A stretch of 64,000 nucleotides of DNA from Planctomycetaceae bacterium (GTDB lineage: Bacteria; Planctomycetota; Planctomycetia; Pirellulales; Pirellulaceae): positions 1 through 64,000 of the forward strand of contig CANHVO010000002.1 in assembly GCA_947463915.1 (NCBI GenBank), given 5' to 3'. The notes under the pieces are model-generated. The model had not been told where the DNA came from. It saw only the letters and a program-made list of their open reading frames with translations, and did no database searches. The position numbers and the translations under genes were made by a program. Positions 1 through 64,000 of the stretch are shown here, one piece after another. Each line of letters starts with the position of its first letter. Position 1 is the stretch's first letter.

Positions 1-1
1 A

Positions 2-799
2 GCCAAACCGACGGTGCTCTTCAGCACGCCGAGTTATGCGCTGCACATGGCCGACGACGCGGCCAATCGCGGGATCAATTTGGTCGGCTCGTCGATTCGT
101 CAAGTCTTCGTGGCGGGCGAGCCAGGTGGTAGTGTTCCTGCCATTCGAACCAAGATCGAGTCCGCCTTTGGTGCGCAGGTTATGGACCACGCGGGAGCGA
201 CCGAGGTGGGCCCATGGGGCTTTGGCTCTCTCGACGGCCGGGCGATCCACGTAATTGAAAGCGAGTTCATTGCCGAGTTCTTGCCATGGGAGGCGGGGCA
301 AATTGAGGAGAACAAACCGGCAGAATCGGGGCTTGGTAGTGGCGTTTTCGAATTGGTTCTGACCTCGCTGGGCCGAGTTGGCGCTCCAGTTCTCCGATAT
401 CGAACAGGGGACCTTGTTCGCCCGACGTTTACCGAGGGAGGCGACTGCAACTTTGTAAGGCTAGAATCGGGAGTCGTTGGACGGACCGATGATATGATTG
501 TGGTGCGCGGCGTGAACATTTTCCCGTCGAGCATTGATACAATCGTACGATCGTTCCCTGAGATAACGGAATACAGGCTGACTGTGTCCAAACGAGGAGC
601 GATGGACGAACTAAATCTGGAGTTTGAGTCGAACGCAGCCAGTGAACGAAATGCCTCAGAGGATCTGGCCGAAAAGTTATCGATTCAGCTCAACTTAAGA
701 TTTGAAGTGACCCGAGTCGACAAAGGAATACTTCCCCGTTCCGAGGGCAAAGCGAGGCGCATGTTCGACTTGAGAGCGGTAGGTATGAAACGTCCATAG
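2..799 (+). CDS. Phenylacetate-CoA ligase family protein (PaaK-like), 3' part
   Basis: This is the C-terminal 265 residues of an adenylate-forming ligase whose 5' end lies outside the window; the frame is open to the left edge. The run AGEPGG, then DHAGATEVGPWGF, then the YRTGDLVRP stretch matches the order seen in the PaaK family: substrate loop, adenylate motif, then the hinge Asp before the C-terminal domain. The last 110 residues (from GRTDDMIVVRGVNIFPSSID) form the small AMP-binding C-terminal domain. The family makes acyl-CoA thioesters from aryl acids through an acyl-AMP intermediate, in the cytoplasm. The real substrate cannot be read from this fragment. The stop codon overlaps a family B repeat. 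Confidence 0.85.
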   Translation, partial: AKPTVLFSTPSYALHMADDAANRGINLVGSSIRQVFVAGEPGGSVPAIRTKIESAFGAQVMDHAGATEVGPWGFGSLDGRAIHVIESEFIAEFLPWEAGQIEENKPAESGLGSGVFELVLTSLGRVGAPVLRYRTGDLVRPTFTEGGDCNFVRLESGVVGRTDDMIVVRGVNIFPSSIDTIVRSFPEITEYRLTVSKRGAMDELNLEFESNAASERNASEDLAEKLSIQLNLRFEVTRVDKGILPRSEGKARRMFDLRAVGMKRP

Positions 800-822
800 C
801 GCGACGAGCAAGTTAGTGAATT
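797..822. repeat. Family B palindromic repeat, single arm
   Basis: The bases from TAGCGCGACGAGCAAG onward match one arm of the family B repeat seen near 27473, 30886, 32175 and 32312, with two substitutions. It begins inside the stop codon of the ligase gene, so the element abuts the reading frame. Confidence 0.6.
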
Positions 823-840
823 GGGCAAAGTGCTCAATTG

Positions 841-1062
841 CTTTCACTTTCGTACCAGGGCTGTAGGGCTTGTTCTAGCCACAAAAGGACACAGAACGCG
901 CAAAAAGGAAAAGTAGGAGCGGTTACTTTTGTCCTGCCTAACTAGAAAACTTACTTGTCGTTTGTGCAATTTGTGCCTTTTCGAGGCCAACTGATTCCTT
1001 AGTTTTGCCAAAAAGCACGAAAAGTCAGAGCAATGTAGGCGCTGAGAAACGATTTCAATCCG
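841..1062. repeat. Degenerate CACAAA/TTTGTG repeat remnant
   Basis: The stretch has CCACAAAAGGACACAGAACG near 858-880 and an opposed TTTGTGCAATTTGTGCC near 960-977. This recalls the cleaner inverted repeat at 45121-45248. The arms pair poorly, so it is at best a decayed copy. No gene was seen here. Confidence 0.3.
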
Positions 1063-1090
1063 CATTTAAACAGTCCATGAGATAAAAACG

Positions 1091-1378
1091 ATGCAGTCAA
1101 TATCTACAGTGCTCCTAGCGATCGGTGTGATAGGTGTTTTAGTTTGGCTAATGATTCCAACAGCTCCGACCGGGAACAATAAGATTGGTTCAAACGATCC
1201 GTTTATCGACCCTGACGACTCGTACCAAATTGGGTTGCTCGTCGGCATGACAGGCGGGTCGGTTCCCGATGCAGCAGTGATGCGGTTTGCGCTGCAAAGA
1301 TTCCAAGAGCTCTATGGTCGCCGCGCAACATCGACCGACATCGGAATCGTGCTAGGCTTAATTAACTCAATAGAGTAG
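1091..1378 (+). CDS. Small membrane-anchored hypothetical protein
   Basis: This 95-residue protein is not a family I recognise. Residues 5-24 (STVLLAIGVIGVLVWLMI) form one membrane segment. A short polar linker with NDPFIDPDD follows, then an apparently helical C-terminus (FALQRFQELYGRR). Codon use is like that of neighbouring genes and no longer competing frame covers it. No clear Shine-Dalgarno sequence precedes the ATG. It stands alone between a ligase and a gene-poor stretch. It could be a small envelope protein; function unknown. Confidence 0.5.
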   Translation: MQSISTVLLAIGVIGVLVWLMIPTAPTGNNKIGSNDPFIDPDDSYQIGLLVGMTGGSVPDAAVMRFALQRFQELYGRRATSTDIGIVLGLINSIE

Positions 1379-2257
1379 GCCTGCAGAAACAATTTCGTCC
1401 GCGAATCCTGTGTGCACGTTGATCTCTCGTAAATCCAGGACATGCAGTGTGATGACTACCAGTTGCGAAACGGCAATGACGTTTTCGGCGCTCAATAGGT
1501 GCTCGGCTTTGCTGTCTCGCCACGACTTTCCATACCAAATATAGTCCTGTTCTTAAAATCGGAACTCGCCCGTGATTCCGGAGGAATAGCCGTCCGTATA
1601 CGGGAAAAATCGCCATTGCGAACTCGGATCCGCCGCTCAGTTTTGTTCTACTTGCCTTCACACCCGTGATCTTCAAATCGTCATTGTCGCCAGCTCGGGC
1701 CCTAGCGGAGACGTTCCATCCATCGCATCGTTTACCGCGGACCCTACGAATTCCGTCATGGCGGCGGCAGGCAATGTGGGTTAGCCAAGTTGCAATGCGT
1801 TCAGGAAGCACGCGATTATCGCCGCGACATCGGCGAGGTAAGCGTAAGTTTGCTTAGGCGAGCAGCGGAAGAGAACATACAACGATTCGTAGCTGGGTTT
1901 GCCAGAATTCAGAATGTTCTGAATTCTGGCGAATCCAGCTACGGTAGTTTTCCGCCTGCCGCTCGCCTGAGTAAGCGAATCTTCAACAGCCGAAACGGTT
2001 CACGAGATATTTCGAACTTCTGTATCGATTGAGACGGTTATCGCGGCAAAACTCTGCGGTATCTCGTATGAGTCCACCATTCTCTTGCTGCGGCCAAGAG
2101 CCATTCAAGCTTTGTCATTTCCGACTAACGTCGTCTTGAGTAGACAAAATTAAAACGCTTCGGACAAAAAGCAACGTATAGTTACGTTTGCCGAAAAGGG
2201 GTTGCGTTGCAATCATTAATTCTCCTGAACAGATGGCCAATTCTATTGGGTTTTTCC
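1379..2257. other. Gene-poor interval of about 0.9 kb
   Basis: No convincing gene is present. The reading frames here (for example minus strand 1362-1811) are rich in Arg, His and Cys and low in structure, as expected of chance frames. The only clear content is the family A palindrome at 1852-1976. The segment could be the remains of a decayed gene; I cannot identify one. Confidence 0.5.
1852..1976. repeat. Family A MITE-like palindrome, copy 1
   Basis: A 56-bp core at 1888-1943 has two 27-base arms, beginning CGTAGCTGG and ending CCAGCTACG, with two mismatches and a 2-base centre. Outside it, GGCGAGCAGCGG at the left is mirrored by CCGCCTGCCGCTCGCC at the right, giving an element of about 125 bp. 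Similar copies are at 12040-12159 and 37057-37193. Copy 1 encodes no protein. Confidence 0.85.
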
Positions 2258-5200
2258 ATGACGAGCCCTACTCCGAATAGCGACTTTTCGGCTTCGAACG
2301 AAGGCGATTTCAGCTTGAGCCTGATCGGGCAAACGAGCGGATTCGAGCACATAGGTAAGCTCGAAGAAACGAGTGCGGACAACTCCAATACTCGCCCTTC
2401 TCCCAAAGGCAGACGAGCAAAAGGGGCTGAGCCCCGCCGAATAGGAGGCTACGAACTCGAAGCGCTCATCGGTCAAGGAGGAATGGGCCGGGTGTATCGA
2501 GCCGAAGATTCGACCGGCCGTTTTGTTGCTCTGAAATTGCTGTCCCCGGACTTAGCACGGTCAACGGAAGCTTTGGCGCGATTCAAACAGGAAGGCCTCA
2601 TTGCTGGCCAACTGAATCATCCGCATTGCGTCTTTGTTCACCGTGTCGATGAGGACTCGGGAACTCCGTTCATTGCGATGGAACTCATGACCGGACAAAC
2701 GCTCAAAGACCTTGTTTTGCTGCGAGGTGCACTTCCCTATCAAGAAGCAGTCCGGTTGATTCTGCAATGCATCGACGGATTGATTGCAGCGCACGCGATT
2801 GGAATGATCCATCGAGATATCAAGCCCGCCAATTGCTATCTCGACGATACGGGAAATGTCAAAGTCGGAGACTTTGGATTGGCTCGGTCGTTGGTAGGGG
2901 ATTCGGATCTAACGCAGACAGGCGCTTTTCTTGGAACGCCCCTTTTTGCCTCCCCTGAGCAATTGATTGGTCAAGCCATTGATACGCGTTCGGATATCTA
3001 TTCGTTGACTGCGACGCTCTATTACCTGTTAGCAGGCAAAGCTCCGTTTGAATCTCCTCATCCCGCGCAAGTGATCGCCAAGATTGTTTCCGCAGAACCA
3101 CCCAACTTCCAGTCTGCGGGCATTGATATCCCCCCAGCCCTCGAACGTATCGTCATGAAGGGATTGGAACGCGACACGTCCAAACGCTACGCTTCGTTTG
3201 ATCAAATGCGATACGATCTCGAAGATGCCCTCCAGCCGAAATCGGAAGCAACCACACTGTCGCGTCGCGCGCTGGCTTGGATTGGTGACTACTTCATCAT
3301 AACAACGATCGTTGGGGGCGTCCTGCTCTTGATAGCAATGCTAAGCGACGCGACCAAGAATCCTTTCTCAGCAAATCTGGTTTCGACCGTTTTAGTTTTC
3401 TTCTATTTCCTCGGTCAAGAATCTCTGTTTTCGACAAGCGTTGGCAAAGCCGCCATGCGAATCGCGGTCGTTGACAAGAAAACGGGACTGCATCCAAGCT
3501 TAATTCAAGTGCTGACTCGATCTCTAATCTATGTCATCACGTCGAGTCTACCCATTCTTGTGGTCAAGTACCTACTACCGCTAATGGACTCTCAATGGGA
3601 AGCGTTGTTGTTTTGTTGTTCCGTCATCCTCAATGCGGCTCTAATGCTTTCGACATGGCCAGCCACAAAGAAGCGACAATTGCTACACGACTGGGTTAGC
3701 GGCACTGAGTGTCGCACACAAATTGCCGCGACATCGAATGCTCCAACCAAATTAGCGATTCCCGATTGGAAGCTACCACTCACGACCAGCTTGAGGAATC
3801 CAAAAGCAATGCCTGAAACGATTGGGCGTTTTTCCATCGAAGGGGAGATTGCAATTCAGCCAATGGACCACGGCGCTCGGTGGTTTTTGGCTCGAGATCG
3901 ACAACTTGATAGGGCAATCTGGATAGCATCTTTGGACGGCATATCCTATGCTTTAGCTGGAGCCCAATTTTGCAAATCAAAATCCATGAGGCTTCGTTTG
4001 GTAGAAGAAGGGACCACGGGCGAATCGCATTGGTTTGCTTTTGTAGCCACCGAAGGTATCCCGCTTCAAGAATGCGTGAACCGTGGTATCCAATTCCCCT
4101 GGCCGATCACTCGTTCCGTCTTGACTGAGTATGCGGAGCTGAACATGCTCGTCGGTGATCTTCAAGGTGAGACCGATATGCAAACACTCGAGCACTTAAT
4201 CCGTCCAGAGCGAATATGGATTGAGCCCTCTGGCCGCCTAACGATTGTCGATTTCGTTCTCGAGGAACCGACTGCATCCCGCTCAAAGGCCGGCTCCATC
4301 CAGCAAAGCTTTGTTCGACAAGTTGCTTTTCTAGGCTTGCCCGCGAGCCACCCGCTTCGAACATCGAAAAGTTCTCATACCGTTGCCCCTACCGTACCCC
4401 ATATCGATGGACTCCCGTCGTTGCGGGCCTACAAGCTATTGGAAGCGATTGCGTCGAACAAGCTTGAGCCTACATTGGGGCAACTCTCCGAAGAGCTTGA
4501 CAGGATCAACAAGAACTCCCAAGGAATAACGAATAGACTTCGTTTTTTATCGGCATCGGTGACAGTTGGACTCATGAGTCCGCTGATGTTCCTTGCCGTG
4601 GTTATGTTGTTTTTGCCATCGATCCTTCAATCGACTAAGCTTTTCAACGAGGTCCGGCACATCAAATCGCTGGCCGCGTTCGCCAAAGAACCTGAGCGAT
4701 TCCAGAATGCCTGGGCCCTTGCATCTCCTGAGGCAAAAAGTTATTGGACGCAGGAAGAGAATCAAATGAGAATTCAAAAGACGCTGGAGAAACAATCCTA
4801 TCGATTAGAATCCGCATGGGATCAGTTAGGTAACGTAGAGCGGTTCGTTATCAAGTCGATTTCGCCCGTTGACAGGCCATTCACAAAGCCCCCGACATAC
4901 AGTGCGGACGCAGATTCTGGAACCGAAGTAATCGACGTCCAACTCATGGCAAACATTATGGCCAGTGTTGATCCGATCGCGATGAGAGAGAGTGAAGTGG
5001 CTGGATTTCCTGATGGTCAATTGATCGGAATTGGTATTCTCATCTGCATATTGTGGACCACAGTTACGCTCGGCGGCATCGTTCAGTATTTTACAGGTAC
5101 CTGCATTTGCAATTGGGATGGGCGAAGCCTCGGACTACTGCAGAGTTTTTGGAGAGCGACAGCCCTTTATCTTCCAATCTTCGGATTGGCCATGTCCATC

Positions 5201-5359
5201 GTATACTGCAATGCGCTCGGGTTGGATTACGTTTGGTACGGAACTCAGCTGAAACGCATTTTCCTCATCGTTCCAATCGCTGTCTTGGCTACCACGGTCC
5301 TGTGGTCTCGAAAAACACCGTTGGATGTAATATCCAACACGGTCATGATTCCAAGATAA
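2258..5359 (+). CDS. Ser/Thr protein kinase with RDD domain, pseudokinase-like segment and membrane C-terminus
   Basis: The 1033-residue protein carries a full Hanks-type kinase at about residues 65-325: glycine loop GQGGMG at 72-77, Lys93, HRDIKPAN from 185, DFG at 205-207 and an SPE site. An RDD membrane domain follows at about 335-500. Residues 530-720 look like a second, degraded kinase: RPERIWIEPSGRLTIVDFV stands where the catalytic and DFG loops would be, but the catalytic Asp and Gly are absent. Membrane segments lie near 795-820 and 945-1030. The ATG at 2258 was preferred to a TTG at 2207 because the shared domains need no more. It probably signals at the inner membrane; ligand and substrates are unknown. 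Confidence 0.88.
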   Translation: MTSPTPNSDFSASNEGDFSLSLIGQTSGFEHIGKLEETSADNSNTRPSPKGRRAKGAEPRRIGGYELEALIGQGGMGRVYRAEDSTGRFVALKLLSPDLARSTEALARFKQEGLIAGQLNHPHCVFVHRVDEDSGTPFIAMELMTGQTLKDLVLLRGALPYQEAVRLILQCIDGLIAAHAIGMIHRDIKPANCYLDDTGNVKVGDFGLARSLVGDSDLTQTGAFLGTPLFASPEQLIGQAIDTRSDIYSLTATLYYLLAGKAPFESPHPAQVIAKIVSAEPPNFQSAGIDIPPALERIVMKGLERDTSKRYASFDQMRYDLEDALQPKSEATTLSRRALAWIGDYFIITTIVGGVLLLIAMLSDATKNPFSANLVSTVLVFFYFLGQESLFSTSVGKAAMRIAVVDKKTGLHPSLIQVLTRSLIYVITSSLPILVVKYLLPLMDSQWEALLFCCSVILNAALMLSTWPATKKRQLLHDWVSGTECRTQIAATSNAPTKLAIPDWKLPLTTSLRNPKAMPETIGRFSIEGEIAIQPMDHGARWFLARDRQLDRAIWIASLDGISYALAGAQFCKSKSMRLRLVEEGTTGESHWFAFVATEGIPLQECVNRGIQFPWPITRSVLTEYAELNMLVGDLQGETDMQTLEHLIRPERIWIEPSGRLTIVDFVLEEPTASRSKAGSIQQSFVRQVAFLGLPASHPLRTSKSSHTVAPTVPHIDGLPSLRAYKLLEAIASNKLEPTLGQLSEELDRINKNSQGITNRLRFLSASVTVGLMSPLMFLAVVMLFLPSILQSTKLFNEVRHIKSLAAFAKEPERFQNAWALASPEAKSYWTQEENQMRIQKTLEKQSYRLESAWDQLGNVERFVIKSISPVDRPFTKPPTYSADADSGTEVIDVQLMANIMASVDPIAMRESEVAGFPDGQLIGIGILICILWTTVTLGGIVQYFTGTCICNWDGRSLGLLQSFWRATALYLPIFGLAMSIVYCNALGLDYVWYGTQLKRIFLIVPIAVLATTVLWSRKTPLDVISNTVMIPR

Positions 5360-5392
5360 TCGACTGGTTCAGGCAAAAGAAAAGAACCTCTT

Positions 5393-6541
5393 CTAAATTG
5401 CAGTCCATTTTTCGAGCCGTGAAAAAATGCTCGCCCGCTGTTCAGGTGACGCGTTGCTTACTTGATCGAAACGGCCGTTGAGTGCATCACGAGCATCGTC
5501 TAAGAACCATTCAAAACACTCTGCGCCACGGTTCATGAGCAGATCAAATACTTTGTCCGCGCCGGCGACAATCGCCCAACCGGCGGGCGAATTGTTGTGT
5601 ATCTTCCCTGACCTTGCATTGATGTCAGCGCCGACATCGACAAGCGCTCCTGCCGAAACCGGGCAGTTGTTCCAGGCAGCCATATGCAACGGAGTCGCGT
5701 GATCGTACCCACCCCGAATATCGGGCGTTAAGCCTCGCTTCACCAACATAGCAACCGATTCACGTTGATCGCTCTTTGCAGCAGCATGCAAGGGAGTGGA
5801 ATCGCCGCCGATCGAGAACGTCAAAATGTTATGCACATCATGTTCGTTTCCAGGCGGAAAGAACGACTGATTGATTCGAGCATGAATGAGTTCTGGATTG
5901 GCGTTCAAGAGTCGGTCCAGGGTATCAATGCTTCCGCAGAGTACCGCTGAAAAGATGTCTGGGGATGCTCCTTTGGTCAAGAGGAACCGTGCGACCTCTG
6001 GACGCGTGCTACACAGGTATTGCACTGGGGTACTGTAGTGGTCGATACATCTGCCGTCAATTTCGGCTCCACGATCGAGCAGGAGCTCGGCCACGTCGAC
6101 TGTGTCTGCAAAATGGAGAGGGTGACATCCATCGCCTCCCTTTTCCACCACACGAGCAGGATCGTCATCAAGTAAACGTGTGACCTCACTGCATCGTCCC
6201 AAGCCTGCTGCGGTGTGGACGTCCATTAGTGCACCATGCGAGAGCAGATACTCAGACAAACGTTCGTCTCGGCGAAAGAGCGCGCAATGCAACGGGCTCC
6301 AAGGCCCCATGTTCCAGTCGCTCTTCCTGTTTGGATCGGCTCCCATCTCGATAAGCGCCTCGACTACGGCGGGACGATTGCTAAAGCAAGCCGCCGTCAG
6401 TGGTGTCGCGCCAAAATTGCGGTAGTCAAAACTGTTGAGTATTCCAGGGTCGTCGGCAACGTAAGCTCGCATTCGCTCGATGTTTCCGGCGGCGAGTGCA
6501 TGGAAGAAAGCCATTTGCTCGGGTGTATTATGCTTAACCAT
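5393..6541 (-). CDS. Ankyrin repeat protein
   Basis: The 382-residue protein is built almost wholly of ankyrin repeats. Examples are TPLTAACFSNRPAVVEALIE, the helix after STPLHAAAKSDQ, and TPLHMAAWNNCPVSAGALVD, each followed by a GADxN-type turn. I chose the ATG at 6541 because AGGA lies about six bases upstream and the repeats begin soon after; the frame itself is open further, through a 21-bp direct repeat at 6626-6667. No signal peptide or enzyme domain is visible, so it is probably a cytoplasmic binding protein. Its stop lies 34 bp from the convergent kinase gene. The partner is unknown. Confidence 0.8.
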   Translation of the reverse strand: MVKHNTPEQMAFFHALAAGNIERMRAYVADDPGILNSFDYRNFGATPLTAACFSNRPAVVEALIEMGADPNRKSDWNMGPWSPLHCALFRRDERLSEYLLSHGALMDVHTAAGLGRCSEVTRLLDDDPARVVEKGGDGCHPLHFADTVDVAELLLDRGAEIDGRCIDHYSTPVQYLCSTRPEVARFLLTKGASPDIFSAVLCGSIDTLDRLLNANPELIHARINQSFFPPGNEHDVHNILTFSIGGDSTPLHAAAKSDQRESVAMLVKRGLTPDIRGGYDHATPLHMAAWNNCPVSAGALVDVGADINARSGKIHNNSPAGWAIVAGADKVFDLLMNRGAECFEWFLDDARDALNGRFDQVSNASPEQRASIFSRLEKWTAI

Positions 6542-6625
6542 TTCGATCCTGAGATTTGCGAACGCATGATCGTCATGCGAGGCGACAAGTGATGAACGTT
6601 GAGTCAGGATATCCAGACCAACGCT

Positions 6626-6667
6626 CAAATACAATTTACGTTGGAACAAATACGATTTACGTTGGAA
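6626..6667. repeat. 21-bp tandem direct repeat
   Basis: Two adjacent copies of a 21-base unit (CAAATACAATTTACGTTGGA plus one A) differ at one base. They lie 85 bp upstream of the chosen start of the ankyrin gene. They could be paired protein-binding sites or a recent slippage duplication. Confidence 0.7.
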
Positions 6668-6721
6668 CTGGCGCCGACGAGCTCGCGGACTGTTGATTTA
6701 GTGCTTTCCTAAATGCATTTT

Positions 6722-6767
6722 GTTTAACAGTCAGCCGAAGGCGTACTTTGCAGCTTTGACAGTACGC
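6722..6767. repeat. Family C repeat, copy 1
   Basis: It begins GTTTAACAGTCAGCCGAAGG, and GCGTACT is mirrored by AGTACGC about 14 bases later, so it can fold. The same sequence with changes occurs near 51864 and 62701. Confidence 0.7.
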
Positions 6768-6802
6768 ATCCCCTTCCCCACCAAGCCTATCGGGGGCGTT
6801 CA

Positions 6803-6832
6803 GCAAAAAAGTTTCAATAAAGAACTTTTTGC
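6803..6832. repeat. A/T-rich hairpin upstream of the sigma/kinase operon
   Basis: GCAAAAAAGTT pairs with AACTTTTTGC with one bulged base. It lies about 180 bp before the sigma-factor start. It could act as a terminator or attenuator, but no test is possible from sequence alone. Confidence 0.35.
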
Positions 6833-7012
6833 GAGTGACAATCTTCCGGCCTTTCGGCCTTTGAGAAAGTCTTTGCGAGGATTGAATTAGTTGAGGTTCT
6901 TGGCGAAAATGGCGTGGATTCCTGGTTGAGGCATGGAACCGTTTCCTCGGTTTATGCTTCTCAATCCTCTAGATTCCACCCAATTCCAATCATTCCCACC
7001 CTAAGGCAAAAC

Positions 7013-7633
7013 ATGACGAGCGAGGCGATAACATTGCTCCATGAAGCCAAACAGGGTGGTGCTCGCGAACAGGGTAAGCTTCTCGCTCTTTACGCGAATT
7101 ACCTCAAAATTATGGCCCAGACTCAGCTTGATCGGCGTATCAGGCGACGCGTCAGCCCATCGGACTTGGTCCAAGAGACCTTGCTGGAAGCCCATCGTGA
7201 TTTTTCCGACTTCCGCGGAGCAACCAACGCGGAGTTTGTCGGGTGGCTTCGCCAAATCTTGGTCCACAATCTCATCCGCGTTACGGAAAAACACTTACAG
7301 GCGGACAAAAGAGACGTTCGACGCGAGGTTTATATTCATAAGCTCAATGCGTCACTCGAACACTCCAGTTCGCGATTCGAACATGTCTTGGCCGCGCCTT
7401 TCGAAAGCCCTAGCTCCGAGCTGGGACGCCATGAACGAATGCGGTTGCTCGCGGACGCCATTGCAGAGCTACCTGCGGAACAGCGACAGGTCATCATCCT
7501 GCGGCACATCGAGGGGTTGCCATTTGCTGAAATTGCGGGGCAAATGGAACGATCTTCGGGGGCCTGCCGCATGTTATGGCTTCGTGCGATGGATCAACTC
7601 CGAGGGAAATTGGACGGAATGGAATTCGAATGA
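7013..7633 (+). CDS. ECF-type RNA polymerase sigma factor, planctomycete group
   Basis: The 206-residue protein has the two sigma regions needed for promoter recognition. Region 2 is around SPSDLVQETLLEAHRDFSDF and region 4 is around LPAEQRQVIILRHIEGLPFA followed by the helix-turn-helix. The Arg-rich stretch RRIRRRVSPSDLVQET is typical of planctomycete sigma factors paired with kinases. The ATG at 7013 is preceded by AAGG six bases upstream, so I did not use the earlier in-frame start at 6914. Its stop overlaps the start of the kinase gene (ATGA at 7630-7633). It likely directs polymerase to a regulon controlled by that kinase; target promoters are unknown. Confidence 0.9.
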   Translation: MTSEAITLLHEAKQGGAREQGKLLALYANYLKIMAQTQLDRRIRRRVSPSDLVQETLLEAHRDFSDFRGATNAEFVGWLRQILVHNLIRVTEKHLQADKRDVRREVYIHKLNASLEHSSSRFEHVLAAPFESPSSELGRHERMRLLADAIAELPAEQRQVIILRHIEGLPFAEIAGQMERSSGACRMLWLRAMDQLRGKLDGMEFE

Positions 7634-10329
7634 GAACCGACGCATCCGTTCACGACTATGCCAGCCAACTTTCGCCGGAACAGCAGGAGCAACTTGCTGT
7701 CATTCTGGACCAGTACTTGGTGGAGATCGAGGGAGGCACTGAACCGAACCTAGACGAGCTTTGCGATCAACATATCGAACTGGCACCTGCAATTCGCCAT
7801 TACGTTCAAAGTTTGCGGATTCTCAAAGTTGCAGCAACCGATGTCCGAGACAAATCCAACCGTCAACATCAACAGTCGGATATCCCGACGAAGCAAATCG
7901 GTGACTACCAAATTGTTCGCGAAATCGGCCGCGGCGGAATGGGAGTTGTTTACGAAGCGCACCAAATCTCCTTAGGGCGCCGCGTCGCATTGAAGCTGCT
8001 CCCCTTTGCCGCTGTTCTTGACCAACGTCAGATCGCACGCTTCCAAAACGAAGCTCAAGCGGCTGCGCAACTGCACCACCCGCACATCGTGCCCGTTTAT
8101 GCAATCGGCAATGATCGCGGCACTTATTTTTACAGCATGCAATTTATTGACGGACAATCGCTTGAGCAAGCGATAGCGAGTCTGCAGTCGGGCTTTGACG
8201 CCTGGACACCGTCAAGCCACTTGCCCAAAAGTTTTTCGGCGAGCTCTATTGATCGAGACGGGACAACCATCGAAGCCGCCTTGATCGACGACTTGTTAGT
8301 ACCGTCTCGAGACACACCCACTGCATTTAGGACGAATTCTTCCGAGCAGACCGAGTCGATTCGGCAGGTTGCAACCCACGTTTCGGTTCGATCCAGCAAT
8401 CACGTGAGGCGAATCGCCGAGCTTGGCATTCAAGCCGCGGATGCGTTGCATTTCGCCCATCAGCATGGGATCGTACATCGTGATATCAAGCCGTCCAATT
8501 TGCTTATCGATCGAGAAGGCAAACTTTGGATCGCGGATTTCGGGCTAGCTCAATGCGCTGGCTCGGGAAGCCTAACACGATCTGGCGATATTGTTGGTAC
8601 CCTTCGTTACATGAGTCCAGAGCAAGCGACCGGCAAAACGCACTGGATCGACAATCGCACGGACATCTACTCGCTTGGATTGACCTTGTATGAACTCCTA
8701 ACGCTTCATCCCGCCGTCGATAGCGATGATCGATTGACTATGTTGCGGCAAATCGAAAACGAGGAGCCAAAAGCACCGAGAAGAATCAATTCAGCGATTC
8801 CAGTTGATCTTGAAAACATCGTCATGAAGTCGATCTCGAAAGAGCGAGAGGACCGCTATGCAACAGCGGGTGACCTGGCAGCAGACTTGCAGCGTTGGCT
8901 CGACGGCAAAGTCATCTTGGCTCGGCGCCCTTCACTCATGGATCGCTCGGCGAGGTGGATTGCAAAGAACGCGCGTGCCGTGGCTTGTCTGTTGCTCGCA
9001 ATGTGTGTTTTGTTCGCGGCAGCGACCGTCACAGCTTCCCTGTTTCGAGCCAAGAATCAAGAAATCCGAACAGCAAATGAGCGAGCACTGCAGCACCTTG
9101 AGGTTGCGAACAACGTGGTGGATCAATTTGGTGCACAAATGCTCACCAAGCTAGAATGGGTGGCAGGTACTGAGGATCTACAACAAGAAGTTGCCCAGAA
9201 CTCGATTGAGTACCTGACTGCATTTGCAGAGTATGCGGCGATGGACCCTAATCAGGTTGTTCAAGTGGGGCGTGCATCGCTGAAGCTAGCTCAACTTTAT
9301 GAACTGCGTGGCGAAAACGATGCAGCAATCGCGGCATACCGCCGCTCGCTCGAGCATCTCGACAAACACCGATTAACGAATCGCGAAATGGGCGAGCTTA
9401 GCCAAGATCTTTTTACATGTCGGAACAATCTTGGCTGCGTACTGATGCGAAGTGGTCGCTTCAATGAAGCGGCCGACTGCTTCAAACTATGCTTGAATTC
9501 CATCGAAGAAGATCACCGAGACCAAGTCGCATATGAGAATCCATCTGGTTTATGTAGAGCTCTAGCCCAACTAAATCTTGGGCATCTTTACTTCGAACGT
9601 GGTGAGCCTCGTTCGGCTCGCGTTGAGTTCGAAGCGGCGATGAGTACTTTGCGAACGGCCGCTTCTAGCTCCATCGCGATCAACCGATTGCTCGTCACGG
9701 TATTGCTCCAAATTTCCTCGAGTGAAAACAACGAGAGTGAACTCGCGATGGAGATGCTGACCCGAGCTTTGGAGCTAGCCGAGGCGAACGCAAGCCTGCA
9801 ATCCGATGCGGCTCCTGAACTCCATGAGGTATGCGTCTGCCAGCTTGCTCTGGGTGCGAAGTGCGCCAAAGCCAAAAACATTTCGCTAGCTATTGTTTGG
9901 TTTGAAAAGGCTGCGGCTGGACTCAATCGGTTGTCTGCGAAAAACCCCACGAATGTTCGTTTCCTGAGCGACCAAGCCAGTGCGTTGAACAATCTTGGGC
10001 AAATGGAAATGGAAGCGGGAACGACGGTTGTGGCATTAAAGTCGTTCACCGCATCAAGGAAAATCCTCGAAGGACTAGCGGCGAATTCGTCGGATTATGT
10101 AATACAGAGCAATTTAGGCGGGGTCTTGAACAATCAAGCTCTCGCCGAGGAAAATCTTGGGAACATGGAAACCGCAAAACGATTGTTGACACAAGCGATT
10201 GAGGTCCAAAGGCAAGCGGTTCAATCGGCCCCGGATAGCACACGTTGCCAAGCGTTTTTAAAAGAACATGAACAGCATTTGCTTCGAGTGTCAAGCAAAG
10301 TTACGATGAATCGAGATCAGCCGTTATGA
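7630..10329 (+). CDS. Ser/Thr protein kinase with transmembrane segment and TPR domain
   Basis: The 899-residue protein has a short N-terminal region, an N-lobe at about 93-180 (GRGGMG near 100-105, Lys122), a low-complexity insert of about 70 residues (185-255), and a C-lobe with HRDIKPSN at 283-290 and DFG at 303-305. All catalytic residues are present. A membrane segment (CLLLAMCVLFAAATVTASLF) sits near 457-478. Tetratricopeptide-like helices fill the rest and should lie outside the membrane. It overlaps the sigma gene by 4 bp upstream and the surface-protein gene by 4 bp downstream, which points to translational coupling. Inference: it senses through the TPR part and controls the sigma factor. 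Confidence 0.92.
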   Translation: MRTDASVHDYASQLSPEQQEQLAVILDQYLVEIEGGTEPNLDELCDQHIELAPAIRHYVQSLRILKVAATDVRDKSNRQHQQSDIPTKQIGDYQIVREIGRGGMGVVYEAHQISLGRRVALKLLPFAAVLDQRQIARFQNEAQAAAQLHHPHIVPVYAIGNDRGTYFYSMQFIDGQSLEQAIASLQSGFDAWTPSSHLPKSFSASSIDRDGTTIEAALIDDLLVPSRDTPTAFRTNSSEQTESIRQVATHVSVRSSNHVRRIAELGIQAADALHFAHQHGIVHRDIKPSNLLIDREGKLWIADFGLAQCAGSGSLTRSGDIVGTLRYMSPEQATGKTHWIDNRTDIYSLGLTLYELLTLHPAVDSDDRLTMLRQIENEEPKAPRRINSAIPVDLENIVMKSISKEREDRYATAGDLAADLQRWLDGKVILARRPSLMDRSARWIAKNARAVACLLLAMCVLFAAATVTASLFRAKNQEIRTANERALQHLEVANNVVDQFGAQMLTKLEWVAGTEDLQQEVAQNSIEYLTAFAEYAAMDPNQVVQVGRASLKLAQLYELRGENDAAIAAYRRSLEHLDKHRLTNREMGELSQDLFTCRNNLGCVLMRSGRFNEAADCFKLCLNSIEEDHRDQVAYENPSGLCRALAQLNLGHLYFERGEPRSARVEFEAAMSTLRTAASSSIAINRLLVTVLLQISSSENNESELAMEMLTRALELAEANASLQSDAAPELHEVCVCQLALGAKCAKAKNISLAIVWFEKAAAGLNRLSAKNPTNVRFLSDQASALNNLGQMEMEAGTTVVALKSFTASRKILEGLAANSSDYVIQSNLGGVLNNQALAEENLGNMETAKRLLTQAIEVQRQAVQSAPDSTRCQAFLKEHEQHLLRVSSKVTMNRDQPL

Positions 10330-11990
10330 TAAACTCCAAGTCAAGTTTCATCGCTAGGCGAACAACGCGAAGACGATTTGCGCATTGCATTCGACGCTGT
10401 ATCGGTTTAGAACGTCTCGAGAGGCGAACGGTTTTCGCAAGCGATTTCGGTGCGAATCTGGAAGCCCATCTATTGGCGTGTAGCGTTGACGAAATGCAAC
10501 CTGAAGCGTTGGTGGAGCCCGTATCAACACCGGCATCCCAAGTCCGATCCGAGTCCGTTTACCAACCGAGCCCACGAAATAGTTCGTTCGAGATTGCAAG
10601 CTCATCTATTTCACTTGAAAACGGGGACCTCTTGGTGATTGAGGTCCCTTCAGCCTCATTCGCTGACATGCCCATCTATGACTCGTATCTATTTACGTAT
10701 AGTTATGCGCAAAATTACTTCTCGGATACCATCGGACAAGAGCTGGCTGCAATCAACTTCCAAGCGCTAGCGCAAGCCAGCGGTGCTTGGTCTACTAATG
10801 CAAGGTCTGCTGTTGATGGTTTCGTTGGGGCAGGCTCTCTTCCTTTAGGAACTGAATCGGAGACACTCGAGAACCAATTGCAGCCCTCAGATCGAACCAT
10901 CGTTTTGGCAAGCTTAACTGCGACCACCGACTTCGATGCAACCATTCGTGTGTTCGACAATTCTCAAGTTGATTCTCTTGTTGGTTCTAGACAATCCGAT
11001 TTCGGCATTAGGCAACTCCCAAGCGAAATACGAATCGAACCAAACTTGACTAGCGCAACGGTATTGCCCTATCCAGGTCCGACCATCACTCGAACGATCA
11101 TCGTAAATCGACAAGCCGACGGTTTGGTTGTCCAGGAGCAACCAACAAAGCAGTTTGGGCCAATGAAGCCTGAGCCAACAGAACGACAAGTATCCGACAG
11201 TGGTCTTGACGCAAATTCCGCTCTCATTTCGGCATCCGCTTCCAGTCAAACCTCGGTGACGAAGCCTAGTCGACCTGCCGTAACGATTAAGACGATTGAA
11301 ATCTCCCAAGTGCGACGTCACGAAGCCGCTAGACCGTGGCTGCGTTCAACCGTAGTTCAGACCCCTGCTCGACAACGCGACTTTGGTTTTGAAAAGAAGC
11401 CGACGATCGTCACCGCAAATGCAACCACTCCTCCACTGTCTCAGCCGACGAGTGCAAACAAATCTGAAAAGGGCGCGAAGTGGAATTCTCGAGTTTCAGC
11501 CACACGGCTGCAGCCTGTTGAATTCTTGTTAGCACCTCGTGATTTAGAAACCGAAAAAGTAGCCATCTTAGAGGCGAGGGCACCAGTTTCTACGGACGTT
11601 GCGATGGGCAGTTACTCCAATGTCAGCCAAATCGATCGCTTGGAAGATGAGGTTTTTCTGGACTGGCTCAGCGCAAGTGGACTCGGCATTCAAGCAGGTT
11701 CCTTAAGCTCCGAGGAATCGAGTGGTCAAAGCCCTTCGGCGCGGCATGGAAGCGAAGCATGGTTTTTGGCGATGACAACCGAGATGCAACGGCTGGCACA
11801 ATATCCGCCTGCGAATGCGAATCGAGACACCTGGAAAAGTTTAGTTCGATCGGCGTCGGAATCCGCTGCTGGCCAAGCCATTCTGGCGACGTTGTCGACC
11901 ATTTCAATGCAGCAAAAGGAAATGACTGCCTTTGACTCAAAGTCTGCCTGGGAATACGTGACTAAGGCGCACCAAAGCAGTCAAACATAG
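10326..11990 (+). CDS. Exported protein with planctomycete LExLExR N-terminal motif
   Basis: The 554-residue protein matches no enzyme family I know. Residues 28-34 read LERLERR, followed by a short hydrophobic stretch and Ala-Ser-Asp, the pattern found at the N-terminus of many planctomycete cell-surface proteins after an Arg-rich leader. The body is rich in Ser, Thr, Gln and Pro, low in Cys, and mostly unstructured in appearance. The gene overlaps the kinase stop by 4 bp (ATGA), so it is the third member of the sigma/kinase operon. It may be the cell-surface partner or substrate of the kinase; that is inference. Confidence 0.7.
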   Translation: MINSKSSFIARRTTRRRFAHCIRRCIGLERLERRTVFASDFGANLEAHLLACSVDEMQPEALVEPVSTPASQVRSESVYQPSPRNSSFEIASSSISLENGDLLVIEVPSASFADMPIYDSYLFTYSYAQNYFSDTIGQELAAINFQALAQASGAWSTNARSAVDGFVGAGSLPLGTESETLENQLQPSDRTIVLASLTATTDFDATIRVFDNSQVDSLVGSRQSDFGIRQLPSEIRIEPNLTSATVLPYPGPTITRTIIVNRQADGLVVQEQPTKQFGPMKPEPTERQVSDSGLDANSALISASASSQTSVTKPSRPAVTIKTIEISQVRRHEAARPWLRSTVVQTPARQRDFGFEKKPTIVTANATTPPLSQPTSANKSEKGAKWNSRVSATRLQPVEFLLAPRDLETEKVAILEARAPVSTDVAMGSYSNVSQIDRLEDEVFLDWLSASGLGIQAGSLSSEESSGQSPSARHGSEAWFLAMTTEMQRLAQYPPANANRDTWKSLVRSASESAAGQAILATLSTISMQQKEMTAFDSKSAWEYVTKAHQSSQT

Positions 11991-12039
11991 GCTTTGCCGC
12001 ACAGGATTCCCAAGGTATGGAGAGCAAAGCTACTCCGAT

Positions 12040-12159
12040 AAGGCGAGCGACAGGAAAAAACAGGCCACCTTCGTAGCTGGATTCGCCATAATTCCGTACG
12101 TTCTGAATTCTGGCGAATCCAGCTACGGTACTTTTCCGCCCGCCGCCCGTCAAAACACC
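12040..12159. repeat. Family A MITE-like palindrome, copy 2
   Basis: The 56-bp core is at 12072-12127 and starts CGTAGCTGGATTCGCC; the left arm has diverged more than in the other copies. AAGGCGAGCGACAGG at the left is mirrored by CCGCCCGCCGCCCGTC at the right. It fills most of the 302-bp gap between the surface protein and the methylase, which holds no gene. Confidence 0.8.
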
Positions 12160-12292
12160 TTTCTCTCCGTGTTATCCAAGCAATTTGTCACTAGGGAGGG
12201 TGGGCCAGTCGAACGGGCCATAGGTTTTTGAGATAACTTCGGTACCATTTCCATCTGAAATAAATCTTCGATGCTTCGACGGAAAGTGACTC

Positions 12293-13174
12293 ATGGCAGT
12301 CCTAACCCAACCAATTAAATGGCACGGCGGCAAATACTATCTGCGCAAGTGGATTGTTGGGCTAATGCCCCCGCATCTTCATTACGTGGAACCGTTCTTT
12401 GGCGGTGGTGGCATTCTGTTGGCGAGAGACCCTGATAAAGATTGGATGGCAACCGAAACCGAGAAATCGCCGACGGCAAAGCTTCCGGCTGCGATTCAGG
12501 GTAGCAGTGAGGTTGCAAACGATCTTCATGGCGAATTGATCAACTTTTGGCGAGTCTTGCAGAATCCGGAGGACTTTGAGGGTTTTCGGAAGCGAATCGA
12601 AATGACTCCCTTTAGCGAAGCGGAGTTCGATGACGCGTTGGAGAGTTCGAGTTCAGGTAAACCAGCCAGCAACCTAGAGCGAGCGGTTCGGTTTTTTATC
12701 CTTGCGCGCCAGTCGAGACAAGGACTGATGAAGGACTTCGCAACGCTTTCGCGAAATCGAACCCGAAGCCGGATCAATGAACAAGTTTCGGCTTGGCTGA
12801 ACGTGATCGAGGGGCTGCCCGATGTGCACCAGCGACTCCGCAATGTCGTAATTTTGAATCAAAGCGCATGTGACGTTATTCGCAAACAAGACGGGGAAAA
12901 CACGTTGTTCTACTGCGACCCGCCCTATGTTCATGAAACTCGGTCTACGACGGGGGAATATGCCTTTGAGATGACGGAGGATCAGCATCGCGAGTTGCTG
13001 GACCTACTAGCGGGGATTTCCGGTAAATTTATGTTGAGCGGCTACCCGAGCAAACTCTATCAGGAATGGGAAGTCCGGCACGGTTGGAAACGGCACGAGT
13101 TCTTAATCGACAACAAAGCGGCTGCAGGTAAAGTCAAGGAAACGAAGACAGAATGTCTTTGGTGCAATTTCTAG
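12293..13174 (+). CDS. D12-class DNA N6-adenine methyltransferase (Dam-like)
   Basis: The 293-residue enzyme has the motif order of the alpha-class adenine methylases: KWHGGK at 9-14, the SAM-binding VEPFFGGGG at 32-40, and the catalytic DPPY at 209-212. Length is normal for Dam-like proteins. It would move a methyl group from SAM to the N6 of adenine in a short DNA site; the site itself cannot be read off. GGAAAG lies upstream of the ATG. No restriction nuclease or mobile-element gene flanks it, so it is an orphan methylase here. D12 enzymes are often carried by phages and islands, so acquisition is possible. Confidence 0.9.
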   Translation: MAVLTQPIKWHGGKYYLRKWIVGLMPPHLHYVEPFFGGGGILLARDPDKDWMATETEKSPTAKLPAAIQGSSEVANDLHGELINFWRVLQNPEDFEGFRKRIEMTPFSEAEFDDALESSSSGKPASNLERAVRFFILARQSRQGLMKDFATLSRNRTRSRINEQVSAWLNVIEGLPDVHQRLRNVVILNQSACDVIRKQDGENTLFYCDPPYVHETRSTTGEYAFEMTEDQHRELLDLLAGISGKFMLSGYPSKLYQEWEVRHGWKRHEFLIDNKAAAGKVKETKTECLWCNF

Positions 13175-13207
13175 CATGCAATGATCTTTTAGCGCACCAA
13201 GCATGTT

Positions 13208-13299
13208 GCGAACATTGGACTCAAGGTCCGAGTTCGCTGCGGTCCATGGAGCCCGAGCTTGCGACGGGCAGCGACTGGTGGGCTTGCCCCACCAAAGTC
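13208..13299. repeat. Two hairpins after the methylase gene
   Basis: The first (13208-13237) pairs GCGAAC with GTTCGC and GGAC with GTCC inside. The second (13273-13299) pairs GACTGGTGGG with CCCACCAAAGTC around a CTTG loop, with mispairs. Neither has a T run, so termination is only possible, not shown. The rest of 13175-13444 shows no gene. Confidence 0.4.
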
Positions 13300-13444
13300 G
13301 CAAATGCTTGGCGGTCTACACGGCGGAGCGGTTCGAAAAAGCACCCGTGCAATTAGACTCCGGTCCAGATACAATGATCCTCAAGTTGCAATGGTTCGAA
13401 TCCCCCATTCCCCTCCCTCACAATCCTCGATCTGAGGTCCTGCT

Positions 13445-16400
13445 ATGTGGCATCGCATTTTCATTGGTACGTTATGGTCGTGTTTCGGCCTGTTGCTGAC
13501 TTCCCCCGATCGACTCGTTGCTGATAGTAACCAAGATGCAACCGAAATCCTCAAGCAAACCGGTGTGACGGGCGGTTTCATCGTCCATCTCGGCATTAGC
13601 TCGGGTGAGCTGACGGCCGCTTTGAAACACGGAGATGGCATCCAAGTCCAAGGCTTAGATCGCGATACGGAGGTCGTCCTTCGCGCTCGTGAACGAATTC
13701 GTGCACTCGGAATCTATGGCGACGTAGCGGTCGAACAGCTTGAGGGTACGCAGCTGCCTTACATCGACAATTTGGTCAATCTCATTGTTATCGAAAACCA
13801 AAGTGGCATCTCCGACGAAGAAGTGCTCCGGGTGCTGGTGCCAAATGGAGTTGCCTATCGAAAAGACATGAACGGCACATGGAGCAAAACCGTCAAGCCG
13901 CGTCCTAGCAACATCGATGAATGGTCCCACTATCTGCATGATGCGAGCGGAAACTCGGTAGCTCATGATGATGTTGTGGCGCCACCTCGGCATTTGCAGT
14001 GGGTTGGGAGTCCACGTTATTCCCGCCACCACGATCGCATGGCTAGCATGAGCGCGTTGGTTTCAACCGGCGGACGCATGTTTTATATTATGGACGAAGG
14101 GAGTCGGATCTCAATCCAGTTGCCATCAAAATGGAAGCTGATCGCGCGAGATGCTTTCAATGGCACCGTCTTGTGGAAACGAGACATCGACAACTGGCAA
14201 AGCCATCTCTGGCCCCTTAAGAGCGGTCCGACCCAGCTATCGCGCCGACTGGTGTCAACAGAGGACACGGTTTTTGCAACATTGGGAGCAGACGCACCAT
14301 TGACGGCTATCGATGCCGCGACTGGCAAGACCGTTCGCACGTATGAGGGGACGGACGGGACCGAAGAGATCGTCAACACCGAAGGGCTGTTGTTTCTTGT
14401 CGTTCGAAAAGGGAAACGTCAACTTGCAGACTACGCTCCGTTGAACGGGACTGTAGGCGATCAAGCTCTTGCACGCGAAATGTTTTGGGATGAAGATCCT
14501 CGCGTCTTAATGGCTGTCGATGCGAAATCGGGTAAAACGTTATGGGCCAAGCAAACCAAGATCTCGCCGCTAACTTTGGCGGCTGACAAGTCGCGGGTTT
14601 ATTTCCACGACGGCGAGAAATTGATTAGCGTAGAACATCAAACCGGCAAGATCGCTTGGGAGACGAACCCAGTTAGCCGTCGCAATCAATTCACATTCAA
14701 CTTCGGCCCTCGGTTGGTGGTCGACGAGGAAGTAGTTCTCTATGCAGGCGGCGACGGCAAGATGATCAGCGTGTCCAAGGATAACGGACAGAGGCTCTGG
14801 GATTCGGTTCATCCTAATTCTGGCTATCAATCGCCACAGGACTTGTTGGTGATGGACGGACTCGTTTGGGTTGCACCCACAACCTCTGGGAAAGACACAG
14901 GCGTTTACACAGGACGAGATCCTAAGACAGGAGAGATCAAGAAGGAATTTGCGCCGGACGTTGACACCTATTGGTTCCATCACCGTTGTTATATCGCCAA
15001 AGCAACCGACAACTTTCTGATACCGTCTAGGACTGGAACCGAGTTTGTGAGCCCTGACACCAAGCACTGGGACATCAACCACTGGGTGCGCGGCGGTTGC
15101 CTTTACGGTGTCATGCCATGCAATGGCCTGACTTACGCTCCGCCGCACAATTGTGCCTGCTACCCTGAAGCCAAGTTGTTCGGTTTCAATGCGCTCGCGC
15201 CACTTGCACCAACGCGTCCAATCCCAACGAATGTCACCGAAGAAGGACGATTGCAAAAAGGCACCGAGTTCTTGACGCCACTCGAGGATGTCGCTGAGGC
15301 AAAACGAGGAGATTGGCCTACATTCCGACACGATGGATCGCGAAGCGGCTCAGCATCAGAAATGATACCACCAGCAGTTGATCGCAAGTGGAGTATCGAT
15401 CTCGGAGGTCGATTAACGTCACCGGTCATCGCAAACGGGAAAGTCTACGTTGCCAAAATGGATGCGCACACGTTGTACGCATTTGATGAAGCGACCGGCA
15501 AGGAAGTATGGTCGTTTACCGCTGGCGCGCGAATCGACTCGCCTCCGACCGTACACCGAGGCAAGGTCGTTTTTGGTGGAACCGACGGATGGGTGTACTG
15601 CTTGCAAGCGTCGAACGGAAAATTAGCCTGGCGATACCGAGCAGCTCCGATGGATCGACGAACAATGACTTACGAACAACTTGAATCGCTTTGGCCTGTT
15701 CATGGTAGTGTTTTGATTCAAGACGATATCGTGAACTGTGTTTCCGGTCGCTCCAACTTTTTGGATGGCGGTTTACGATTAATTCGATTGGAGCTTGCGA
15801 CCGGAAAGAAGCTGACCGAGAACATCATGGACGAAACCAATCCTGAAACGGGCAACAACATTCAGGACAAAATCAAGGTGCTGCAGATGCCAGTCGGGCT
15901 ACCTGATATCTTGTCGACCGATGGCAAGTTCGTTTATATGAAATCGCAGAAGTTTGACTTGGAAGGGAACCGCCTCGAGATCGGTCCAAATTCAGGAGAT
16001 TTCGTTGGACAAGCCTCAGTGCAGCGAGGGGAGTCAGCTCACTTGTTCGCACCGATGGGCTTCTTGGATGACTCTTGGTTCCATAGGTCGTATTGGGTGC
16101 TTGGCCAGAGCTTCGCCGGAGGGCATGGCGGATACTATCAGGCCGGTCGATTTGCACCTTCTGGCCGTATCATGGTCAATGGCAATGGATACGTTTATGG
16201 GTACGGACGCAAGCCCGAGTATCTTCGATGGACGACGACGATGGAACATCAACTGTTCAAAGCGGACCCCAACCCACCTGAGATCCCAGCCAATTTTATC
16301 AAAACACCAAATGCAAATCCGGTGGCTGGGAGTTCTTATGCTCAATTCCAAAAAGCACCGAGCCTGAACCCAGCTGGAAAGGCGATCACGATCGAAGCTT

Positions 16401-17419
16401 GGGTGACAGCCACGAAGCCCAACGGCGTGATCGTTGCGAGAGGTGGACCAGCCGAAGGGTTCGCGCTCATTCTCGAAGAGGGAGTTCCGGCGTTCCTCGT
16501 TCGATCGGACGCGAAACTAAGCAAGGTGAAAGGGCCGAACCGAATCGTCGGAGGCTGGCATCATGTGGTTGGTGTATTGACCGAGGACAAAAAAATGCGA
16601 CTGTTTGTCGATGGTGAGCGAGTTGGAGAAGCGACCGCATCAGGGCTTCTAACCAAAGATCCAGCCCAGGGAATGGAAATCGGTATGGACGGTGGCTCTG
16701 CGGTTGGTGAATACGAGACACCCAACTCCTTCGCCGGAATCATCGACGAAGTGCGATTCTACTTGAATGCGACCGAGGACGAAGCCATTGCGGAACGGTT
16801 TAAAAACGGTTCCGAACTCGGCAATGATCCTAAGCTAGTCATCACTTTTGACGATGGCACTGCCCGCGACTTTTCGACACACCGAAACAACGGCACACTG
16901 GAAGGTGGCGCAGTGGTTGATGGCAAGATCGGCAAAGCGATTCAGTTCACTGCAAAAAAGGCCGCGAGCAAAAACTCACCTGCTTCCAAACTAGGGGCTG
17001 GAGCCAAATCGGGTGCTGCTGGGAGTGCACCTGACAAGGAGGGGGACGAGAAACCGAGCAATAGTCTCGTCAAACCAAAGTGGGCGAACGATGTCCCCAT
17101 TTATGTTCGAGCGATGGTTTTGGCAGGAAACAAACTCTTCATTGCCGGACCACTAGATATCATCGACGAAGAAGAGACCTTCAAAAAGTTGTCTGAGAAA
17201 GACGAGGAAGTTCAAAAGTTATTGGCCGATCAAGACGAGGCATTGGAAGGTAAGGTAAGCGGGCTCTTGTTGGCAATCAATTGCGATAGCGGCCTTGTCG
17301 AGCACCAAATTGAGCTCGGGACGTTGCCTGCCTGGGATGGCATGGCCGGAGCAAACGGAAAACTCTACCTTTCCACGATCGATGGAAGACTCATGTGCTT
17401 TGGCAAGGATAGCGAATGA
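13445..17419 (+). CDS. Large exported PQQ-type beta-propeller protein with methyltransferase-like and LamG domains
   Basis: The 1324-residue protein starts with a signal peptide (about 1-26). Residues 35-140 have the fold pattern of a class I methyltransferase (HLGISSGEL, then GLDRD, then a YIDNLVNLIVIEN strand). Two blades-rich PQQ-like propeller regions follow (about 190-560 and 620-940; WSFTAGARIDSPPTVHRGKV is typical), then a LamG/concanavalin domain at about 960-1120 (AITIEAWVTA, GGWHHVVGVLTEDKKMRLFV, AGIIDEVRFY). GAGG lies 7 bases before the ATG. The usual Gly-rich SAM loop is altered to GISSGE, so methyl transfer is doubtful. Its stop overlaps the next start by 4 bp. Location should be outside the cytoplasm; substrate unknown. 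Confidence 0.8.
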   Translation: MWHRIFIGTLWSCFGLLLTSPDRLVADSNQDATEILKQTGVTGGFIVHLGISSGELTAALKHGDGIQVQGLDRDTEVVLRARERIRALGIYGDVAVEQLEGTQLPYIDNLVNLIVIENQSGISDEEVLRVLVPNGVAYRKDMNGTWSKTVKPRPSNIDEWSHYLHDASGNSVAHDDVVAPPRHLQWVGSPRYSRHHDRMASMSALVSTGGRMFYIMDEGSRISIQLPSKWKLIARDAFNGTVLWKRDIDNWQSHLWPLKSGPTQLSRRLVSTEDTVFATLGADAPLTAIDAATGKTVRTYEGTDGTEEIVNTEGLLFLVVRKGKRQLADYAPLNGTVGDQALAREMFWDEDPRVLMAVDAKSGKTLWAKQTKISPLTLAADKSRVYFHDGEKLISVEHQTGKIAWETNPVSRRNQFTFNFGPRLVVDEEVVLYAGGDGKMISVSKDNGQRLWDSVHPNSGYQSPQDLLVMDGLVWVAPTTSGKDTGVYTGRDPKTGEIKKEFAPDVDTYWFHHRCYIAKATDNFLIPSRTGTEFVSPDTKHWDINHWVRGGCLYGVMPCNGLTYAPPHNCACYPEAKLFGFNALAPLAPTRPIPTNVTEEGRLQKGTEFLTPLEDVAEAKRGDWPTFRHDGSRSGSASEMIPPAVDRKWSIDLGGRLTSPVIANGKVYVAKMDAHTLYAFDEATGKEVWSFTAGARIDSPPTVHRGKVVFGGTDGWVYCLQASNGKLAWRYRAAPMDRRTMTYEQLESLWPVHGSVLIQDDIVNCVSGRSNFLDGGLRLIRLELATGKKLTENIMDETNPETGNNIQDKIKVLQMPVGLPDILSTDGKFVYMKSQKFDLEGNRLEIGPNSGDFVGQASVQRGESAHLFAPMGFLDDSWFHRSYWVLGQSFAGGHGGYYQAGRFAPSGRIMVNGNGYVYGYGRKPEYLRWTTTMEHQLFKADPNPPEIPANFIKTPNANPVAGSSYAQFQKAPSLNPAGKAITIEAWVTATKPNGVIVARGGPAEGFALILEEGVPAFLVRSDAKLSKVKGPNRIVGGWHHVVGVLTEDKKMRLFVDGERVGEATASGLLTKDPAQGMEIGMDGGSAVGEYETPNSFAGIIDEVRFYLNATEDEAIAERFKNGSELGNDPKLVITFDDGTARDFSTHRNNGTLEGGAVVDGKIGKAIQFTAKKAASKNSPASKLGAGAKSGAAGSAPDKEGDEKPSNSLVKPKWANDVPIYVRAMVLAGNKLFIAGPLDIIDEEETFKKLSEKDEEVQKLLADQDEALEGKVSGLLLAINCDSGLVEHQIELGTLPAWDGMAGANGKLYLSTIDGRLMCFGKDSE

Positions 17420-18411
17420 TACTGTACCGCTTCTGGATTCGAACAAGCATGGCCGCGATGATCGCCATTAGCGCTACTGTGGCGATTGCTTGCAACGTTC
17501 CCGTCTTTCGTTACGCTCTCGAGCGTTGGCGCCCCGATCTTTGCCAAGTGATCGTTTTTCACGAGGAGAAACTATCGGCTTTTGATGAACTTCAAATTCG
17601 ATGGGTCGAGGAGGAAACCACCGCAAAGGGAGGATACGCAAACGCCGAAATCATTCAGTGCAAAGTCGGATCAGAAACCGATCGTGGCCGAAAGGAACTC
17701 TGGGAGACCTTGAGCCGCCAGCCCAATATCAGCATGCCATATGTTGTCATGCGAACCTCGTTGGGAACGGGCGAACTCGTCACACACTGGAGTGGGCCGC
17801 TTCAAGAAGTATCGAAAGCTCATTTGTTCGATTCCCCGGTTCGTCGCGAGCTATCTCGGCGTTTACTGGCTGGCGATTCCGTTGTATGGCTCATGTTGAA
17901 ATCCGATGATGCGAGCAAAAACAAAGCGACCCGAGATTTATTAGCCACGGAGCTTGAGCGATTGGGTAAGACATTGAAGCTGCCCGATGGCATCGGTTTG
18001 CCTGGTTCCGAGCTCTATTCCGAAGTCCCCCTGTTTTTGAAGTTTACGATTCTTGAGCTGGACCCAAAGGATCCTGCCGAACAGCTGCTAGTCCGATTAA
18101 TGTCGGGCTTTGAAAAGGATGCAAAAAGCGAACCATTGCTTGCGCCGGTGTTCGGTCGAGGGCGTGCGCTCGAGGTCATCTCGGCCAAGCAATTGAATGC
18201 AGGTCTCATCGAGGACCTTACCATGTTTCTGTGCGGAGCTTGTTCCTGCCAAGTAAAGGAAAGAAACCCGGGATTTGACTTGTTGCTCGCGACCAATTGG
18301 AATAGCGAGTTGTACGGCGAAGATGGAGAGGCACCTCCGCCGGTTACCAGTTTGGAACGGACGCCGACGAAACCGACGCCATTGACCATACCTCCTGGAA
18401 GAAAACGATAA
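17416..18411 (+). CDS. Exported hypothetical protein with CNVPVFRYALERW motif and Cys cluster
   Basis: The 331-residue protein has a hydrophobic N-terminus (residues 8-25) followed at once by CNVPVFRYALERWRPD. I associate this segment with planctomycete proteins of unknown function, but that is from memory and not checked. A second cluster, C273-x2-C276-x-C278, lies in LCGACSCQVKERNPG near the C-terminus and could bind a metal or be redox active. The ATG overlaps the stop of the PQQ gene (ATGA), and the doubled ModA gene starts 26 bp after its stop. Placement suggests an envelope partner for the PQQ protein and transporter. No function is claimed. Confidence 0.6.
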   Translation: MILYRFWIRTSMAAMIAISATVAIACNVPVFRYALERWRPDLCQVIVFHEEKLSAFDELQIRWVEEETTAKGGYANAEIIQCKVGSETDRGRKELWETLSRQPNISMPYVVMRTSLGTGELVTHWSGPLQEVSKAHLFDSPVRRELSRRLLAGDSVVWLMLKSDDASKNKATRDLLATELERLGKTLKLPDGIGLPGSELYSEVPLFLKFTILELDPKDPAEQLLVRLMSGFEKDAKSEPLLAPVFGRGRALEVISAKQLNAGLIEDLTMFLCGACSCQVKERNPGFDLLLATNWNSELYGEDGEAPPPVTSLERTPTKPTPLTIPPGRKR

Positions 18412-18436
18412 TGGGGTTACCTGTGGAGCGCTTTCG

Positions 18437-19963
18437 ATGAATCGCCAGAGCCTCGTCTTGATTGGATCGGGTGTTGTATTTGTTGCAATGCTGTTGTTAA
18501 TGAATGCGTCGACATCAACAAAGCCCTCTCGCAACAGCGGCGAGAAAGAAATGGAGCCGCTGGTCGTATTCTGTGCGGCTAGCAATCGAGCCGTTATGGA
18601 ATCGATTCGAACGCAATACGAAAAGGAGTATCATCGGCCCATTCAAATTCAGTATGGTGCCTCACAGACGCTGCTTTCTGCGATCGAGGTTAGCGGGACT
18701 GGAGATATCTATTTGCCAGCAGACGATAGTTTCATCGAACTAGGTACATCCAAAGGCTTGATCAGCGAAGTGTTCCCGTTGGCATCGATGAACGGTGTTA
18801 TCGCTGTTCGCCGTGGGAACCCCAAAAACATTAAGGACTTCTCCGATCTGTTGCAACCTGAGATACGATTGGTTCAGGCGAGCACAGAAGCATCTGCGAT
18901 TGGCAAGAAAACGAAATCCGTACTTTCTGAAGAGCAACGGTGGGCTCCATTAGAGAACGCAACGATTGCTTTTCGAACCACCGTGACGGATGTCGCGAAC
19001 GACTTGGTGGTCCAATCGGCCGACGCCGGAATTGTATACGATGCGATTTTGAAATCGTATCCGGATCTGGAGTCGATCCAACTACCGGAGCTTAAAGGGA
19101 TCGTTTCCAGGGTATCTCTCGGTGTCATTTCGAGTTCAACGCAACCGCAGGCGTCTCTGCATTTTGCTCGCTACGTAGCAGCCAAGGATCGAGGACTGAA
19201 GCACTATCAGGAACAAGGGTTTCAAGTGGGTAGCGGTGATGCCTGGAGCGATGTACCTGAGCTGGCGATCTTTGCCGGTTCGATGCTTCGCCCTGCTATC
19301 GAAGATACGTTGGTAGCGTTTGAAAAACGGGAAGGGGTGCGAGTGACTCGGGTTTACAATGGATGTGGAGTCTTAGTGGCACAAATGAAAGCGGGCCAGC
19401 GACCCGATGCTTATTTTGCGTGCGATCGTGAGTTCATGTCCCAGGTAACTGATCTGTTCCCGAAACCAATTGATGTGTCGATGAACGAACTTGTCATATT
19501 AGTACAAAAAGGGAACCCAATGGAAATCAACTCGTTGCGAGATTTAACAAAGAAAGGGCTTCGAGTCGGAATCGGTCATGAAAAGCAGTGCGCGATGGGT
19601 TGGTTGACACAGAACACTTTCCGCCAGGGAGGGTTACAAACCGAAGTGATGGAGAATGTGACTGTTCAATCGCCGACGGGAGACATGTTGGTAAACCAGA
19701 TGCGAGCTGGGGCGTTGGATGCGGCGGTAGCTTATTTGAGCAACGCGGCTGGTTCCGCGGAACATCTAGATGCAATCCCTATTGAGGGATTATCCTGTTC
19801 GCTCGCCATCCAACCGTTTGCGGTTGCGGATGGATCACCCAATGCTCAATTGGCGCAACGGTTGTTTCACAAGCTTTGTTCGGTGGAGTCCCAGGAGATC
19901 TTCGAGGCCGAAGGTTTTCGTTGGCAAGCTCCACTGACGTCGGTCAAACCGTTAGCACCCTAA
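18437..19963 (+). CDS. Molybdate-type ABC substrate-binding protein, two ModA-like domains in one chain
   Basis: The 508-residue protein has a membrane anchor or signal (residues 7-24) and then two copies of the periplasmic oxyanion-binding fold. Domain 1 runs about 41-262 (VVFCAASNRAVMESI at the start). Domain 2 runs about 270-500 (AIFAGSMLRPAIEDTLVAFE, then YNGCGVLVAQMKAGQRPDAY). Each has the family pattern of a Ser-rich first loop, a G-SG-like second loop and a D-Y-FAC/LPADD segment. Ordinary ModA proteins have one domain of about 230 residues. GGAG lies 8 bases before the ATG. It is joined to modB by a TAATG overlap. The ligand could be molybdate or tungstate. Confidence 0.85.
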   Translation: MNRQSLVLIGSGVVFVAMLLLMNASTSTKPSRNSGEKEMEPLVVFCAASNRAVMESIRTQYEKEYHRPIQIQYGASQTLLSAIEVSGTGDIYLPADDSFIELGTSKGLISEVFPLASMNGVIAVRRGNPKNIKDFSDLLQPEIRLVQASTEASAIGKKTKSVLSEEQRWAPLENATIAFRTTVTDVANDLVVQSADAGIVYDAILKSYPDLESIQLPELKGIVSRVSLGVISSSTQPQASLHFARYVAAKDRGLKHYQEQGFQVGSGDAWSDVPELAIFAGSMLRPAIEDTLVAFEKREGVRVTRVYNGCGVLVAQMKAGQRPDAYFACDREFMSQVTDLFPKPIDVSMNELVILVQKGNPMEINSLRDLTKKGLRVGIGHEKQCAMGWLTQNTFRQGGLQTEVMENVTVQSPTGDMLVNQMRAGALDAAVAYLSNAAGSAEHLDAIPIEGLSCSLAIQPFAVADGSPNAQLAQRLFHKLCSVESQEIFEAEGFRWQAPLTSVKPLAP

Positions 19964-20826
19964 TGTCGGACCAAAAATCAAGTGAAATAAGTCAAGCGAA
20001 AAACGCCAATTGGACTCCAAGACGCCGCTCTGATGCATTGTTCTTTTTGGTCATGGGTGGCATTTCGGCCTGTTTCGTCCTGCTGATCATTTTGTTGTTG
20101 GCAGCTGATATTTTGTTTACGACGCCTCGTAACTTTTACGAAGCGCTTGCAAAACCTGAGATCCGCGCGGCGGTTCAATTGACGCTATTTTCATGCACCG
20201 CTGCCGCCATCTTGTCTATTTGGGTTGGGACTCCGCTTGGCTATTTGCTGTCGCGTTACTCGTTTCGAGGGCGTTGGCTAATCGACACTTTGGTCGATAT
20301 TCCAATTGTTTTGCCACCGCTGGTGCTGGGGCTTAGTTTGTTGATCCTGTTTCATCAGCCAATATTTGGGCTGCAGTTGGAGAGCATCTTTCGCGATTCG
20401 ATAGGCTTTCCAGTTACCTATCGTTGGCCGGCGGTGGTGCTTGCGCAATTCTCAGTCGCCTGTGCCTTTTCCGTTCGGACGATGCGGGTAACTTTTGACC
20501 AGATGAACCCAAGAGCCGAGGAGGTAGCACGAACACTTGGCTGCACCCGAGGACAAGCGTTTTGGCAAATCGCACTTCCACAAGCACGCAGAGGCATTAT
20601 TACGGCATTTACGATCGCATGGGCGCGGGCACTTGGCGAATTTGGTCCGATCTTAGTCTTTGCTGGCGCAACGCGGATGCGCACCGAGGTCCTGTCGACA
20701 TCCGTGTTTTTGGAGCTGAGCGTTGGCAACTTGGATGCCGCGGTTGCTGTTTCACTCTTGATGGTGATATTGGCTGTGATTGTTCTCTTGATTTTGCGAG
20801 CTTTCGGAACGGGGTTGAATACGTGA
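19963..20826 (+). CDS. modB: Molybdate-type ABC transporter permease
   Basis: The 287-residue membrane protein has about six hydrophobic segments (for example ISACFVLLIILLLAADILF and LVDIPIVLPPLVLGLSLLIL). The cytoplasmic coupling loop is EEVARTLGCTRGQAFWQIAL followed by PQARRGI, the EAA loop of ABC importers. It forms the channel for the oxyanion delivered by the upstream binding protein. The start at 19963 overlaps the stop of that gene (TAATG), and the stop overlaps the GTG start of the ATPase gene. The N-terminal 30 residues are polar and longer than in many ModB proteins. Confidence 0.9.
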   Translation: MSDQKSSEISQAKNANWTPRRRSDALFFLVMGGISACFVLLIILLLAADILFTTPRNFYEALAKPEIRAAVQLTLFSCTAAAILSIWVGTPLGYLLSRYSFRGRWLIDTLVDIPIVLPPLVLGLSLLILFHQPIFGLQLESIFRDSIGFPVTYRWPAVVLAQFSVACAFSVRTMRVTFDQMNPRAEEVARTLGCTRGQAFWQIALPQARRGIITAFTIAWARALGEFGPILVFAGATRMRTEVLSTSVFLELSVGNLDAAVAVSLLMVILAVIVLLILRAFGTGLNT

Positions 20827-21464
20827 TCGAACTTCGCAATGTCACGTTAAAGAGCGGAGCGTTTTCACTGGCTGGAGTTAACTTGTTCGTGCCTTCAGGC
20901 AGGTACGCGGTATTGATGGGACCGACCGGTCGAGGTAAGACCACATTGTTAGAGAGTATTTGTGGTTTGCGAAAGGTTGCTACGGGGCAGATTCTGATCC
21001 ATGGTCAAGACGTGACGCATTGGAACCCAGCCGACCGGCAGATTGGTTACGTACCTCAAGACTTGGCATTGTTTCCAACATTGACGGTTCGCGAGCATCT
21101 TGAGTTTGCGATGCGACTTCGCAAAAGATCAGGTGCCGAAATGGCTGCACGAACAGGTGAGTTGGCTGAGGTTCTCGGAATCACGCACTTGCTGAAGCGT
21201 TCGATCGCAGGGCTGAGTGGAGGTGAATCGCAACGGGTCGCCTTGGGCAGAGCACTGTCGTTCAAGCCACCTGTATTATTGCTGGACGAACCCTTGAGCG
21301 CACTGGACGAAGCAACTCGAAATGACATGCATGCGTTGCTGCGACGCGTGAAGGAAACCTCAAGCGTAACAACGCTCCATGTTACGCACAGCCTTGCCGA
21401 GTCGGAATCACTCGCCGATTGTTCCCTTTGGCTAAACCAAGACGGAATTCTGGATCGCGGCTGA
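20823..21464 (+). CDS. modC: Molybdate-type ABC transporter ATP-binding protein
   Basis: The 213-residue protein is an ABC ATPase: Walker A GPTGRGKTT at 33-41, Q-loop near VPQD, signature LSGGESQRVALGRAL, Walker B LLLDEP, and a switch His in LHVTHS. It powers uptake through ModB. The start is GTG at 20823, inside the modB stop (GTGA). The chain ends just after the H-loop, so the C-terminal TOBE domain that many ModC proteins use for molybdate sensing is absent. It is the last gene of the unit. Confidence 0.9.
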   Translation: MIELRNVTLKSGAFSLAGVNLFVPSGRYAVLMGPTGRGKTTLLESICGLRKVATGQILIHGQDVTHWNPADRQIGYVPQDLALFPTLTVREHLEFAMRLRKRSGAEMAARTGELAEVLGITHLLKRSIAGLSGGESQRVALGRALSFKPPVLLLDEPLSALDEATRNDMHALLRRVKETSSVTTLHVTHSLAESESLADCSLWLNQDGILDRG

Positions 21465-21569
21465 CCGGTCGATTTTTTGAAATTTTTTCATTTTCTTGTA
21501 CACGGTTCCGTTACCGTCTGCAGTTTCCGTTAGGTGCAGCGAAATTAACAGTTTTCGAACGGGCAGCAA

Positions 21570-22106
21570 TTGACTGGGAACAAGGCAAATGACTCAAGCG
21601 AATTGAACGAGTTTCATCGGATCGTTGATCCGTTGGAACCGGAGATCGGGCGCGCACTTTGGAGAGTGACTCGCGACACCGATGCTGCCGACGACGCATT
21701 TCAAATTGCAATGCTCACAATTTGGCAGCGGCTATCGGTGGTACGAGTCCATCCAAACCCAAGAGCGCTTGTCCTCCGGATTTGCATCGATTCTGGATGG
21801 TATGTTCGAAGGCAGCAAAAAAGGATTCCAGAAACAGGCGTGCGTCTGGAAGAGCAGGCAACTAGCCAATCGCAAAGCGCGAGCCAAAAAACGGTATTCG
21901 ACGAGCTCACTCAAGATCTCTTTTCGGCGATAGAGTCTCTGCCTGAGCAGCAATCGATCTGCGCATGGCTACGCTTTGTAGAACAGTGGAAGACCAAAGA
22001 AATTGCAGGCAGTCTTCAGATTTCGGAGCCTACGGTCCGCAAGCATATTGAAAGGGCTCGCAAACAGCTTGCCCTTCGATTACGAAGCCATCTTAAAACC
22101 GACTAG
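21570..22106 (+). CDS. ECF-type sigma factor
   Basis: The 178-residue protein has a region 2 (LWRVTRDTDAADDAFQIAML, then IWQRL) and a region 4 helix-turn-helix (TKEIAGSLQISEPTVRKHIE followed by RARKQL). The usual region 2 Asp-rich motif is kept. The start is uncertain: I used TTG at 21570 because no in-frame ATG exists before region 2. The next gene begins 16 bp after its stop and encodes a large membrane protein, the normal place for an anti-sigma factor or sensor. The factor should control envelope genes, including possibly its own pair. Confidence 0.82.
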   Translation: MTGNKANDSSELNEFHRIVDPLEPEIGRALWRVTRDTDAADDAFQIAMLTIWQRLSVVRVHPNPRALVLRICIDSGWYVRRQQKRIPETGVRLEEQATSQSQSASQKTVFDELTQDLFSAIESLPEQQSICAWLRFVEQWKTKEIAGSLQISEPTVRKHIERARKQLALRLRSHLKTD

Positions 22107-22121
22107 TATCAGTGGATTGAC

Positions 22122-25001
22122 ATGAACAACAGCGAATTCCAAGATGATGATGAACTCGGTTGGGAACGACTTAAGGATACGGAGCCGCCAGCCGAATTGA
22201 TAGCGAGATTGCATGGTCGGCTTGCTGATTTCCATCCAGACCGAGTGCCCATCGAGCTACGGCGTTCTAAATCACGAAAGTCAGCTGCTTTCTTGACGGT
22301 GTTCCTGGTGACCGCAGCAAGCGCCGTCATCGCAGCGTGTGCATTTCGTTTCTTTTTTGATAGCCCGAATGCTACCATCGCGAAGAACGATCCGCCGAAT
22401 GAGAATGTGAGCGAGCAGGATTCTGCTATTGAGGAGCAACTTCCCTTGGAAACTCGCAATCAACTATTGATTGCGAGCTACAACTCAACTTCATTGGCTC
22501 CTCCGAAATTAGTAAATGGAAATTTGGAAGAACTCCGGCAAGGTAAGTTTGCGGTTGGATGGCAGTTTAGAGCAACCTCCAAGCACTTTCAAATGAATGT
22601 ATTCGAAGATACCGCTTCGAGAAATCACTTTGTACGAATCGAATGCGGAAAGAAACTGAATGCGGATCACTTCGGAAACGTGATGCAGACGATCGAAGCC
22701 GAGCCTTTTCTCAATCAGCGAGTTGTTTTTTCGGCCAAGGTAAGGGGAAGGGACCTTGGCCATCATGGGAGTGTTCATTTATGGCTGCGCGTCGATGGGA
22801 TGAATGGTAGAGGCGAAATTGTTCCACTGACCTTTGACAACATGAGTGATCGAGCAGTGCATCAACCGGATTGGGTTGAGTGTTCGATCGTAAGCGATGT
22901 CCCCTCCAATGCAACCCATATTAATGTCGGTGCATTCTTGATGCGAGGAGGTATCGCAGAAATCGACGATTTCAAGCTGGTTCGCGCTGACGAAGGTATG
23001 CCTGTAACAGCACCTCTGCTGCAAAGCTCCGAGTTGGCGATGAAACGCAAGGAGCGGTTCGTGACTCTTCGTTCGCCGACGCAAGAAGAACCAAAGATTG
23101 CTGTTACCGAAGGACCGAAAACGAGCTTAATAAATGGCAGTTTTGAGTTGTCCACGGACGACCAACCCACAGCAGGATGGCAACTCTACGCGGGCGGAGC
23201 GGAGGCCAAGCTTGATTCCGAAGAGACTTTTCATGGTTCAAAGGCACTAAAACTTTCTAGCGAAGCGAAACGGAACGACAGCCAATTTACCAATGTTTCG
23301 CAGAGCTTCCCTGCCAAACAATGGCACAATAAGACACTTCGGTTTCGTGCGGGGGTCAAGGTAAAGGACAAGTCATCAGGAGTAGTTCAGCTATGGCTTC
23401 GAGGGGACGGTATCTCTGTAAGTGGCGCCACGCATCCCGTTGTTTTCGATAACATGCAGGATCGTCCAATTCGATCCTCTCTATGGAAGCACTATGATAT
23501 TATCGTAAAGATCCCCGCAGAGACAAAAAGCATTGTATTGGGGGTCTTGTTCATAGGTGAGGGGACCGCATGGATTGACGATTGTTCTTTGGAGACAGTT
23601 GAGTCTCATGGTCTGAGCAATACGAGAAATGAAGAGCCTATTGCATTCGTTGTTGTCGGTGTCAGCTTGGCGATCCTAGGCTTACTACTTTCCATTTGGG
23701 CGCATCAAGCGGAGAGTCGGGTTGGACAGCCGTTTTCCCTTCGATTTGCTTGCGTCTATTGGTTGCTGTACACACAAGCTTCTGTTCTGCACGTTTTCCC
23801 CTTTACTGGGTTAGCGGTTGGAAATGCGCTTGCGTTCATTCAGGATCGCAGTGTGCGTTGGTTTGCGAAGAACGCATTGGGAATTGAACGAGAGTTGATT
23901 GGCCCAAATGGTAGCGGAGACACAACGCATGACTTCATTCGACTGCTGTTACTTCTGTTCGTCAGCCTTGGTATCGGGGCCGTTTGGACAGCCCTGAGTC
24001 GTAAGTCGACTTGGGATAGACGACTCAAAGATTTGTTTCAAAGCATGCTAAGGTACACACTGGCACTGTCCCTAATTGGCTATGGTTTGGCAAAAATGAC
24101 TAAGTCGGGAAATCAGTTTCCGGAACCTGGAATTGAGCAGCTGCTCAAGACATGGGGCGATTCGTCACCTATGAACCTCATCTGGACGATGATGGGTAGC
24201 TCACAGTCCTACAATTTTTTTGCTGGAGCAACAGAAGTTGCGGCATCGCTTCTACTCATTTGGCGTCGTAGCGCTTGGCTCGGGGCTGCCCTATCCGCAG
24301 GAATCATGTTAAATGTATTCATGATCAACATGTGCTATGACGTCCCAGTCAAGCAATACTCGTTTCATCTATTAGCGATTGGGATTCAGCTCGTGTTTGC
24401 AGATCTGCGTTGGGCACAACTCATTCTACTGAATCGGCAAACGCAAACTCGCGATCTCAGTCCTGATTACCAATCCAAGTTCTTCGAACAATTCCATCGA
24501 GCGATCAAGGCGTGGGTCGTCGTTGTTGGCTTTGCGATTCCAATCGCGATGGCCGCGTACCAAAACTGGACATACCGTGCGGCATTGCCGGACAACCAAA
24601 TTTTTGGTGCTTATCGTGTTGAACAATTCGAAATAGAAAACACCGCTGAAAGTGACAATGCAAGAATGTGGCAAAACGTGATTCTTCGCGAAATCCCTGG
24701 CACGGAGGGAAGGCCTGGCTACTCGAGGATGCAAATCTATTGGGTAAAAACGGAGGCGATTTTCGATAATGTTGCAAGCAAAGAAAGCTTCACTGTGGTA
24801 CTCAACCCCGCGGAGTCAACCATTTCGATTCCGAAGGAGCAAACGGAACTCCACTATGTGCTCGATGGTAACAAGGCCGAATGGACGGGCTCTTTCAAAG
24901 GAAAGCAAGTCCATATTAAGCTTCAACGGATTACGCGAAATGATTTTCTGCTGGTCAATCGCGGCTTCCGATGGGTTAACGAAATCCCCTTTAATCGCTA
25001 A
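22122..25001 (+). CDS. Membrane protein with two jelly-roll-like ectodomains and DoxX-like region; candidate anti-sigma sensor
   Basis: The 959-residue protein has a cytoplasmic head of about 50 residues, a membrane segment (about 53-78), and two similar domains of about 160 residues (about 127-288 and 335-495). Each opens with LVNGNLEE or LINGSFEL, has a VHLWLRVDGM or VQLWLRGDGI strand, and ends with an AEIDD or AWIDD strand, as in carbohydrate-binding jelly rolls. Six or more membrane segments follow (about 505-820), like DoxX proteins, and then a C-terminal ectodomain ending in NRGFRWVNEIPFNR. The gene starts 16 bp after an ECF sigma gene. A sigma-controlling sensor of wall sugars is a fair guess, not shown. 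Its last 11 bp overlap a convergent gene. Confidence 0.7.
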   Translation: MNNSEFQDDDELGWERLKDTEPPAELIARLHGRLADFHPDRVPIELRRSKSRKSAAFLTVFLVTAASAVIAACAFRFFFDSPNATIAKNDPPNENVSEQDSAIEEQLPLETRNQLLIASYNSTSLAPPKLVNGNLEELRQGKFAVGWQFRATSKHFQMNVFEDTASRNHFVRIECGKKLNADHFGNVMQTIEAEPFLNQRVVFSAKVRGRDLGHHGSVHLWLRVDGMNGRGEIVPLTFDNMSDRAVHQPDWVECSIVSDVPSNATHINVGAFLMRGGIAEIDDFKLVRADEGMPVTAPLLQSSELAMKRKERFVTLRSPTQEEPKIAVTEGPKTSLINGSFELSTDDQPTAGWQLYAGGAEAKLDSEETFHGSKALKLSSEAKRNDSQFTNVSQSFPAKQWHNKTLRFRAGVKVKDKSSGVVQLWLRGDGISVSGATHPVVFDNMQDRPIRSSLWKHYDIIVKIPAETKSIVLGVLFIGEGTAWIDDCSLETVESHGLSNTRNEEPIAFVVVGVSLAILGLLLSIWAHQAESRVGQPFSLRFACVYWLLYTQASVLHVFPFTGLAVGNALAFIQDRSVRWFAKNALGIERELIGPNGSGDTTHDFIRLLLLLFVSLGIGAVWTALSRKSTWDRRLKDLFQSMLRYTLALSLIGYGLAKMTKSGNQFPEPGIEQLLKTWGDSSPMNLIWTMMGSSQSYNFFAGATEVAASLLLIWRRSAWLGAALSAGIMLNVFMINMCYDVPVKQYSFHLLAIGIQLVFADLRWAQLILLNRQTQTRDLSPDYQSKFFEQFHRAIKAWVVVVGFAIPIAMAAYQNWTYRAALPDNQIFGAYRVEQFEIENTAESDNARMWQNVILREIPGTEGRPGYSRMQIYWVKTEAIFDNVASKESFTVVLNPAESTISIPKEQTELHYVLDGNKAEWTGSFKGKQVHIKLQRITRNDFLLVNRGFRWVNEIPFNR

Positions 25002-25455
25002 GCAATCGGTGAGTAAGCATCGCGTGGCCAAGCGCAGCGCCCCCAACGCAGAGAGGCACAATGTAGGCATACGGTAAGTGCAGTATCAATTCCAATTTCG
25101 GTTCGACATCCCAGCCGAAGGGGACAGGCGATGAAAGCAGCGCTACCCTGCCCACATTGAGCAAGAGGACGATGCCGATGATATTGAATAGCCACGCGAG
25201 CCAGTAACGCTTGTCTACAAACGCGAAAACCAGACAGGCCAGCACTCCACTGACGATATCCCAATTGCTCCCAGTCCAAGTCATCGTTTTCGGAATGGTA
25301 CCGCTCAAGTACCAATCGTGCAGAACAAGCTCTAGCGGAAGCCGAAACGCTTGAAACAATACGAGCCATGCGATTGGAACTTGATGAGCTATGCGGCGCC
25401 CTATCGGAGTGAAAGCCATTAGGACCGCCGCTGCGACGGTTCCAGCTAGGAACAT
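24991..25455 (-). pseudogene. C-terminal part of a conserved membrane protein (5' truncated)
   Basis: The 154-residue frame holds several membrane segments (LLNVGRVALLSSPVPFGWDV lies between two) and the stretch FRLPLELVLHDWYLSGTIPK. From memory, similar proteins are about 210 residues long with an extra N-terminal helix that is missing here. The ATG at 25455 falls inside the end of the truncated SDR frame, so it may be translated by coupling. The 3' end overlaps the convergent DoxX-like gene by 11 bp. It seems to be what is left after a deletion joined it to the SDR gene. Confidence 0.55.
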
Positions 25456-25649
25456 TGGGCCAAAGGGACATTGCACTCTCTGCTGATTTCTTCTGCCAAT
25501 TGATCCAAAACGTTGACGCTTCGACTGACCAAGATCAAGTCCAATCCTGCATGGGCAATTTGCTTGGCAAGTGCGCGCCCAATCCCTGAAGACGCACCGG
25601 TAACGACGGCCCAATGTCCGTACTTTTTCAAGAATGTGTTCTGACTCAT
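25446..25649 (-). pseudogene. Short-chain dehydrogenase, N-terminal fragment only
   Basis: The 67 residues contain the start of an SDR Rossmann fold: WAVVTGASSGIGRALAKQIA with the TGxxxGIG dinucleotide motif, then the second strand LDLILVSRS. The SDR similarity stops near residue 60 and the frame ends seven residues later. No catalytic Tyr-x3-Lys can be encoded, since the following DNA encodes a membrane protein. AAGAG lies 5 bases before the ATG and the gene begins 15 bp after the QueG-like stop, so it was once a working second gene of that operon. Confidence 0.75.
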
Positions 25650-25664
25650 ATCGCTCTTTCGTTT

Positions 25665-26993
25665 TTATGGAAAGCAGTTTCCGAACGCTGCCAAAAGTTT
25701 AGGATTCCCCCAAATACGCACTTGCATGGTCATTAGCAACCAACCGATGCTCGCTTCTTTACGAAGCAGGCGAAGCCAACCGCGCGACGATGCGGTGATA
25801 CGAATGTCGCAGTCACCTTGCAAGCCATCCTCGACTTTGATTTTTTGGTCGCAAATAGTGACCGTGCATTCCGCAGGCTGTTGACCCGTGAATCGAAAAT
25901 GGTAGCGTGCCGAAAGACCTTTGGATCGGCCGGGTTGGAAGCCATGACGCATGAGTTTAATGAACCCAGGAATCGAAACGGGCCGCAAGACAGCACCGAC
26001 TTGTTTGACGTGCTTGTGAGGAAAGCGTTTTCTGACGTAAGCTTCCGCGTCGGACCGTGGCTGGACGTAGATCGTTTCCTCCTTTTGCTGGAGCGGTTTG
26101 ACGACTTCCGAAATGAAACCGCTGCGGTCCTGCAGGAATGGAGAAATAACATCTTCACCGGCGGGGCAGGCGCTCAAGCAGTAGGCTGCTTTGTAGTTTG
26201 GACCAAAGGCGAGCGACTGCCACATGGACGCGCTTTCGCTGTCGCTTACTTTGTCTCGGTAACGAACGGGATTTGGACTACCTGCGATCACTTCAACCCA
26301 GTCGGTGAAGCCACTCATGAACTCGCGGTAATTGTGCGTATAGCAAGATGAAAAATTGAATTCGCCGTCAGGTGAAATGGCTCCCACGGGACATGCTGCA
26401 ACGCACAGTTTGCAAGTCAAACATGGATTGTAATCAATAGGTGCACTCTCCTCGGAGACGGCCACATCGATGAGTACGGTTCCCAAGAGAATGAAGTTTC
26501 CAAACTTGGGATGGATCACGTTTCGGTGCAGGCCCATGTGCCCAAGTCCAGCCGCAACAGCTAACGGTTTCAGCGAGATGCTCCACATCTTTCCCGGAAA
26601 CTTGTCCATTTCCATCGGGAACGCCATCGGTGGATTGAGTGCTCGAATTCCCAATTCGGAGAGACGAGCGACGATACGTCGTGCGACATCGTTTACTTCA
26701 TCGCCCGTTGCGTGAAACTCGTGGTTCGCCATAATTCGGGCAGGGCTTCGAACCGACTCGGGGTTCATTCTACAAACGATGCAAATGAGCGATCGCGTAG
26801 CAGGAAAAATCCGCAAAATATCGGATCGTTCGTTGTCCATTTCAGGTCGATTCAAACCAACAAATCCTACGTCTGCTGCACCTGCTTCCAGGCACAATCG
26901 ATGCAGTTCCAAAGCGTCAATCGAAACCGGTGGGGAAGGATTGTTTTTTGCTTTGTTTGCTACAACAGTTGGATGATCTTCAAGTCGATTCAT
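25665..26993 (-). CDS. QueG-like 4Fe-4S protein fused to SCP2-like domain
   Basis: The 442-residue protein resembles the epoxyqueuosine-reductase group without being clearly QueG. C191-x2-C194-x2-C197-x3-C201-P is a 4Fe-4S site; the second site is reduced to a C-x3-C pair in YCLSACPAGED. The last 90 residues have the SCP2 sterol-carrier pattern, which QueG lacks. It may be a redox protein for a hydrophobic substrate. AAGGA lies 7 bases before the ATG at 26993. The promoter is divergent from an HxlR regulator and overlaps two palindromes at 27020-27053, so it is likely repressed by that regulator. Confidence 0.78.
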   Translation of the reverse strand: MNRLEDHPTVVANKAKNNPSPPVSIDALELHRLCLEAGAADVGFVGLNRPEMDNERSDILRIFPATRSLICIVCRMNPESVRSPARIMANHEFHATGDEVNDVARRIVARLSELGIRALNPPMAFPMEMDKFPGKMWSISLKPLAVAAGLGHMGLHRNVIHPKFGNFILLGTVLIDVAVSEESAPIDYNPCLTCKLCVAACPVGAISPDGEFNFSSCYTHNYREFMSGFTDWVEVIAGSPNPVRYRDKVSDSESASMWQSLAFGPNYKAAYCLSACPAGEDVISPFLQDRSGFISEVVKPLQQKEETIYVQPRSDAEAYVRKRFPHKHVKQVGAVLRPVSIPGFIKLMRHGFQPGRSKGLSARYHFRFTGQQPAECTVTICDQKIKVEDGLQGDCDIRITASSRGWLRLLRKEASIGWLLMTMQVRIWGNPKLLAAFGNCFP

Positions 26994-27019
26994 TTCAGAT
27001 TCCTTAGTAGACAACAACA

Positions 27020-27053
27020 ACTTGCACTTCGCAAGTACTTGCAATTTACAAGT
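27020..27053. promoter_or_regulatory. Tandem operator-like palindromes between the divergent HxlR and QueG-like genes
   Basis: Two 17-bp palindromes lie head to tail: ACTTGCACTTCGCAAGT (27020-27036) and ACTTGCAATTTACAAGT (27037-27053). On the minus strand TTGACA (27063-27068) is followed after about 16 bases by TAAATT, so the second palindrome covers the -10 region of the QueG-like operon. On the plus strand TTGCAA and TATTGT, 17 bases apart, could serve the regulator gene. The ACTTG...CAAGT symmetry suits a dimeric winged-helix repressor of the HxlR/YodB type. This is inference from position and symmetry. Confidence 0.65.
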
Positions 27054-27112
27054 GCAGGTAGTATTGTCAAGAGGAGAGGATCTGTTTCAAATGTTGGAAG
27101 GGAAAAAGATCG

Positions 27113-27466
27113 ATGAAAAAAGCAAAACACAAACGCTCGCCTTGTCCGATTGCGTGCACCCTGGACATCCTGGGTGATAGATGGACGCTACTTTTGATAC
27201 GTGACATGCTGTTTGGCAGAACGCACTTCAACGAGTTCTGCCGATCACCCGAAGGGATCGCGACCAACATTCTTGCCGACCGGTTGGAGAAACTGCTTGC
27301 ACACGATTTGGCTGAAAAGTACACATCAAACGAGGTACCGATTCGAGACGCTTATCGATTAACTGAAAAGGGCAAATCCCTGAAGACGGTCCTGGATGCG
27401 GTTGCCAAGTGGGGCTTAGCTAACATCGACGGGACAGAAGCCCGCATGAAACCGAAAGCACTTTAG
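27113..27466 (+). CDS. HxlR-family winged-helix transcriptional regulator
   Basis: The 117-residue protein has the HxlR signature: SPCPIACTLDILGDRWTLLL near the N-terminus, RTHFNEFCRSPEGIATNILA as the recognition helix region, and a C-terminal dimer helix. Cys11 and Cys15 lie where HxlR/YodB relatives use a Cys for redox or quinone sensing. The start is ATG at 27113, with AAGGGA some 10 bases upstream. It is divergent from the QueG-like operon, with two palindromes between, so it probably represses both itself and that operon. The signal may be a thiol-reactive compound; that is inference. Confidence 0.9.
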   Translation: MKKAKHKRSPCPIACTLDILGDRWTLLLIRDMLFGRTHFNEFCRSPEGIATNILADRLEKLLAHDLAEKYTSNEVPIRDAYRLTEKGKSLKTVLDAVAKWGLANIDGTEARMKPKAL

Positions 27467-27472
27467 TCATAT

Positions 27473-27494
27473 TCACTAGCTTGCGCGTCGTGCT
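27473..27494. repeat. Family B repeat, single arm
   Basis: TCACTAGCTTGCGCGTCGTG and two more bases match the right arm of the perfect palindrome at 30886-30944. It starts 7 bp after the HxlR stop. The rest of 27495-27679 shows no gene. Confidence 0.75.
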
Positions 27495-27679
27495 AGCAGT
27501 GCTCTCGGATTTTCAGGCTAAATTGCCTTCTTTAAGTGGCTGGACAAGACCGGATTTGCTCAAGCATTGTCGTTCCGATTGCCGAACCTGTAACGACAGG
27601 AACAGTTTTTCTAACGCTGGAATGCAATCAAACCGGCGCGGCGTTCACTTTTGGTGATGCAGAATAAGCGATTCAATTC

Positions 27680-28858
27680 ATGACGGCCCAACGAACTCAC
27701 CTTCATCAGACCAAGCTAGCGATCCAAATACGTCGAAGGTTTGCGATTGCTGCTATTGGCGGCATCGCATTTGCAATGACGGGGTGCACGACTTCTCCAG
27801 GTAGCCGTCCTTCCATATGGCCGACGCGCACCGCAGGCTCAGCGAGTTCGTTAACTCCAAGCTCCTCCACAGGAATGGCGGGTACGTTTGCAACGACCAC
27901 TCAGGCGGTGAAAGGCCAGTTCTCATCAATGGGAACTGCAGTCTCGTCCGCATACGGCAAAGCCAAAACGGCAATTACCTCTCCGTTTACTGGAACCACA
28001 GAATCGGGAGGGGCATCGGGCGACGCGACGGCCCTTAGCAACAAGCCGTCGATCGATCCCGAACTGAATATTTTGAAAGGGAACCTCGATGAGCAGCAAG
28101 GGAACTATGCGAAGGCTCTAGATAGCTATAGCAAAGCGTTGGAAGCGGAACCGAAAAATCCAACGGCATTATTGAGTACAGCAAGATTGTACGATCGCCA
28201 AAACGAGAAAGACAAGGCTGTCGAGTTCTATCAAAAAGCTGGTGCCGTTGCCCCGAACAATGCCGCCATCTTTGCGGACCTTGGTAACCTCCACGCCCGG
28301 ACAGGAAACTTGCCGGCCGCCCGAGCCGAATTGCAAAAAGCCGTCAACCTGGATCCCAAGAACGCATCCCATCGTTCCTCGTTGGCAGGTGTCATGCTCG
28401 ATTCCGGAAACGCAGACGCTGCCCTGACAGAGCTCGGACAGGTTCACAGTCCGGCCATGGCGAATTACCAAATGGCTTACCTACACTTCAGCCGCAAGAA
28501 CGTTCCGGCAACGCAGCAGTATTTAAGTGCTGCTCTACAAATCGACCCCAATCTCAAGCCTGCACGAGATCTGATGGCGAGCATGGGTGGAGCTCAAAAG
28601 ATCAATCAAATGGCTCAAGGCGGACAACAAGCTGTCCAACAGGCACAAGGCATCTATCAGCAAGCCGGAGCAATCGGAAGCAACATTCAAGGTCTCTTCA
28701 ATACTGCTCCAGCATCCTATCAATCGAGCCCTGCGATGGACACGACATCTGCCCAGCAACTACCACCTGCCGCGCCAGCTCCAAACGCTGGGCTGATGGG
28801 ATTGCCTGGGTACCCGCAGGCAGCAGGGGCACCTCCTGGCTCATTGCTTCCACGCTAA
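27680..28858 (+). CDS. TPR-repeat lipoprotein
   Basis: The 392-residue protein has an N-terminal signal ending in the lipobox-like MTGC, so it is likely lipid-anchored. A Ser/Thr-rich linker follows, then at least three or four tetratricopeptide units at about 125-265 (for example YAKALDSYSKALEAEPKNPT and AGAVAPNNAAIFADLGNLHA). The tail is rich in Gln, Ala and Pro. It would act as a scaffold on the outer face of a membrane. The gene is convergent with the histidine kinase gene: the stop codons overlap by two bases at 28856-28857. No clear SD precedes the ATG. Confidence 0.8.
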   Translation: MTAQRTHLHQTKLAIQIRRRFAIAAIGGIAFAMTGCTTSPGSRPSIWPTRTAGSASSLTPSSSTGMAGTFATTTQAVKGQFSSMGTAVSSAYGKAKTAITSPFTGTTESGGASGDATALSNKPSIDPELNILKGNLDEQQGNYAKALDSYSKALEAEPKNPTALLSTARLYDRQNEKDKAVEFYQKAGAVAPNNAAIFADLGNLHARTGNLPAARAELQKAVNLDPKNASHRSSLAGVMLDSGNADAALTELGQVHSPAMANYQMAYLHFSRKNVPATQQYLSAALQIDPNLKPARDLMASMGGAQKINQMAQGGQQAVQQAQGIYQQAGAIGSNIQGLFNTAPASYQSSPAMDTTSAQQLPPAAPAPNAGLMGLPGYPQAAGAPPGSLLPR

Positions 28859-30846
28859 GGTGTTGAGGGCAAGTCAATGATAAACGAGCTCCCGCCACTA
28901 TGTTGCGGTGCGTAATTTAGAGTTCCTTGGTGGTCCTCGATAATCCCGCGACTGATTGCGAGCCCCATACCCAAGCCATTTGTCTTCGTGGTAAAGAACG
29001 CATCAAACAATCGTGAGCGTTGCGACTCATTGACACCACTCCCCGAGTCGAGGACCGAGATCCTAACCCGCTTCGGAGTGGAATTGATTTCGATCGTTGC
29101 AATTTTCTGAGATTTGGGTTGATCTACCATCGACTCAAGCGCGTTTAAAACAAGATTCACCAAAACCTGTTGCAATCGGACAGGGTCGCCAAGCACGACG
29201 GATTTTTTATCGACATCCACAATTTGGATTGTCATTCCACGTCGCCGAGCCTCTCCCTTGAGCATCGCGGCTGTATCAGCCGCCAATTCGGAAAGATTCA
29301 GTCGTTCGGGTTGATGTTTGCCTGTCGATACGAAATCGCGTGTTCGGCGAATGATCTTTGCTGCCCGAGTAATCTCACCTGAAAGTTTTGTCAGAACATG
29401 CGACGCTGCCTCGGAAACGGGGGACGTCGACAAAATTTGTGTCAGGCTCGAGACGTAGTTTTGAATCGCGTTCAGCGGTTGGTTGAGTTCATGGGCCAAC
29501 TCACCTGACAATCGTCCCATGACACTCACGCGAGAGAAATGCGATAGTTGAGCACGTTTTTCCTCGAGCAGCTCTTCAGCATGCTGCCGATTTTCGATTT
29601 CATTCACGAGCGAATGATTCACACTCACCAACTCCTGAGTCCGTTTGTTGACGCGTTGCTCAAGCATTAAGTTATAGTGTTGCAATTCTTCTTCTGCTTT
29701 TCGACGATCGGTGATGTCGATGGTATGTCCAGCCACCCCTATTGGCTTACCATCGGTGGAGTGGATTTGCTGACAATTGCTGAGCATCCACCGCCATTCG
29801 TTATCTTTTCCCTTCATTCGAAATTCATGGCTCGCCGTCTGCTGCTCTCCGGAGAGTACAGCCCCCAGGCTGGCTGCTGCTTTCGGGAAATCCTCTTCGT
29901 GAATCCAACTTTCCCAGCTTTCTCCAAGAGCGGCTTCTGTTGGCTCTCCAGTTATGGTGCAAAAATAATCGCTGGTGAAAACACACTGTCCATCCATGGT
30001 TAACTGCCAAATAATGGCTGGGACGGACCGCGTTAGATCTCTCATCAAGCTTGCTTTTTCTCGTAGCTCTCGCTGAGCAGCTAAGCGATAGGTGAGATCA
30101 ACTATGCTCCCGATGTACGAAACGGTATTGTTGTGCGTGTCCGACACACGATTGAGGGATAGCTCCACCGTGCACTTGTTTTTCCCTTCTATTGTGCAGT
30201 CGATGCGGTCTCCTCCGGGCTGCGAATCCGTATTGCCTTGAAGATGCTTTACCAGTCGCTGCTGATCCTTGGCGATAAGCTCATTCCAATGCTTTCCAGC
30301 AACTTCGTCGAAAGTTAAGCCAGTGATTCTTTCCCATTCCGGGTTAACATAGGTTAGCTGATGACTTGGATCGCATTCAAAGATGCCGACTGGGCACGTT
30401 TGCGCTAATGCAGTAAATCGCTTCTCGTTTTGCTCAAACAAACGGAAGGCTAGTTTGATATGCGAGATATTCGTATAGCAAGTAATGACACCAACACATC
30501 GCCCTTCGGAGTCAAGTATAGGGCTTCTCGAGACCAAGAGCGTTCTTTGGTCGTATCCCAAATCCCAAGTTTCTTCGATCGACTCCGCTTTGCCGGTGGC
30601 CATGACATGCTGATCACGCTCTCGAATCGATTGCGCTAATGCCCTAGGCAAGAACTCGTACGAATCACGGCCTGGCAAATCATCCACCGAACACTTGAGA
30701 AACTCAGCGACTCTCTGGCTCCCAATGAGAACGATTCCATCGCAATCCTTGATAAGAATGGCTTCGCTCGAGGAATTGAGAGCCAGCACTAGCAGTTCTT
30801 TGGTTAGACGAATCTGCGGGTTCCGCTTGAAGGACGTGTTTGGCAA
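28855..30846 (-). CDS. Multi-PAS sensor histidine kinase
   Basis: The 663-residue protein has three PAS domains in a row (about 10-130, 140-260 and 265-395; the last followed by a PAC segment WRWMLSNCQQIHSTDGKPIG), a coiled coil (about 395-445), a HisKA region with phosphoacceptor His in SGELAHELNQPLNAI, and an HATPase domain with the N box VNLVLNALES, then DSGSGV and GLGMGLAISRGI. No membrane segment is visible, so it is a soluble sensor. The start is TTG at 30846 with AAGGAAG five bases upstream; the frame is open further but runs into a family B repeat. No response regulator lies beside it. Confidence 0.88.
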   Translation of the reverse strand: MPNTSFKRNPQIRLTKELLVLALNSSSEAILIKDCDGIVLIGSQRVAEFLKCSVDDLPGRDSYEFLPRALAQSIRERDQHVMATGKAESIEETWDLGYDQRTLLVSRSPILDSEGRCVGVITCYTNISHIKLAFRLFEQNEKRFTALAQTCPVGIFECDPSHQLTYVNPEWERITGLTFDEVAGKHWNELIAKDQQRLVKHLQGNTDSQPGGDRIDCTIEGKNKCTVELSLNRVSDTHNNTVSYIGSIVDLTYRLAAQRELREKASLMRDLTRSVPAIIWQLTMDGQCVFTSDYFCTITGEPTEAALGESWESWIHEEDFPKAAASLGAVLSGEQQTASHEFRMKGKDNEWRWMLSNCQQIHSTDGKPIGVAGHTIDITDRRKAEEELQHYNLMLEQRVNKRTQELVSVNHSLVNEIENRQHAEELLEEKRAQLSHFSRVSVMGRLSGELAHELNQPLNAIQNYVSSLTQILSTSPVSEAASHVLTKLSGEITRAAKIIRRTRDFVSTGKHQPERLNLSELAADTAAMLKGEARRRGMTIQIVDVDKKSVVLGDPVRLQQVLVNLVLNALESMVDQPKSQKIATIEINSTPKRVRISVLDSGSGVNESQRSRLFDAFFTTKTNGLGMGLAISRGIIEDHQGTLNYAPQHSGGSSFIIDLPSTP

Positions 30847-30885
30847 AGTGACTTCCTTTAGTCGAGCGGCGAGTTCCAAAACACC

Positions 30886-30944
30886 TAGCACGACGCGCAA
30901 GCTAGTGAATCCACCTTTATTTCACTAGCTTGCGCGTCGTGCTA
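30886..30944. repeat. Family B repeat, perfect palindrome
   Basis: A 24-base left arm starting TAGCACGACGCGCAAGCTAG and the matching right arm at 30921-30944 are perfect inverse copies around an 11-base loop. It lies 40 bp upstream of the histidine kinase start, between that gene and a divergently read neighbour region. This is the best copy of family B. Confidence 0.9.
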
Positions 30945-30979
30945 AGGTAGTCATGCTGCCGCTCGCCATACTGGGACTG

Positions 30980-32074
30980 TTACTTAAGATAGGCCAGTGT
31001 AAGCAAAACATAGCCTGTTACAAGGTTCGGGTCACCTTCCATCCAGCGTGCATCTGGATTGGTCCACGATCCATTCTCCTTTTGGGTGTTTTTCAGCTGG
31101 ATCAATAGCTCCGCTTTCCAGTCGTGATTTCCATCCTTGGCGCCGAATTCCTTTTCACCTAGTGCAGCCAATGCTTTGGCCATCGTATGTTGATAATAGT
31201 ACAACCCCGAACTTCCCATACCGGGATTGGTCGACACCGAGTAGTTGTTGTACAAAAATTTCTTGGCCGCTTTGACGCGAAAATCTTCCTTGTCGACCCC
31301 GGCGAAGATCATACTCTTCATCCCGGCGTACGTCATCGAAGCATAGGATCTCAACCCGCCGTTTTCCTCTTTGCCGGCCATCGAATCACCGCCATTGGCG
31401 GGGGTGTAGTAGAACCCACCGTCATTGATCTTCGATGCGAACTCGGTCCTGTTGTTGGCTGACTCCAGGTTCTGGCAGCGAGACACAAACGCGAGCGCTT
31501 TCTTTATCGCTTCATCTTCCTCACTCACACCTGCACTTCGCAATGCGTCGATCAAGAACGCAGTGTTGGAAAGATCGGGGCGCGATTTACTTCCGTACCC
31601 AGCTCCACCATAGGCAACATCATCGGACTTGATACCTTCGCCTTCGTCCCATTGCTGCAATTTGACAAATTTCTCAGCCCCACGAATCAAATCGGTGTAT
31701 TTGCCGTCCTGATTCGCCTTTGAAAACGCCATAATCGCCAAACATGTTTCATAATTTGCGTGCGTCGACTTGGGCGCGTACAAACCGCCATCTTCGTGCC
31801 TTGTGCTTTGCAGGTACTTTAAGGACTTCGCCACAACAGGATGGTCGGGCGGCAGATCGACCGAAAGGAGCCCCGCGACCACCAATCCAGTCACCCCTGG
31901 CCCAGTTTTGCTGCTGAACGAACCGTCCTCGGCTTGTCCAACATCGCTTAAATAGCCGACCGCTTTTTTGACCATCTCCAGACGCTCGGCTGGTCCTTGG
32001 GCCTGAAGAAACGAAAAGGACGAGACCATCCACGACGCGACGAGGCCAAAAGACAAAAGGCTTGTTAGTTTCAT
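30980..32074 (-). CDS. Exported alpha/alpha-toroid protein (prenyltransferase/squalene-cyclase repeats)
   Basis: The 364-residue protein has a signal peptide (about 1-26). Repeated helices with the QxxDGSF/GGxxY-type turns of terpenoid cyclase toroids follow: VGQAEDGSFSSKTGPGVTGL, RHEDGGLYAPKSTHANYETC, and KENGSWTNPDARWMEGDPNL. The catalytic DxDD motif of squalene cyclases is not seen, so it is probably not a cyclase. Such proteins occur widely in planctomycetes with unknown roles. A related fold appears at 61519-62643. It stands alone, with a 300-bp repeat-filled gap upstream. Confidence 0.78.
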   Translation of the reverse strand: MKLTSLLSFGLVASWMVSSFSFLQAQGPAERLEMVKKAVGYLSDVGQAEDGSFSSKTGPGVTGLVVAGLLSVDLPPDHPVVAKSLKYLQSTRHEDGGLYAPKSTHANYETCLAIMAFSKANQDGKYTDLIRGAEKFVKLQQWDEGEGIKSDDVAYGGAGYGSKSRPDLSNTAFLIDALRSAGVSEEDEAIKKALAFVSRCQNLESANNRTEFASKINDGGFYYTPANGGDSMAGKEENGGLRSYASMTYAGMKSMIFAGVDKEDFRVKAAKKFLYNNYSVSTNPGMGSSGLYYYQHTMAKALAALGEKEFGAKDGNHDWKAELLIQLKNTQKENGSWTNPDARWMEGDPNLVTGYVLLTLAYLK

Positions 32075-32379
32075 TAGTTTCGACTCACTAAGTTAACGAA
32101 ATTCGCATTCACTCCCACGAATTATAGACTAGCACGACCTCGCCTCCACGCTATTGGATGCACATTTTTTGTCCTAGCGCGACGCGCAAGTCTTGAAGTT
32201 GCACACTTGTGATTTCGCAGCAGAATTCATGAGAATTCTGGCCGCGTCTTCATTGCAAAGTGTCTGAATTCTCACGAATTCAGCTACATTTCTTAATACA
32301 GTACAACTTCAAAACGCGCAAGCTAGTGATTTTGGCTTCGAATTCACTAGCTTGCGCGTCGTGCTAAGAAAAAAGCTGC
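32075..32379. other. Intergenic gap filled by repeats of families A and B
   Basis: Nothing coding is seen. From 32175 to 32366 the gap holds a B-type arm, an A-like palindrome and a second B element in a row; see the separate entries. The remainder (32075-32174) is plain A/T-rich DNA that may hold the promoter of the toroid gene. Confidence 0.6.
32175..32366. repeat. Composite repeat: B arm, A-like palindrome, B palindrome
   Basis: TAGCGCGACGCGCAAG at 32175 is a B arm. CTTGAAGTTGCAC after it is mirrored by GTACAACTTCAA before 32312, and between them (32226-32287) lies an A-like palindrome, GAATTCATGAGAATTC against GAATTCTCACGAATTC. ACGCGCAAGCTAGTGA at 32314 and its inverse at 32344-32366 close the unit. 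It looks like one repeat inside another. Confidence 0.65.
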
Positions 32380-34107
32380 TTGTGGACACTGGAAAGGATA
32401 TTGAATCTGACGCCCCAAATGCATGCCAAATTGCTGATCGACTCGGCATCGAGTACACTGCCCATCCCACGACTACCCCAAAACAATCTTTCCTTTACCG
32501 AATTCCCTGTCGAGTTTTGCATGGGTCAACTGCGATTTCGAGTGCCAGATGCTCAAAGCTACGACGCGCAAATATGGGGCACCGCGTTCGTATCTGGCAT
32601 CGAAGGGATACCTTGGGCTAGCAAAAATCGAGTCGAAAAAGACTGCTTGATCATCGAGCGGGCGGTCAACGAATCCGGAAAATTGTCGATCGTTTGGCCG
32701 ACCGAAGAGTACGGGCCGATCATGCTTTCGACCGCGTCTCTGCGATGCCAAGAGACCCCCTATCTCCTACACCTCGAACTCGCCCGAGGAACCCTTCATC
32801 GCATTCGCGGTCGGGGAATCGATTGGCAACGCCTCGGACTTAAATTGCCTGAAGCATTTGCTTCACTCATGGATCGCTCCGTCTCGGCGTTTGTTCAAGC
32901 GATTCTAGCGGCGGACGATTTAGACCGTTGTGTCAAGCTCGCTCAGATGGCCATCGATTTCGCCGTGAGCGCATCAAAACCACTCTGTCGGGCATTTATT
33001 TCACAGGCTTTGCATGCACGTCATCAGTCCGAAAAGCAACTCAGCACTCTCTTGGGTGTCAAGCTTGCACCGTCGAAAGCCTGGGAACAAGATGTAGAAG
33101 CCATACTACCAGCTATCAACACCATCAACATCTCGATGGAAATGGGCCAACTCGAAACCGAATCCAAAGGATCGGCGCTCGCCGTTATCGACTCACAACT
33201 CCAGTGGGCGCGACGCAATTCGCTAAGGATCTTCGGAGGCCCACTGCTAAATCTTCAATCGCATGCTGTGCCTAAGTGGCTTTATCTCCTCAGCGATTTC
33301 CAATCGATGTACGAGGCCGCTTGCAAGCATGCCACGATGATGGTGGAAAGATACCGCGGCCAAGTTCACTTGTGGTCGGCAGCGGCGGGTCTGAACGCCC
33401 CCAACACATTGGGCATCACCGACGAACAAGTATTGCACTTGGCTGTCGGTGTTATTCAAGCCGTCCGTAGAAGCGATCCCAAAACACCGGTTGTCCTCAA
33501 CATCGATGCGCCGTGGGCTGAATACTTGGGACAAAAGTCCGATGGCATTAGCCCTTTGCACTTTGCCGATGCTCTCATCCGTGCAGATCTAGGCCTTTCA
33601 GGATTAGGTCTCGAACTCAATTTCAACTATTGGCAAGGCGGGTCGATGCCGCGAGATCTCGTCGATGTTTCCGACTTGATCGATCATTGGAATATCCTGG
33701 GGCTGCCTCTCTTGGCTCACGTCTCCGCACCCTGCCATCTGCAAACCGACCCAATGGCAACCTCCAAATCTGAACTGGTTTCGAATTGGCGTTACCCAAA
33801 CTATCCGTGGTGGGATCAGTCACAAATGTCCGACAGCGGCTCGATCGAACTTCCATCCGGCGAACCCATTGCACCGGTGCTCGCCAACATGAATGCGACT
33901 CCTGCGACCCGAGAACGCATGCCCGTAAACGGGTTGGAAGTCGTGCAGATGCTGCTCGCCAAGAGCAATGTTCACGGAATATTTTGGAACCAATATTCGG
34001 ATCGAGAAGACCACGCCTTCCCAAATGCAGGACTGGTCGCCGCAAGCGGAAAACGACGCTCCCTGCTCGATGGCCTGAGTCGCCTCCGCCAATTGCATGT
34101 GCATTGA
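32380..34107 (+). CDS. GH10-like glycoside hydrolase family protein
   Basis: The 575-residue protein has an N-terminal beta domain (about 30-130, ending SLRCQETPYLLHLELARG) and a TIM-barrel part (about 230-560) that follows the GH10 xylanase order. Where GH10 has the acid/base Glu in WDVVNE, this protein reads WSAAAG. At the seventh strand, where GH10 has the TE nucleophile, it reads LLAHVSAP. So both catalytic glutamates seem absent, judged by eye. It may bind rather than cut a polysaccharide. No signal peptide is visible. The TTG at 32380 follows a family B repeat closely; an ATG at 32419 is the alternative start. Confidence 0.7.
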   Translation: MWTLERILNLTPQMHAKLLIDSASSTLPIPRLPQNNLSFTEFPVEFCMGQLRFRVPDAQSYDAQIWGTAFVSGIEGIPWASKNRVEKDCLIIERAVNESGKLSIVWPTEEYGPIMLSTASLRCQETPYLLHLELARGTLHRIRGRGIDWQRLGLKLPEAFASLMDRSVSAFVQAILAADDLDRCVKLAQMAIDFAVSASKPLCRAFISQALHARHQSEKQLSTLLGVKLAPSKAWEQDVEAILPAINTINISMEMGQLETESKGSALAVIDSQLQWARRNSLRIFGGPLLNLQSHAVPKWLYLLSDFQSMYEAACKHATMMVERYRGQVHLWSAAAGLNAPNTLGITDEQVLHLAVGVIQAVRRSDPKTPVVLNIDAPWAEYLGQKSDGISPLHFADALIRADLGLSGLGLELNFNYWQGGSMPRDLVDVSDLIDHWNILGLPLLAHVSAPCHLQTDPMATSKSELVSNWRYPNYPWWDQSQMSDSGSIELPSGEPIAPVLANMNATPATRERMPVNGLEVVQMLLAKSNVHGIFWNQYSDREDHAFPNAGLVAASGKRRSLLDGLSRLRQLHVH

Positions 34108-34117
34108 TTGGCACGTA

Positions 34118-34174
34118 ATGTAACTGAGTTCGTGAGAATTCAGTTACATCGGAATTCTTACGAATCCAGCAACG
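34118..34174. repeat. A-like palindrome
   Basis: GTAACTGAGTTCGTGAGAAT is opposed by GGAATTCTTACGAATCCAGC, with several mismatches. It lies between the convergent ends of the GH10-like and glycosyltransferase genes. Confidence 0.55.
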
Positions 34175-34190
34175 AACCGTGCTATTGCGA

Positions 34191-35087
34191 TTATGCCGCC
34201 CGGCGCTTCTCGTTGTTCTGAACCGTACTTCGTTCTGTCTCCATCGCCAAACTCGCCAACTCCAAGCGGCTTTGAACAGAGCGAACAAAGGTCCTGTCGC
34301 GGATCCCCATCACCCAACCCAGTCGTTCCGCAACCGTCTTGGGGCTCATCAATCCACCGGCTAGATGCCCAAGCCGTCGTGCGAGAGAATCGATGACGAC
34401 TCCACTCTCTTCAATCGACGAATACGCACATGCCAATTGCCCACAGGCACGGCCAATTTCGTATCCCGCTTCATGACCAGCGGCCACTCGTTTCGAAGCG
34501 TGTACCGTGACTTCTTCCGCCGCCTCGATTTCGAATTCCATGGCGGAAGCCAGAAGAGCAAATTCGACTTCAGCGATCTCCCGCGTGCATGGCTCCAGCC
34601 ATCCACCGATGCTCTTCAACATACGTTTGCGAAAGACTCCTCCGCAAAGCAACGGAGCGGCCACGACATCAGCGGAGTCAGTGACCCGACGATGTGGCAA
34701 TGATTCGCCTGAGAGCCCTAGATAGAGCTCATTCGTAGTAACGTCAACGACGGGTAGGCATACTGCAGTTACAGTTCTGTCCTGCAGCAAATGGAGAGCT
34801 TCGTCGCACCAATTTGGGTCCACCACCGAGCCTGGCAGCAGAACTTGAACGATCGGCGAGCAAGCGGAAGCGACCGCCAAATTGAGCTGTTGGGAGAAAC
34901 TGGCTCCTTGCTCCGACTCGATTAAAATCACTTCGTCTTGATCCAAGCCATAAGGGTCGTTGTAGCGACCATCGTGAGCTAAAAGGACTTCGAAATCGCT
35001 CTCTCGGTTCTCAAGAATTGAGAGGAGAGTGAGTTCGAGACCAGAATCATCGTGAAGGTGAGGAACAATGATTGAGAGACGCGGCAC
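34191..35087 (-). CDS. Family 2 glycosyltransferase-like protein
   Basis: The 298-residue protein has the GT-A start PRLSIIVPHLHDDSGLELTL and then FEVLLAHDGR, the strand with the nucleotide-binding Asp. The catalytic DxD is not clear (LPGSVVDPNWCDEAL lies in its place), and the domain ends with a helical C-terminus. GT2 enzymes pass a sugar from a nucleotide donor to an acceptor at the cytoplasmic face. The GTG at 35087 has GGAG nine bases upstream; a TTG at 35105 is also possible. It may be a degenerate or non-catalytic member. Confidence 0.65.
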   Translation of the reverse strand: MPRLSIIVPHLHDDSGLELTLLSILENRESDFEVLLAHDGRYNDPYGLDQDEVILIESEQGASFSQQLNLAVASACSPIVQVLLPGSVVDPNWCDEALHLLQDRTVTAVCLPVVDVTTNELYLGLSGESLPHRRVTDSADVVAAPLLCGGVFRKRMLKSIGGWLEPCTREIAEVEFALLASAMEFEIEAAEEVTVHASKRVAAGHEAGYEIGRACGQLACAYSSIEESGVVIDSLARRLGHLAGGLMSPKTVAERLGWVMGIRDRTFVRSVQSRLELASLAMETERSTVQNNEKRRAA

Positions 35088-35416
35088 TTCGATGGACTCC
35101 AGCAAATCGCGATTGGGCGAACTGAATCAACCTGAACTCTAGCATCGATCGGCCAGATTGAAACTGAAATTCAGCCATTTGGACGTTTGCCAGTTAGTTA
35201 AGCCTGGGTGACTTTGACGCCTGCGTTGTTTTGACAATACGGTGATATCCTAAATGCCAAGCGGCCTTGGGCTACCGTGCGATTGCCTACGATTGGGTCC
35301 AACAGTCAGTCTTTACCAAGGTCCGAGTGTTGCCTCGTTTCACGCGATACAATATTGCGATCCAATTACCAGATTACCGAAACTACTGATCCCATCCTTT
35401 TTTTGAGATTGATTCA
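35088..35416. other. Divergent intergenic region
   Basis: This 329-bp gap separates the glycosyltransferase (minus) from the PIG-L gene (plus). TTGACA occurs at 35231 but no good -10 follows at the right distance. No repeat or gene was recognised. Confidence 0.4.
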
Positions 35417-36166
35417 ATGCCGTCCGTACTCGCACTTTTTGCCCATCCAGATGATATTGAGTTTGTTGCCGCAGGAACGCTCCTCCTGCTCAAGGACCTT
35501 GGTTGGGATATCCACTATTGCAATATTGCAAACGGATGTTGCGGCTCCACCGTAACCGACCGCGACGAAACGGCAGCTATTCGTCGCATCGAGTCAGAAC
35601 GCTCGGCAAGACTTTTGGAAGCTCACTACTATCCACCTTTTTGCGATGATCTCGACATTTTTTACAATCGCGAAAATTTGGCTAAAGTCGCAGCTATCGT
35701 TAGGCAAGCTAAGCCCAACGTTGTGCTAACACATGCTGCTTCTGATTATATGGAGGACCACATGGAAGCTTGTCGCCTTGCTGTTACCGCTGCATTTGCC
35801 AAGGGCATCCCGAACTTCAAAAGCAATCCAATCGAACCAAGTTTCGATGGTGATGTTGCGATCTACCACGCACAACCACACGGAAACCGGGCACCGTCCG
35901 GTGAAACTGTAATACCCAAATTAGCCATTCCAATCGATATGGTGCTCGAGCGAAAACTAGCGATGCTGGATTGTCACAAATCACAGCAGCAGTGGCTTCA
36001 AGCAACCCAAGGAATGAACTCTTATCTTCAGGCCATGCTAGAGCTTGGTGGAGAAGTTGCAAAACTTGCGAATCTCGAATGCAAAGCCGCCGAGGGATGG
36101 CACAAACATCTGCATCTTGGATTTGGTGCAAATGAGTACGATCCTCTCGCAAAATTGTTTGGTTAG
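35417..36166 (+). CDS. PIG-L (LmbE-like) zinc deacetylase
   Basis: The 249-residue protein opens with the family signature AHPDDIEF (residues 9-16), in which His, Asp and Asp coordinate zinc and act in catalysis. A second metal His lies in YMEDHMEACRLA. PIG-L enzymes remove an acetyl group from N-acetylglucosaminyl compounds and similar amines in the cytoplasm. The substrate here is not known. It stands after a GT2-like gene on the other strand, so a role in glycan assembly is plausible. Confidence 0.9.
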   Translation: MPSVLALFAHPDDIEFVAAGTLLLLKDLGWDIHYCNIANGCCGSTVTDRDETAAIRRIESERSARLLEAHYYPPFCDDLDIFYNRENLAKVAAIVRQAKPNVVLTHAASDYMEDHMEACRLAVTAAFAKGIPNFKSNPIEPSFDGDVAIYHAQPHGNRAPSGETVIPKLAIPIDMVLERKLAMLDCHKSQQQWLQATQGMNSYLQAMLELGGEVAKLANLECKAAEGWHKHLHLGFGANEYDPLAKLFG

Positions 36167-36277
36167 CACCGCAGACGGCGCGCAGGAGCGTCCCTGCAAC
36201 CTCGAACATCACATGTGTTTCATTCGGCACAATCCCACAAACACTGTTTTACTCGAGTGCTGCCGTTGCCAACGACG

Positions 36278-36613
36278 ATGACCATCACGAAGGGTTTTCT
36301 CGGCTACGGAAAAGATTCAATCGCTATGGACATCGATCGAAACCGATATTTCATGTTCGGCGTCATACTGTTCCTCTTAGGGTTACAGTTTCGCCTGGTC
36401 GACTCGTTTGTTCTCAACGAGAACAGCACTCGCGCGTTGTACCGATTTGCACAAAAATCAAACCTCGCCGATAACAGTATGGCAACAAATGCCTACATGC
36501 AAGTTGGCACTCCGAAAAAGAACATGCGTCCACCAAACTGGTTGGGTTTCGTGCTCCTCACGGTCGGTGGTGTCATTTCCTTGCATGCTATGGTACTGCC
36601 TCGACGCCAATGA
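36278..36613 (+). CDS. Small two-segment membrane protein, unknown
   Basis: The 111-residue protein has two hydrophobic segments: FMFGVILFLLGLQFRLVDSF at about 26-45 and WLGFVLLTVGGVISLHAMVL near the C-terminus, with a polar loop between. The start is uncertain: ATG at 36278 is used, but an in-frame ATG at 36326 just before the first segment is as likely. No family was recognised. The next gene, also small, starts 50 bp on. Confidence 0.55.
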   Translation: MTITKGFLGYGKDSIAMDIDRNRYFMFGVILFLLGLQFRLVDSFVLNENSTRALYRFAQKSNLADNSMATNAYMQVGTPKKNMRPPNWLGFVLLTVGGVISLHAMVLPRRQ

Positions 36614-36662
36614 GCGTCCCTTGGATTCCAATGGAACCCCGTCTCTTTGAGAACCATGAATC

Positions 36663-37058
36663 ATGCGAGTCCTTAAGTCTTCTTCGTTTTGGGTGATTTT
36701 GACGGCACTCGTTCTTGCTGCGTACGTCAATCTCAGTGGCGACCTCCCTCAGTCCAATGCGATTATGGCAAGCGATCGCCCGTCGTTAGCTCAGATGTCG
36801 AAGCAAGAATCTCTGATGCGCGAGGGGACACCCCTTACGGACATCAAAGGTCGCTTCAAGAAGCAAGGTGATCGATTTCTCTTTGTCGAGGATGGCGCGA
36901 CCAAATCATTCAAATGCTTAGAAAATCTTTGCTTGCAGAGGGTGACTACGAATTTACAAGATGACGATCGCTCCACTAACTGGTTGATCTCAGCCAAGTT
37001 TACGGAGTTCAACGATACAAACTATCTGCTGGTGGAAAAAGCGGTTCGCAGTAGATAA
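36663..37058 (+). CDS. Small exported or anchored protein, unknown
   Basis: The 131-residue protein has one hydrophobic N-terminal segment (SSFWVILTALVLAAYVNLSG) and then a soluble part ending in a compact beta-rich stretch (RFLFVEDGATKSFKCLENLC, then WLISAKFTEFNDTNYLLVEK). The two Cys six residues apart may form a disulfide outside the membrane. No family was recognised. The stop codon abuts the left end of a family A element. Confidence 0.6.
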   Translation: MRVLKSSSFWVILTALVLAAYVNLSGDLPQSNAIMASDRPSLAQMSKQESLMREGTPLTDIKGRFKKQGDRFLFVEDGATKSFKCLENLCLQRVTTNLQDDDRSTNWLISAKFTEFNDTNYLLVEKAVRSR

Positions 37059-37193
37059 GACGCGGCGGCGGGCGGAAAACTACCGTAGCTGGATTCGCCA
37101 GAATTCAGAACGTACTGAATTCTGGCGAATCCAGCTACGAATCGCGGAATGCACTCTGTATGTTCTCTCCCGTCGCTCGCCCTAACACGTCTT
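37057..37193. repeat. Family A MITE-like palindrome, copy 3
   Basis: The 56-bp core at 37084-37139 has 27-base arms with one mismatch, the best of the family. AAGACG at the left (37057-37062) is mirrored by CGTCTT at the right (37188-37193), and GGCGGGCGG by CGTCGCTCGCCC. It overlaps the stop codon of the previous gene. It takes up nearly half of the 307-bp gap 37059-37365; the rest shows nothing. Confidence 0.88.
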
Positions 37194-37365
37194 TGTGGCT
37201 TTGCCTGCAATCCTTGGTCGCCGCTCTCTGGGACATTGACTTTGCGCCACCGACGGACGATCATTCTAGATTAAGCAATCGCGTCGCACTCGCTGGCTAC
37301 TCGGGCCGAAGTTGAGGTTTACCTGCCGCTGGTTGCCCCTCCCACCACCGAGGCTCTCGATCTTG

Positions 37366-40300
37366 ATGCTCCAGCATTTCCAATTCTTTCCTATCCTGTG
37401 CCTTTATTGGGCTTCCGGTTTCCAGTTCGCGTTTGCGGACGAAAAAATCGACTTCAATCGCGACGTTCGGCCGATCTTGTCCGACAAGTGCCTGACCTGC
37501 CACGGAGCCGATCCCAAGCATGTGGAGGCCGGATTGCGACTCGATTTATCGGAATCTGCGTTCGCTAAACTCGAAAGCTCCAAACAAGCTATCGTCCCTA
37601 ACCATCCTGACGATAGTGAGCTGATTCGGCGAATTCGTTTGCCTGCGAACGATGAACTGCGGATGCCGCCGGTCCGATCGCATAAGAACTTGTCTTCTGC
37701 CGAGATAGAAATCCTCGAACGCTGGATCGCTCAAGGAGCGGAGTATAAAAAGCACTGGGCCTTTGTCCCTCCCGTTAGACCGAGTGTGCCCCCCGCATCC
37801 CAGCAATGGAGCGTAAACGATATCGATGCCTTAGTGTTTGCCAAGCTCAAGTCGCAAAGCCTATCGCCATCTCCGGAAGCAACTCGCGAAACTCTCATCC
37901 GTCGCGCATCTCTCGATCTGACCGGTCTACCACCCTCCGTCGTTGAAGTCGAAGCCTTCGTCAAGGACAGTCGTCCAACGAGTATCGCTTACGAAAAAGT
38001 GATCGATCGACTTCTGACTTCACCTCGTTATGCGGAACGCATGACCATGTGGTGGCTCGACGGCGCGCGGTACGCTGACAGCAATGGCTTTCAATCCGAT
38101 GACCAACGATTCATGCACGGATGGAGAGATTGGGTTCTCAATGCCTTCGACAAGAACATGCCATTCGATCAGTTTACCGTAGAACAGCTTGCTGGCGATT
38201 TGCTTCCGGAAGCAACCTTAGAACAGAAGATCGCAACCGGCTTCAATCGAAACAACCGCCAGAATAGCGAAGGTGGCTTAATCGCAGAGGAATGGCGCAT
38301 TGAAGGGGTCATCGATCGTGTTGAGGCGACGTCCGCTGTCTGGATGGCGTTGACGATGGGATGCGCTCGCTGCCACGATCACAAATACGATCCAATCTCG
38401 CAAAAGGAAATGTATCAGTTCTTTTCTTACTTTAATAATGTCCCTGAATCCGGTGTCGCATCCGCTGGCAACACTGCGCCATTGATCCAAACTCCCGGCC
38501 CAATGGATGTCGCTAAACTCAAAGAGCTCGACGCAGCCATCACGTCAGCGCAACAATCAGTTCAAGATGCGGAAGGGGTGCTGATCCCAGCCGCTGCAGA
38601 ATGGGCCACGAATATCGGCCCCAAGTTATTGCAAAGCACCAACCGTTGGCGAGTGCTTGATGGCGAGTTAGCCAGCAATGGTGGCTCCAAGCTAAAAATG
38701 CAGGCAGACGGGACGATCCAAGTCTCCGGCAAAACACCGGCATTGGACGTCTATTCTCTCTCACACAAAGCGACTCAGCCGAAAAAGGTTACAGCCATTC
38801 AGCTGGAAGCCATTCCACACGCTTCCCTCGCTGCCAACGGCTTCGGAAGAAAAGGGAACGGAAACATCGTCTTGGGTGAAGTGGAAGCGGAAATGACAAC
38901 GGCATCAGCTCCCGACACTGTCGTTCCTGTCAAAATTGCGAAAGCCTTCGCGGACTACTCGCAAGCAAACTGGAATATCTCAGCATCAATCGATGGCAAC
39001 CCGGCAACAGGATGGGCCTTGGATGGTTTAGATCCATCGAAACAAGTTACGCGACACGCTGTGTTTGTATTCAGCGAACCTATTGCACTCGATACAGGAA
39101 GTCGTCTAACCATCCGCTTGAAACAAGAATCGCTCAGCAACCACAACTTAGGATTGTTTCGACTTTCAGCGACAGACGAGTCCGAGATCAGCGAAGCGAT
39201 CTTGAGTCCATTGCCCGAACCGCTCGTAGCTGCAATCTTGGTGCCAGCCGAGAACCGCTCCGAGGAACAAAAGAAATCGATCGTCGATTACTATCGAACG
39301 CTCTCGGAGAGTCCGGTGGCGAGAGCGACAGCAACTCGAGAAGCCGCGAAAAAGACAAAAGCAGACTTTGAAAGAAGCATCCCCACGGTCATGGTGATGC
39401 AAGAAACGCCGCAACCCCGCGATTGCTTTGTGCTCGTTCGAGGACAATACGACAAGCCTGGTGAAAAGGTCACGGCCTCGCTACCTTCGGCTCTACCGCC
39501 ATTACCAAACGGTGCACCAAACAACCGGTTGGGAGTTGCGAAATGGCTCGTCGACCCATCGCATCCATTAACAGCGAGAGTCCAAGTCAATCGCTATTGG
39601 GAACTGCTCTTCGGCACAGGAATCGTCAAGTCGAGTGAGAACTTCGGCATGCAGTCTCAATTCCCAAGCCATCCAGAACTACTCGATTGGCTGGCAACCG
39701 AATACATCCGTCTTGGCTGGGATACCAAGGCAATGCTTAAGACCATTCTCATGAGTGCGACTTATCGGCAATCATCCAATGTAACACCTGAACTGATGTC
39801 ACGTGATCCTGAGAATCGTTTGCTCGCTCGTGGACCAAGGTTTCGTTTGCAAGCGGAGCTGGTTCGGGACAACGCTCTGGCGATCAGCGGACTGTTGGTT
39901 GAGAAAGTGGGTGGTCCACCAGTTCGACCCTATCAGCCCGAAGGGATCTGGGATGAAATCAATGTCTATGGAAATCTTCGAAATTACAAACACGACAAAG
40001 ACGCTGGCCTCTATCGGCGAAGCATGTATACGATCTGGAAGCGGACCAGCGCGCCCCCGAACATGCTGATCTTCGACATGCCGGGCCGTGAAATGTGTGT
40101 CGTGCGTCGCTCTCGAACCAACACGCCCCTTCAAGCTCTCTCGCTCCTCAACGAAGTGACCTACGTCGAAGCTTCGCGGGCACTTGCCGAACGCATGCTC
40201 ACCGAGGGTGGTTCGACAGGTCAGGAACGCATTCGTTTTGCGTTTCAACTCGCGACCGCTCGTAAGCCCACCGAGCGAGAACTCCATACCCTACTGGCTG

Positions 40301-40470
40301 GTCTCGAACGACGCAACAAGAGCTTCGCAGCCGATCCGGAATCCGCTAAGAAACTGCTAAGCGTGGGTGAAAAGAAGCCCAACGGTGATCTCGACCCGTT
40401 GGAACTAGCGGCCTACACCATTACGGCCAGCGTGATTTTGAACTTGGATGAAACGGTAACGAAAGAATAG
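37366..40470 (+). CDS. Planctomycete cytochrome-type protein: PSCyt1, DUF1549 and DUF1553
   Basis: The 1034-residue protein has a signal peptide (about 1-25), a heme c site CLTCH at 42-46 in a planctomycete cytochrome domain, DUF1549 (about 145-350, [12 protein letters not shown] then LDLTGLPPS and [14 protein letters not shown]), a middle beta domain (about 420-590), and DUF1553 (about 720-1000, starting [20 protein letters not shown]). These proteins are numerous in planctomycetes and thought to act in the periplasm on polysaccharides, but no reaction is proven. The ATG at 37366 places the signal peptide well; an earlier start at 37312 is possible. The next gene begins one base after the stop. 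Confidence 0.9.
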
Positions 40471-40471
40471 C

Positions 40472-41938
40472 ATGAACCATCAAAATCAACTGCTACACCT
40501 TCAAGACGTGATCAATCGCCGCTCGTTTTTGTCCAACGGAGCGGGTGGTCTTGGACTCGCAGCGCTCGCTGGGCTATCCTCAAGCGATGCCAAGGGGGAC
40601 CAAGCAACACGGAACGCTGGTGGCCTCTCTGACTTGCCCCATATGGCGGCCAAAGCCAAACGCGTCATCTATCTATTTCAGTCGGGCGCACCATCCCAAA
40701 TGGAGTTGTTTGACTACAAACCGACGCTGGAGAAGTATCGTGGTGAGAATTTGCCAGACAGCATTCGCAATGGCCAGCGATTGACCGGGATGTCGTCCGG
40801 ACAAGCGACCTTTCCGGTCGCACCCTCCATTTTCAAATTTTCGAAAAAGGGAAAGTGCGGAGCGGATTGGAGCGAACTGATGCCGTTCACGGGCGAGTTG
40901 GTTGACGAACTCGCAATCGTTCGGAGCATGAATACCGAAGCCATCAATCATGATCCAGCCATCACGTTCTTTCAGACTGGCAACCAGTTACCTGGCCGAC
41001 CAAGTATTGGCTCGTGGTTAGCATACGGACTGGGTAGCGAGAACCAAGACTTGCCAGCCTACGTGGTCTTGACAAGCAAGGGGACTGGACGCACCGACGA
41101 TCAGCCACTTTACGATCGGCTTTGGGGAAGCGGTTTTTTGCCGACGCAGTACCAAGGAGTGAAGTTCCGAAATGCGGGCGATCCAGTTCTCTATCTTTCA
41201 AACCCTCCCGGCGTGGACCGCGATCTGCGCCGAGCGATGCTTGATGAGGTTCGAGATCTCAACGAACAAAAACTATCGCATTCCGGCGATCCCGAAATCA
41301 CGACTCGCATCGCACAGTACGAAATGGCCTTCCGAATGCAAACCAGCGTTCCTGAATTGGCCAACGTCAAAAGCGAACCGCAACACATTCTCGATTTGTA
41401 TGGCCCTGAGGTGAATATGCCTGGCAAGTACGCAGCCAATTGCTTGTTGGCTCGGCGATTGGCAGAACGTGGAGTTCGGTTCATCCAGTTGTTTCATATG
41501 GGCTGGGACCACCATGGCAATCTTCCCAATGCACTTCGAGGACAGTGCAAGGACACAGACCAACCCACGGCCGCTCTCATTCAAGATCTGAAGCAACACG
41601 GACTTTTGGACGACACGCTCATCATTTGGGGCGGCGAGTTCGGTCGGACGGTCTACACACAAGGTGCATTGACGGAGAGTTACGGCCGAGACCACCATCC
41701 ACGGTGCTTTAGTTTGTTCCTTGCCGGTGGCGGCATCAAGCCTGGCGTTACCCACGGGGAGACGGACGACTATTGCTACAACATTGTCAAGGATAGCGTC
41801 CACGTTCGCGATTTGCATGCCACGATTCTGCATCAATTGGGTATCGATCACGAACGCTTCACCTACCCTTTTAATGGACTTGACGCCAAACTAACAGGCG
41901 TCGAACCCGCTCGCGTTGTCACGGAGATTTTGGCTTAA
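40472..41938 (+). CDS. DUF1501 protein with Tat signal
   Basis: The 488-residue protein begins with a twin-arginine signal ([20 protein letters not shown]), so it is exported folded. The rest follows the DUF1501 pattern, related to the alkaline phosphatase/sulfatase superfamily: [16 protein letters not shown] near the start, [10 protein letters not shown], then [10 protein letters not shown] and [10 protein letters not shown] near the end, where His and Asp would bind metal. The activity is not known. It is the middle gene of a three-gene unit: one base from the gene before and overlapping the gene after (TAATG). Confidence 0.9.
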
Positions 41939-44900
41939 TGAGTCCTGCATCATCGTTGGTGAAACCGAGCCGTAGGGGCCCTGGGATTTGTGAATTCGCC
42001 TGTGCGTTGGTTTTGACGGTTGTATCCATTTGTCCATTGCGAGCCGACGATGAACCGTCACCTAAGGCAGACAAGATCCGACCGGCGGAGCTCGCGTTCT
42101 TTGAAGAGCACATCCGTCCTCTGCTTCAGAATCGCTGTTACAAATGCCATAGCGCTGAGGCAAAAGAACTGCATGCAAATTTGTACTTAGACAGTCGACC
42201 TGGGTGGCAAAAAGGTGGCGATAGCGGACCAGCAATCGTACCAGGCAAGCCGTCGGAGAGTCTGTTTGTGCAAGCCATCGGCTATTCCGAGACGGCTGCA
42301 ACCCAAATGCCTCCGGAAGGGAAACTGCCCGACAAAGAAATCTCGCTGCTGACCAAGTGGATCGAGATGGGCGCGCCGGACCCTCGCAGTGAAGCATCAA
42401 AACACGCCAAGCAGCGAACGATCGATCTCGAATCCGAACGACATCATTGGGCCTATCAACCTCTCAAGGTCGTCACGCCGCCGAGCGATGAGCAACTACA
42501 GGGCAGCGATCCAAGATGGTTGACAACCGCCATCGATCGGTTTCTTATGGCGAAACTCAAGGAACGAGCCATCGCACCAAGCGAACCGGCCGACAAAGTA
42601 AAGCTCATTCGGCGAGCTTACTTGGATTTGATTGGTTTGCCGCCGCCACCTTCCGAAGTAGACGCGTTTCTCAACGATTCGGAGCCCAATGCCTACGAGA
42701 AAGTACTCGATCGATTGCTCAGTAGTCCGCACTATGGTGAGCGCTGGGGGCGACACTGGCTCGACCTCGCTCGCTTTGCCGAAAGCCACGGTTTTGAACA
42801 AGACTACGATCGACCGAATGCGTTCCACTATCGCGATTTCGTCGTCCGAGCCTTAAACGAAGATATGCCTTACGACCAGTTTCTCAAATGGCAATTGGCA
42901 GGCGATGAGTTTGCACCAAGCAACCCGCTAGCGCTGGCAGCAACCGGATTCTTGGCGGCTGGCGTACATGCGACACAGATCACGGCCAACCAAGCCGAAA
43001 AGGAACGTTACGATGAGCTGGACGACATGGCGCGAACCGTTGGCACGACGATGCTCGGCTTGACCGTCGGTTGCGCTCGCTGCCACGATCATAAATTCGA
43101 TCCTATTTCCAACGCGGACTACTACGGGATAGTTAGCGCGTTCACCACGACTGTCCGAAGCGATCTCGACGTCCCGACCGATCCGGAAGGGGACAAAGCC
43201 AAACTAGCGACCTACGAAGCGGAGCATGCCCCCTTGGTGGCCAAGCTCGAGTCGTTCGATCGGGACGAACTGAGCGATCGATTTGATCGTTGGCGTAAGG
43301 CCAACACGGTTGTTAGCAGCACAACGTGGCTCATTCTCGAACCGATGACGGCAACTTCGTCTGGTGGCGCAACGCTCACGAAGCAAAACGATGGCTCGTT
43401 TTTAGCGACGGGCCAAAACCCAAAGTTCGACACTTATAAGTTCGTCGCAAAAACAGAGCAGAAAAACATTACAGCGATTCGCATCGAAGCCTTAGCGGAC
43501 TCATCGATGGCGAAAAGCGGACCTGGCCGCGCACCCAATGGAAACTTTGATTTGACCAATGTCAGCTTGGTTGCTCGACCGACAAACGGTGCAGGGAAAC
43601 CTCTTTCGGTCACATTGAAGAACCCGCAAGCGACCTTTGAGCAAGGCGTTAACCTAAGCGTCGCGTTGGCGATCGATGCTGATCCCAAGACTGGATGGGC
43701 GGTCGACCCGCAATTCGGAAAAGACCACGCCGCAGTCTTCGAATTAACCGACGATATCGGATTCGAAGGTGGAACGGAGTTGGAGTTCATGCTGGAGTTC
43801 AATGGAAACGATCAACACAACTTCGGCAAAACGAGACTCAGTATCACAACAGCACCCAGACCAGCTAAGGTTGAAATCGGTGGCGATTTGATCGCGATCC
43901 AGGAAACGTTCGCCGCGATTGGGGAGAAACCTATTGCGAAGGCAACAGAGTCACAGCGCCAGTTGCTGCTCGATTGGTACAAGACTCGCGATGAAGCCCG
44001 AATGGTATTGGCTAAGGCCGTTGAGATACATGCCGCCGCGAAGCCTAAACCTACCTTGGTCAAGATGCTGATTTCCAGCGAAGGGGTGCCTGCGGTCCGG
44101 CTGCACACTCAAGGCCCAGATTTCTACGAGAAGACATTTATCCTCAAACGAGGTGACCCGAACCAGAAATCAACCGAGGCTGAACCGCGTTTTTTGACCG
44201 TGTTAACCAAACACGCCGATGGCCCGAAGCATTGGATTTCGGCTCCACCGTCGGGCGCAACGACGAGCTTTCGTCGAACCGCCTTGGCCAACTGGGTCAC
44301 AGACACGGAGAACGGCGCAGGCATGCTCTCAGCGAGAGTCATCGTCAATCGCTTGTGGCAACATCACTTCGGGATTGGGCTAGTCGCTACCCCAAGCGAT
44401 TTCGGCACCCAAGGCACTCGGCCGACGCACCCCGAACTTCTCGATTATCTGGCGAGCGAACTGATTCGCGGCGGTTGGAAGCTCAAAGACATGCATAAGC
44501 AGATGATGTTGTCAGCAGCGTATCGTCAATCTTCGAAGGCAGAATCGACTCGATTGTTGGTCGATCATGACAACACAACGCTTTGGCGATTCACTCCGCG
44601 TCGGCTAGAGGCGGAAATCATTCGGGACTCGCTGTTGTCGGTCAGCGGTAAGCTGGACACGAAGCAGTTTGGTGCCGGGACGATGGACATGAAGATGAAC
44701 CGACGGAGCATTTATTTTTTCGTAAAGCGTAGTCAGTTGATTCCCATGCTTAGTCTCTTTGACTCTCCAGACACATTGCAGGACTTAGCGATTCGAAGCA
44801 ATACGACCGTCGCACCCCAGGCACTACTTATGTTAAACAGCCCAATTGTGCGAGAGTATGCCGAAGGGCTGGCAGGAAAAGCCAAGGGAGCGGGCAGCGA

Positions 44901-45102
44901 TCTTGAGACACAAGTGCGTGCCGTTTACCGCGAGTGTTTATCACGAAGCCCAACGGCCCTAGAATCAGCGATTGCGATCGACTTCATTGGCCAACAGCAG
45001 GCGGACTACATTGGCGCTGGTAAGCAAAACGGCCATGACTTGGCACTCACCGATTGGTGCCAATCCATTCTGAGTTTGAACGAGTTCGTCTTTGTAGATT
45101 GA
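41938..45102 (+). CDS. Planctomycete cytochrome-type protein, second copy: PSCyt1, DUF1549 and DUF1553
   Basis: The 1054-residue protein has the same order as the gene at 37366: signal segment (about 17-35), heme c site CYKCH at 67-71, DUF1549 (about 195-400, again [14 protein letters not shown]), a middle beta domain, and DUF1553 (from about residue 770, LANWVTD then ARVIVNRLWQHHFG). The two are clearly paralogues but far diverged. It starts inside the DUF1501 stop (TAATG). The pair and the DUF1501 protein probably form one periplasmic set. Confidence 0.9.
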   Translation: MSPASSLVKPSRRGPGICEFACALVLTVVSICPLRADDEPSPKADKIRPAELAFFEEHIRPLLQNRCYKCHSAEAKELHANLYLDSRPGWQKGGDSGPAIVPGKPSESLFVQAIGYSETAATQMPPEGKLPDKEISLLTKWIEMGAPDPRSEASKHAKQRTIDLESERHHWAYQPLKVVTPPSDEQLQGSDPRWLTTAIDRFLMAKLKERAIAPSEPADKVKLIRRAYLDLIGLPPPPSEVDAFLNDSEPNAYEKVLDRLLSSPHYGERWGRHWLDLARFAESHGFEQDYDRPNAFHYRDFVVRALNEDMPYDQFLKWQLAGDEFAPSNPLALAATGFLAAGVHATQITANQAEKERYDELDDMARTVGTTMLGLTVGCARCHDHKFDPISNADYYGIVSAFTTTVRSDLDVPTDPEGDKAKLATYEAEHAPLVAKLESFDRDELSDRFDRWRKANTVVSSTTWLILEPMTATSSGGATLTKQNDGSFLATGQNPKFDTYKFVAKTEQKNITAIRIEALADSSMAKSGPGRAPNGNFDLTNVSLVARPTNGAGKPLSVTLKNPQATFEQGVNLSVALAIDADPKTGWAVDPQFGKDHAAVFELTDDIGFEGGTELEFMLEFNGNDQHNFGKTRLSITTAPRPAKVEIGGDLIAIQETFAAIGEKPIAKATESQRQLLLDWYKTRDEARMVLAKAVEIHAAAKPKPTLVKMLISSEGVPAVRLHTQGPDFYEKTFILKRGDPNQKSTEAEPRFLTVLTKHADGPKHWISAPPSGATTSFRRTALANWVTDTENGAGMLSARVIVNRLWQHHFGIGLVATPSDFGTQGTRPTHPELLDYLASELIRGGWKLKDMHKQMMLSAAYRQSSKAESTRLLVDHDNTTLWRFTPRRLEAEIIRDSLLSVSGKLDTKQFGAGTMDMKMNRRSIYFFVKRSQLIPMLSLFDSPDTLQDLAIRSNTTVAPQALLMLNSPIVREYAEGLAGKAKGAGSDLETQVRAVYRECLSRSPTALESAIAIDFIGQQQADYIGAGKQNGHDLALTDWCQSILSLNEFVFVD

Positions 45103-45530
45103 TGACGCGAATTTTCGTCGAAACAAACCTTAACCACGAAAGACTCGAATCACACGAAAAAAAGGACATGAAAACCGAGGCCAATAATTGAGCCAGAGCA
45201 GATGGTCTTTTTCGTGTCGTTCGTGGATTTCGTGGTTAAGGTTTGTTTTAAAAAGAGTTGTTGCCGACGGAAATTTAAAGGAACGATCTAGTCGATGTCG
45301 AGTTTGATTGCAAGAATCGCTGCCGTGAATTATAAAGAGTGTGACTCTGAATTGGCGTAGTCATGCCAGATTCAGATGTGCCCGCGTTCAATGTGCTTCG
45401 CCCACAAGATGCCCGAATTTCTAGCATGTGTTTTCGTGATTCTGTATTTGTTTGGCAACTCTCTGCATCAACGTGTTTGGAGCGTCCCGACTCACCAGCT
45501 CAATGAGTCGGGAAAGAACCAATAAGTTTC
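45103..45530. other. Intergenic gap with family G repeat
   Basis: This 428-bp gap holds the inverted repeat at 45121-45248 and about 280 bp of DNA with no gene, including the likely promoter of the next gene, which I could not place. Confidence 0.5.
45121..45248. repeat. Family G long inverted repeat
   Basis: AAACAAACCTTAACCACGAA at the left is exactly mirrored at the right (45228-45248), and the pairing continues with mismatches through CACACGAAAAAAA against TTTTTCGTGTCG, giving arms of about 43 bases around a loop of about 41. It lies just after the cytochrome operon and could end transcription. Confidence 0.85.
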
Positions 45531-47372
45531 ATGTATAGAATCCAATGCGAATGTGGCAAGCCGCTTAACGTGGCATTCGGGGACTTCAACAAAGTCGGAA
45601 GATGTCCTTGGTGTTCTCGTGTATTTACGATTCCTGCACCGGTTGCATTGACGACTGGCAAGTTGCGATGCCAATGTGGTCTTGTGATGGACTATGAATA
45701 TCAGGATGCCGGTCTATTGTGCGAGTGCAGGCAATGCAAGGCTATTTTTAAGATCCCCGGCGGTACAGCTGAATCCATGTCGAGTGAGCTTGACCGGGAA
45801 CTCGCTGCGAAACGGGCCGTGGCAGAAGCATTTAGGATTAGGCAACACAAAAGTTCAAGTCCGCCGCTAAACCCTGTTTTCGAATCGCTGGGTGAGTTTC
45901 ACCATACACGCCAACCGATTGTTCTCGACGACTACGAGCGGTTTGGTATTGAGAGAATGATCGCTGGTGTTGCCCTATTGCTGATGACCTGCGTAACGTT
46001 ATCAGTCATTGCAATGTGGGCTCAAGGCATATTGAGTGTCCCCGACCAATGGCTTCCTCAGCAGTTGAGTTCTATGGAGGTAGAGCAAACAGCACCAAAG
46101 CAATTCCTAGAAGACGAACCGAAAGTGATTCCAATTGCACCTCTCGAACAGCCTCGTACTCAACCCGAGGTATTCGAAACCCCAAGTCGATGGGTGCATA
46201 TCGGAGAAATCCCCCCAAGCGTATCGCCCATTCGTCCCGCAGGTATTGGCACATCCTTTGATTCAACGCTCCTCAGCAATAGCGAATTAGAATCGTTAGC
46301 AAATCAAATCGTAAGCGCTGTGAACGCAAACAATAGCCGTGGTCTTACCGAACTTATGGACCCTGAAGTAATTGGAAACTATCTATTTCAATATGCCGAA
46401 CTCCCGCCCGAACAGAGATTTCAATTGGGCGCAGAGGCGATCGCACTGTATGCCAACCATCCTCGCATATCGGAGCAACTTCCAGACGCTCAAGCGTTTC
46501 CGGCAATTCGTATTGGGCAGTCGATGGTTCCATTGATTCGAGTGTGCAACAATTCGCGTCAAGGCTCAGGCAAATTAACGATGGGGCAAAGCCAGCTCAC
46601 CAACCGTCCTGCGTCGACTCCATCTCCTGAGAGGAAGCGTGCAACGGACGATTTGGTCAAAGAGTACGATCGACTGCGACAAGCATTAGATGCGAAATTG
46701 CCCTCTCGATTCGGAGGACGCACGATGGTCGAGTCGAGTGGCACAAACAACTTTCAACGCACTCCTTTGAACGATCTATTGGATCATCCGGCTGTGTATT
46801 TTGCGGTCATTGCGACACGTAGCCGGTCAGGCAAGCCAGTATTGCTGGACCTAGCCTGCGTAAACTATGACCTATGCTTACTCGACGCAACATGGAATGC
46901 CATTGATCGTGACAATCGTAAAAAGTCCTTCCAGTGCAGTCGCCCCCAAAAACAAACCGAGGAGTATTTCAAAGCGTTTCGTGAGTCGGTCGGCGAAACA
47001 GCGGTCAAGGACATCTTCAAAACCAATTCTGCGTTCGATCAAATTCGAACATACAAACGCGAGGCCATTTCGATTTCCAGTTACCCCGAAGAATCGAGGA
47101 TGGCGGACGCGGGACCTGAGGACTGCCTGAACGCGTTGGAGGTCCTCGAATCGCTCTTTCCGAACGACATGCACAATTTCATGCTCCAATGCTTGACTTC
47201 GCGCGATGCTAAATTTGACAAAGAGGCCCGACTCCTTTTGGATAGGCTTATTGAAATGAAGTATAGTAATGTGCATTTCTACGACGACTGGATGAACACC
47301 TGCCGTCGGTCCGGCGACGTGGAGTTGGCGAGGCAAATAATCGATGCACTTAAGGCAAATTGCCTACGGTAG
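45531..47372 (+). CDS. Membrane protein with two N-terminal zinc ribbons
   Basis: The 613-residue protein opens with two ribbon-type Cys sets: C6-x-C8 with C25-x2-C28, and C47-x-C49 with C66-x2-C69. A membrane segment follows at about 143-168 (GVALLLMTCVTLSVIAMWAQ). The remaining 440 residues form a soluble domain of unknown fold, which would lie outside the cytoplasm; it has an SSYPEESRMADAGPEDCLNA stretch and a helical, TPR-like C-terminus. It may couple a metal-dependent cytoplasmic sensor to an outer domain. No family was recognised beyond the ribbons. Confidence 0.7.
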   Translation: MYRIQCECGKPLNVAFGDFNKVGRCPWCSRVFTIPAPVALTTGKLRCQCGLVMDYEYQDAGLLCECRQCKAIFKIPGGTAESMSSELDRELAAKRAVAEAFRIRQHKSSSPPLNPVFESLGEFHHTRQPIVLDDYERFGIERMIAGVALLLMTCVTLSVIAMWAQGILSVPDQWLPQQLSSMEVEQTAPKQFLEDEPKVIPIAPLEQPRTQPEVFETPSRWVHIGEIPPSVSPIRPAGIGTSFDSTLLSNSELESLANQIVSAVNANNSRGLTELMDPEVIGNYLFQYAELPPEQRFQLGAEAIALYANHPRISEQLPDAQAFPAIRIGQSMVPLIRVCNNSRQGSGKLTMGQSQLTNRPASTPSPERKRATDDLVKEYDRLRQALDAKLPSRFGGRTMVESSGTNNFQRTPLNDLLDHPAVYFAVIATRSRSGKPVLLDLACVNYDLCLLDATWNAIDRDNRKKSFQCSRPQKQTEEYFKAFRESVGETAVKDIFKTNSAFDQIRTYKREAISISSYPEESRMADAGPEDCLNALEVLESLFPNDMHNFMLQCLTSRDAKFDKEARLLLDRLIEMKYSNVHFYDDWMNTCRRSGDVELARQIIDALKANCLR

Positions 47373-47426
47373 AATCCAAGTTTCGCCGATCCGCGTTGTG
47401 GACCCATTTCCTTCCGGAGCAATGCG

Positions 47427-48701
47427 ATGGACCAAATAGAATTTGCCAGCGAACACATGTCTCTCGCGAGACGGTATTTTTTGCAACTTGGATTATGTGG
47501 TGTTGCCCTCGCTCCAACAGATATCTTGGCTATGGCTGGCGAAAACCTAATCGCCGCTCCCTCACAAAAACAGAGGCCGGATAAAGCTGGTGCTCGCCGT
47601 GAACCCTACTTTACGCCCCAGGACGAATTCCGCGATGTCTCGCGAGGGAAACCGTTACCGCATTCCTTGTCCGAGGAAAAGAAACGCTCCGTCGGATTGA
47701 CGCGTGAGACATGGAAGCTCGAGGTTCTTTCGGACCCTGACCACCCAGCCTCCCTTGGCAAGACGTTGATCAAGGCAGATGGTACGGCCCTCGATTTCGA
47801 TGCATTGCTTCAGATTGGCGAAAAACACGCCGTACGATTCCTTAAGGTAATGACATGCTTGAATTTAGGCTGCCCGCTAGGGATGGGACTCTGGGAAGGT
47901 GTTCCGCTGCGAGAAGTGATTTGGCTGACCCAACCCAAAGAGAACATTCGGCGGGTGCACTATCATGGGTACCACAATGATGATCCAAAACAAATGTTCC
48001 GTAGTTCGCTCCCTATCGGACGTGTGTTGGAGGATCCGTTTGATTTGCCACCTGTGATTTTATGTTACAAGCTGAATGGCGAATGGCTTGATTCCGAGCG
48101 AGGCGGACCGGTTCGGATGGTTGTGCCTGAGGCCTACGGTTTCAAATCGATCAAGTGGTTGTCACGCGTCCTATTGACAAATCTTGCCCATGCCAATGAC
48201 ACGTATGCGGAGCAAAACAACGACGTCGATAGTATGCTCAAGACGTATGCAGCGACGTTATCCATTCCGAAAGAGGTTAAGGCGGGTGAGCCCATTCCAA
48301 TTTCCGGATACGCTCAGGTCGGAGTCTCCGGACTGGCGCGAGTGGAAGTCTCATTGGAATCGAATACGTTGGTGCGAAGCGAGAGCGATCCTTACTTCAC
48401 TCAATGCTCATGGAGCGATGCTCAAATGCTGGCAGCACCCCAACGTTGGGGCGGACTCATTGATGATAGTTTGCCAGCAAATACTCATGGTATTGATGGG
48501 AATGGAAAACCGAAACATTGGCCAATGCGTTTCACCAATGCGCATTGGGCGGTGGTGCTTCCCGGTGTCGCACCTGGAGAATATATGTTTCGATGCAGGA
48601 CAATCGATGAAAAAGGAAATGCTCAACCGCTTCCACGGCCTTTTCGAAAAGGGGGGCACGCAGCAATCGAATCGATTGCTATTACGGCAAAGGAAACGTG
48701 A
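47427..48701 (+). CDS. Sulfite-oxidase-like molybdopterin enzyme with Tat signal
   Basis: The 424-residue protein has a Tat-type leader (ARRYFLQLGLCGVALAP), the molybdopterin domain at about 90-270 and a Mo-cofactor dimerisation domain at about 275-420. Cys144 in KVMTCLNLGCPLGMGLWEGV stands where the sulfite-oxidase family uses a Cys to hold molybdenum, and GVPL follows as usual. It should oxidise sulfite or a related substrate in the periplasm. GGAG lies 7 bases before the ATG at 47427. No heme or cytochrome partner is adjacent. Its molybdenum may come through the Mod system at 18.4-21.5 kb. Confidence 0.85.
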   Translation: MDQIEFASEHMSLARRYFLQLGLCGVALAPTDILAMAGENLIAAPSQKQRPDKAGARREPYFTPQDEFRDVSRGKPLPHSLSEEKKRSVGLTRETWKLEVLSDPDHPASLGKTLIKADGTALDFDALLQIGEKHAVRFLKVMTCLNLGCPLGMGLWEGVPLREVIWLTQPKENIRRVHYHGYHNDDPKQMFRSSLPIGRVLEDPFDLPPVILCYKLNGEWLDSERGGPVRMVVPEAYGFKSIKWLSRVLLTNLAHANDTYAEQNNDVDSMLKTYAATLSIPKEVKAGEPIPISGYAQVGVSGLARVEVSLESNTLVRSESDPYFTQCSWSDAQMLAAPQRWGGLIDDSLPANTHGIDGNGKPKHWPMRFTNAHWAVVLPGVAPGEYMFRCRTIDEKGNAQPLPRPFRKGGHAAIESIAITAKET

Positions 48702-48854
48702 AAAGTGTCGAAAGATTGTACTCAATCGTTCCTGTACTGAAGAAGGGCATATATAAACGCGGAGTTTCGCGGAGCATGTTGCAAAAGAAGAATGTCTCGA
48801 CTTCGTGTTACAATCTTGGATTGTATGCACCTCTACACCAGATAAGGTCTCGAT
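48702..48854. other. Short gap with a hairpin
   Basis: GAAAGATTG (48710-48718) and CAATCGTTC (48723-48731) can pair with one mismatch around a TACT loop. CGCGGAGTTTCGCGGAG near 48758 is a further short repeat-like run. No gene was seen. Confidence 0.35.
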
Positions 48855-50411
48855 ATGCAAAATAGTGCGTTGATGTCTATTGGTCTGACCTTGTTCGCAT
48901 CTGCAAATGCGCTCGCTCAACAGAATTTCGATTTTCACCAACCCATCCAGCCACCTCGCAAGGTCCAAGTGATGGTGCATCGCGGGATGTCATGCGCTGC
49001 TCCTGAAAACTCTGCAATCGCGATTGAGATGTGTGCACAAGACTATTGCGAATGGGCTGAAATCGATGTCCGAATATCCAAAGACGGCCAACACATTATC
49101 ATTCACAATGATACCGTCGACGCAGCAACGAACGGTACTGGACGAGTTGGAGACCTGACACTTCAACAGCTAAAAAAACTCGATGCGGGATCTTGGTTTG
49201 CAACGAGATTTGCTAGCAACCGATTGCTGACGTTAACCGAAGCGTTGGAGCTGGCCAAAGGAAAGATCAACTTGGTTTTGGATTGCAAGAGCATCCATCC
49301 AAAGCTTTTGGTCGAGGAAGTCATGGCGGCTGGGATGGAGCGTCAAGTGATTGTTTTTGGTAGTCCCGAAGACCTGACTCTATTGCAATCCACCGCGAAG
49401 GGCAAAGTGGCTTGCATGGCAAAGTTTCGACCAAAGTCCATGACGTTCGATGAATTCGTGAAGCGACTCAACCCAGCAGCCGTGGAGATCGATGCCGACG
49501 AAATAACGCCTGCACTATGCCAGCAGTTTCAAGCTGTCGGAATCAAGGTTCAGGTGAAGGTACTCGGAAAGGATTGGGACAGTCCCACGTTTTGGGGAAA
49601 CGCCATCGACGCAAGAGCGGATTGGCTACAAACCGATGACCCAGCTGGTTTTCTGTTCTTTAGTGCACGGAAAACCGGACTAACGTTTCCCATGAAAATC
49701 GCAGCTCATCGAGGTGTCAATCGCTATGCACCGGAGAACACTCTGCCAGCAATTCAGGTTGCCGCGAGACTGGGGCTGGACTACGCCGAGATCGATATTC
49801 GTACAACTCTCGACGGCAATCTGGTACTCATGCACGACAACACGTTGAATAGAACGACCGATCGAAATGGAACGGTTCGAGAAACGACCTACGAGGAAAC
49901 GAAAAATCTGCATGCAGGCAATTGGTTCGGCCCGCAATTTCGAGAGACGCGTGTTCCGTCATTCGACGAAGGACTTCGCGCGTTAGGTGAAAAAATGGGG
50001 GTCTACCTAGATGCAAAAGAAGTTGGAGCGACCGAACTGATTGCAGCGATCCATAAGTTCCATCTCGAGGAACGTCATGTCGTTTATCAATCGGTCGAGT
50101 ACTGCAAAAGAATTCACGAGCTCGAACCGAAAGTGCGAACGTTGCCACCCTTGAAGCACAGAGAACAACTAGATGCCGTTGCTGCCATCCATCCCTATGG
50201 AGTCGATGCCGCATGGTCCATCTTGTCCAAAGAAATGATTGCAGATTGTCACAAGCGAGGGATACAAGTCTTTTCGGATGCGATTGGTCGGAACGAGACT
50301 GTCGACCAATACCAACAAGCGATCGGCTGGGGAATCGATTGCATTCAAACCGATCACCCTCTGCGAGTCCTAAGAGCCATCGAGGAACTCGATAACTTAA
50401 ATGCGAAATAG
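48855..50411 (+). CDS. Glycerophosphodiester phosphodiesterase with two GDPD domains
   Basis: The 518-residue protein has a signal peptide (about 1-22) and two GDPD barrels. Domain 1 starts at HRGMSCAAPENS (His42) with EIDVRISKDG and HND; domain 2 starts at HRGVNRYAPENT (His283 or so) with EIDIRTTLDGNLVLMHDNTL and NRTTD. Both keep the paired His and the acidic metal ligands. GDPD enzymes hydrolyse glycerophosphodiesters to glycerol-3-phosphate and an alcohol. Normal length is about 250-300 residues for one domain. AAGG lies 7 bases before the ATG. It is probably exported to the periplasm. Confidence 0.9.
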   Translation: MQNSALMSIGLTLFASANALAQQNFDFHQPIQPPRKVQVMVHRGMSCAAPENSAIAIEMCAQDYCEWAEIDVRISKDGQHIIIHNDTVDAATNGTGRVGDLTLQQLKKLDAGSWFATRFASNRLLTLTEALELAKGKINLVLDCKSIHPKLLVEEVMAAGMERQVIVFGSPEDLTLLQSTAKGKVACMAKFRPKSMTFDEFVKRLNPAAVEIDADEITPALCQQFQAVGIKVQVKVLGKDWDSPTFWGNAIDARADWLQTDDPAGFLFFSARKTGLTFPMKIAAHRGVNRYAPENTLPAIQVAARLGLDYAEIDIRTTLDGNLVLMHDNTLNRTTDRNGTVRETTYEETKNLHAGNWFGPQFRETRVPSFDEGLRALGEKMGVYLDAKEVGATELIAAIHKFHLEERHVVYQSVEYCKRIHELEPKVRTLPPLKHREQLDAVAAIHPYGVDAAWSILSKEMIADCHKRGIQVFSDAIGRNETVDQYQQAIGWGIDCIQTDHPLRVLRAIEELDNLNAK

Positions 50412-50414
50412 AAA

Positions 50415-50440
50415 AAATCATCTTCATGTGCTTAGATGAT
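50415..50440 (+). terminator. Possible terminator after the GDPD gene
   Basis: ATCATCT pairs with AGATGAT around a 10-base loop, followed by CTTTAGAG. The stem is short and the T run poor, so this is weak. Confidence 0.25.
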
Positions 50441-50523
50441 CTTTAGAGTGGATTGATCGAATCGGTTGGTGTTACACTAAGGGATTCGTCGCCGTCGTTT
50501 GCTTTGAAAAATTGGGCAAGATT

Positions 50524-51795
50524 ATGAAAGATTTTCGGAATGTCGTTTTGTTAGTTTTTATCACCATATTCGGATTCGTTTTTGAATGCGACCGATGTTG
50601 CTCGCAAGACGACCTGACATCAGCCAGTAAAAAACAGCGAAAGGAAGAGCAAGAGCAAGTACTCGCCTTAAGCCAACTGACAATTGCACCAGAAACAAGA
50701 GTCGCCGAAGGGTTTGCGGACGACGGCGAGCTCAAGGCAATTTTCTACGATACGTTACCTTGGCAGGGGAAACCGACGAAGGTGTTTGCATGGCTAGGAA
50801 TTCCCAAAAATCGAACGGGCAAAGTGCCAGCGGTCGTGCTATTGCATGGCGGTGGTGGTACTGCGTTCAAAGAGTGGGTACGGAAGTGGAACGAGCGAGG
50901 CTATGCAGCGATCAGCATTGCAGTCGAAGGCCAAACAGATGCGGTGGATGCTTCTTTCAAGGGGCCAGATAATCCAGCGGGTTGGAAGCGGCATGCTTGG
51001 CCCGGACCGAATCGCAAAGGCATCTATGCGGACTCAAGCGTTTCGCTGAAAGATCAATGGATATACCACGCAGTCGCGGATACTGTGCTCGCAAATTCCC
51101 TATTGAGAGCGTTACCCGAAGTAGACTCGAGCCAAGTTGGCTTGATGGGGATATCATGGGGTGGCGTCATTGCCAGCACGGTCATTGGAATCGATGATCG
51201 CTTTGCATTCGCCATTCCGACTTATGGTTGCGGTCATTTGTATGATTCGGACAACCAATACGGCCGAGCTCTTGGCCAGAATTCGCTCTATCGTGAAGTC
51301 TGGGATCCGATGCTGCGTATGAATCGAGCTACGATGCCAACACTTTGGTTCTCGTGGCCCGAGGAAACTCACTTTCCGTTGGATAGTCACGCAGCGAATT
51401 ATAACGCAGCACCGGGGCCGCATATGGTTTCGTTGATTCCTCGCATGGGCCATGGTCACGAACCACCTTGGAACTTGCCCGATAGCTATGCGTTCGCCGA
51501 TAGTGTTGTTCGTGATGGCACGCCATGGTGCGTACAATCCAAACGAAAGCATACCAATGGCGTAGTTGAATGTGAGTTTAAGTCCACTAAGCCACTTGGC
51601 GTGGCTGTACTCGTTACGACGACCGATGCGGGATTTACCGGCAGTCGAAAGTGGATCGAGACTCCTGCGACGTTGACAAAACAAGGTGAAGCGTGGCTCT
51701 TCTCTGGCACTTTGCCTGCCGGTACGACAGCTTGGTTTGCAAACGTGCGAAGCGGCGATCTCACAGCGAGTTCCGATTATCAGCAAGTCCCTTAA
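50524..51795 (+). CDS. Exported alpha/beta hydrolase (esterase or peptidase-like)
   Basis: The 423-residue protein has a signal (about 1-28) and an alpha/beta hydrolase core at about 95-330. HGGGG after AVVLL is the oxyanion loop; Ser211 in MGISWGGVIAS is the nucleophile; His in MGHGHEPPW would complete the triad, with an acid before it. The relatives are dienelactone hydrolases and acetylxylan-esterase-like proteins, which fits plant- or alga-polysaccharide work. A C-terminal beta domain (about 335-423) follows. The ATG at 50524 was preferred to a TTG at 50512. Substrate unknown. Confidence 0.85.
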   Translation: MKDFRNVVLLVFITIFGFVFECDRCCSQDDLTSASKKQRKEEQEQVLALSQLTIAPETRVAEGFADDGELKAIFYDTLPWQGKPTKVFAWLGIPKNRTGKVPAVVLLHGGGGTAFKEWVRKWNERGYAAISIAVEGQTDAVDASFKGPDNPAGWKRHAWPGPNRKGIYADSSVSLKDQWIYHAVADTVLANSLLRALPEVDSSQVGLMGISWGGVIASTVIGIDDRFAFAIPTYGCGHLYDSDNQYGRALGQNSLYREVWDPMLRMNRATMPTLWFSWPEETHFPLDSHAANYNAAPGPHMVSLIPRMGHGHEPPWNLPDSYAFADSVVRDGTPWCVQSKRKHTNGVVECEFKSTKPLGVAVLVTTTDAGFTGSRKWIETPATLTKQGEAWLFSGTLPAGTTAWFANVRSGDLTASSDYQQVP

Positions 51796-51863
51796 ACGGG
51801 TCGCAACCGAAGCGATATGATTCAATCCTTGGACAAAAGCCTATCGTTTAGACAAAGCACATC

Positions 51864-51913
51864 GTTTAATTTAACAGTCAGCCGACGGCGTACTGCCAAG
51901 TCCGTGGCACGCC
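51864..51913. repeat. Family C repeat, copy 2
   Basis: TTTAACAGTCAGCCGACGGC matches copy 1 with one change, and GGCGTACTGCC is partly mirrored by GGCACGCC. It lies just before the NHL protein gene. Confidence 0.7.
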
Positions 51914-51937
51914 GTTCTACACTTTTGCATCATAAAC

Positions 51938-53017
51938 ATGAATCTAAACTCCCCGTCACTGTTCTCCGCACTCCTGCTTTGGCTGTCATCAATGCTGTTC
52001 GTCACGGATCGCTCTTATGGTCAGGAGCAGATCCAATTGGTAGCGGGAGGTCACACGAATGCCGTCGACATACCCGCAACGCAAGCCGTACTAAAGGAGC
52101 CATTCGGCACCGCATTTGATGGGACTGGCCAGATGTGGATCGTAGAAATGGCCTCTGGCAATCGCCTGCTGAAAGTGAATGAGGCTGGGATATTATCGCA
52201 CGTAGCTGGTCAAAGCCAACCTGGCCTCGAGGGGGATGGCGGGCCTGCATTATCCGCCCGATTCAACGGCCCGCACAACTTAGCCATTCGGCCCAGTGGA
52301 CGGATTTTTATTAGCGATACATGGAATGGACGCATTCGCGAAGTGGATCCGAAAACCAATCTGGTCGATTCGCTGAAGGGTTTCGAAGTTTCGCTCGACA
52401 AAGCAAAAGCCGCTGGCCCCTATTGCATTTCGATGAGCATGTCGGGCAAACAGCTTTACATTGCCGACTTGATTCGCATCCATCGACTGGATCTAGAAAC
52501 GGGGAAATCGACCGTTGTCGCAGGAAACGGTACCAAGGGGATCCCGAAAAATGGGGCGATCGCGATAGATGCACCTCTAGTCGATCCGAGAGCGGTAGCC
52601 GAAGACCGACTTGGAAACGTCTATATTCTCGAACGCAACGGAAATGCGCTCCGGGTCGTTCGGCCCGATGGCAAGATTGAAACATTGGTCAATGCGACCG
52701 GCAAAAAAGGGCCTGAAAAATCGCGGCAAGAACCAGCCGTCGAAGCCATGATGAACGGCCCAAAACATCTTTGCGTGGATTTGGAAAACAGGGTCATCAT
52801 TGCAGACGCCGAAAATCATCTCATTCGCCGATACAACCCAGCCGAAGGTACCCTCACCCGCATCGCAGGTACTGGTGTCTCGGGCAAAGAAGGCGTAGGC
52901 GGCCCACCGACCGCATGCCAATTAGCCCGCCCTCACGGAGTAACCATCCATCCGAAAACAGGCGAACTCACAATCACTGACAGTTATAACAATCGGATCC
53001 TGGTGATCCGACGTTGA
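51938..53017 (+). CDS. Exported NHL-repeat beta-propeller protein
   Basis: The 359-residue protein has a signal peptide (about 1-29) and about six NHL blades with the usual G-IxxxG-hhhxD pattern: FGTAFDGTGQMWIVEMASGN, RFNGPHNLAIRPSGRIFISD, and a last blade that ends with DSYNNRILVIRR. Propellers of this kind bind partners or small ligands; no active site is visible. The role is unknown. It is convergent with the PQQ propeller gene, and a perfect cruciform lies between them. Confidence 0.85.
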   Translation: MNLNSPSLFSALLLWLSSMLFVTDRSYGQEQIQLVAGGHTNAVDIPATQAVLKEPFGTAFDGTGQMWIVEMASGNRLLKVNEAGILSHVAGQSQPGLEGDGGPALSARFNGPHNLAIRPSGRIFISDTWNGRIREVDPKTNLVDSLKGFEVSLDKAKAAGPYCISMSMSGKQLYIADLIRIHRLDLETGKSTVVAGNGTKGIPKNGAIAIDAPLVDPRAVAEDRLGNVYILERNGNALRVVRPDGKIETLVNATGKKGPEKSRQEPAVEAMMNGPKHLCVDLENRVIIADAENHLIRRYNPAEGTLTRIAGTGVSGKEGVGGPPTACQLARPHGVTIHPKTGELTITDSYNNRILVIRR

Positions 53018-53351
53018 CGACATCGAGCTATTTTCAAAATGGGATGCCATCATTCCTTTACTTCATAAGTGAACTCGGGCCTGTAGTCTGATAGCCCGGA
53101 GGGCGACACATCTCTGCCGGTGGCGTAAGCCACCGGCAAAAATGTGTCGCCCTCCGGGCTTTGACTGCAGTGCAAACAGAACTAGTTTCGTGCTTCAGAT
53201 TGCCCTGCTTCTCGGTCTGAAAATGGAGCAAAAAAACGGAATCAAACTTGTGAAATTTTCTCAAAACTGGCCTTTGTCGCACAGCTAGGCCTAGCGCCCT
53301 AGTTCGCAATATACTTGGCGTGCTAGCGGACCGCACAACGGAGCGTGCCAT
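53018..53351. other. Convergent gap with a cruciform repeat
   Basis: The 334-bp gap holds the palindrome at 53093-53160. The other 260 bp show no gene; reading frames here are short and unlike the neighbours. Confidence 0.5.
53093..53160. repeat. Family D cruciform-type perfect inverted repeat
   Basis: Outer arms AGCCCGGAGGGCGACACAT and its perfect inverse enclose an inner hairpin GCCGGTGGC-GTAA-GCCACCGGC, also perfect. It is the strongest palindrome seen in the window and may end transcription from both sides. Confidence 0.95.
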
Positions 53352-54662
53352 TCAGTTGCGAATCGCGTACAAGGCTTCGTAGGATCGGATATACAAGGTT
53401 CCATTCGACACAATTGCAGACGCAGTGATCGCTTCGCCCATGTCCATCGTACTGACGACCTCGAAATCTTTGCCCGCTTTGACTACTGTAAAATGGCCGT
53501 CGTTGGAGCCGAAATAGAGATGGCCATCTGCGTACAACGGACTCGTTCGGTGCTGGCCTGTGTACGTACGATTCATGTAAACTTCTTTGCCCGTCGCCAA
53601 CTCCACGCATTGCAATTTGCCGTCCTTGTTCAACATATAAACAAGACCATCGACCACGAGCGGTATCGAAACGTCTGGTGTCCTTGGCAAGTTCCATACG
53701 ACGGCCGATGTTTTTGCAGAGCTATCACCCTGCAGCTCAGAAACCTTGACCGCAATGACAGGTCCTTCTTTGGCCGTCGGGATGATGATGGTGTTACTCT
53801 TGGGATCGACACAGGGGGATGCAACGAAACGAAAAGTAATGTCGTTGGGCTTGGGATTCAGCGCGGTTGGACCATTGAGTGTCCCAAAACGCCAAAGCTC
53901 CCTACCAGTAGCTAACTCGTGGCCTGTTGTGCAATCGGCGCCATGCACAACCAGAACCTTCGACTTTTTGTCATCGTAGATGAACGGGGATGCATAGGAG
54001 TGTTTGCACTCGAACTGAGCATCGGTCACACGGTCCACTTCCCATACGGTTTTTCCTGTTAACTTTTCGAGCTTTACGACCTTGCCTGTTCGGGACTGGT
54101 CCCCCTGCTTCATTCGACCATGAATGAGTTGCAGATAGAGTCCGTCGCCATCGAGCACCGGAGTGGAGGTCATGCCGAACTGGATATCCAGATTTCCGAA
54201 GCGATCGCCAACGTTAAATTTCCAGACTTCTATTCCGTCTTTGGTGTAACAAGCAAGTGCACCGGTGCCAAAGAAGACCCAAACATGTTCGCCGTCGGTC
54301 GATGGTGATGGCGATGCTGAATTGCCTTCGCCGGACCGCGCGTCCTGATTTCCCTCGCCTACTTTTTGTTTCCACAAGATCTTTCCGTCCGTCGCATTCA
54401 AACAAAGCACGACCAGATCGGTTCCATCGGCGCTAGTCGTATAAATTCGATCGCCCCAAACGCACGGAGTTGCACCTGCTTGGCCAGGCATTGGTGTTCG
54501 CCAAGCTACCTTTTCGGTTTTGCTCCACTTGGTCGGAATATTCTTTTCCTTGGAAATACCGTCCCCTTGCACGCCACGCCATTGAGGCCAGTTATCGGCT
54601 TGGGCGCTGGCGGTCTGGAGGAGAAGCAAAGAGGCGATGCAGATGAAACGTTGTAGACGCAT
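53352..54662 (-). CDS. Exported PQQ-type beta-propeller protein
   Basis: The 436-residue protein has a signal peptide (about 1-22) and then PQQ-like blades: WPQWRGVQGDGISKEKNIPT as the standard opening, then CLNATDGKILWKQKVGEG and KLEKLTGKTVWEVDRVTD. The WPQWRG opening is common in planctomycete outer proteins of this family. It carries no visible cofactor-binding signature beyond the blades, so a dehydrogenase role is not shown. The ATG at 54662 precedes a clear signal peptide; the frame is open to 54707. Confidence 0.85.
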   Translation of the reverse strand: MRLQRFICIASLLLLQTASAQADNWPQWRGVQGDGISKEKNIPTKWSKTEKVAWRTPMPGQAGATPCVWGDRIYTTSADGTDLVVLCLNATDGKILWKQKVGEGNQDARSGEGNSASPSPSTDGEHVWVFFGTGALACYTKDGIEVWKFNVGDRFGNLDIQFGMTSTPVLDGDGLYLQLIHGRMKQGDQSRTGKVVKLEKLTGKTVWEVDRVTDAQFECKHSYASPFIYDDKKSKVLVVHGADCTTGHELATGRELWRFGTLNGPTALNPKPNDITFRFVASPCVDPKSNTIIIPTAKEGPVIAVKVSELQGDSSAKTSAVVWNLPRTPDVSIPLVVDGLVYMLNKDGKLQCVELATGKEVYMNRTYTGQHRTSPLYADGHLYFGSNDGHFTVVKAGKDFEVVSTMDMGEAITASAIVSNGTLYIRSYEALYAIRN

Positions 54663-54702
54663 GAGGTGGATGTTTACTGAGGAAGGAAGGTGGGTTTGTT
54701 GC

Positions 54703-54753
54703 GACACATGGAATGTGCTGCAGGGTTAATGACCGCGGCACATGCAATGTGTC
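54703..54753. repeat. Family H inverted repeat
   Basis: GACACATGGAATGTGC at 54703-54718 is opposed by GCACATGCAATGTGTC at 54738-54753, with one mismatch. It fills the gap between the PQQ gene and the methyltransferase gene. The GACACAT start recalls family D. Confidence 0.75.
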
Positions 54754-54754
54754 T

Positions 54755-55462
54755 TCAGCTTTGGATTGTACCAAAAATTGAAGAATTCTTTTTAGCAACG
54801 ACGATGTAGCGTTTGGTTCGCGTCGCGGGCCTTTTATTGGTCTCGTCCATTATCTCGACCGCATCAATGCGAAAGCCAGACGCTTCAAGAAGGTAGGGTA
54901 TCGTCGCCATTGTCTGGCAAGCCGAAAGAGGCAGGACATCCACCTCTTCTTCCCAGATACCACGCCATCCGTCGCGCCCATAAAATCCGTCGATGACAAT
55001 CACGGTACCGCCCGGAACCAGCCAATAGTGCCAGTTTTGAAAAGCGACTAACGGATCGAAAAGCCCGTTTGCCACTTGCCTTGAAACGATAACGTCAAAC
55101 TTGGCCTCACCAAGAATCGCCCGGTCGTCTAGGTCGTCACAACCTCCGGCAACGAGACTGACATTCGAAAGCTCTGGCTTCCCGCGAAACAGGTTCCGCA
55201 TCGATGGCGATGGCTCCATTGCGGTCATGCGTAAGCCTGGTACACGAGTCAAGACTTTGCTCAACGAACCTGTCCCAGCCCCGACGTCGAGCACGGACAT
55301 TCCCGGCTCGAAACGGAACAATCGCGACATATCGCTCAGGTACGCGATCTCGTCTTCGTCCGAAAGTGTGCCAACATATCCGTCGTAAGCCTTGCTCTCC
55401 GCGTCATCGTATTTCGCGACATACCTAGCTCGGCAGGCGGCGCGGCTCTCTTGCCAGTTCAT
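54755..55462 (-). CDS. SAM-dependent methyltransferase
   Basis: The 235-residue protein is a class I methyltransferase: LDVGAGTGSLSKVL is the SAM loop, MEPSP the acidic second strand, and IVSRQVANGLFDPLVAFQNW the fourth strand. The substrate is not known. The start ATG at 55462 overlaps the stop of the upstream DUF1080 gene (ATGA), so the two are coupled. The target may be a sugar or small acid handled by that protein; inference only. Confidence 0.85.
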   Translation of the reverse strand: MNWQESRAACRARYVAKYDDAESKAYDGYVGTLSDEDEIAYLSDMSRLFRFEPGMSVLDVGAGTGSLSKVLTRVPGLRMTAMEPSPSMRNLFRGKPELSNVSLVAGGCDDLDDRAILGEAKFDVIVSRQVANGLFDPLVAFQNWHYWLVPGGTVIVIDGFYGRDGWRGIWEEEVDVLPLSACQTMATIPYLLEASGFRIDAVEIMDETNKRPATRTKRYIVVAKKNSSIFGTIQS

Positions 55463-56931
55463 GGAAGTTCTTTGATGCTGATGTTTCGGAACTGAACGAG
55501 GGCCGGAGGACTTGTCCACTTGCCATCCTTTTTGCTGCCGTGGTGTTGCAATCCAACGGGGCCTCGGAGCGGCATTCCAGGAATCGTCGCTTCGGAGATG
55601 ACGGTCTCGTTGTTCAAGACCACGGTAACGGTCTCTTTACGAACCGTGATTTCAAAGCGGTTCCATTGGCCGATCGGTTTATCCGCTTTCATTTTGGGAG
55701 TTACGGCTGCTCGAACTTCTTTCGGCATCTTCATGTCCCGTCGAATGCCATACATTTCACCCGACCCGATTGGCCAGCACCAGATATTCACTTGATGCGC
55801 TAAACTTCCTCGCAACAAGATGCCCGAATCCGAATCTGGAATCGAAAGCTTGATGGGCTTGCCGTCCGCGTCAACCGCTTCAGAACCATCCGCCAATATC
55901 TGGGCTACGTTGGGATTGGTGTACGGAGTCTCCTTGATTCGCCAATCGACAATCAATTGAAAGTTTTCGTATTCGCGTTCCGACCATAGTGATTTTTCTC
56001 CCTTGGCTTCGCTTTCGCCATCGTAGTCCAACACTTCACCCGCTACCTTCCAGTGCCCATTGTCTCCCTCAGGAACTTTCCAGTTGTCTAAGTCGATGCC
56101 GGTGAATAAAGGTACTCGCCCCTCACCTGAAATCGCGGTTTCTGTTTCAGTCGCGTTGGTCGAAGGGAGTTCTTGGATACGAAGGTTACGGAAGTGACAC
56201 TCAGAACCCTCGGACTCAAGGAAGAGATAGCCTTTGCGAGGCCAGCAGCTTTTCCCGACGGACACTTCTTTTCCGTTGACGCTCAACCGAATTTCACCAT
56301 CGTTGGCAACGACGCGATAGTGGTTCCATTCGGGCGAGCTCTTTGACAATTCTTCGGTTGGAAAGCTCCTCACACCACTCAATGCGACCTTGCCCGCAGG
56401 TGTCATCTTCGCTCCGTGGATCGGGAAAATATCGCCATGGGTTGTGAACCATTCGTTTTTTCCTTTGGCATTATAAGCGTTGTCGAGGATCTGAACTTCG
56501 ATCCCGCGAGTGAACGGGATACCTGGCGCTGCGACACCGTCGCCCCAGAGAAACAGGCCTGCATTGCCACCTTCCTTCATGTGTCGCCACTCAAGCTCAA
56601 CGATGCAGTTTTCGTACATCTTTTCGGTTCGAAGGACGCCGGTGGGCTTGCCCGTCGAAATGATCATCCCATCGCGAGCGGTAAATGTTTTAGGTGACAC
56701 GTTGACTGGTACCCAGCCCGATAGATCCTTGCCATTGAATAGTGGCACCCAAGGAGCTTCGTCTTTGGGAGCTTGGGCCTGAAGAGGTGTTTTGGCCTGA
56801 GGTGTCTGGGCCTGAGGTGTCTGGGCCTGAGGTGTCTGGGCCTGAGGTGTCTGGGCCTGAGTGGGTGTCTGGGCTAGTGAAAGGAGAGCAGTTAGCGTTA
56901 AGAAGCGAACACGGGAAGGGACCATTTTCAT
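55459..56931 (-). CDS. DUF1080 protein with two domains and QTPQA repeats
   Basis: The 490-residue protein has a signal peptide (about 1-26), a low-complexity stretch of QTPQA units (about 26-50), and two DUF1080 jelly-roll domains (about 58-255 and 272-490). FNGKDLSGWVPVNVSPKTF opens the first; LFTGIDLDNWKVPEGDNGHW opens the second. DUF1080 is now linked to 3-keto-disaccharide hydrolases and related sugar binding. GGAG lies 8 bases before the ATG. Its stop is coupled to the methyltransferase start. The gene is divergent from a sulfatase. Confidence 0.88.
   Translation of the reverse strand: MKMVPSRVRFLTLTALLSLAQTPTQAQTPQAQTPQAQTPQAQTPQAKTPLQAQAPKDEAPWVPLFNGKDLSGWVPVNVSPKTFTARDGMIISTGKPTGVLRTEKMYENCIVELEWRHMKEGGNAGLFLWGDGVAAPGIPFTRGIEVQILDNAYNAKGKNEWFTTHGDIFPIHGAKMTPAGKVALSGVRSFPTEELSKSSPEWNHYRVVANDGEIRLSVNGKEVSVGKSCWPRKGYLFLESEGSECHFRNLRIQELPSTNATETETAISGEGRVPLFTGIDLDNWKVPEGDNGHWKVAGEVLDYDGESEAKGEKSLWSEREYENFQLIVDWRIKETPYTNPNVAQILADGSEAVDADGKPIKLSIPDSDSGILLRGSLAHQVNIWCWPIGSGEMYGIRRDMKMPKEVRAAVTPKMKADKPIGQWNRFEITVRKETVTVVLNNETVISEATIPGMPLRGPVGLQHHGSKKDGKWTSPPALVQFRNISIKELP
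56796..56855. repeat. 15-bp tandem repeat inside the DUF1080 gene
   Basis: Four exact copies of CCTGAGGTGTCTGGG, followed by a changed fifth copy, encode the five-residue QTPQA unit on the minus strand. Copy number changes would keep the frame. Confidence 0.9.
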
Positions 56932-57224
56932 CGCAGAACTCCAGGAGGGTGGCTAAGGAAAGGGATCGGTATTATAGTCGAAACTGCGGCGTCGCGCTAC
57001 CTTCGCAGAGCGAAGGGCGACAATGTCGCTCGTTGCTCCGCGACGATTGCGTGCACTCGACCGGGATTCTAGCGAGTCAAAGAGACAACATAATGCTGGT
57101 TCCAAAACCATATTCATTCCTAAGGTGCTTTAGCCGAAAGAAAGCCCAAGAAAATCACATGTTTATCTTGTTTCGGATTCGTCCTTTTTTTCGAGTTTTC
57201 TCGTTTTTTTCGGCTCAATTCCGA

Positions 57225-58763
57225 ATGAGATTTTCAGCTACACATTCGATCTCAAAACAAGGGCTACTTTACCTGAGTTTCGTTCTTGCTCTGGGCTACT
57301 TGTCTTTACTTGACAACGCAATTGGAAATGAAACCGCACCGGCCAGCAAAACGAATGTCGTATTCATTTTGGCCGACGATTTGGGTTGGGGCGAACTCGG
57401 TTGTTATGGCCAAACAAAAATCCCGACACCGAACATCGATCGGCTCGCTTCGCAGGGGATGCGCTTTACCAACCATCACAGCGGCGCCCCAGTATGTGCG
57501 CCGTCGCGTTGCGTCCTCATGACGGGCAAGCATCTCGGGCATTCTGAAATTCGGGGCAATCAGCAAGCCAATGTCGCTTCCCCACAGTTTTCGGAAGGGC
57601 AACATCCGATCACAGAACAGGCCCTTACGATCGCTCAAGTTTTCCAAGGAGCTGGCTACACAACGGGAGCCATGGGGAAATGGGGGCTTGGGCCTGTCGG
57701 GAGTACGGGCGATCCGAATCGAAAGGGTTTCGATCTGTTCTTTGGCTACAATTGCCAAGCGGTCGCACACAGCTACTACCCAAAGCATCTATGGCGCAAC
57801 ACAGAACAAATCGTTATCAATAACAAGCCTATACCCGGTAGTCGCAAGCAGCCGGATGGGGCAGTTCAAATGGACGATTGGATTGGCCAAGCATACGCGC
57901 CATCCTTGATGATCGCAGAAGCGGAGAAGTTCATCGACTCGAATCGAGAGCGACCATTCTTTCTTTATCTACCTTTCATCGAGCCACACGTAGCCATGCA
58001 CCCGCCGAAAGCATCGGTCGATCGATTTCCTCTCGAATGGGACGACCAAGTGTATCGAGGAGAATGCTCTTATCTACCGCACCCAAGGCCGAGGGCCGCC
58101 TACGCTGCGATGATCAGCGACTTGGATAGTTACGTCGGTCGAGTCATGCAATCTCTCGAACGAGCCGGCATCGTCGAAAACACGCTCGTTGTTTTCACCA
58201 GCGATAACGGGACGACGCATCCAGGCCAGCCCGATTCGCATTTCCATATCGGAGGTGTGGACCCGAAGTTCTTTGACAGCACAGCGGGCTTGAGAGGATA
58301 CAAGGGGAGTGTATACGAAGGCGGCATTCGCGTGCCGATGATTGCAAAACTGCCAGGTCGCATTGCTCCCGGAACAAGCAACGATAGCCCGTCCTATTTC
58401 GCGGACTGGTTCCCCACGTTGTGCGATTTGGCGGGTCTTGAGAAACCCGAGGGTCTCGATGGCAATAGTTTGTGGACGACACTGACTACTGGCAAACCCC
58501 TTGAGAATCGCAAGCCGATGATTTGGGTGTTTCCCGAATACGGCGGCCAAGTCGCAGTGACCATCGGCAAAATGAAAGCCGTTCGGCAAGGTCTCAAGAA
58601 AAAGAAACCAGGCCCATGGGAAGTCTACGACTTAGCAAACGACTTCTCGGAGTCGAAGGATGCTTCAGCGGTCAATGCTGAGTTCATCGCGCAAGTCGAA
58701 GCCCTATTGCATCGCGAAGTTTCAGAAAACGCAACATTTCCACTTGAGATTAGTAGGCCATGA
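57225..58763 (+). CDS. Type I sulfatase
   Basis: The 512-residue enzyme has a signal peptide (about 1-36), the start NVVFILADDLGWGELGCYG, and the sulfatase signature Cys91-A-P-S-R followed by LMTGKH. Cys91 would be turned into formylglycine. The other family blocks follow: GYTTGAMGKWGLGP, then HVAMHPP, VVFTSDNGT and GSVYEGGIRVPMIAKLPG. It cuts sulfate esters from a sugar or other sulfated compound in the periplasm. No formylglycine-generating enzyme is in the window. The frame is open back to 56742, but that part reads in the opposite strand of the DUF1080 gene, so the ATG at 57225 is used. Confidence 0.92.
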   Translation: MRFSATHSISKQGLLYLSFVLALGYLSLLDNAIGNETAPASKTNVVFILADDLGWGELGCYGQTKIPTPNIDRLASQGMRFTNHHSGAPVCAPSRCVLMTGKHLGHSEIRGNQQANVASPQFSEGQHPITEQALTIAQVFQGAGYTTGAMGKWGLGPVGSTGDPNRKGFDLFFGYNCQAVAHSYYPKHLWRNTEQIVINNKPIPGSRKQPDGAVQMDDWIGQAYAPSLMIAEAEKFIDSNRERPFFLYLPFIEPHVAMHPPKASVDRFPLEWDDQVYRGECSYLPHPRPRAAYAAMISDLDSYVGRVMQSLERAGIVENTLVVFTSDNGTTHPGQPDSHFHIGGVDPKFFDSTAGLRGYKGSVYEGGIRVPMIAKLPGRIAPGTSNDSPSYFADWFPTLCDLAGLEKPEGLDGNSLWTTLTTGKPLENRKPMIWVFPEYGGQVAVTIGKMKAVRQGLKKKKPGPWEVYDLANDFSESKDASAVNAEFIAQVEALLHREVSENATFPLEISRP

Positions 58764-58771
58764 ACCAGTGT

Positions 58772-58800
58772 AAAGCGATTGTCCTCAATCGCTTTTGGTT
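58772..58800. terminator. Bidirectional terminator-like hairpin
   Basis: AAAGCGATTG-TCCT-CAATCGCTTT is a perfect ten-base stem with A on one side and T on the other. It lies between the convergent sulfatase and asparagine synthetase genes. Confidence 0.55.
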
Positions 58801-58851
58801 ACTGCGGTTAGATGCTAAGCATATCGGCACGAATCTTAGAGTGAAATGAAC

Positions 58852-58918
58852 CGATTAGCCGCTGTTCTCGACGAGTGTCCGTACTCTCGAAAACCGGGCT
58901 AACGCCCGACGGCTAATT
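58852..58918. repeat. Family E repeat
   Basis: ATTAGCCG at the left and CGGCTAAT at the right are inverse copies; GGGCTAACGCCCGACGG lies inside the right half. The arms are short. Confidence 0.5.
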
Positions 58919-58950
58919 GACCCGTAAAGCACATAGCTGAGAATTTTCGA

Positions 58951-60879
58951 TCAACCCGCTGCTTTATCACTGCGCAACCAAAGTTCCAGAAACAGCAAAT
59001 TCCAAAGTCGATAGGCTTGGTTGCCGCGGCCTGACATGTGCTCGTCTACCAAACTTGCTACGGCCTCGCGACGGAAATACTGATGACAGACGGCATCCTT
59101 TCCAAGCAACGCGTCGTAGGTCCTGTCTCGCAACGTCGTTCGGAACCATTTGGCGATAGGCACGCCGAAGCCCATTTTGGGGCGATGCCAAATCTCCTTT
59201 GGCAAGAGATCATAATAAGTGTCCATCAGCAAACGCTTGCCTTGCTTGCCTCGCAATTTAAGATGCGATGGCAGAGAAGCAGCCCACTCCACCAAGCGAT
59301 AGTCGAGCATGGGCTGGCGGGCCTCAAGCGAATTGGCCATCGAAGCGATATCCACTTTGGTCATCAAATCACACGGCACATACGTCTGCAGATCCGCGGT
59401 TGATGCACAACTCAGCAAATCCCGCTTGCCCGCGTTGCGCCATGCGTCTGCTAAAAAAGAGACTGGGTTTCGATCCGGCAATTGCTCGATAAACGATTCT
59501 TGATACAAATCCAAACGACTGGCTTCCCCGAAGATTTGAATCCAATTCATGTATCGCTCGATCGGCGGTTGGCCTAAGGCTTCACAAAATCGACGCACGC
59601 GACGCAAGAAAGATCGTCGAGCATTGGAGTCCGGCAAACGTTTCATCAACCACGTTTGGTTCAGCCAATGAACAGGCAACCACGACTGCAATTGGCCGCT
59701 CAGCTTCAATGCCCGATAGCGTTCATAGCCTCCAAAAAGCTCGTCGCCGCCATCGCCACTAAGTGCGACCGTAACATGCTTGCGCGTCATTTCAGACAGA
59801 TACCAAGTTGGAACGGCAGACGAATCTCCGAATGGCTCATCGTATTGGTTCACCAATTGGTCCAAGATGCTCATTGCATCTGGGGTAACTTCAAAACGCT
59901 CGTGTTTGGTTCCAACGTGGTCCGCAACCATTTTGGCAAAATGGGTTTCATCGAAGTCCGCTTCCGAAAAGCCAATCGAAAACGTTTGTATCGGTTTGTC
60001 CAAATGCTGTTGAGCAATGGCAACCACAAGCGACGAGTCAATCCCTCCCGACAAAAACGCTCCTAACGGCACATCGCTCCGAAGCCGCAATCGAATGGCG
60101 TCCGACAGCAGCGTTCGCAATTGCGCCGAGGCGGCTGGCTGATCGATAGGAGTTTCTTTGGACCAATCGACGTCCCAATACTTCTCAATTTTCAGTGTGC
60201 CGTTTTCGAAAACCGCGTAGTGGCCAGGCGGAAGCTTATGAATGCCGCGGTAGATCGAATGAGGATGCGGAATGTACTGATAGGTGAGAAAGAGATCGAT
60301 CGCGCCAGGATCAATTTGCTTGTCGATGCCAGGTAAAGTCATCAAGCTTTTGAGCTCGCTCGCAAACAGCAAGCGACCATTTTGAATGGTGTAGTAAAGC
60401 GGTTTCTTCCCAAGTCGATCTCGGGCGAGAACCAAGCGATCTTTGTGGCTGTCCCAGATAGCCAAGGCAAACATACCGTTGAGATGCGAGAAACAATCGA
60501 CCCCTAAGTCTTCGTACAAATGGACGATCGTCTCTGTGTCAGATTGCGATCGAAACGTGTGGCCGCTGCCTTCGAGCCGATGTCGAATCTGTTGGTAGTT
60601 GTAGATCTCGCCGTTGAAGACAATTTGAACCGAGCCATCCTCATTACCGAGCGGTTGATGGCCAAGTGCTAAGTCGATAATCGAGAGGCGACGAAAGCCG
60701 AGTGCAACGCCAGGCGAGGGCCGTCCATCGATGATTGAGGGATCCGTCTTGGACGGGATGATCAAGTGACCTTGTCCATCAGGACCGCGGTGAGCGATCG
60801 ACTGGGTCATTCGACTCAGCTCATCAATAGTCAGACCGCGTGCGTCATGCGACCAAACTCCACCCGCAATTCCGCACAT
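58951..60879 (-). CDS. asnB: Asparagine synthetase, glutamine-hydrolysing
   Basis: The 642-residue protein has Cys2 as the glutaminase nucleophile in MCGIAGG, then HRGPDGQGH and GFRRLSIIDLALGHQPLGN of the N-terminal domain. The synthetase domain has the pyrophosphate loop LSGGIDSSLV and SGDGGDELFGGYERY. It makes asparagine from aspartate, glutamine and ATP. Some relatives amidate sugars or peptides in surface polysaccharide clusters. No such cluster is seen beside it. Length is normal for the long AsnB group. It is read toward the sulfatase. Confidence 0.92.
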   Translation of the reverse strand: MCGIAGGVWSHDARGLTIDELSRMTQSIAHRGPDGQGHLIIPSKTDPSIIDGRPSPGVALGFRRLSIIDLALGHQPLGNEDGSVQIVFNGEIYNYQQIRHRLEGSGHTFRSQSDTETIVHLYEDLGVDCFSHLNGMFALAIWDSHKDRLVLARDRLGKKPLYYTIQNGRLLFASELKSLMTLPGIDKQIDPGAIDLFLTYQYIPHPHSIYRGIHKLPPGHYAVFENGTLKIEKYWDVDWSKETPIDQPAASAQLRTLLSDAIRLRLRSDVPLGAFLSGGIDSSLVVAIAQQHLDKPIQTFSIGFSEADFDETHFAKMVADHVGTKHERFEVTPDAMSILDQLVNQYDEPFGDSSAVPTWYLSEMTRKHVTVALSGDGGDELFGGYERYRALKLSGQLQSWLPVHWLNQTWLMKRLPDSNARRSFLRRVRRFCEALGQPPIERYMNWIQIFGEASRLDLYQESFIEQLPDRNPVSFLADAWRNAGKRDLLSCASTADLQTYVPCDLMTKVDIASMANSLEARQPMLDYRLVEWAASLPSHLKLRGKQGKRLLMDTYYDLLPKEIWHRPKMGFGVPIAKWFRTTLRDRTYDALLGKDAVCHQYFRREAVASLVDEHMSGRGNQAYRLWNLLFLELWLRSDKAAG

Positions 60880-60956
60880 GTTGATCTCGCTCGCAATTCA
60901 GTTGAAGAGGTTTAAGCCGTATGGCAGTTGCTTTTCGACTTCGTTTGTAGCGGCAG

Positions 60957-61013
60957 GGCGCGAGCCCTCCGGTTTCGCAGCATTTACGGGACACTCACCG
61001 GACGGCTCGCGCC
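60957..61013. repeat. Family F inverted repeat
   Basis: GGCGCGAGCCCTCCGGT is opposed by ACCGGACGGCTCGCGCC with one mismatch around a 23-base loop. It fills most of the gap between the asparagine synthetase and ferredoxin genes. Confidence 0.85.
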
Positions 61014-61044
61014 GTTCCGTTAACGATAAGAGCCTCCTATAACC

Positions 61045-61407
61045 TTACCCCTTGATAGTCCACTCGACAGGAACGGGCTCAAGGCTCTCGGCTAGCGGCG
61101 AGCCACAGTCTTTGCGACCGCTTCCCTCTAAACGACTGATGATGCGCACTGACATGTCGCTATCGCATTGGATCTGGCAACTGAGTCGAACCCCCGTCGC
61201 TCCTTTGGCGGCCAAAACTTGCTTTTCAGCGACCGTCATTTTGTCTGGTTCACCGGAGACAAACTCGACTCGGCAAGTAGTGCAGCGAGCTTTGCCACCG
61301 CAAGCGTGCAACTGATCGGTGCCAGCTTCTTCTCGAAGCGCAGCAGCGAGTCGTTTACCGGCAGGGACTTCGAACGTTCCGATTCCTTCAACAGTTAGAT
61401 TTGGCAT
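61045..61407 (-). CDS. 2Fe-2S ferredoxin
   Basis: The 120-residue protein carries the 2Fe-2S site of adrenodoxin-like ferredoxins: C36-x5-C42-x2-C45 and C77, with the usual HACGGKARCTTC run. It passes single electrons in the cytoplasm. The redox partner is not obvious; neither neighbour is an oxidoreductase. The tail after residue 90 is longer than in plain ferredoxins. No clear SD was seen before the ATG. Confidence 0.9.
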   Translation of the reverse strand: MPNLTVEGIGTFEVPAGKRLAAALREEAGTDQLHACGGKARCTTCRVEFVSGEPDKMTVAEKQVLAAKGATGVRLSCQIQCDSDMSVRIISRLEGSGRKDCGSPLAESLEPVPVEWTIKG

Positions 61408-61518
61408 ATGACTTTAGATTCAAATGTGGAGCAGAAAAGCACTAGATTCAAGATGATCAAGGATACTCGTGATTCTCGGGCTTGGCCAGTGCGGATAGAG
61501 CCCAAATCAGCCGTCGGG

Positions 61519-62643
61519 CTATTGCGTTTCGTAACGTCTGCGTTGATAGAGTTTCAAGCCGGAGATCGCGTGGTAGGCGCCGCCGCATTCGAGATCGATT
61601 CCTTCGCCAGCTTTTAACATGGCGCACAATCGCTCCGCGGCCTTTTCCATCCAAGGCTCTGCAAGTTCGCGGTCTTCTAGTGCATACGCCAGAAACTCAA
61701 ACGTGTGCCCGGTCGCACTGATGCTCGCACTGAGGTCGCTTGTATTGCCCGGTCGAGCGGAATAGTTGGTTGAAAACGAGCCGTCTGAGTTTTGAAATTT
61801 GCGAGCGCTGTCGACCGATGCTTCGACTACTTTTTTGGCCATTCCCCAGCCTTCATTGAAAAGCCCGTTTTGCTTTTTCCGATAGCGAACCGCATGCGCG
61901 AGTCCCATCAGTCTATGCATGCCACCGCAGGGGCTGTCCGAGAGGTCTTGTTGTGCTTCAAATCGAACCAGAGGCTCGAGCGTCCAAGTCTTCCCGTCGC
62001 TCGCTTGCCACTCGGTTTCGCCTGGGAAAAAATTGGTTAGCGCAATGAGAGTCCAGGAATACTCCTTGAATGGATTCTTGGGAACATCCCACTGCGCTTG
62101 CCTTGCCCAGTCCTCCAGCGCAAGAGTTTGTTCCTTGACAGTTATCTTGCGGTTGAGCGAGAGTGGAATTTGAGAAAAATAGCCAAGCCATTGATCCGGG
62201 TGTCCTTGGCCGATGTAGCTTCCAGCTTCCACGCGAGCGAGAATGCCCGGACGTTTCGTGGCTGGTAAAACGGGGCCAGCTTGGATTTCCCATCCGTTCA
62301 TGGTCCCACCGGAAAACAGGAACTCGACGGCCTTAACTTGCTTTCCATCGACCATCATGGTCAGCTCATCACCGTAGGCGACGGCACCATGGATGACTTG
62401 CCAAGCACCGTTTCGCTCTGCCGAAAGCTCCCGCTTTTCGAGATTGTTTCGCAGTGTTGCCTCGATCGTCTTTTTTAGCGGTGTCGATTCAGCAATGGTC
62501 GTCGAGGTTGGTCTATCAGTTGCGATTATGACGCGATCGAGACCTTGAGCGAGCGTGTCTGGCGATTTCGTGTTGCGTGAACAACTAGCGAAAGGCAGGA
62601 TTCCGCAAAGGAGTAGTTTGAGATACTTAGAGAAATGAGACAA
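61519..62643 (-). CDS. Lipoprotein with alpha/alpha-toroid-like repeats
   Basis: The 374-residue protein has a signal peptide ending in LPFASC, a likely lipobox, so it is probably lipid-anchored. The body has helices and turns like toroid proteins (RKFQNSDGSFSTNYSARPGN near 300; DSPCGGMHRLMGLAHAVRYR near 240). I do not recognise the function. The start is TTG at 62643, with AAGGAC seven bases upstream; no ATG is near. The gene downstream (61045) is the ferredoxin, 111 bp away. Confidence 0.7.
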   Translation of the reverse strand: MSHFSKYLKLLLCGILPFASCSRNTKSPDTLAQGLDRVIIATDRPTSTTIAESTPLKKTIEATLRNNLEKRELSAERNGAWQVIHGAVAYGDELTMMVDGKQVKAVEFLFSGGTMNGWEIQAGPVLPATKRPGILARVEAGSYIGQGHPDQWLGYFSQIPLSLNRKITVKEQTLALEDWARQAQWDVPKNPFKEYSWTLIALTNFFPGETEWQASDGKTWTLEPLVRFEAQQDLSDSPCGGMHRLMGLAHAVRYRKKQNGLFNEGWGMAKKVVEASVDSARKFQNSDGSFSTNYSARPGNTSDLSASISATGHTFEFLAYALEDRELAEPWMEKAAERLCAMLKAGEGIDLECGGAYHAISGLKLYQRRRYETQ

Positions 62644-62700
62644 CGAAAATGTCCTTATTGTTTTAAATCAAAGTGCGAGACTGCTCGGTCACGCTTAGTC

Positions 62701-62766
62701 GTTTAACGATCAGCCGTAGGCGTACCCGCAAGAGCCCCCAATACCGCCTTCGGCTGACTGCTAAAC
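62701..62766. repeat. Family C repeat, copy 3, full palindrome
   Basis: GTTTAACGATCAGCCGTAGG at the left is opposed by CTTCGGCTGACTGCTAAAC at the right with a few mismatches, so this copy is a complete inverted repeat of 66 bp. It lies between two minus-strand genes. Confidence 0.8.
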
Positions 62767-62774
62767 AAAACAAT

Positions 62775-64000
62775 CTACTGCCGGCGATCTTCGGATTGAA
62801 CGACGGCAAGCGTGGTTTCGAATAGTTCCGCTGAGATTTTGAATTGTGGAGTTTCCGAACGGTAGCGCTTGCAATGCTCAGTGATCAGACGATATAGGAA
62901 CCGGAACAGGTTGCGCGGAGTATGAAGCGATTGCAAGGCGGTGATGAATCTTGTCTCGGTCAGTTCGGATTCAAACAATTCTTTGGGGCTAGGTTTAGCG
63001 CCGGCGTTGGCACAAGCTCGCATGCGAGAGGCCAGCAAGTCGTAAAGCGCTTCGCCAGTCCAGTCAAAGGATTGAACCACGTTTTGTTTGTCGAGTCTTG
63101 CGCGTTCGTGAAATTCGCGAGACTCGCGATCGATATAGTACTGGAGTTCGCTCGGCAGAAGCAGCTTGATTCCAAAGTCATTGTGCTTGAGCAGTTTATT
63201 GTCTAACAATGGCCAAACCAGTTGCTTCATCCGTTCCGCTTGGCCATTGACCAAGTCCGGTTCGTCCACTCGATCCACGATCACAATCATGCCTGTAAAA
63301 CCGAGAGAGCGGAGCAGCAGTTGGAGTTTTTCCAAAAGGGCGTAGCGGTCGTCGGAACGTTGCGAATGAGGTAGTGGCTGTTCGTCCAATTCTTTATCTG
63401 AGAATTGCATTAGCAATTTACGAAGTTGACCGCGATCACGTTGTATCACTCGAAGATTTTTGCAGACTCGCATCGACATCCATTGGTGGCGAATCCATCG
63501 ATAGGCATACATTCCCCACGCGGACATGAACAAGAGTGGGAACAACCAAAGAAGTGTTTTGGTTGTTACCGTCTCGGTGCTGTAAAGAAAGTAGCTAAGC
63601 CAAATCGCGACGATGCTGAGCACAATTCCAACCGACAACGGAATCAATGTGGAAGGGGAATAGAATCTCAAGCGTTTTCGGATCGACGCGAAGCGGTCGT
63701 GTAGGGTTCCGGACTTGGAGCGATCGTAGGCTGCCGTCAGTAGGAGCAGATCACGTCGTTGACCGCGGTCCAATCGATCGATGGCATCCTGGCGAACGTT
63801 GATGGCTGGCTGGTTATTGGTGGCGGAGGTCTGAAGAATTCGGTCGACCAGTTGAGTTACGCCTTGGCTTAGCATGGCGTCCATGTGATCCCAGAGGCGT
63901 AGAGACTGCAAAACGCGATCGGGATTCGTCTGTTGCCGATGGGGGAGATGTTCCTGAAAGGGGCCGAGGTAACTATTAAAATCGTCGAATTCGATCAAAA
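62775..64000 (-). CDS. Membrane P-loop NTPase (KAP-like), 3' part
   Basis: The gene runs past the right edge; about 408 residues are visible. Two membrane segments (LIPLSVGIVLSIVAIWLSYF and LLWLFPLLFMSAWGMYAYRW) stand before a nucleotide-hydrolysis strand GMIVIVDRVDEPDLVNG, a Walker B-like site. KAP NTPases have paired membrane segments inside the P-loop domain and a DxxDR-type Walker B, so this fits, though the Walker A must lie outside the window. The later part (SFDWTGEALYDLLASRMRAC, then TPRNLFRFLYRLITEH) resembles the helical lid of such enzymes. Role unknown. Confidence 0.6.
   Translation of the reverse strand, partial: LIEFDDFNSYLGPFQEHLPHRQQTNPDRVLQSLRLWDHMDAMLSQGVTQLVDRILQTSATNNQPAINVRQDAIDRLDRGQRRDLLLLTAAYDRSKSGTLHDRFASIRKRLRFYSPSTLIPLSVGIVLSIVAIWLSYFLYSTETVTTKTLLWLFPLLFMSAWGMYAYRWIRHQWMSMRVCKNLRVIQRDRGQLRKLLMQFSDKELDEQPLPHSQRSDDRYALLEKLQLLLRSLGFTGMIVIVDRVDEPDLVNGQAERMKQLVWPLLDNKLLKHNDFGIKLLLPSELQYYIDRESREFHERARLDKQNVVQSFDWTGEALYDLLASRMRACANAGAKPSPKELFESELTETRFITALQSLHTPRNLFRFLYRLITEHCKRYRSETPQFKISAELFETTLAVVQSEDRRQ

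Follow-up and report, generated by a model that had tools for sequence, protein, structure and literature searches.

The GH18 chitinase-like lectins and the xylanase inhibitors are pseudo-glycosidases, as is established for the GH18 chitinase-like proteins. Heparanase-2 is a pseudo-glycosidase of another family (PMC12406646). These proteins are like the one studied here in that the fold is kept without activity and has taken on a new binding or regulatory role, which is what we propose for our protein; they belong to other GH families and are mostly secreted and lineage-specific, whereas our protein is bacterial, apparently intracellular, and part of the core of its class. The nearest described enzyme family is GH10 (PF00331, clan GH-A). 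The protein, encoded in a 64,000-nucleotide stretch of planctomycete DNA (the window, meaning the whole stretch analysed), shares with GH10 a (beta/alpha)8 barrel, profile homology over the full length, a Trp on strand 4, and a Trp and an Asp on strand 8. It differs from GH10 in that both catalytic glutamates are absent, GxQxH has become GLELN and the GH of GHTLVW has become GP, and it has no visible signal peptide and an extra N-terminal half. Designed Kemp eliminases (PDB 5rg4 and others) are also GH10 barrels without the native activity and are among the top fold matches of our protein, but they are laboratory designs with no evolutionary link to its family. A literature search, outside which most subscription journals lay, returned no description of this family and no GH10 pseudo-enzyme, and for this reason of coverage its novelty is provisional.

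The first-pass annotation had reported a GH10-like open reading frame at 32380-34107 of the forward strand, and the frame is indeed present, with WSAAAG at 33373-33390 and LLAHVSAP at 33709-33732. However, the TTG at 32380 is probably not the real start but lies upstream of it; the comparison of homologues places the start at the ATG at 32521 (residue 48). This is because nearly all homologues begin at an MGxxRF motif (Met in 43 of 49), because the frame of one relative, L003, which is 85% identical over the shared protein, is open for only 4 codons before residue 48 with a stop just upstream, and because relatives share only some 30% identity in the DNA upstream of residue 48, compared with 72-85% identity for the protein. 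The likely true coding sequence is thus 32521..34107 (+), encoding 528 amino acids (MGQLRFRV...). Residues are given here in the numbering of the original frame (G337, V448), and model numbering equals this minus 47. No signal peptide was visible in the 528-residue protein when the sequence was read by eye rather than with a predictor, and the protein is predicted to be intracellular. Glycosidase pseudo-enzymes often become lectins or inhibitors, as the GH18 chitinase-like proteins show, and a non-catalytic lectin of the cell envelope or for polysaccharide binding was considered on this ground; however, neither the family nor its closest Glu-bearing relatives have a visible signal peptide, and the residues with which GH10 binds sugar around its active site have been exchanged, which makes such a lectin improbable.

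The GH10-like barrel that had been proposed from the sequence was borne out by both profile and fold comparisons. The single protein scored 13.1 bits (E 0.057) against the Pfam GH10 model (PF00331), for which the curated threshold is 22.1, and many of its relatives exceed this threshold. With phmmer, the single protein matched xylanases among the PDB sequences at E 7e-6, and a 44-sequence family profile matched them at E 1e-12. Profile alignment by hhalign against nine GH10 proteins of the same order covered 298 columns at 99.3% and spanned all eight strands, and alignment against a divergent GH10 subgroup covered 301 columns at 98.3%. The AlphaFold model, made with the family alignment as input (pLDDT 89.2, pTM 0.88), has eight barrel strands, and in a Foldseek search of this model against the PDB the top 50 matches were all GH10 proteins or GH10-derived Kemp eliminases. 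Because the profile matches, hhalign, the predicted fold and Foldseek agree, we consider the protein a GH10 derivative; searches of Pfam, NCBIfam and PHROGs returned no family of its own for it.

In the predicted structure, the barrel occupies model residues 177-526 (33049..34098; this and all following protein features are on the + strand), as given by AlphaFold with DSSP, Foldseek and hhalign. It is preceded by a small N-terminal beta domain (model residues 1-81, 32521..32763; pLDDT about 93 in the AlphaFold models) and a helical bundle (model residues 83-172, 32767..33036; DSSP of both models), and when the N-terminal half was modelled by itself and compared with the PDB, no solved structure matched it credibly, the best E value being 0.046. 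The bundle carries an ELARG motif in the homologue alignment (model E86-G90, 32776..32790), whose Glu (model E86, here E133) is present in 126 of 126 homologues. In the barrel, an insertion of low predicted confidence (model residues 437-463, 33829..33909) is missing from most of the order, while strand 8, IFWNQYSD (33979..34002), aligns with the GH10 motif FWGxxD and keeps its Trp and Asp.

In GH10, the Glu of WDVVNE is the acid/base and the Glu of ITEL is the nucleophile. That both glutamates seem to be missing was the central claim of the first-pass annotation. Neither of the two findings that it had named as counter-evidence was made: by profile and fold the barrel is of the GH10 type, and our alignments place no Glu at either site. 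On strand 4, W332-S-A-A-A-G337 (33373..33390) stands in place of WDVVNE; since W332 aligns with the Trp of that motif, the acid/base Glu corresponds to G337, and the strand is free of gaps in two profile comparisons. On strand 7, L444-LAHVSAP451 (33709..33732) stands where the nucleophile strand was expected, and the nucleophile Glu falls on a gap with the GH10 profile or on V448 with the profile of the divergent subgroup, an ambiguity that arises because strand 7 in the clade of the window protein is one residue shorter. A structure prediction had been suggested as a check, and in the model, strands 4 and 7 as assigned by DSSP end at the replaced sites: strand 4 covers model residues 284-289 and is directly followed by G290 (G337), and strand 7 covers model residues 397-402 and carries LLAHVS. 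The changes extend further, as the His of GHTLVW is a near-invariant Gly, the Asn of NE is Ala or Ser, and on strand 6 the GxQxH motif is GLELN (33607..33621), with E412 and N414 where GH10 has Gln and His. The His/Gln/Asn set around the -1 subsite is thus absent from the window protein.

Homologues had also been proposed as a place to look for shared replacement residues, and these were found at both sites. Among 126 aligned homologues, the acid/base column contains no Glu at all (G 61, R 37, S 14, A 7), so the loss is neither chance nor a sequencing slip. In the multiple alignment, strand 7 reads HITELG or WITEMG in the Glu-bearing relatives; in one clade of the family it reads HVTAVGVPS-like strings, with the Glu replaced by A, S, G or C, and in the large clade of the window protein it has one residue fewer (HVT-LxxPS), the nucleophile being deleted. 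It could be argued that the protein is a GH10 hydrolase after all, with a catalytic Glu that lies elsewhere and has been misaligned, given that strand 7 is hard to align and that a Glu occurs somewhere in this strand in 4 of the 126 members. However, the gap-free strand 4 with its Glu-free column, together with two relatives, L113 and L115, that align cleanly with both glutamates in place, makes this reading very unlikely, and we rejected it. The only clear nucleophile Glu among the 126 belongs to L111 (8369-9817, VSEL), in which the acid/base is absent; this member is nested in the tree, which would mean either retention or reversal. A second member, L044, may likewise have a Glu at the nucleophile position with the acid/base absent.

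The family was found in 147 of 149 genomes of the window's planctomycete class, mostly with one match each, and in 57 of 60 genomes of near relatives. Full-length members also occur in several taxonomic families outside the class, in a phylum-wide tally that includes weak matches to ordinary GH10s, and a contig scan with the single window protein returned only close relatives, the named ones being Pirellula and Planctomycetaceae MAGs. In a maximum-likelihood tree, 44 family members stand apart, with support of 100/97, from 16 sequences that bear the Glu or are near relatives, and the family itself has two branches, one for the window's class and one further clade. As the tree is rooted at its midpoint, the direction of loss is taken from the activity of GH10 as a whole. 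Outside the family lie L113, L114 and L115, which like the family have a comparable N-terminal half of beta and helical regions together with PW(G/S)EY and R-D motifs, and in which no signal peptide is evident either. Unlike the family, L113 and L115 have an intact catalytic pair, with WDIINE or WEIVNE on strand 4 and HITELG or WITEMG on strand 7, whereas the nucleophile of L114 is Lys; the ELAR motif is not fully formed in these relatives. This pattern supports a loss in an early common ancestor rather than recent decay. Since the acid/base Glu is absent throughout both main clades, it was, on the most simple reading of the alignment, lost before they split. The three loci (L113:7079-8560, L114:7110-8609, L115:7297-8802) are rare full-length relatives and possible living models of the ancestor. 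A divergent GH10 subgroup (L134, L135, L136, L178, L182) was also noted, with WDVVNE on strand 4 but HFTETT or HFTELT on strand 7.

The loss of catalytic residues might also be a sign of a decaying pseudogene. We rejected this candidate, whose probability is negligible, as dN/dS against a 93%-identical relative was 0.07, the frame is intact in almost all genomes and retention is near-universal. Such a dN/dS value reflects strong purifying selection and indicates that the gene is functional.

A functional barrel without the two glutamates might instead be an enzyme with changed chemistry, with E412, E381, D541 or R425 as its working residues and with a different substrate, which might be phosphorylated or resemble a nucleoside. 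The ancestral catalytic face does keep polar residues that could serve such an enzyme, with E381 present as Glu or Asp in 92% of members and D541 as Asp or Glu in 94%, together with R425 and N339; Glu or Asp stands at the E412 position in 108 of the 110 sequences of the class-level clade, the PWxEY and R-D motifs are conserved, and the gene is near-universal, cytosolic-looking and adjoins a purine gene. However, the E412 position is mostly Arg, Lys or Gln in the other clade, and in the strand 5 loop D376-A-P-W-A-E381-Y382 (33505..33525) D376 is variable. The PW(G/S)EY motif of this loop and the Arg are common to the family and the Glu-bearing relatives, and for that reason are not an innovation. 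Moreover, conservation in this family does not clearly favour the catalytic over the opposite face (2.00 versus 1.96 bits, permutation 0.06), in contrast to true GH10s (3.01 versus 2.71 bits, 2.37 overall, permutation <0.0001). This contrast leans towards a non-catalytic role, in a crude test with differing alignment depths. We therefore regard changed chemistry as possible but unlikely, although it is the strongest of the alternatives, and the earlier suggestion of a hydrolase with a different mechanism is likewise less likely than a pseudo-enzyme.

A purC-like gene, which we take to encode SAICAR synthetase, is adjacent and divergent at 29 of the 61 wider loci, with at least 13 taxonomic families and two or more classes represented, the calls being made from the conserved GKVRDxY motif together with blastp, and in 11 of 40 further loci purC is nearby on the opposite strand. 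The adjacency is absent in the window's own genus, which has lost the link, and in about half of the loci. The link may hint at purine metabolism, or may be no more than inherited gene order. One could speculate that an early planctomycete ancestor took up the barrel into its core set of cytosolic proteins with a tie to purine biosynthesis, as a regulator that senses a ligand and controls the side of the pathway with the divergent purC or as an enzyme with new chemistry on a purine-pathway ribotide, but this is doubtful. Other recurring neighbours (FHA/SpoIIE-like, ComEA-like helix-hairpin-helix, aroC) are restricted to clades and to at most 13 loci each, and for the neighbours in the window (a GT2-like gene, PIG-L and a squalene-cyclase-like protein) conservation ends with the closest relatives. 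The weak GT2-like glycosyltransferase at 34191-35105 (-) is convergent with the gene and conserved only in the closest relative, and the protein at 30980-32074 (-) has a repeat domain of the squalene-hopene-cyclase type (Pfam 1e-11) and probably a signal sequence. Elsewhere in the window we noted an iron-sulfur protein whose C-terminal domain is SCP2 sterol-transfer-like at 25665-27044 (-) and a 613-residue frame without a Pfam match at 0.001 at 45531-47372 (+).

Our preferred reading, to which we assign a probability of roughly two in three, is that the window protein is an intracellular GH10-derived pseudo-glycosidase with a binding or regulatory role. A binding or regulatory pseudo-enzyme was one of the two readings offered by the first-pass annotation, and it is the one that best fits a GH10-type barrel with no aligned catalytic Glu. 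Homology to an active family without its catalytic residues, conservation across lineages and purifying selection were all found, as expected of a pseudo-enzyme. Judged by its sequence, the protein lacks defining features of GH10 (both glutamates and the -1 subsite set), and the name GH10 xylanase should not be used for it; a GH10-derived pseudo-enzyme is what it matches by definition, with the inactivity itself being predicted. The barrel has no acid/base Glu in either main clade, which is most simply read as a loss before the two split, and the nucleophile Glu has been exchanged in one clade and has gone with a one-residue deletion in the other. Most of the remaining active-site residues differ as well, and the gene persists as a near-universal core gene under strong purifying selection. 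We infer that the protein does not hydrolyse glycosides, and that the barrel and the helical ELAR domain may form a cytosolic platform that binds a small ligand or another protein and has a housekeeping role. Xylan cleavage would be independent of this gene, because the window genome carries a separate GH10 protein with both glutamates.

Because many members lie above the Pfam GH10 threshold, the xylanase counts of genome surveys probably include them. The loci L139-L156, for example, hold members without a catalytic Glu that nevertheless exceed the gathering score, and automatic annotation has probably named them xylanases. Relatives that bear the glutamates, have half lost them or have fully lost them make the transition from enzyme to pseudo-enzyme traceable and testable. 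It is unusual for a xylanase fold to have become a core protein that is near-universal in a bacterial class and apparently intracellular, and this points to a core function of this planctomycete class that has gone unstudied.
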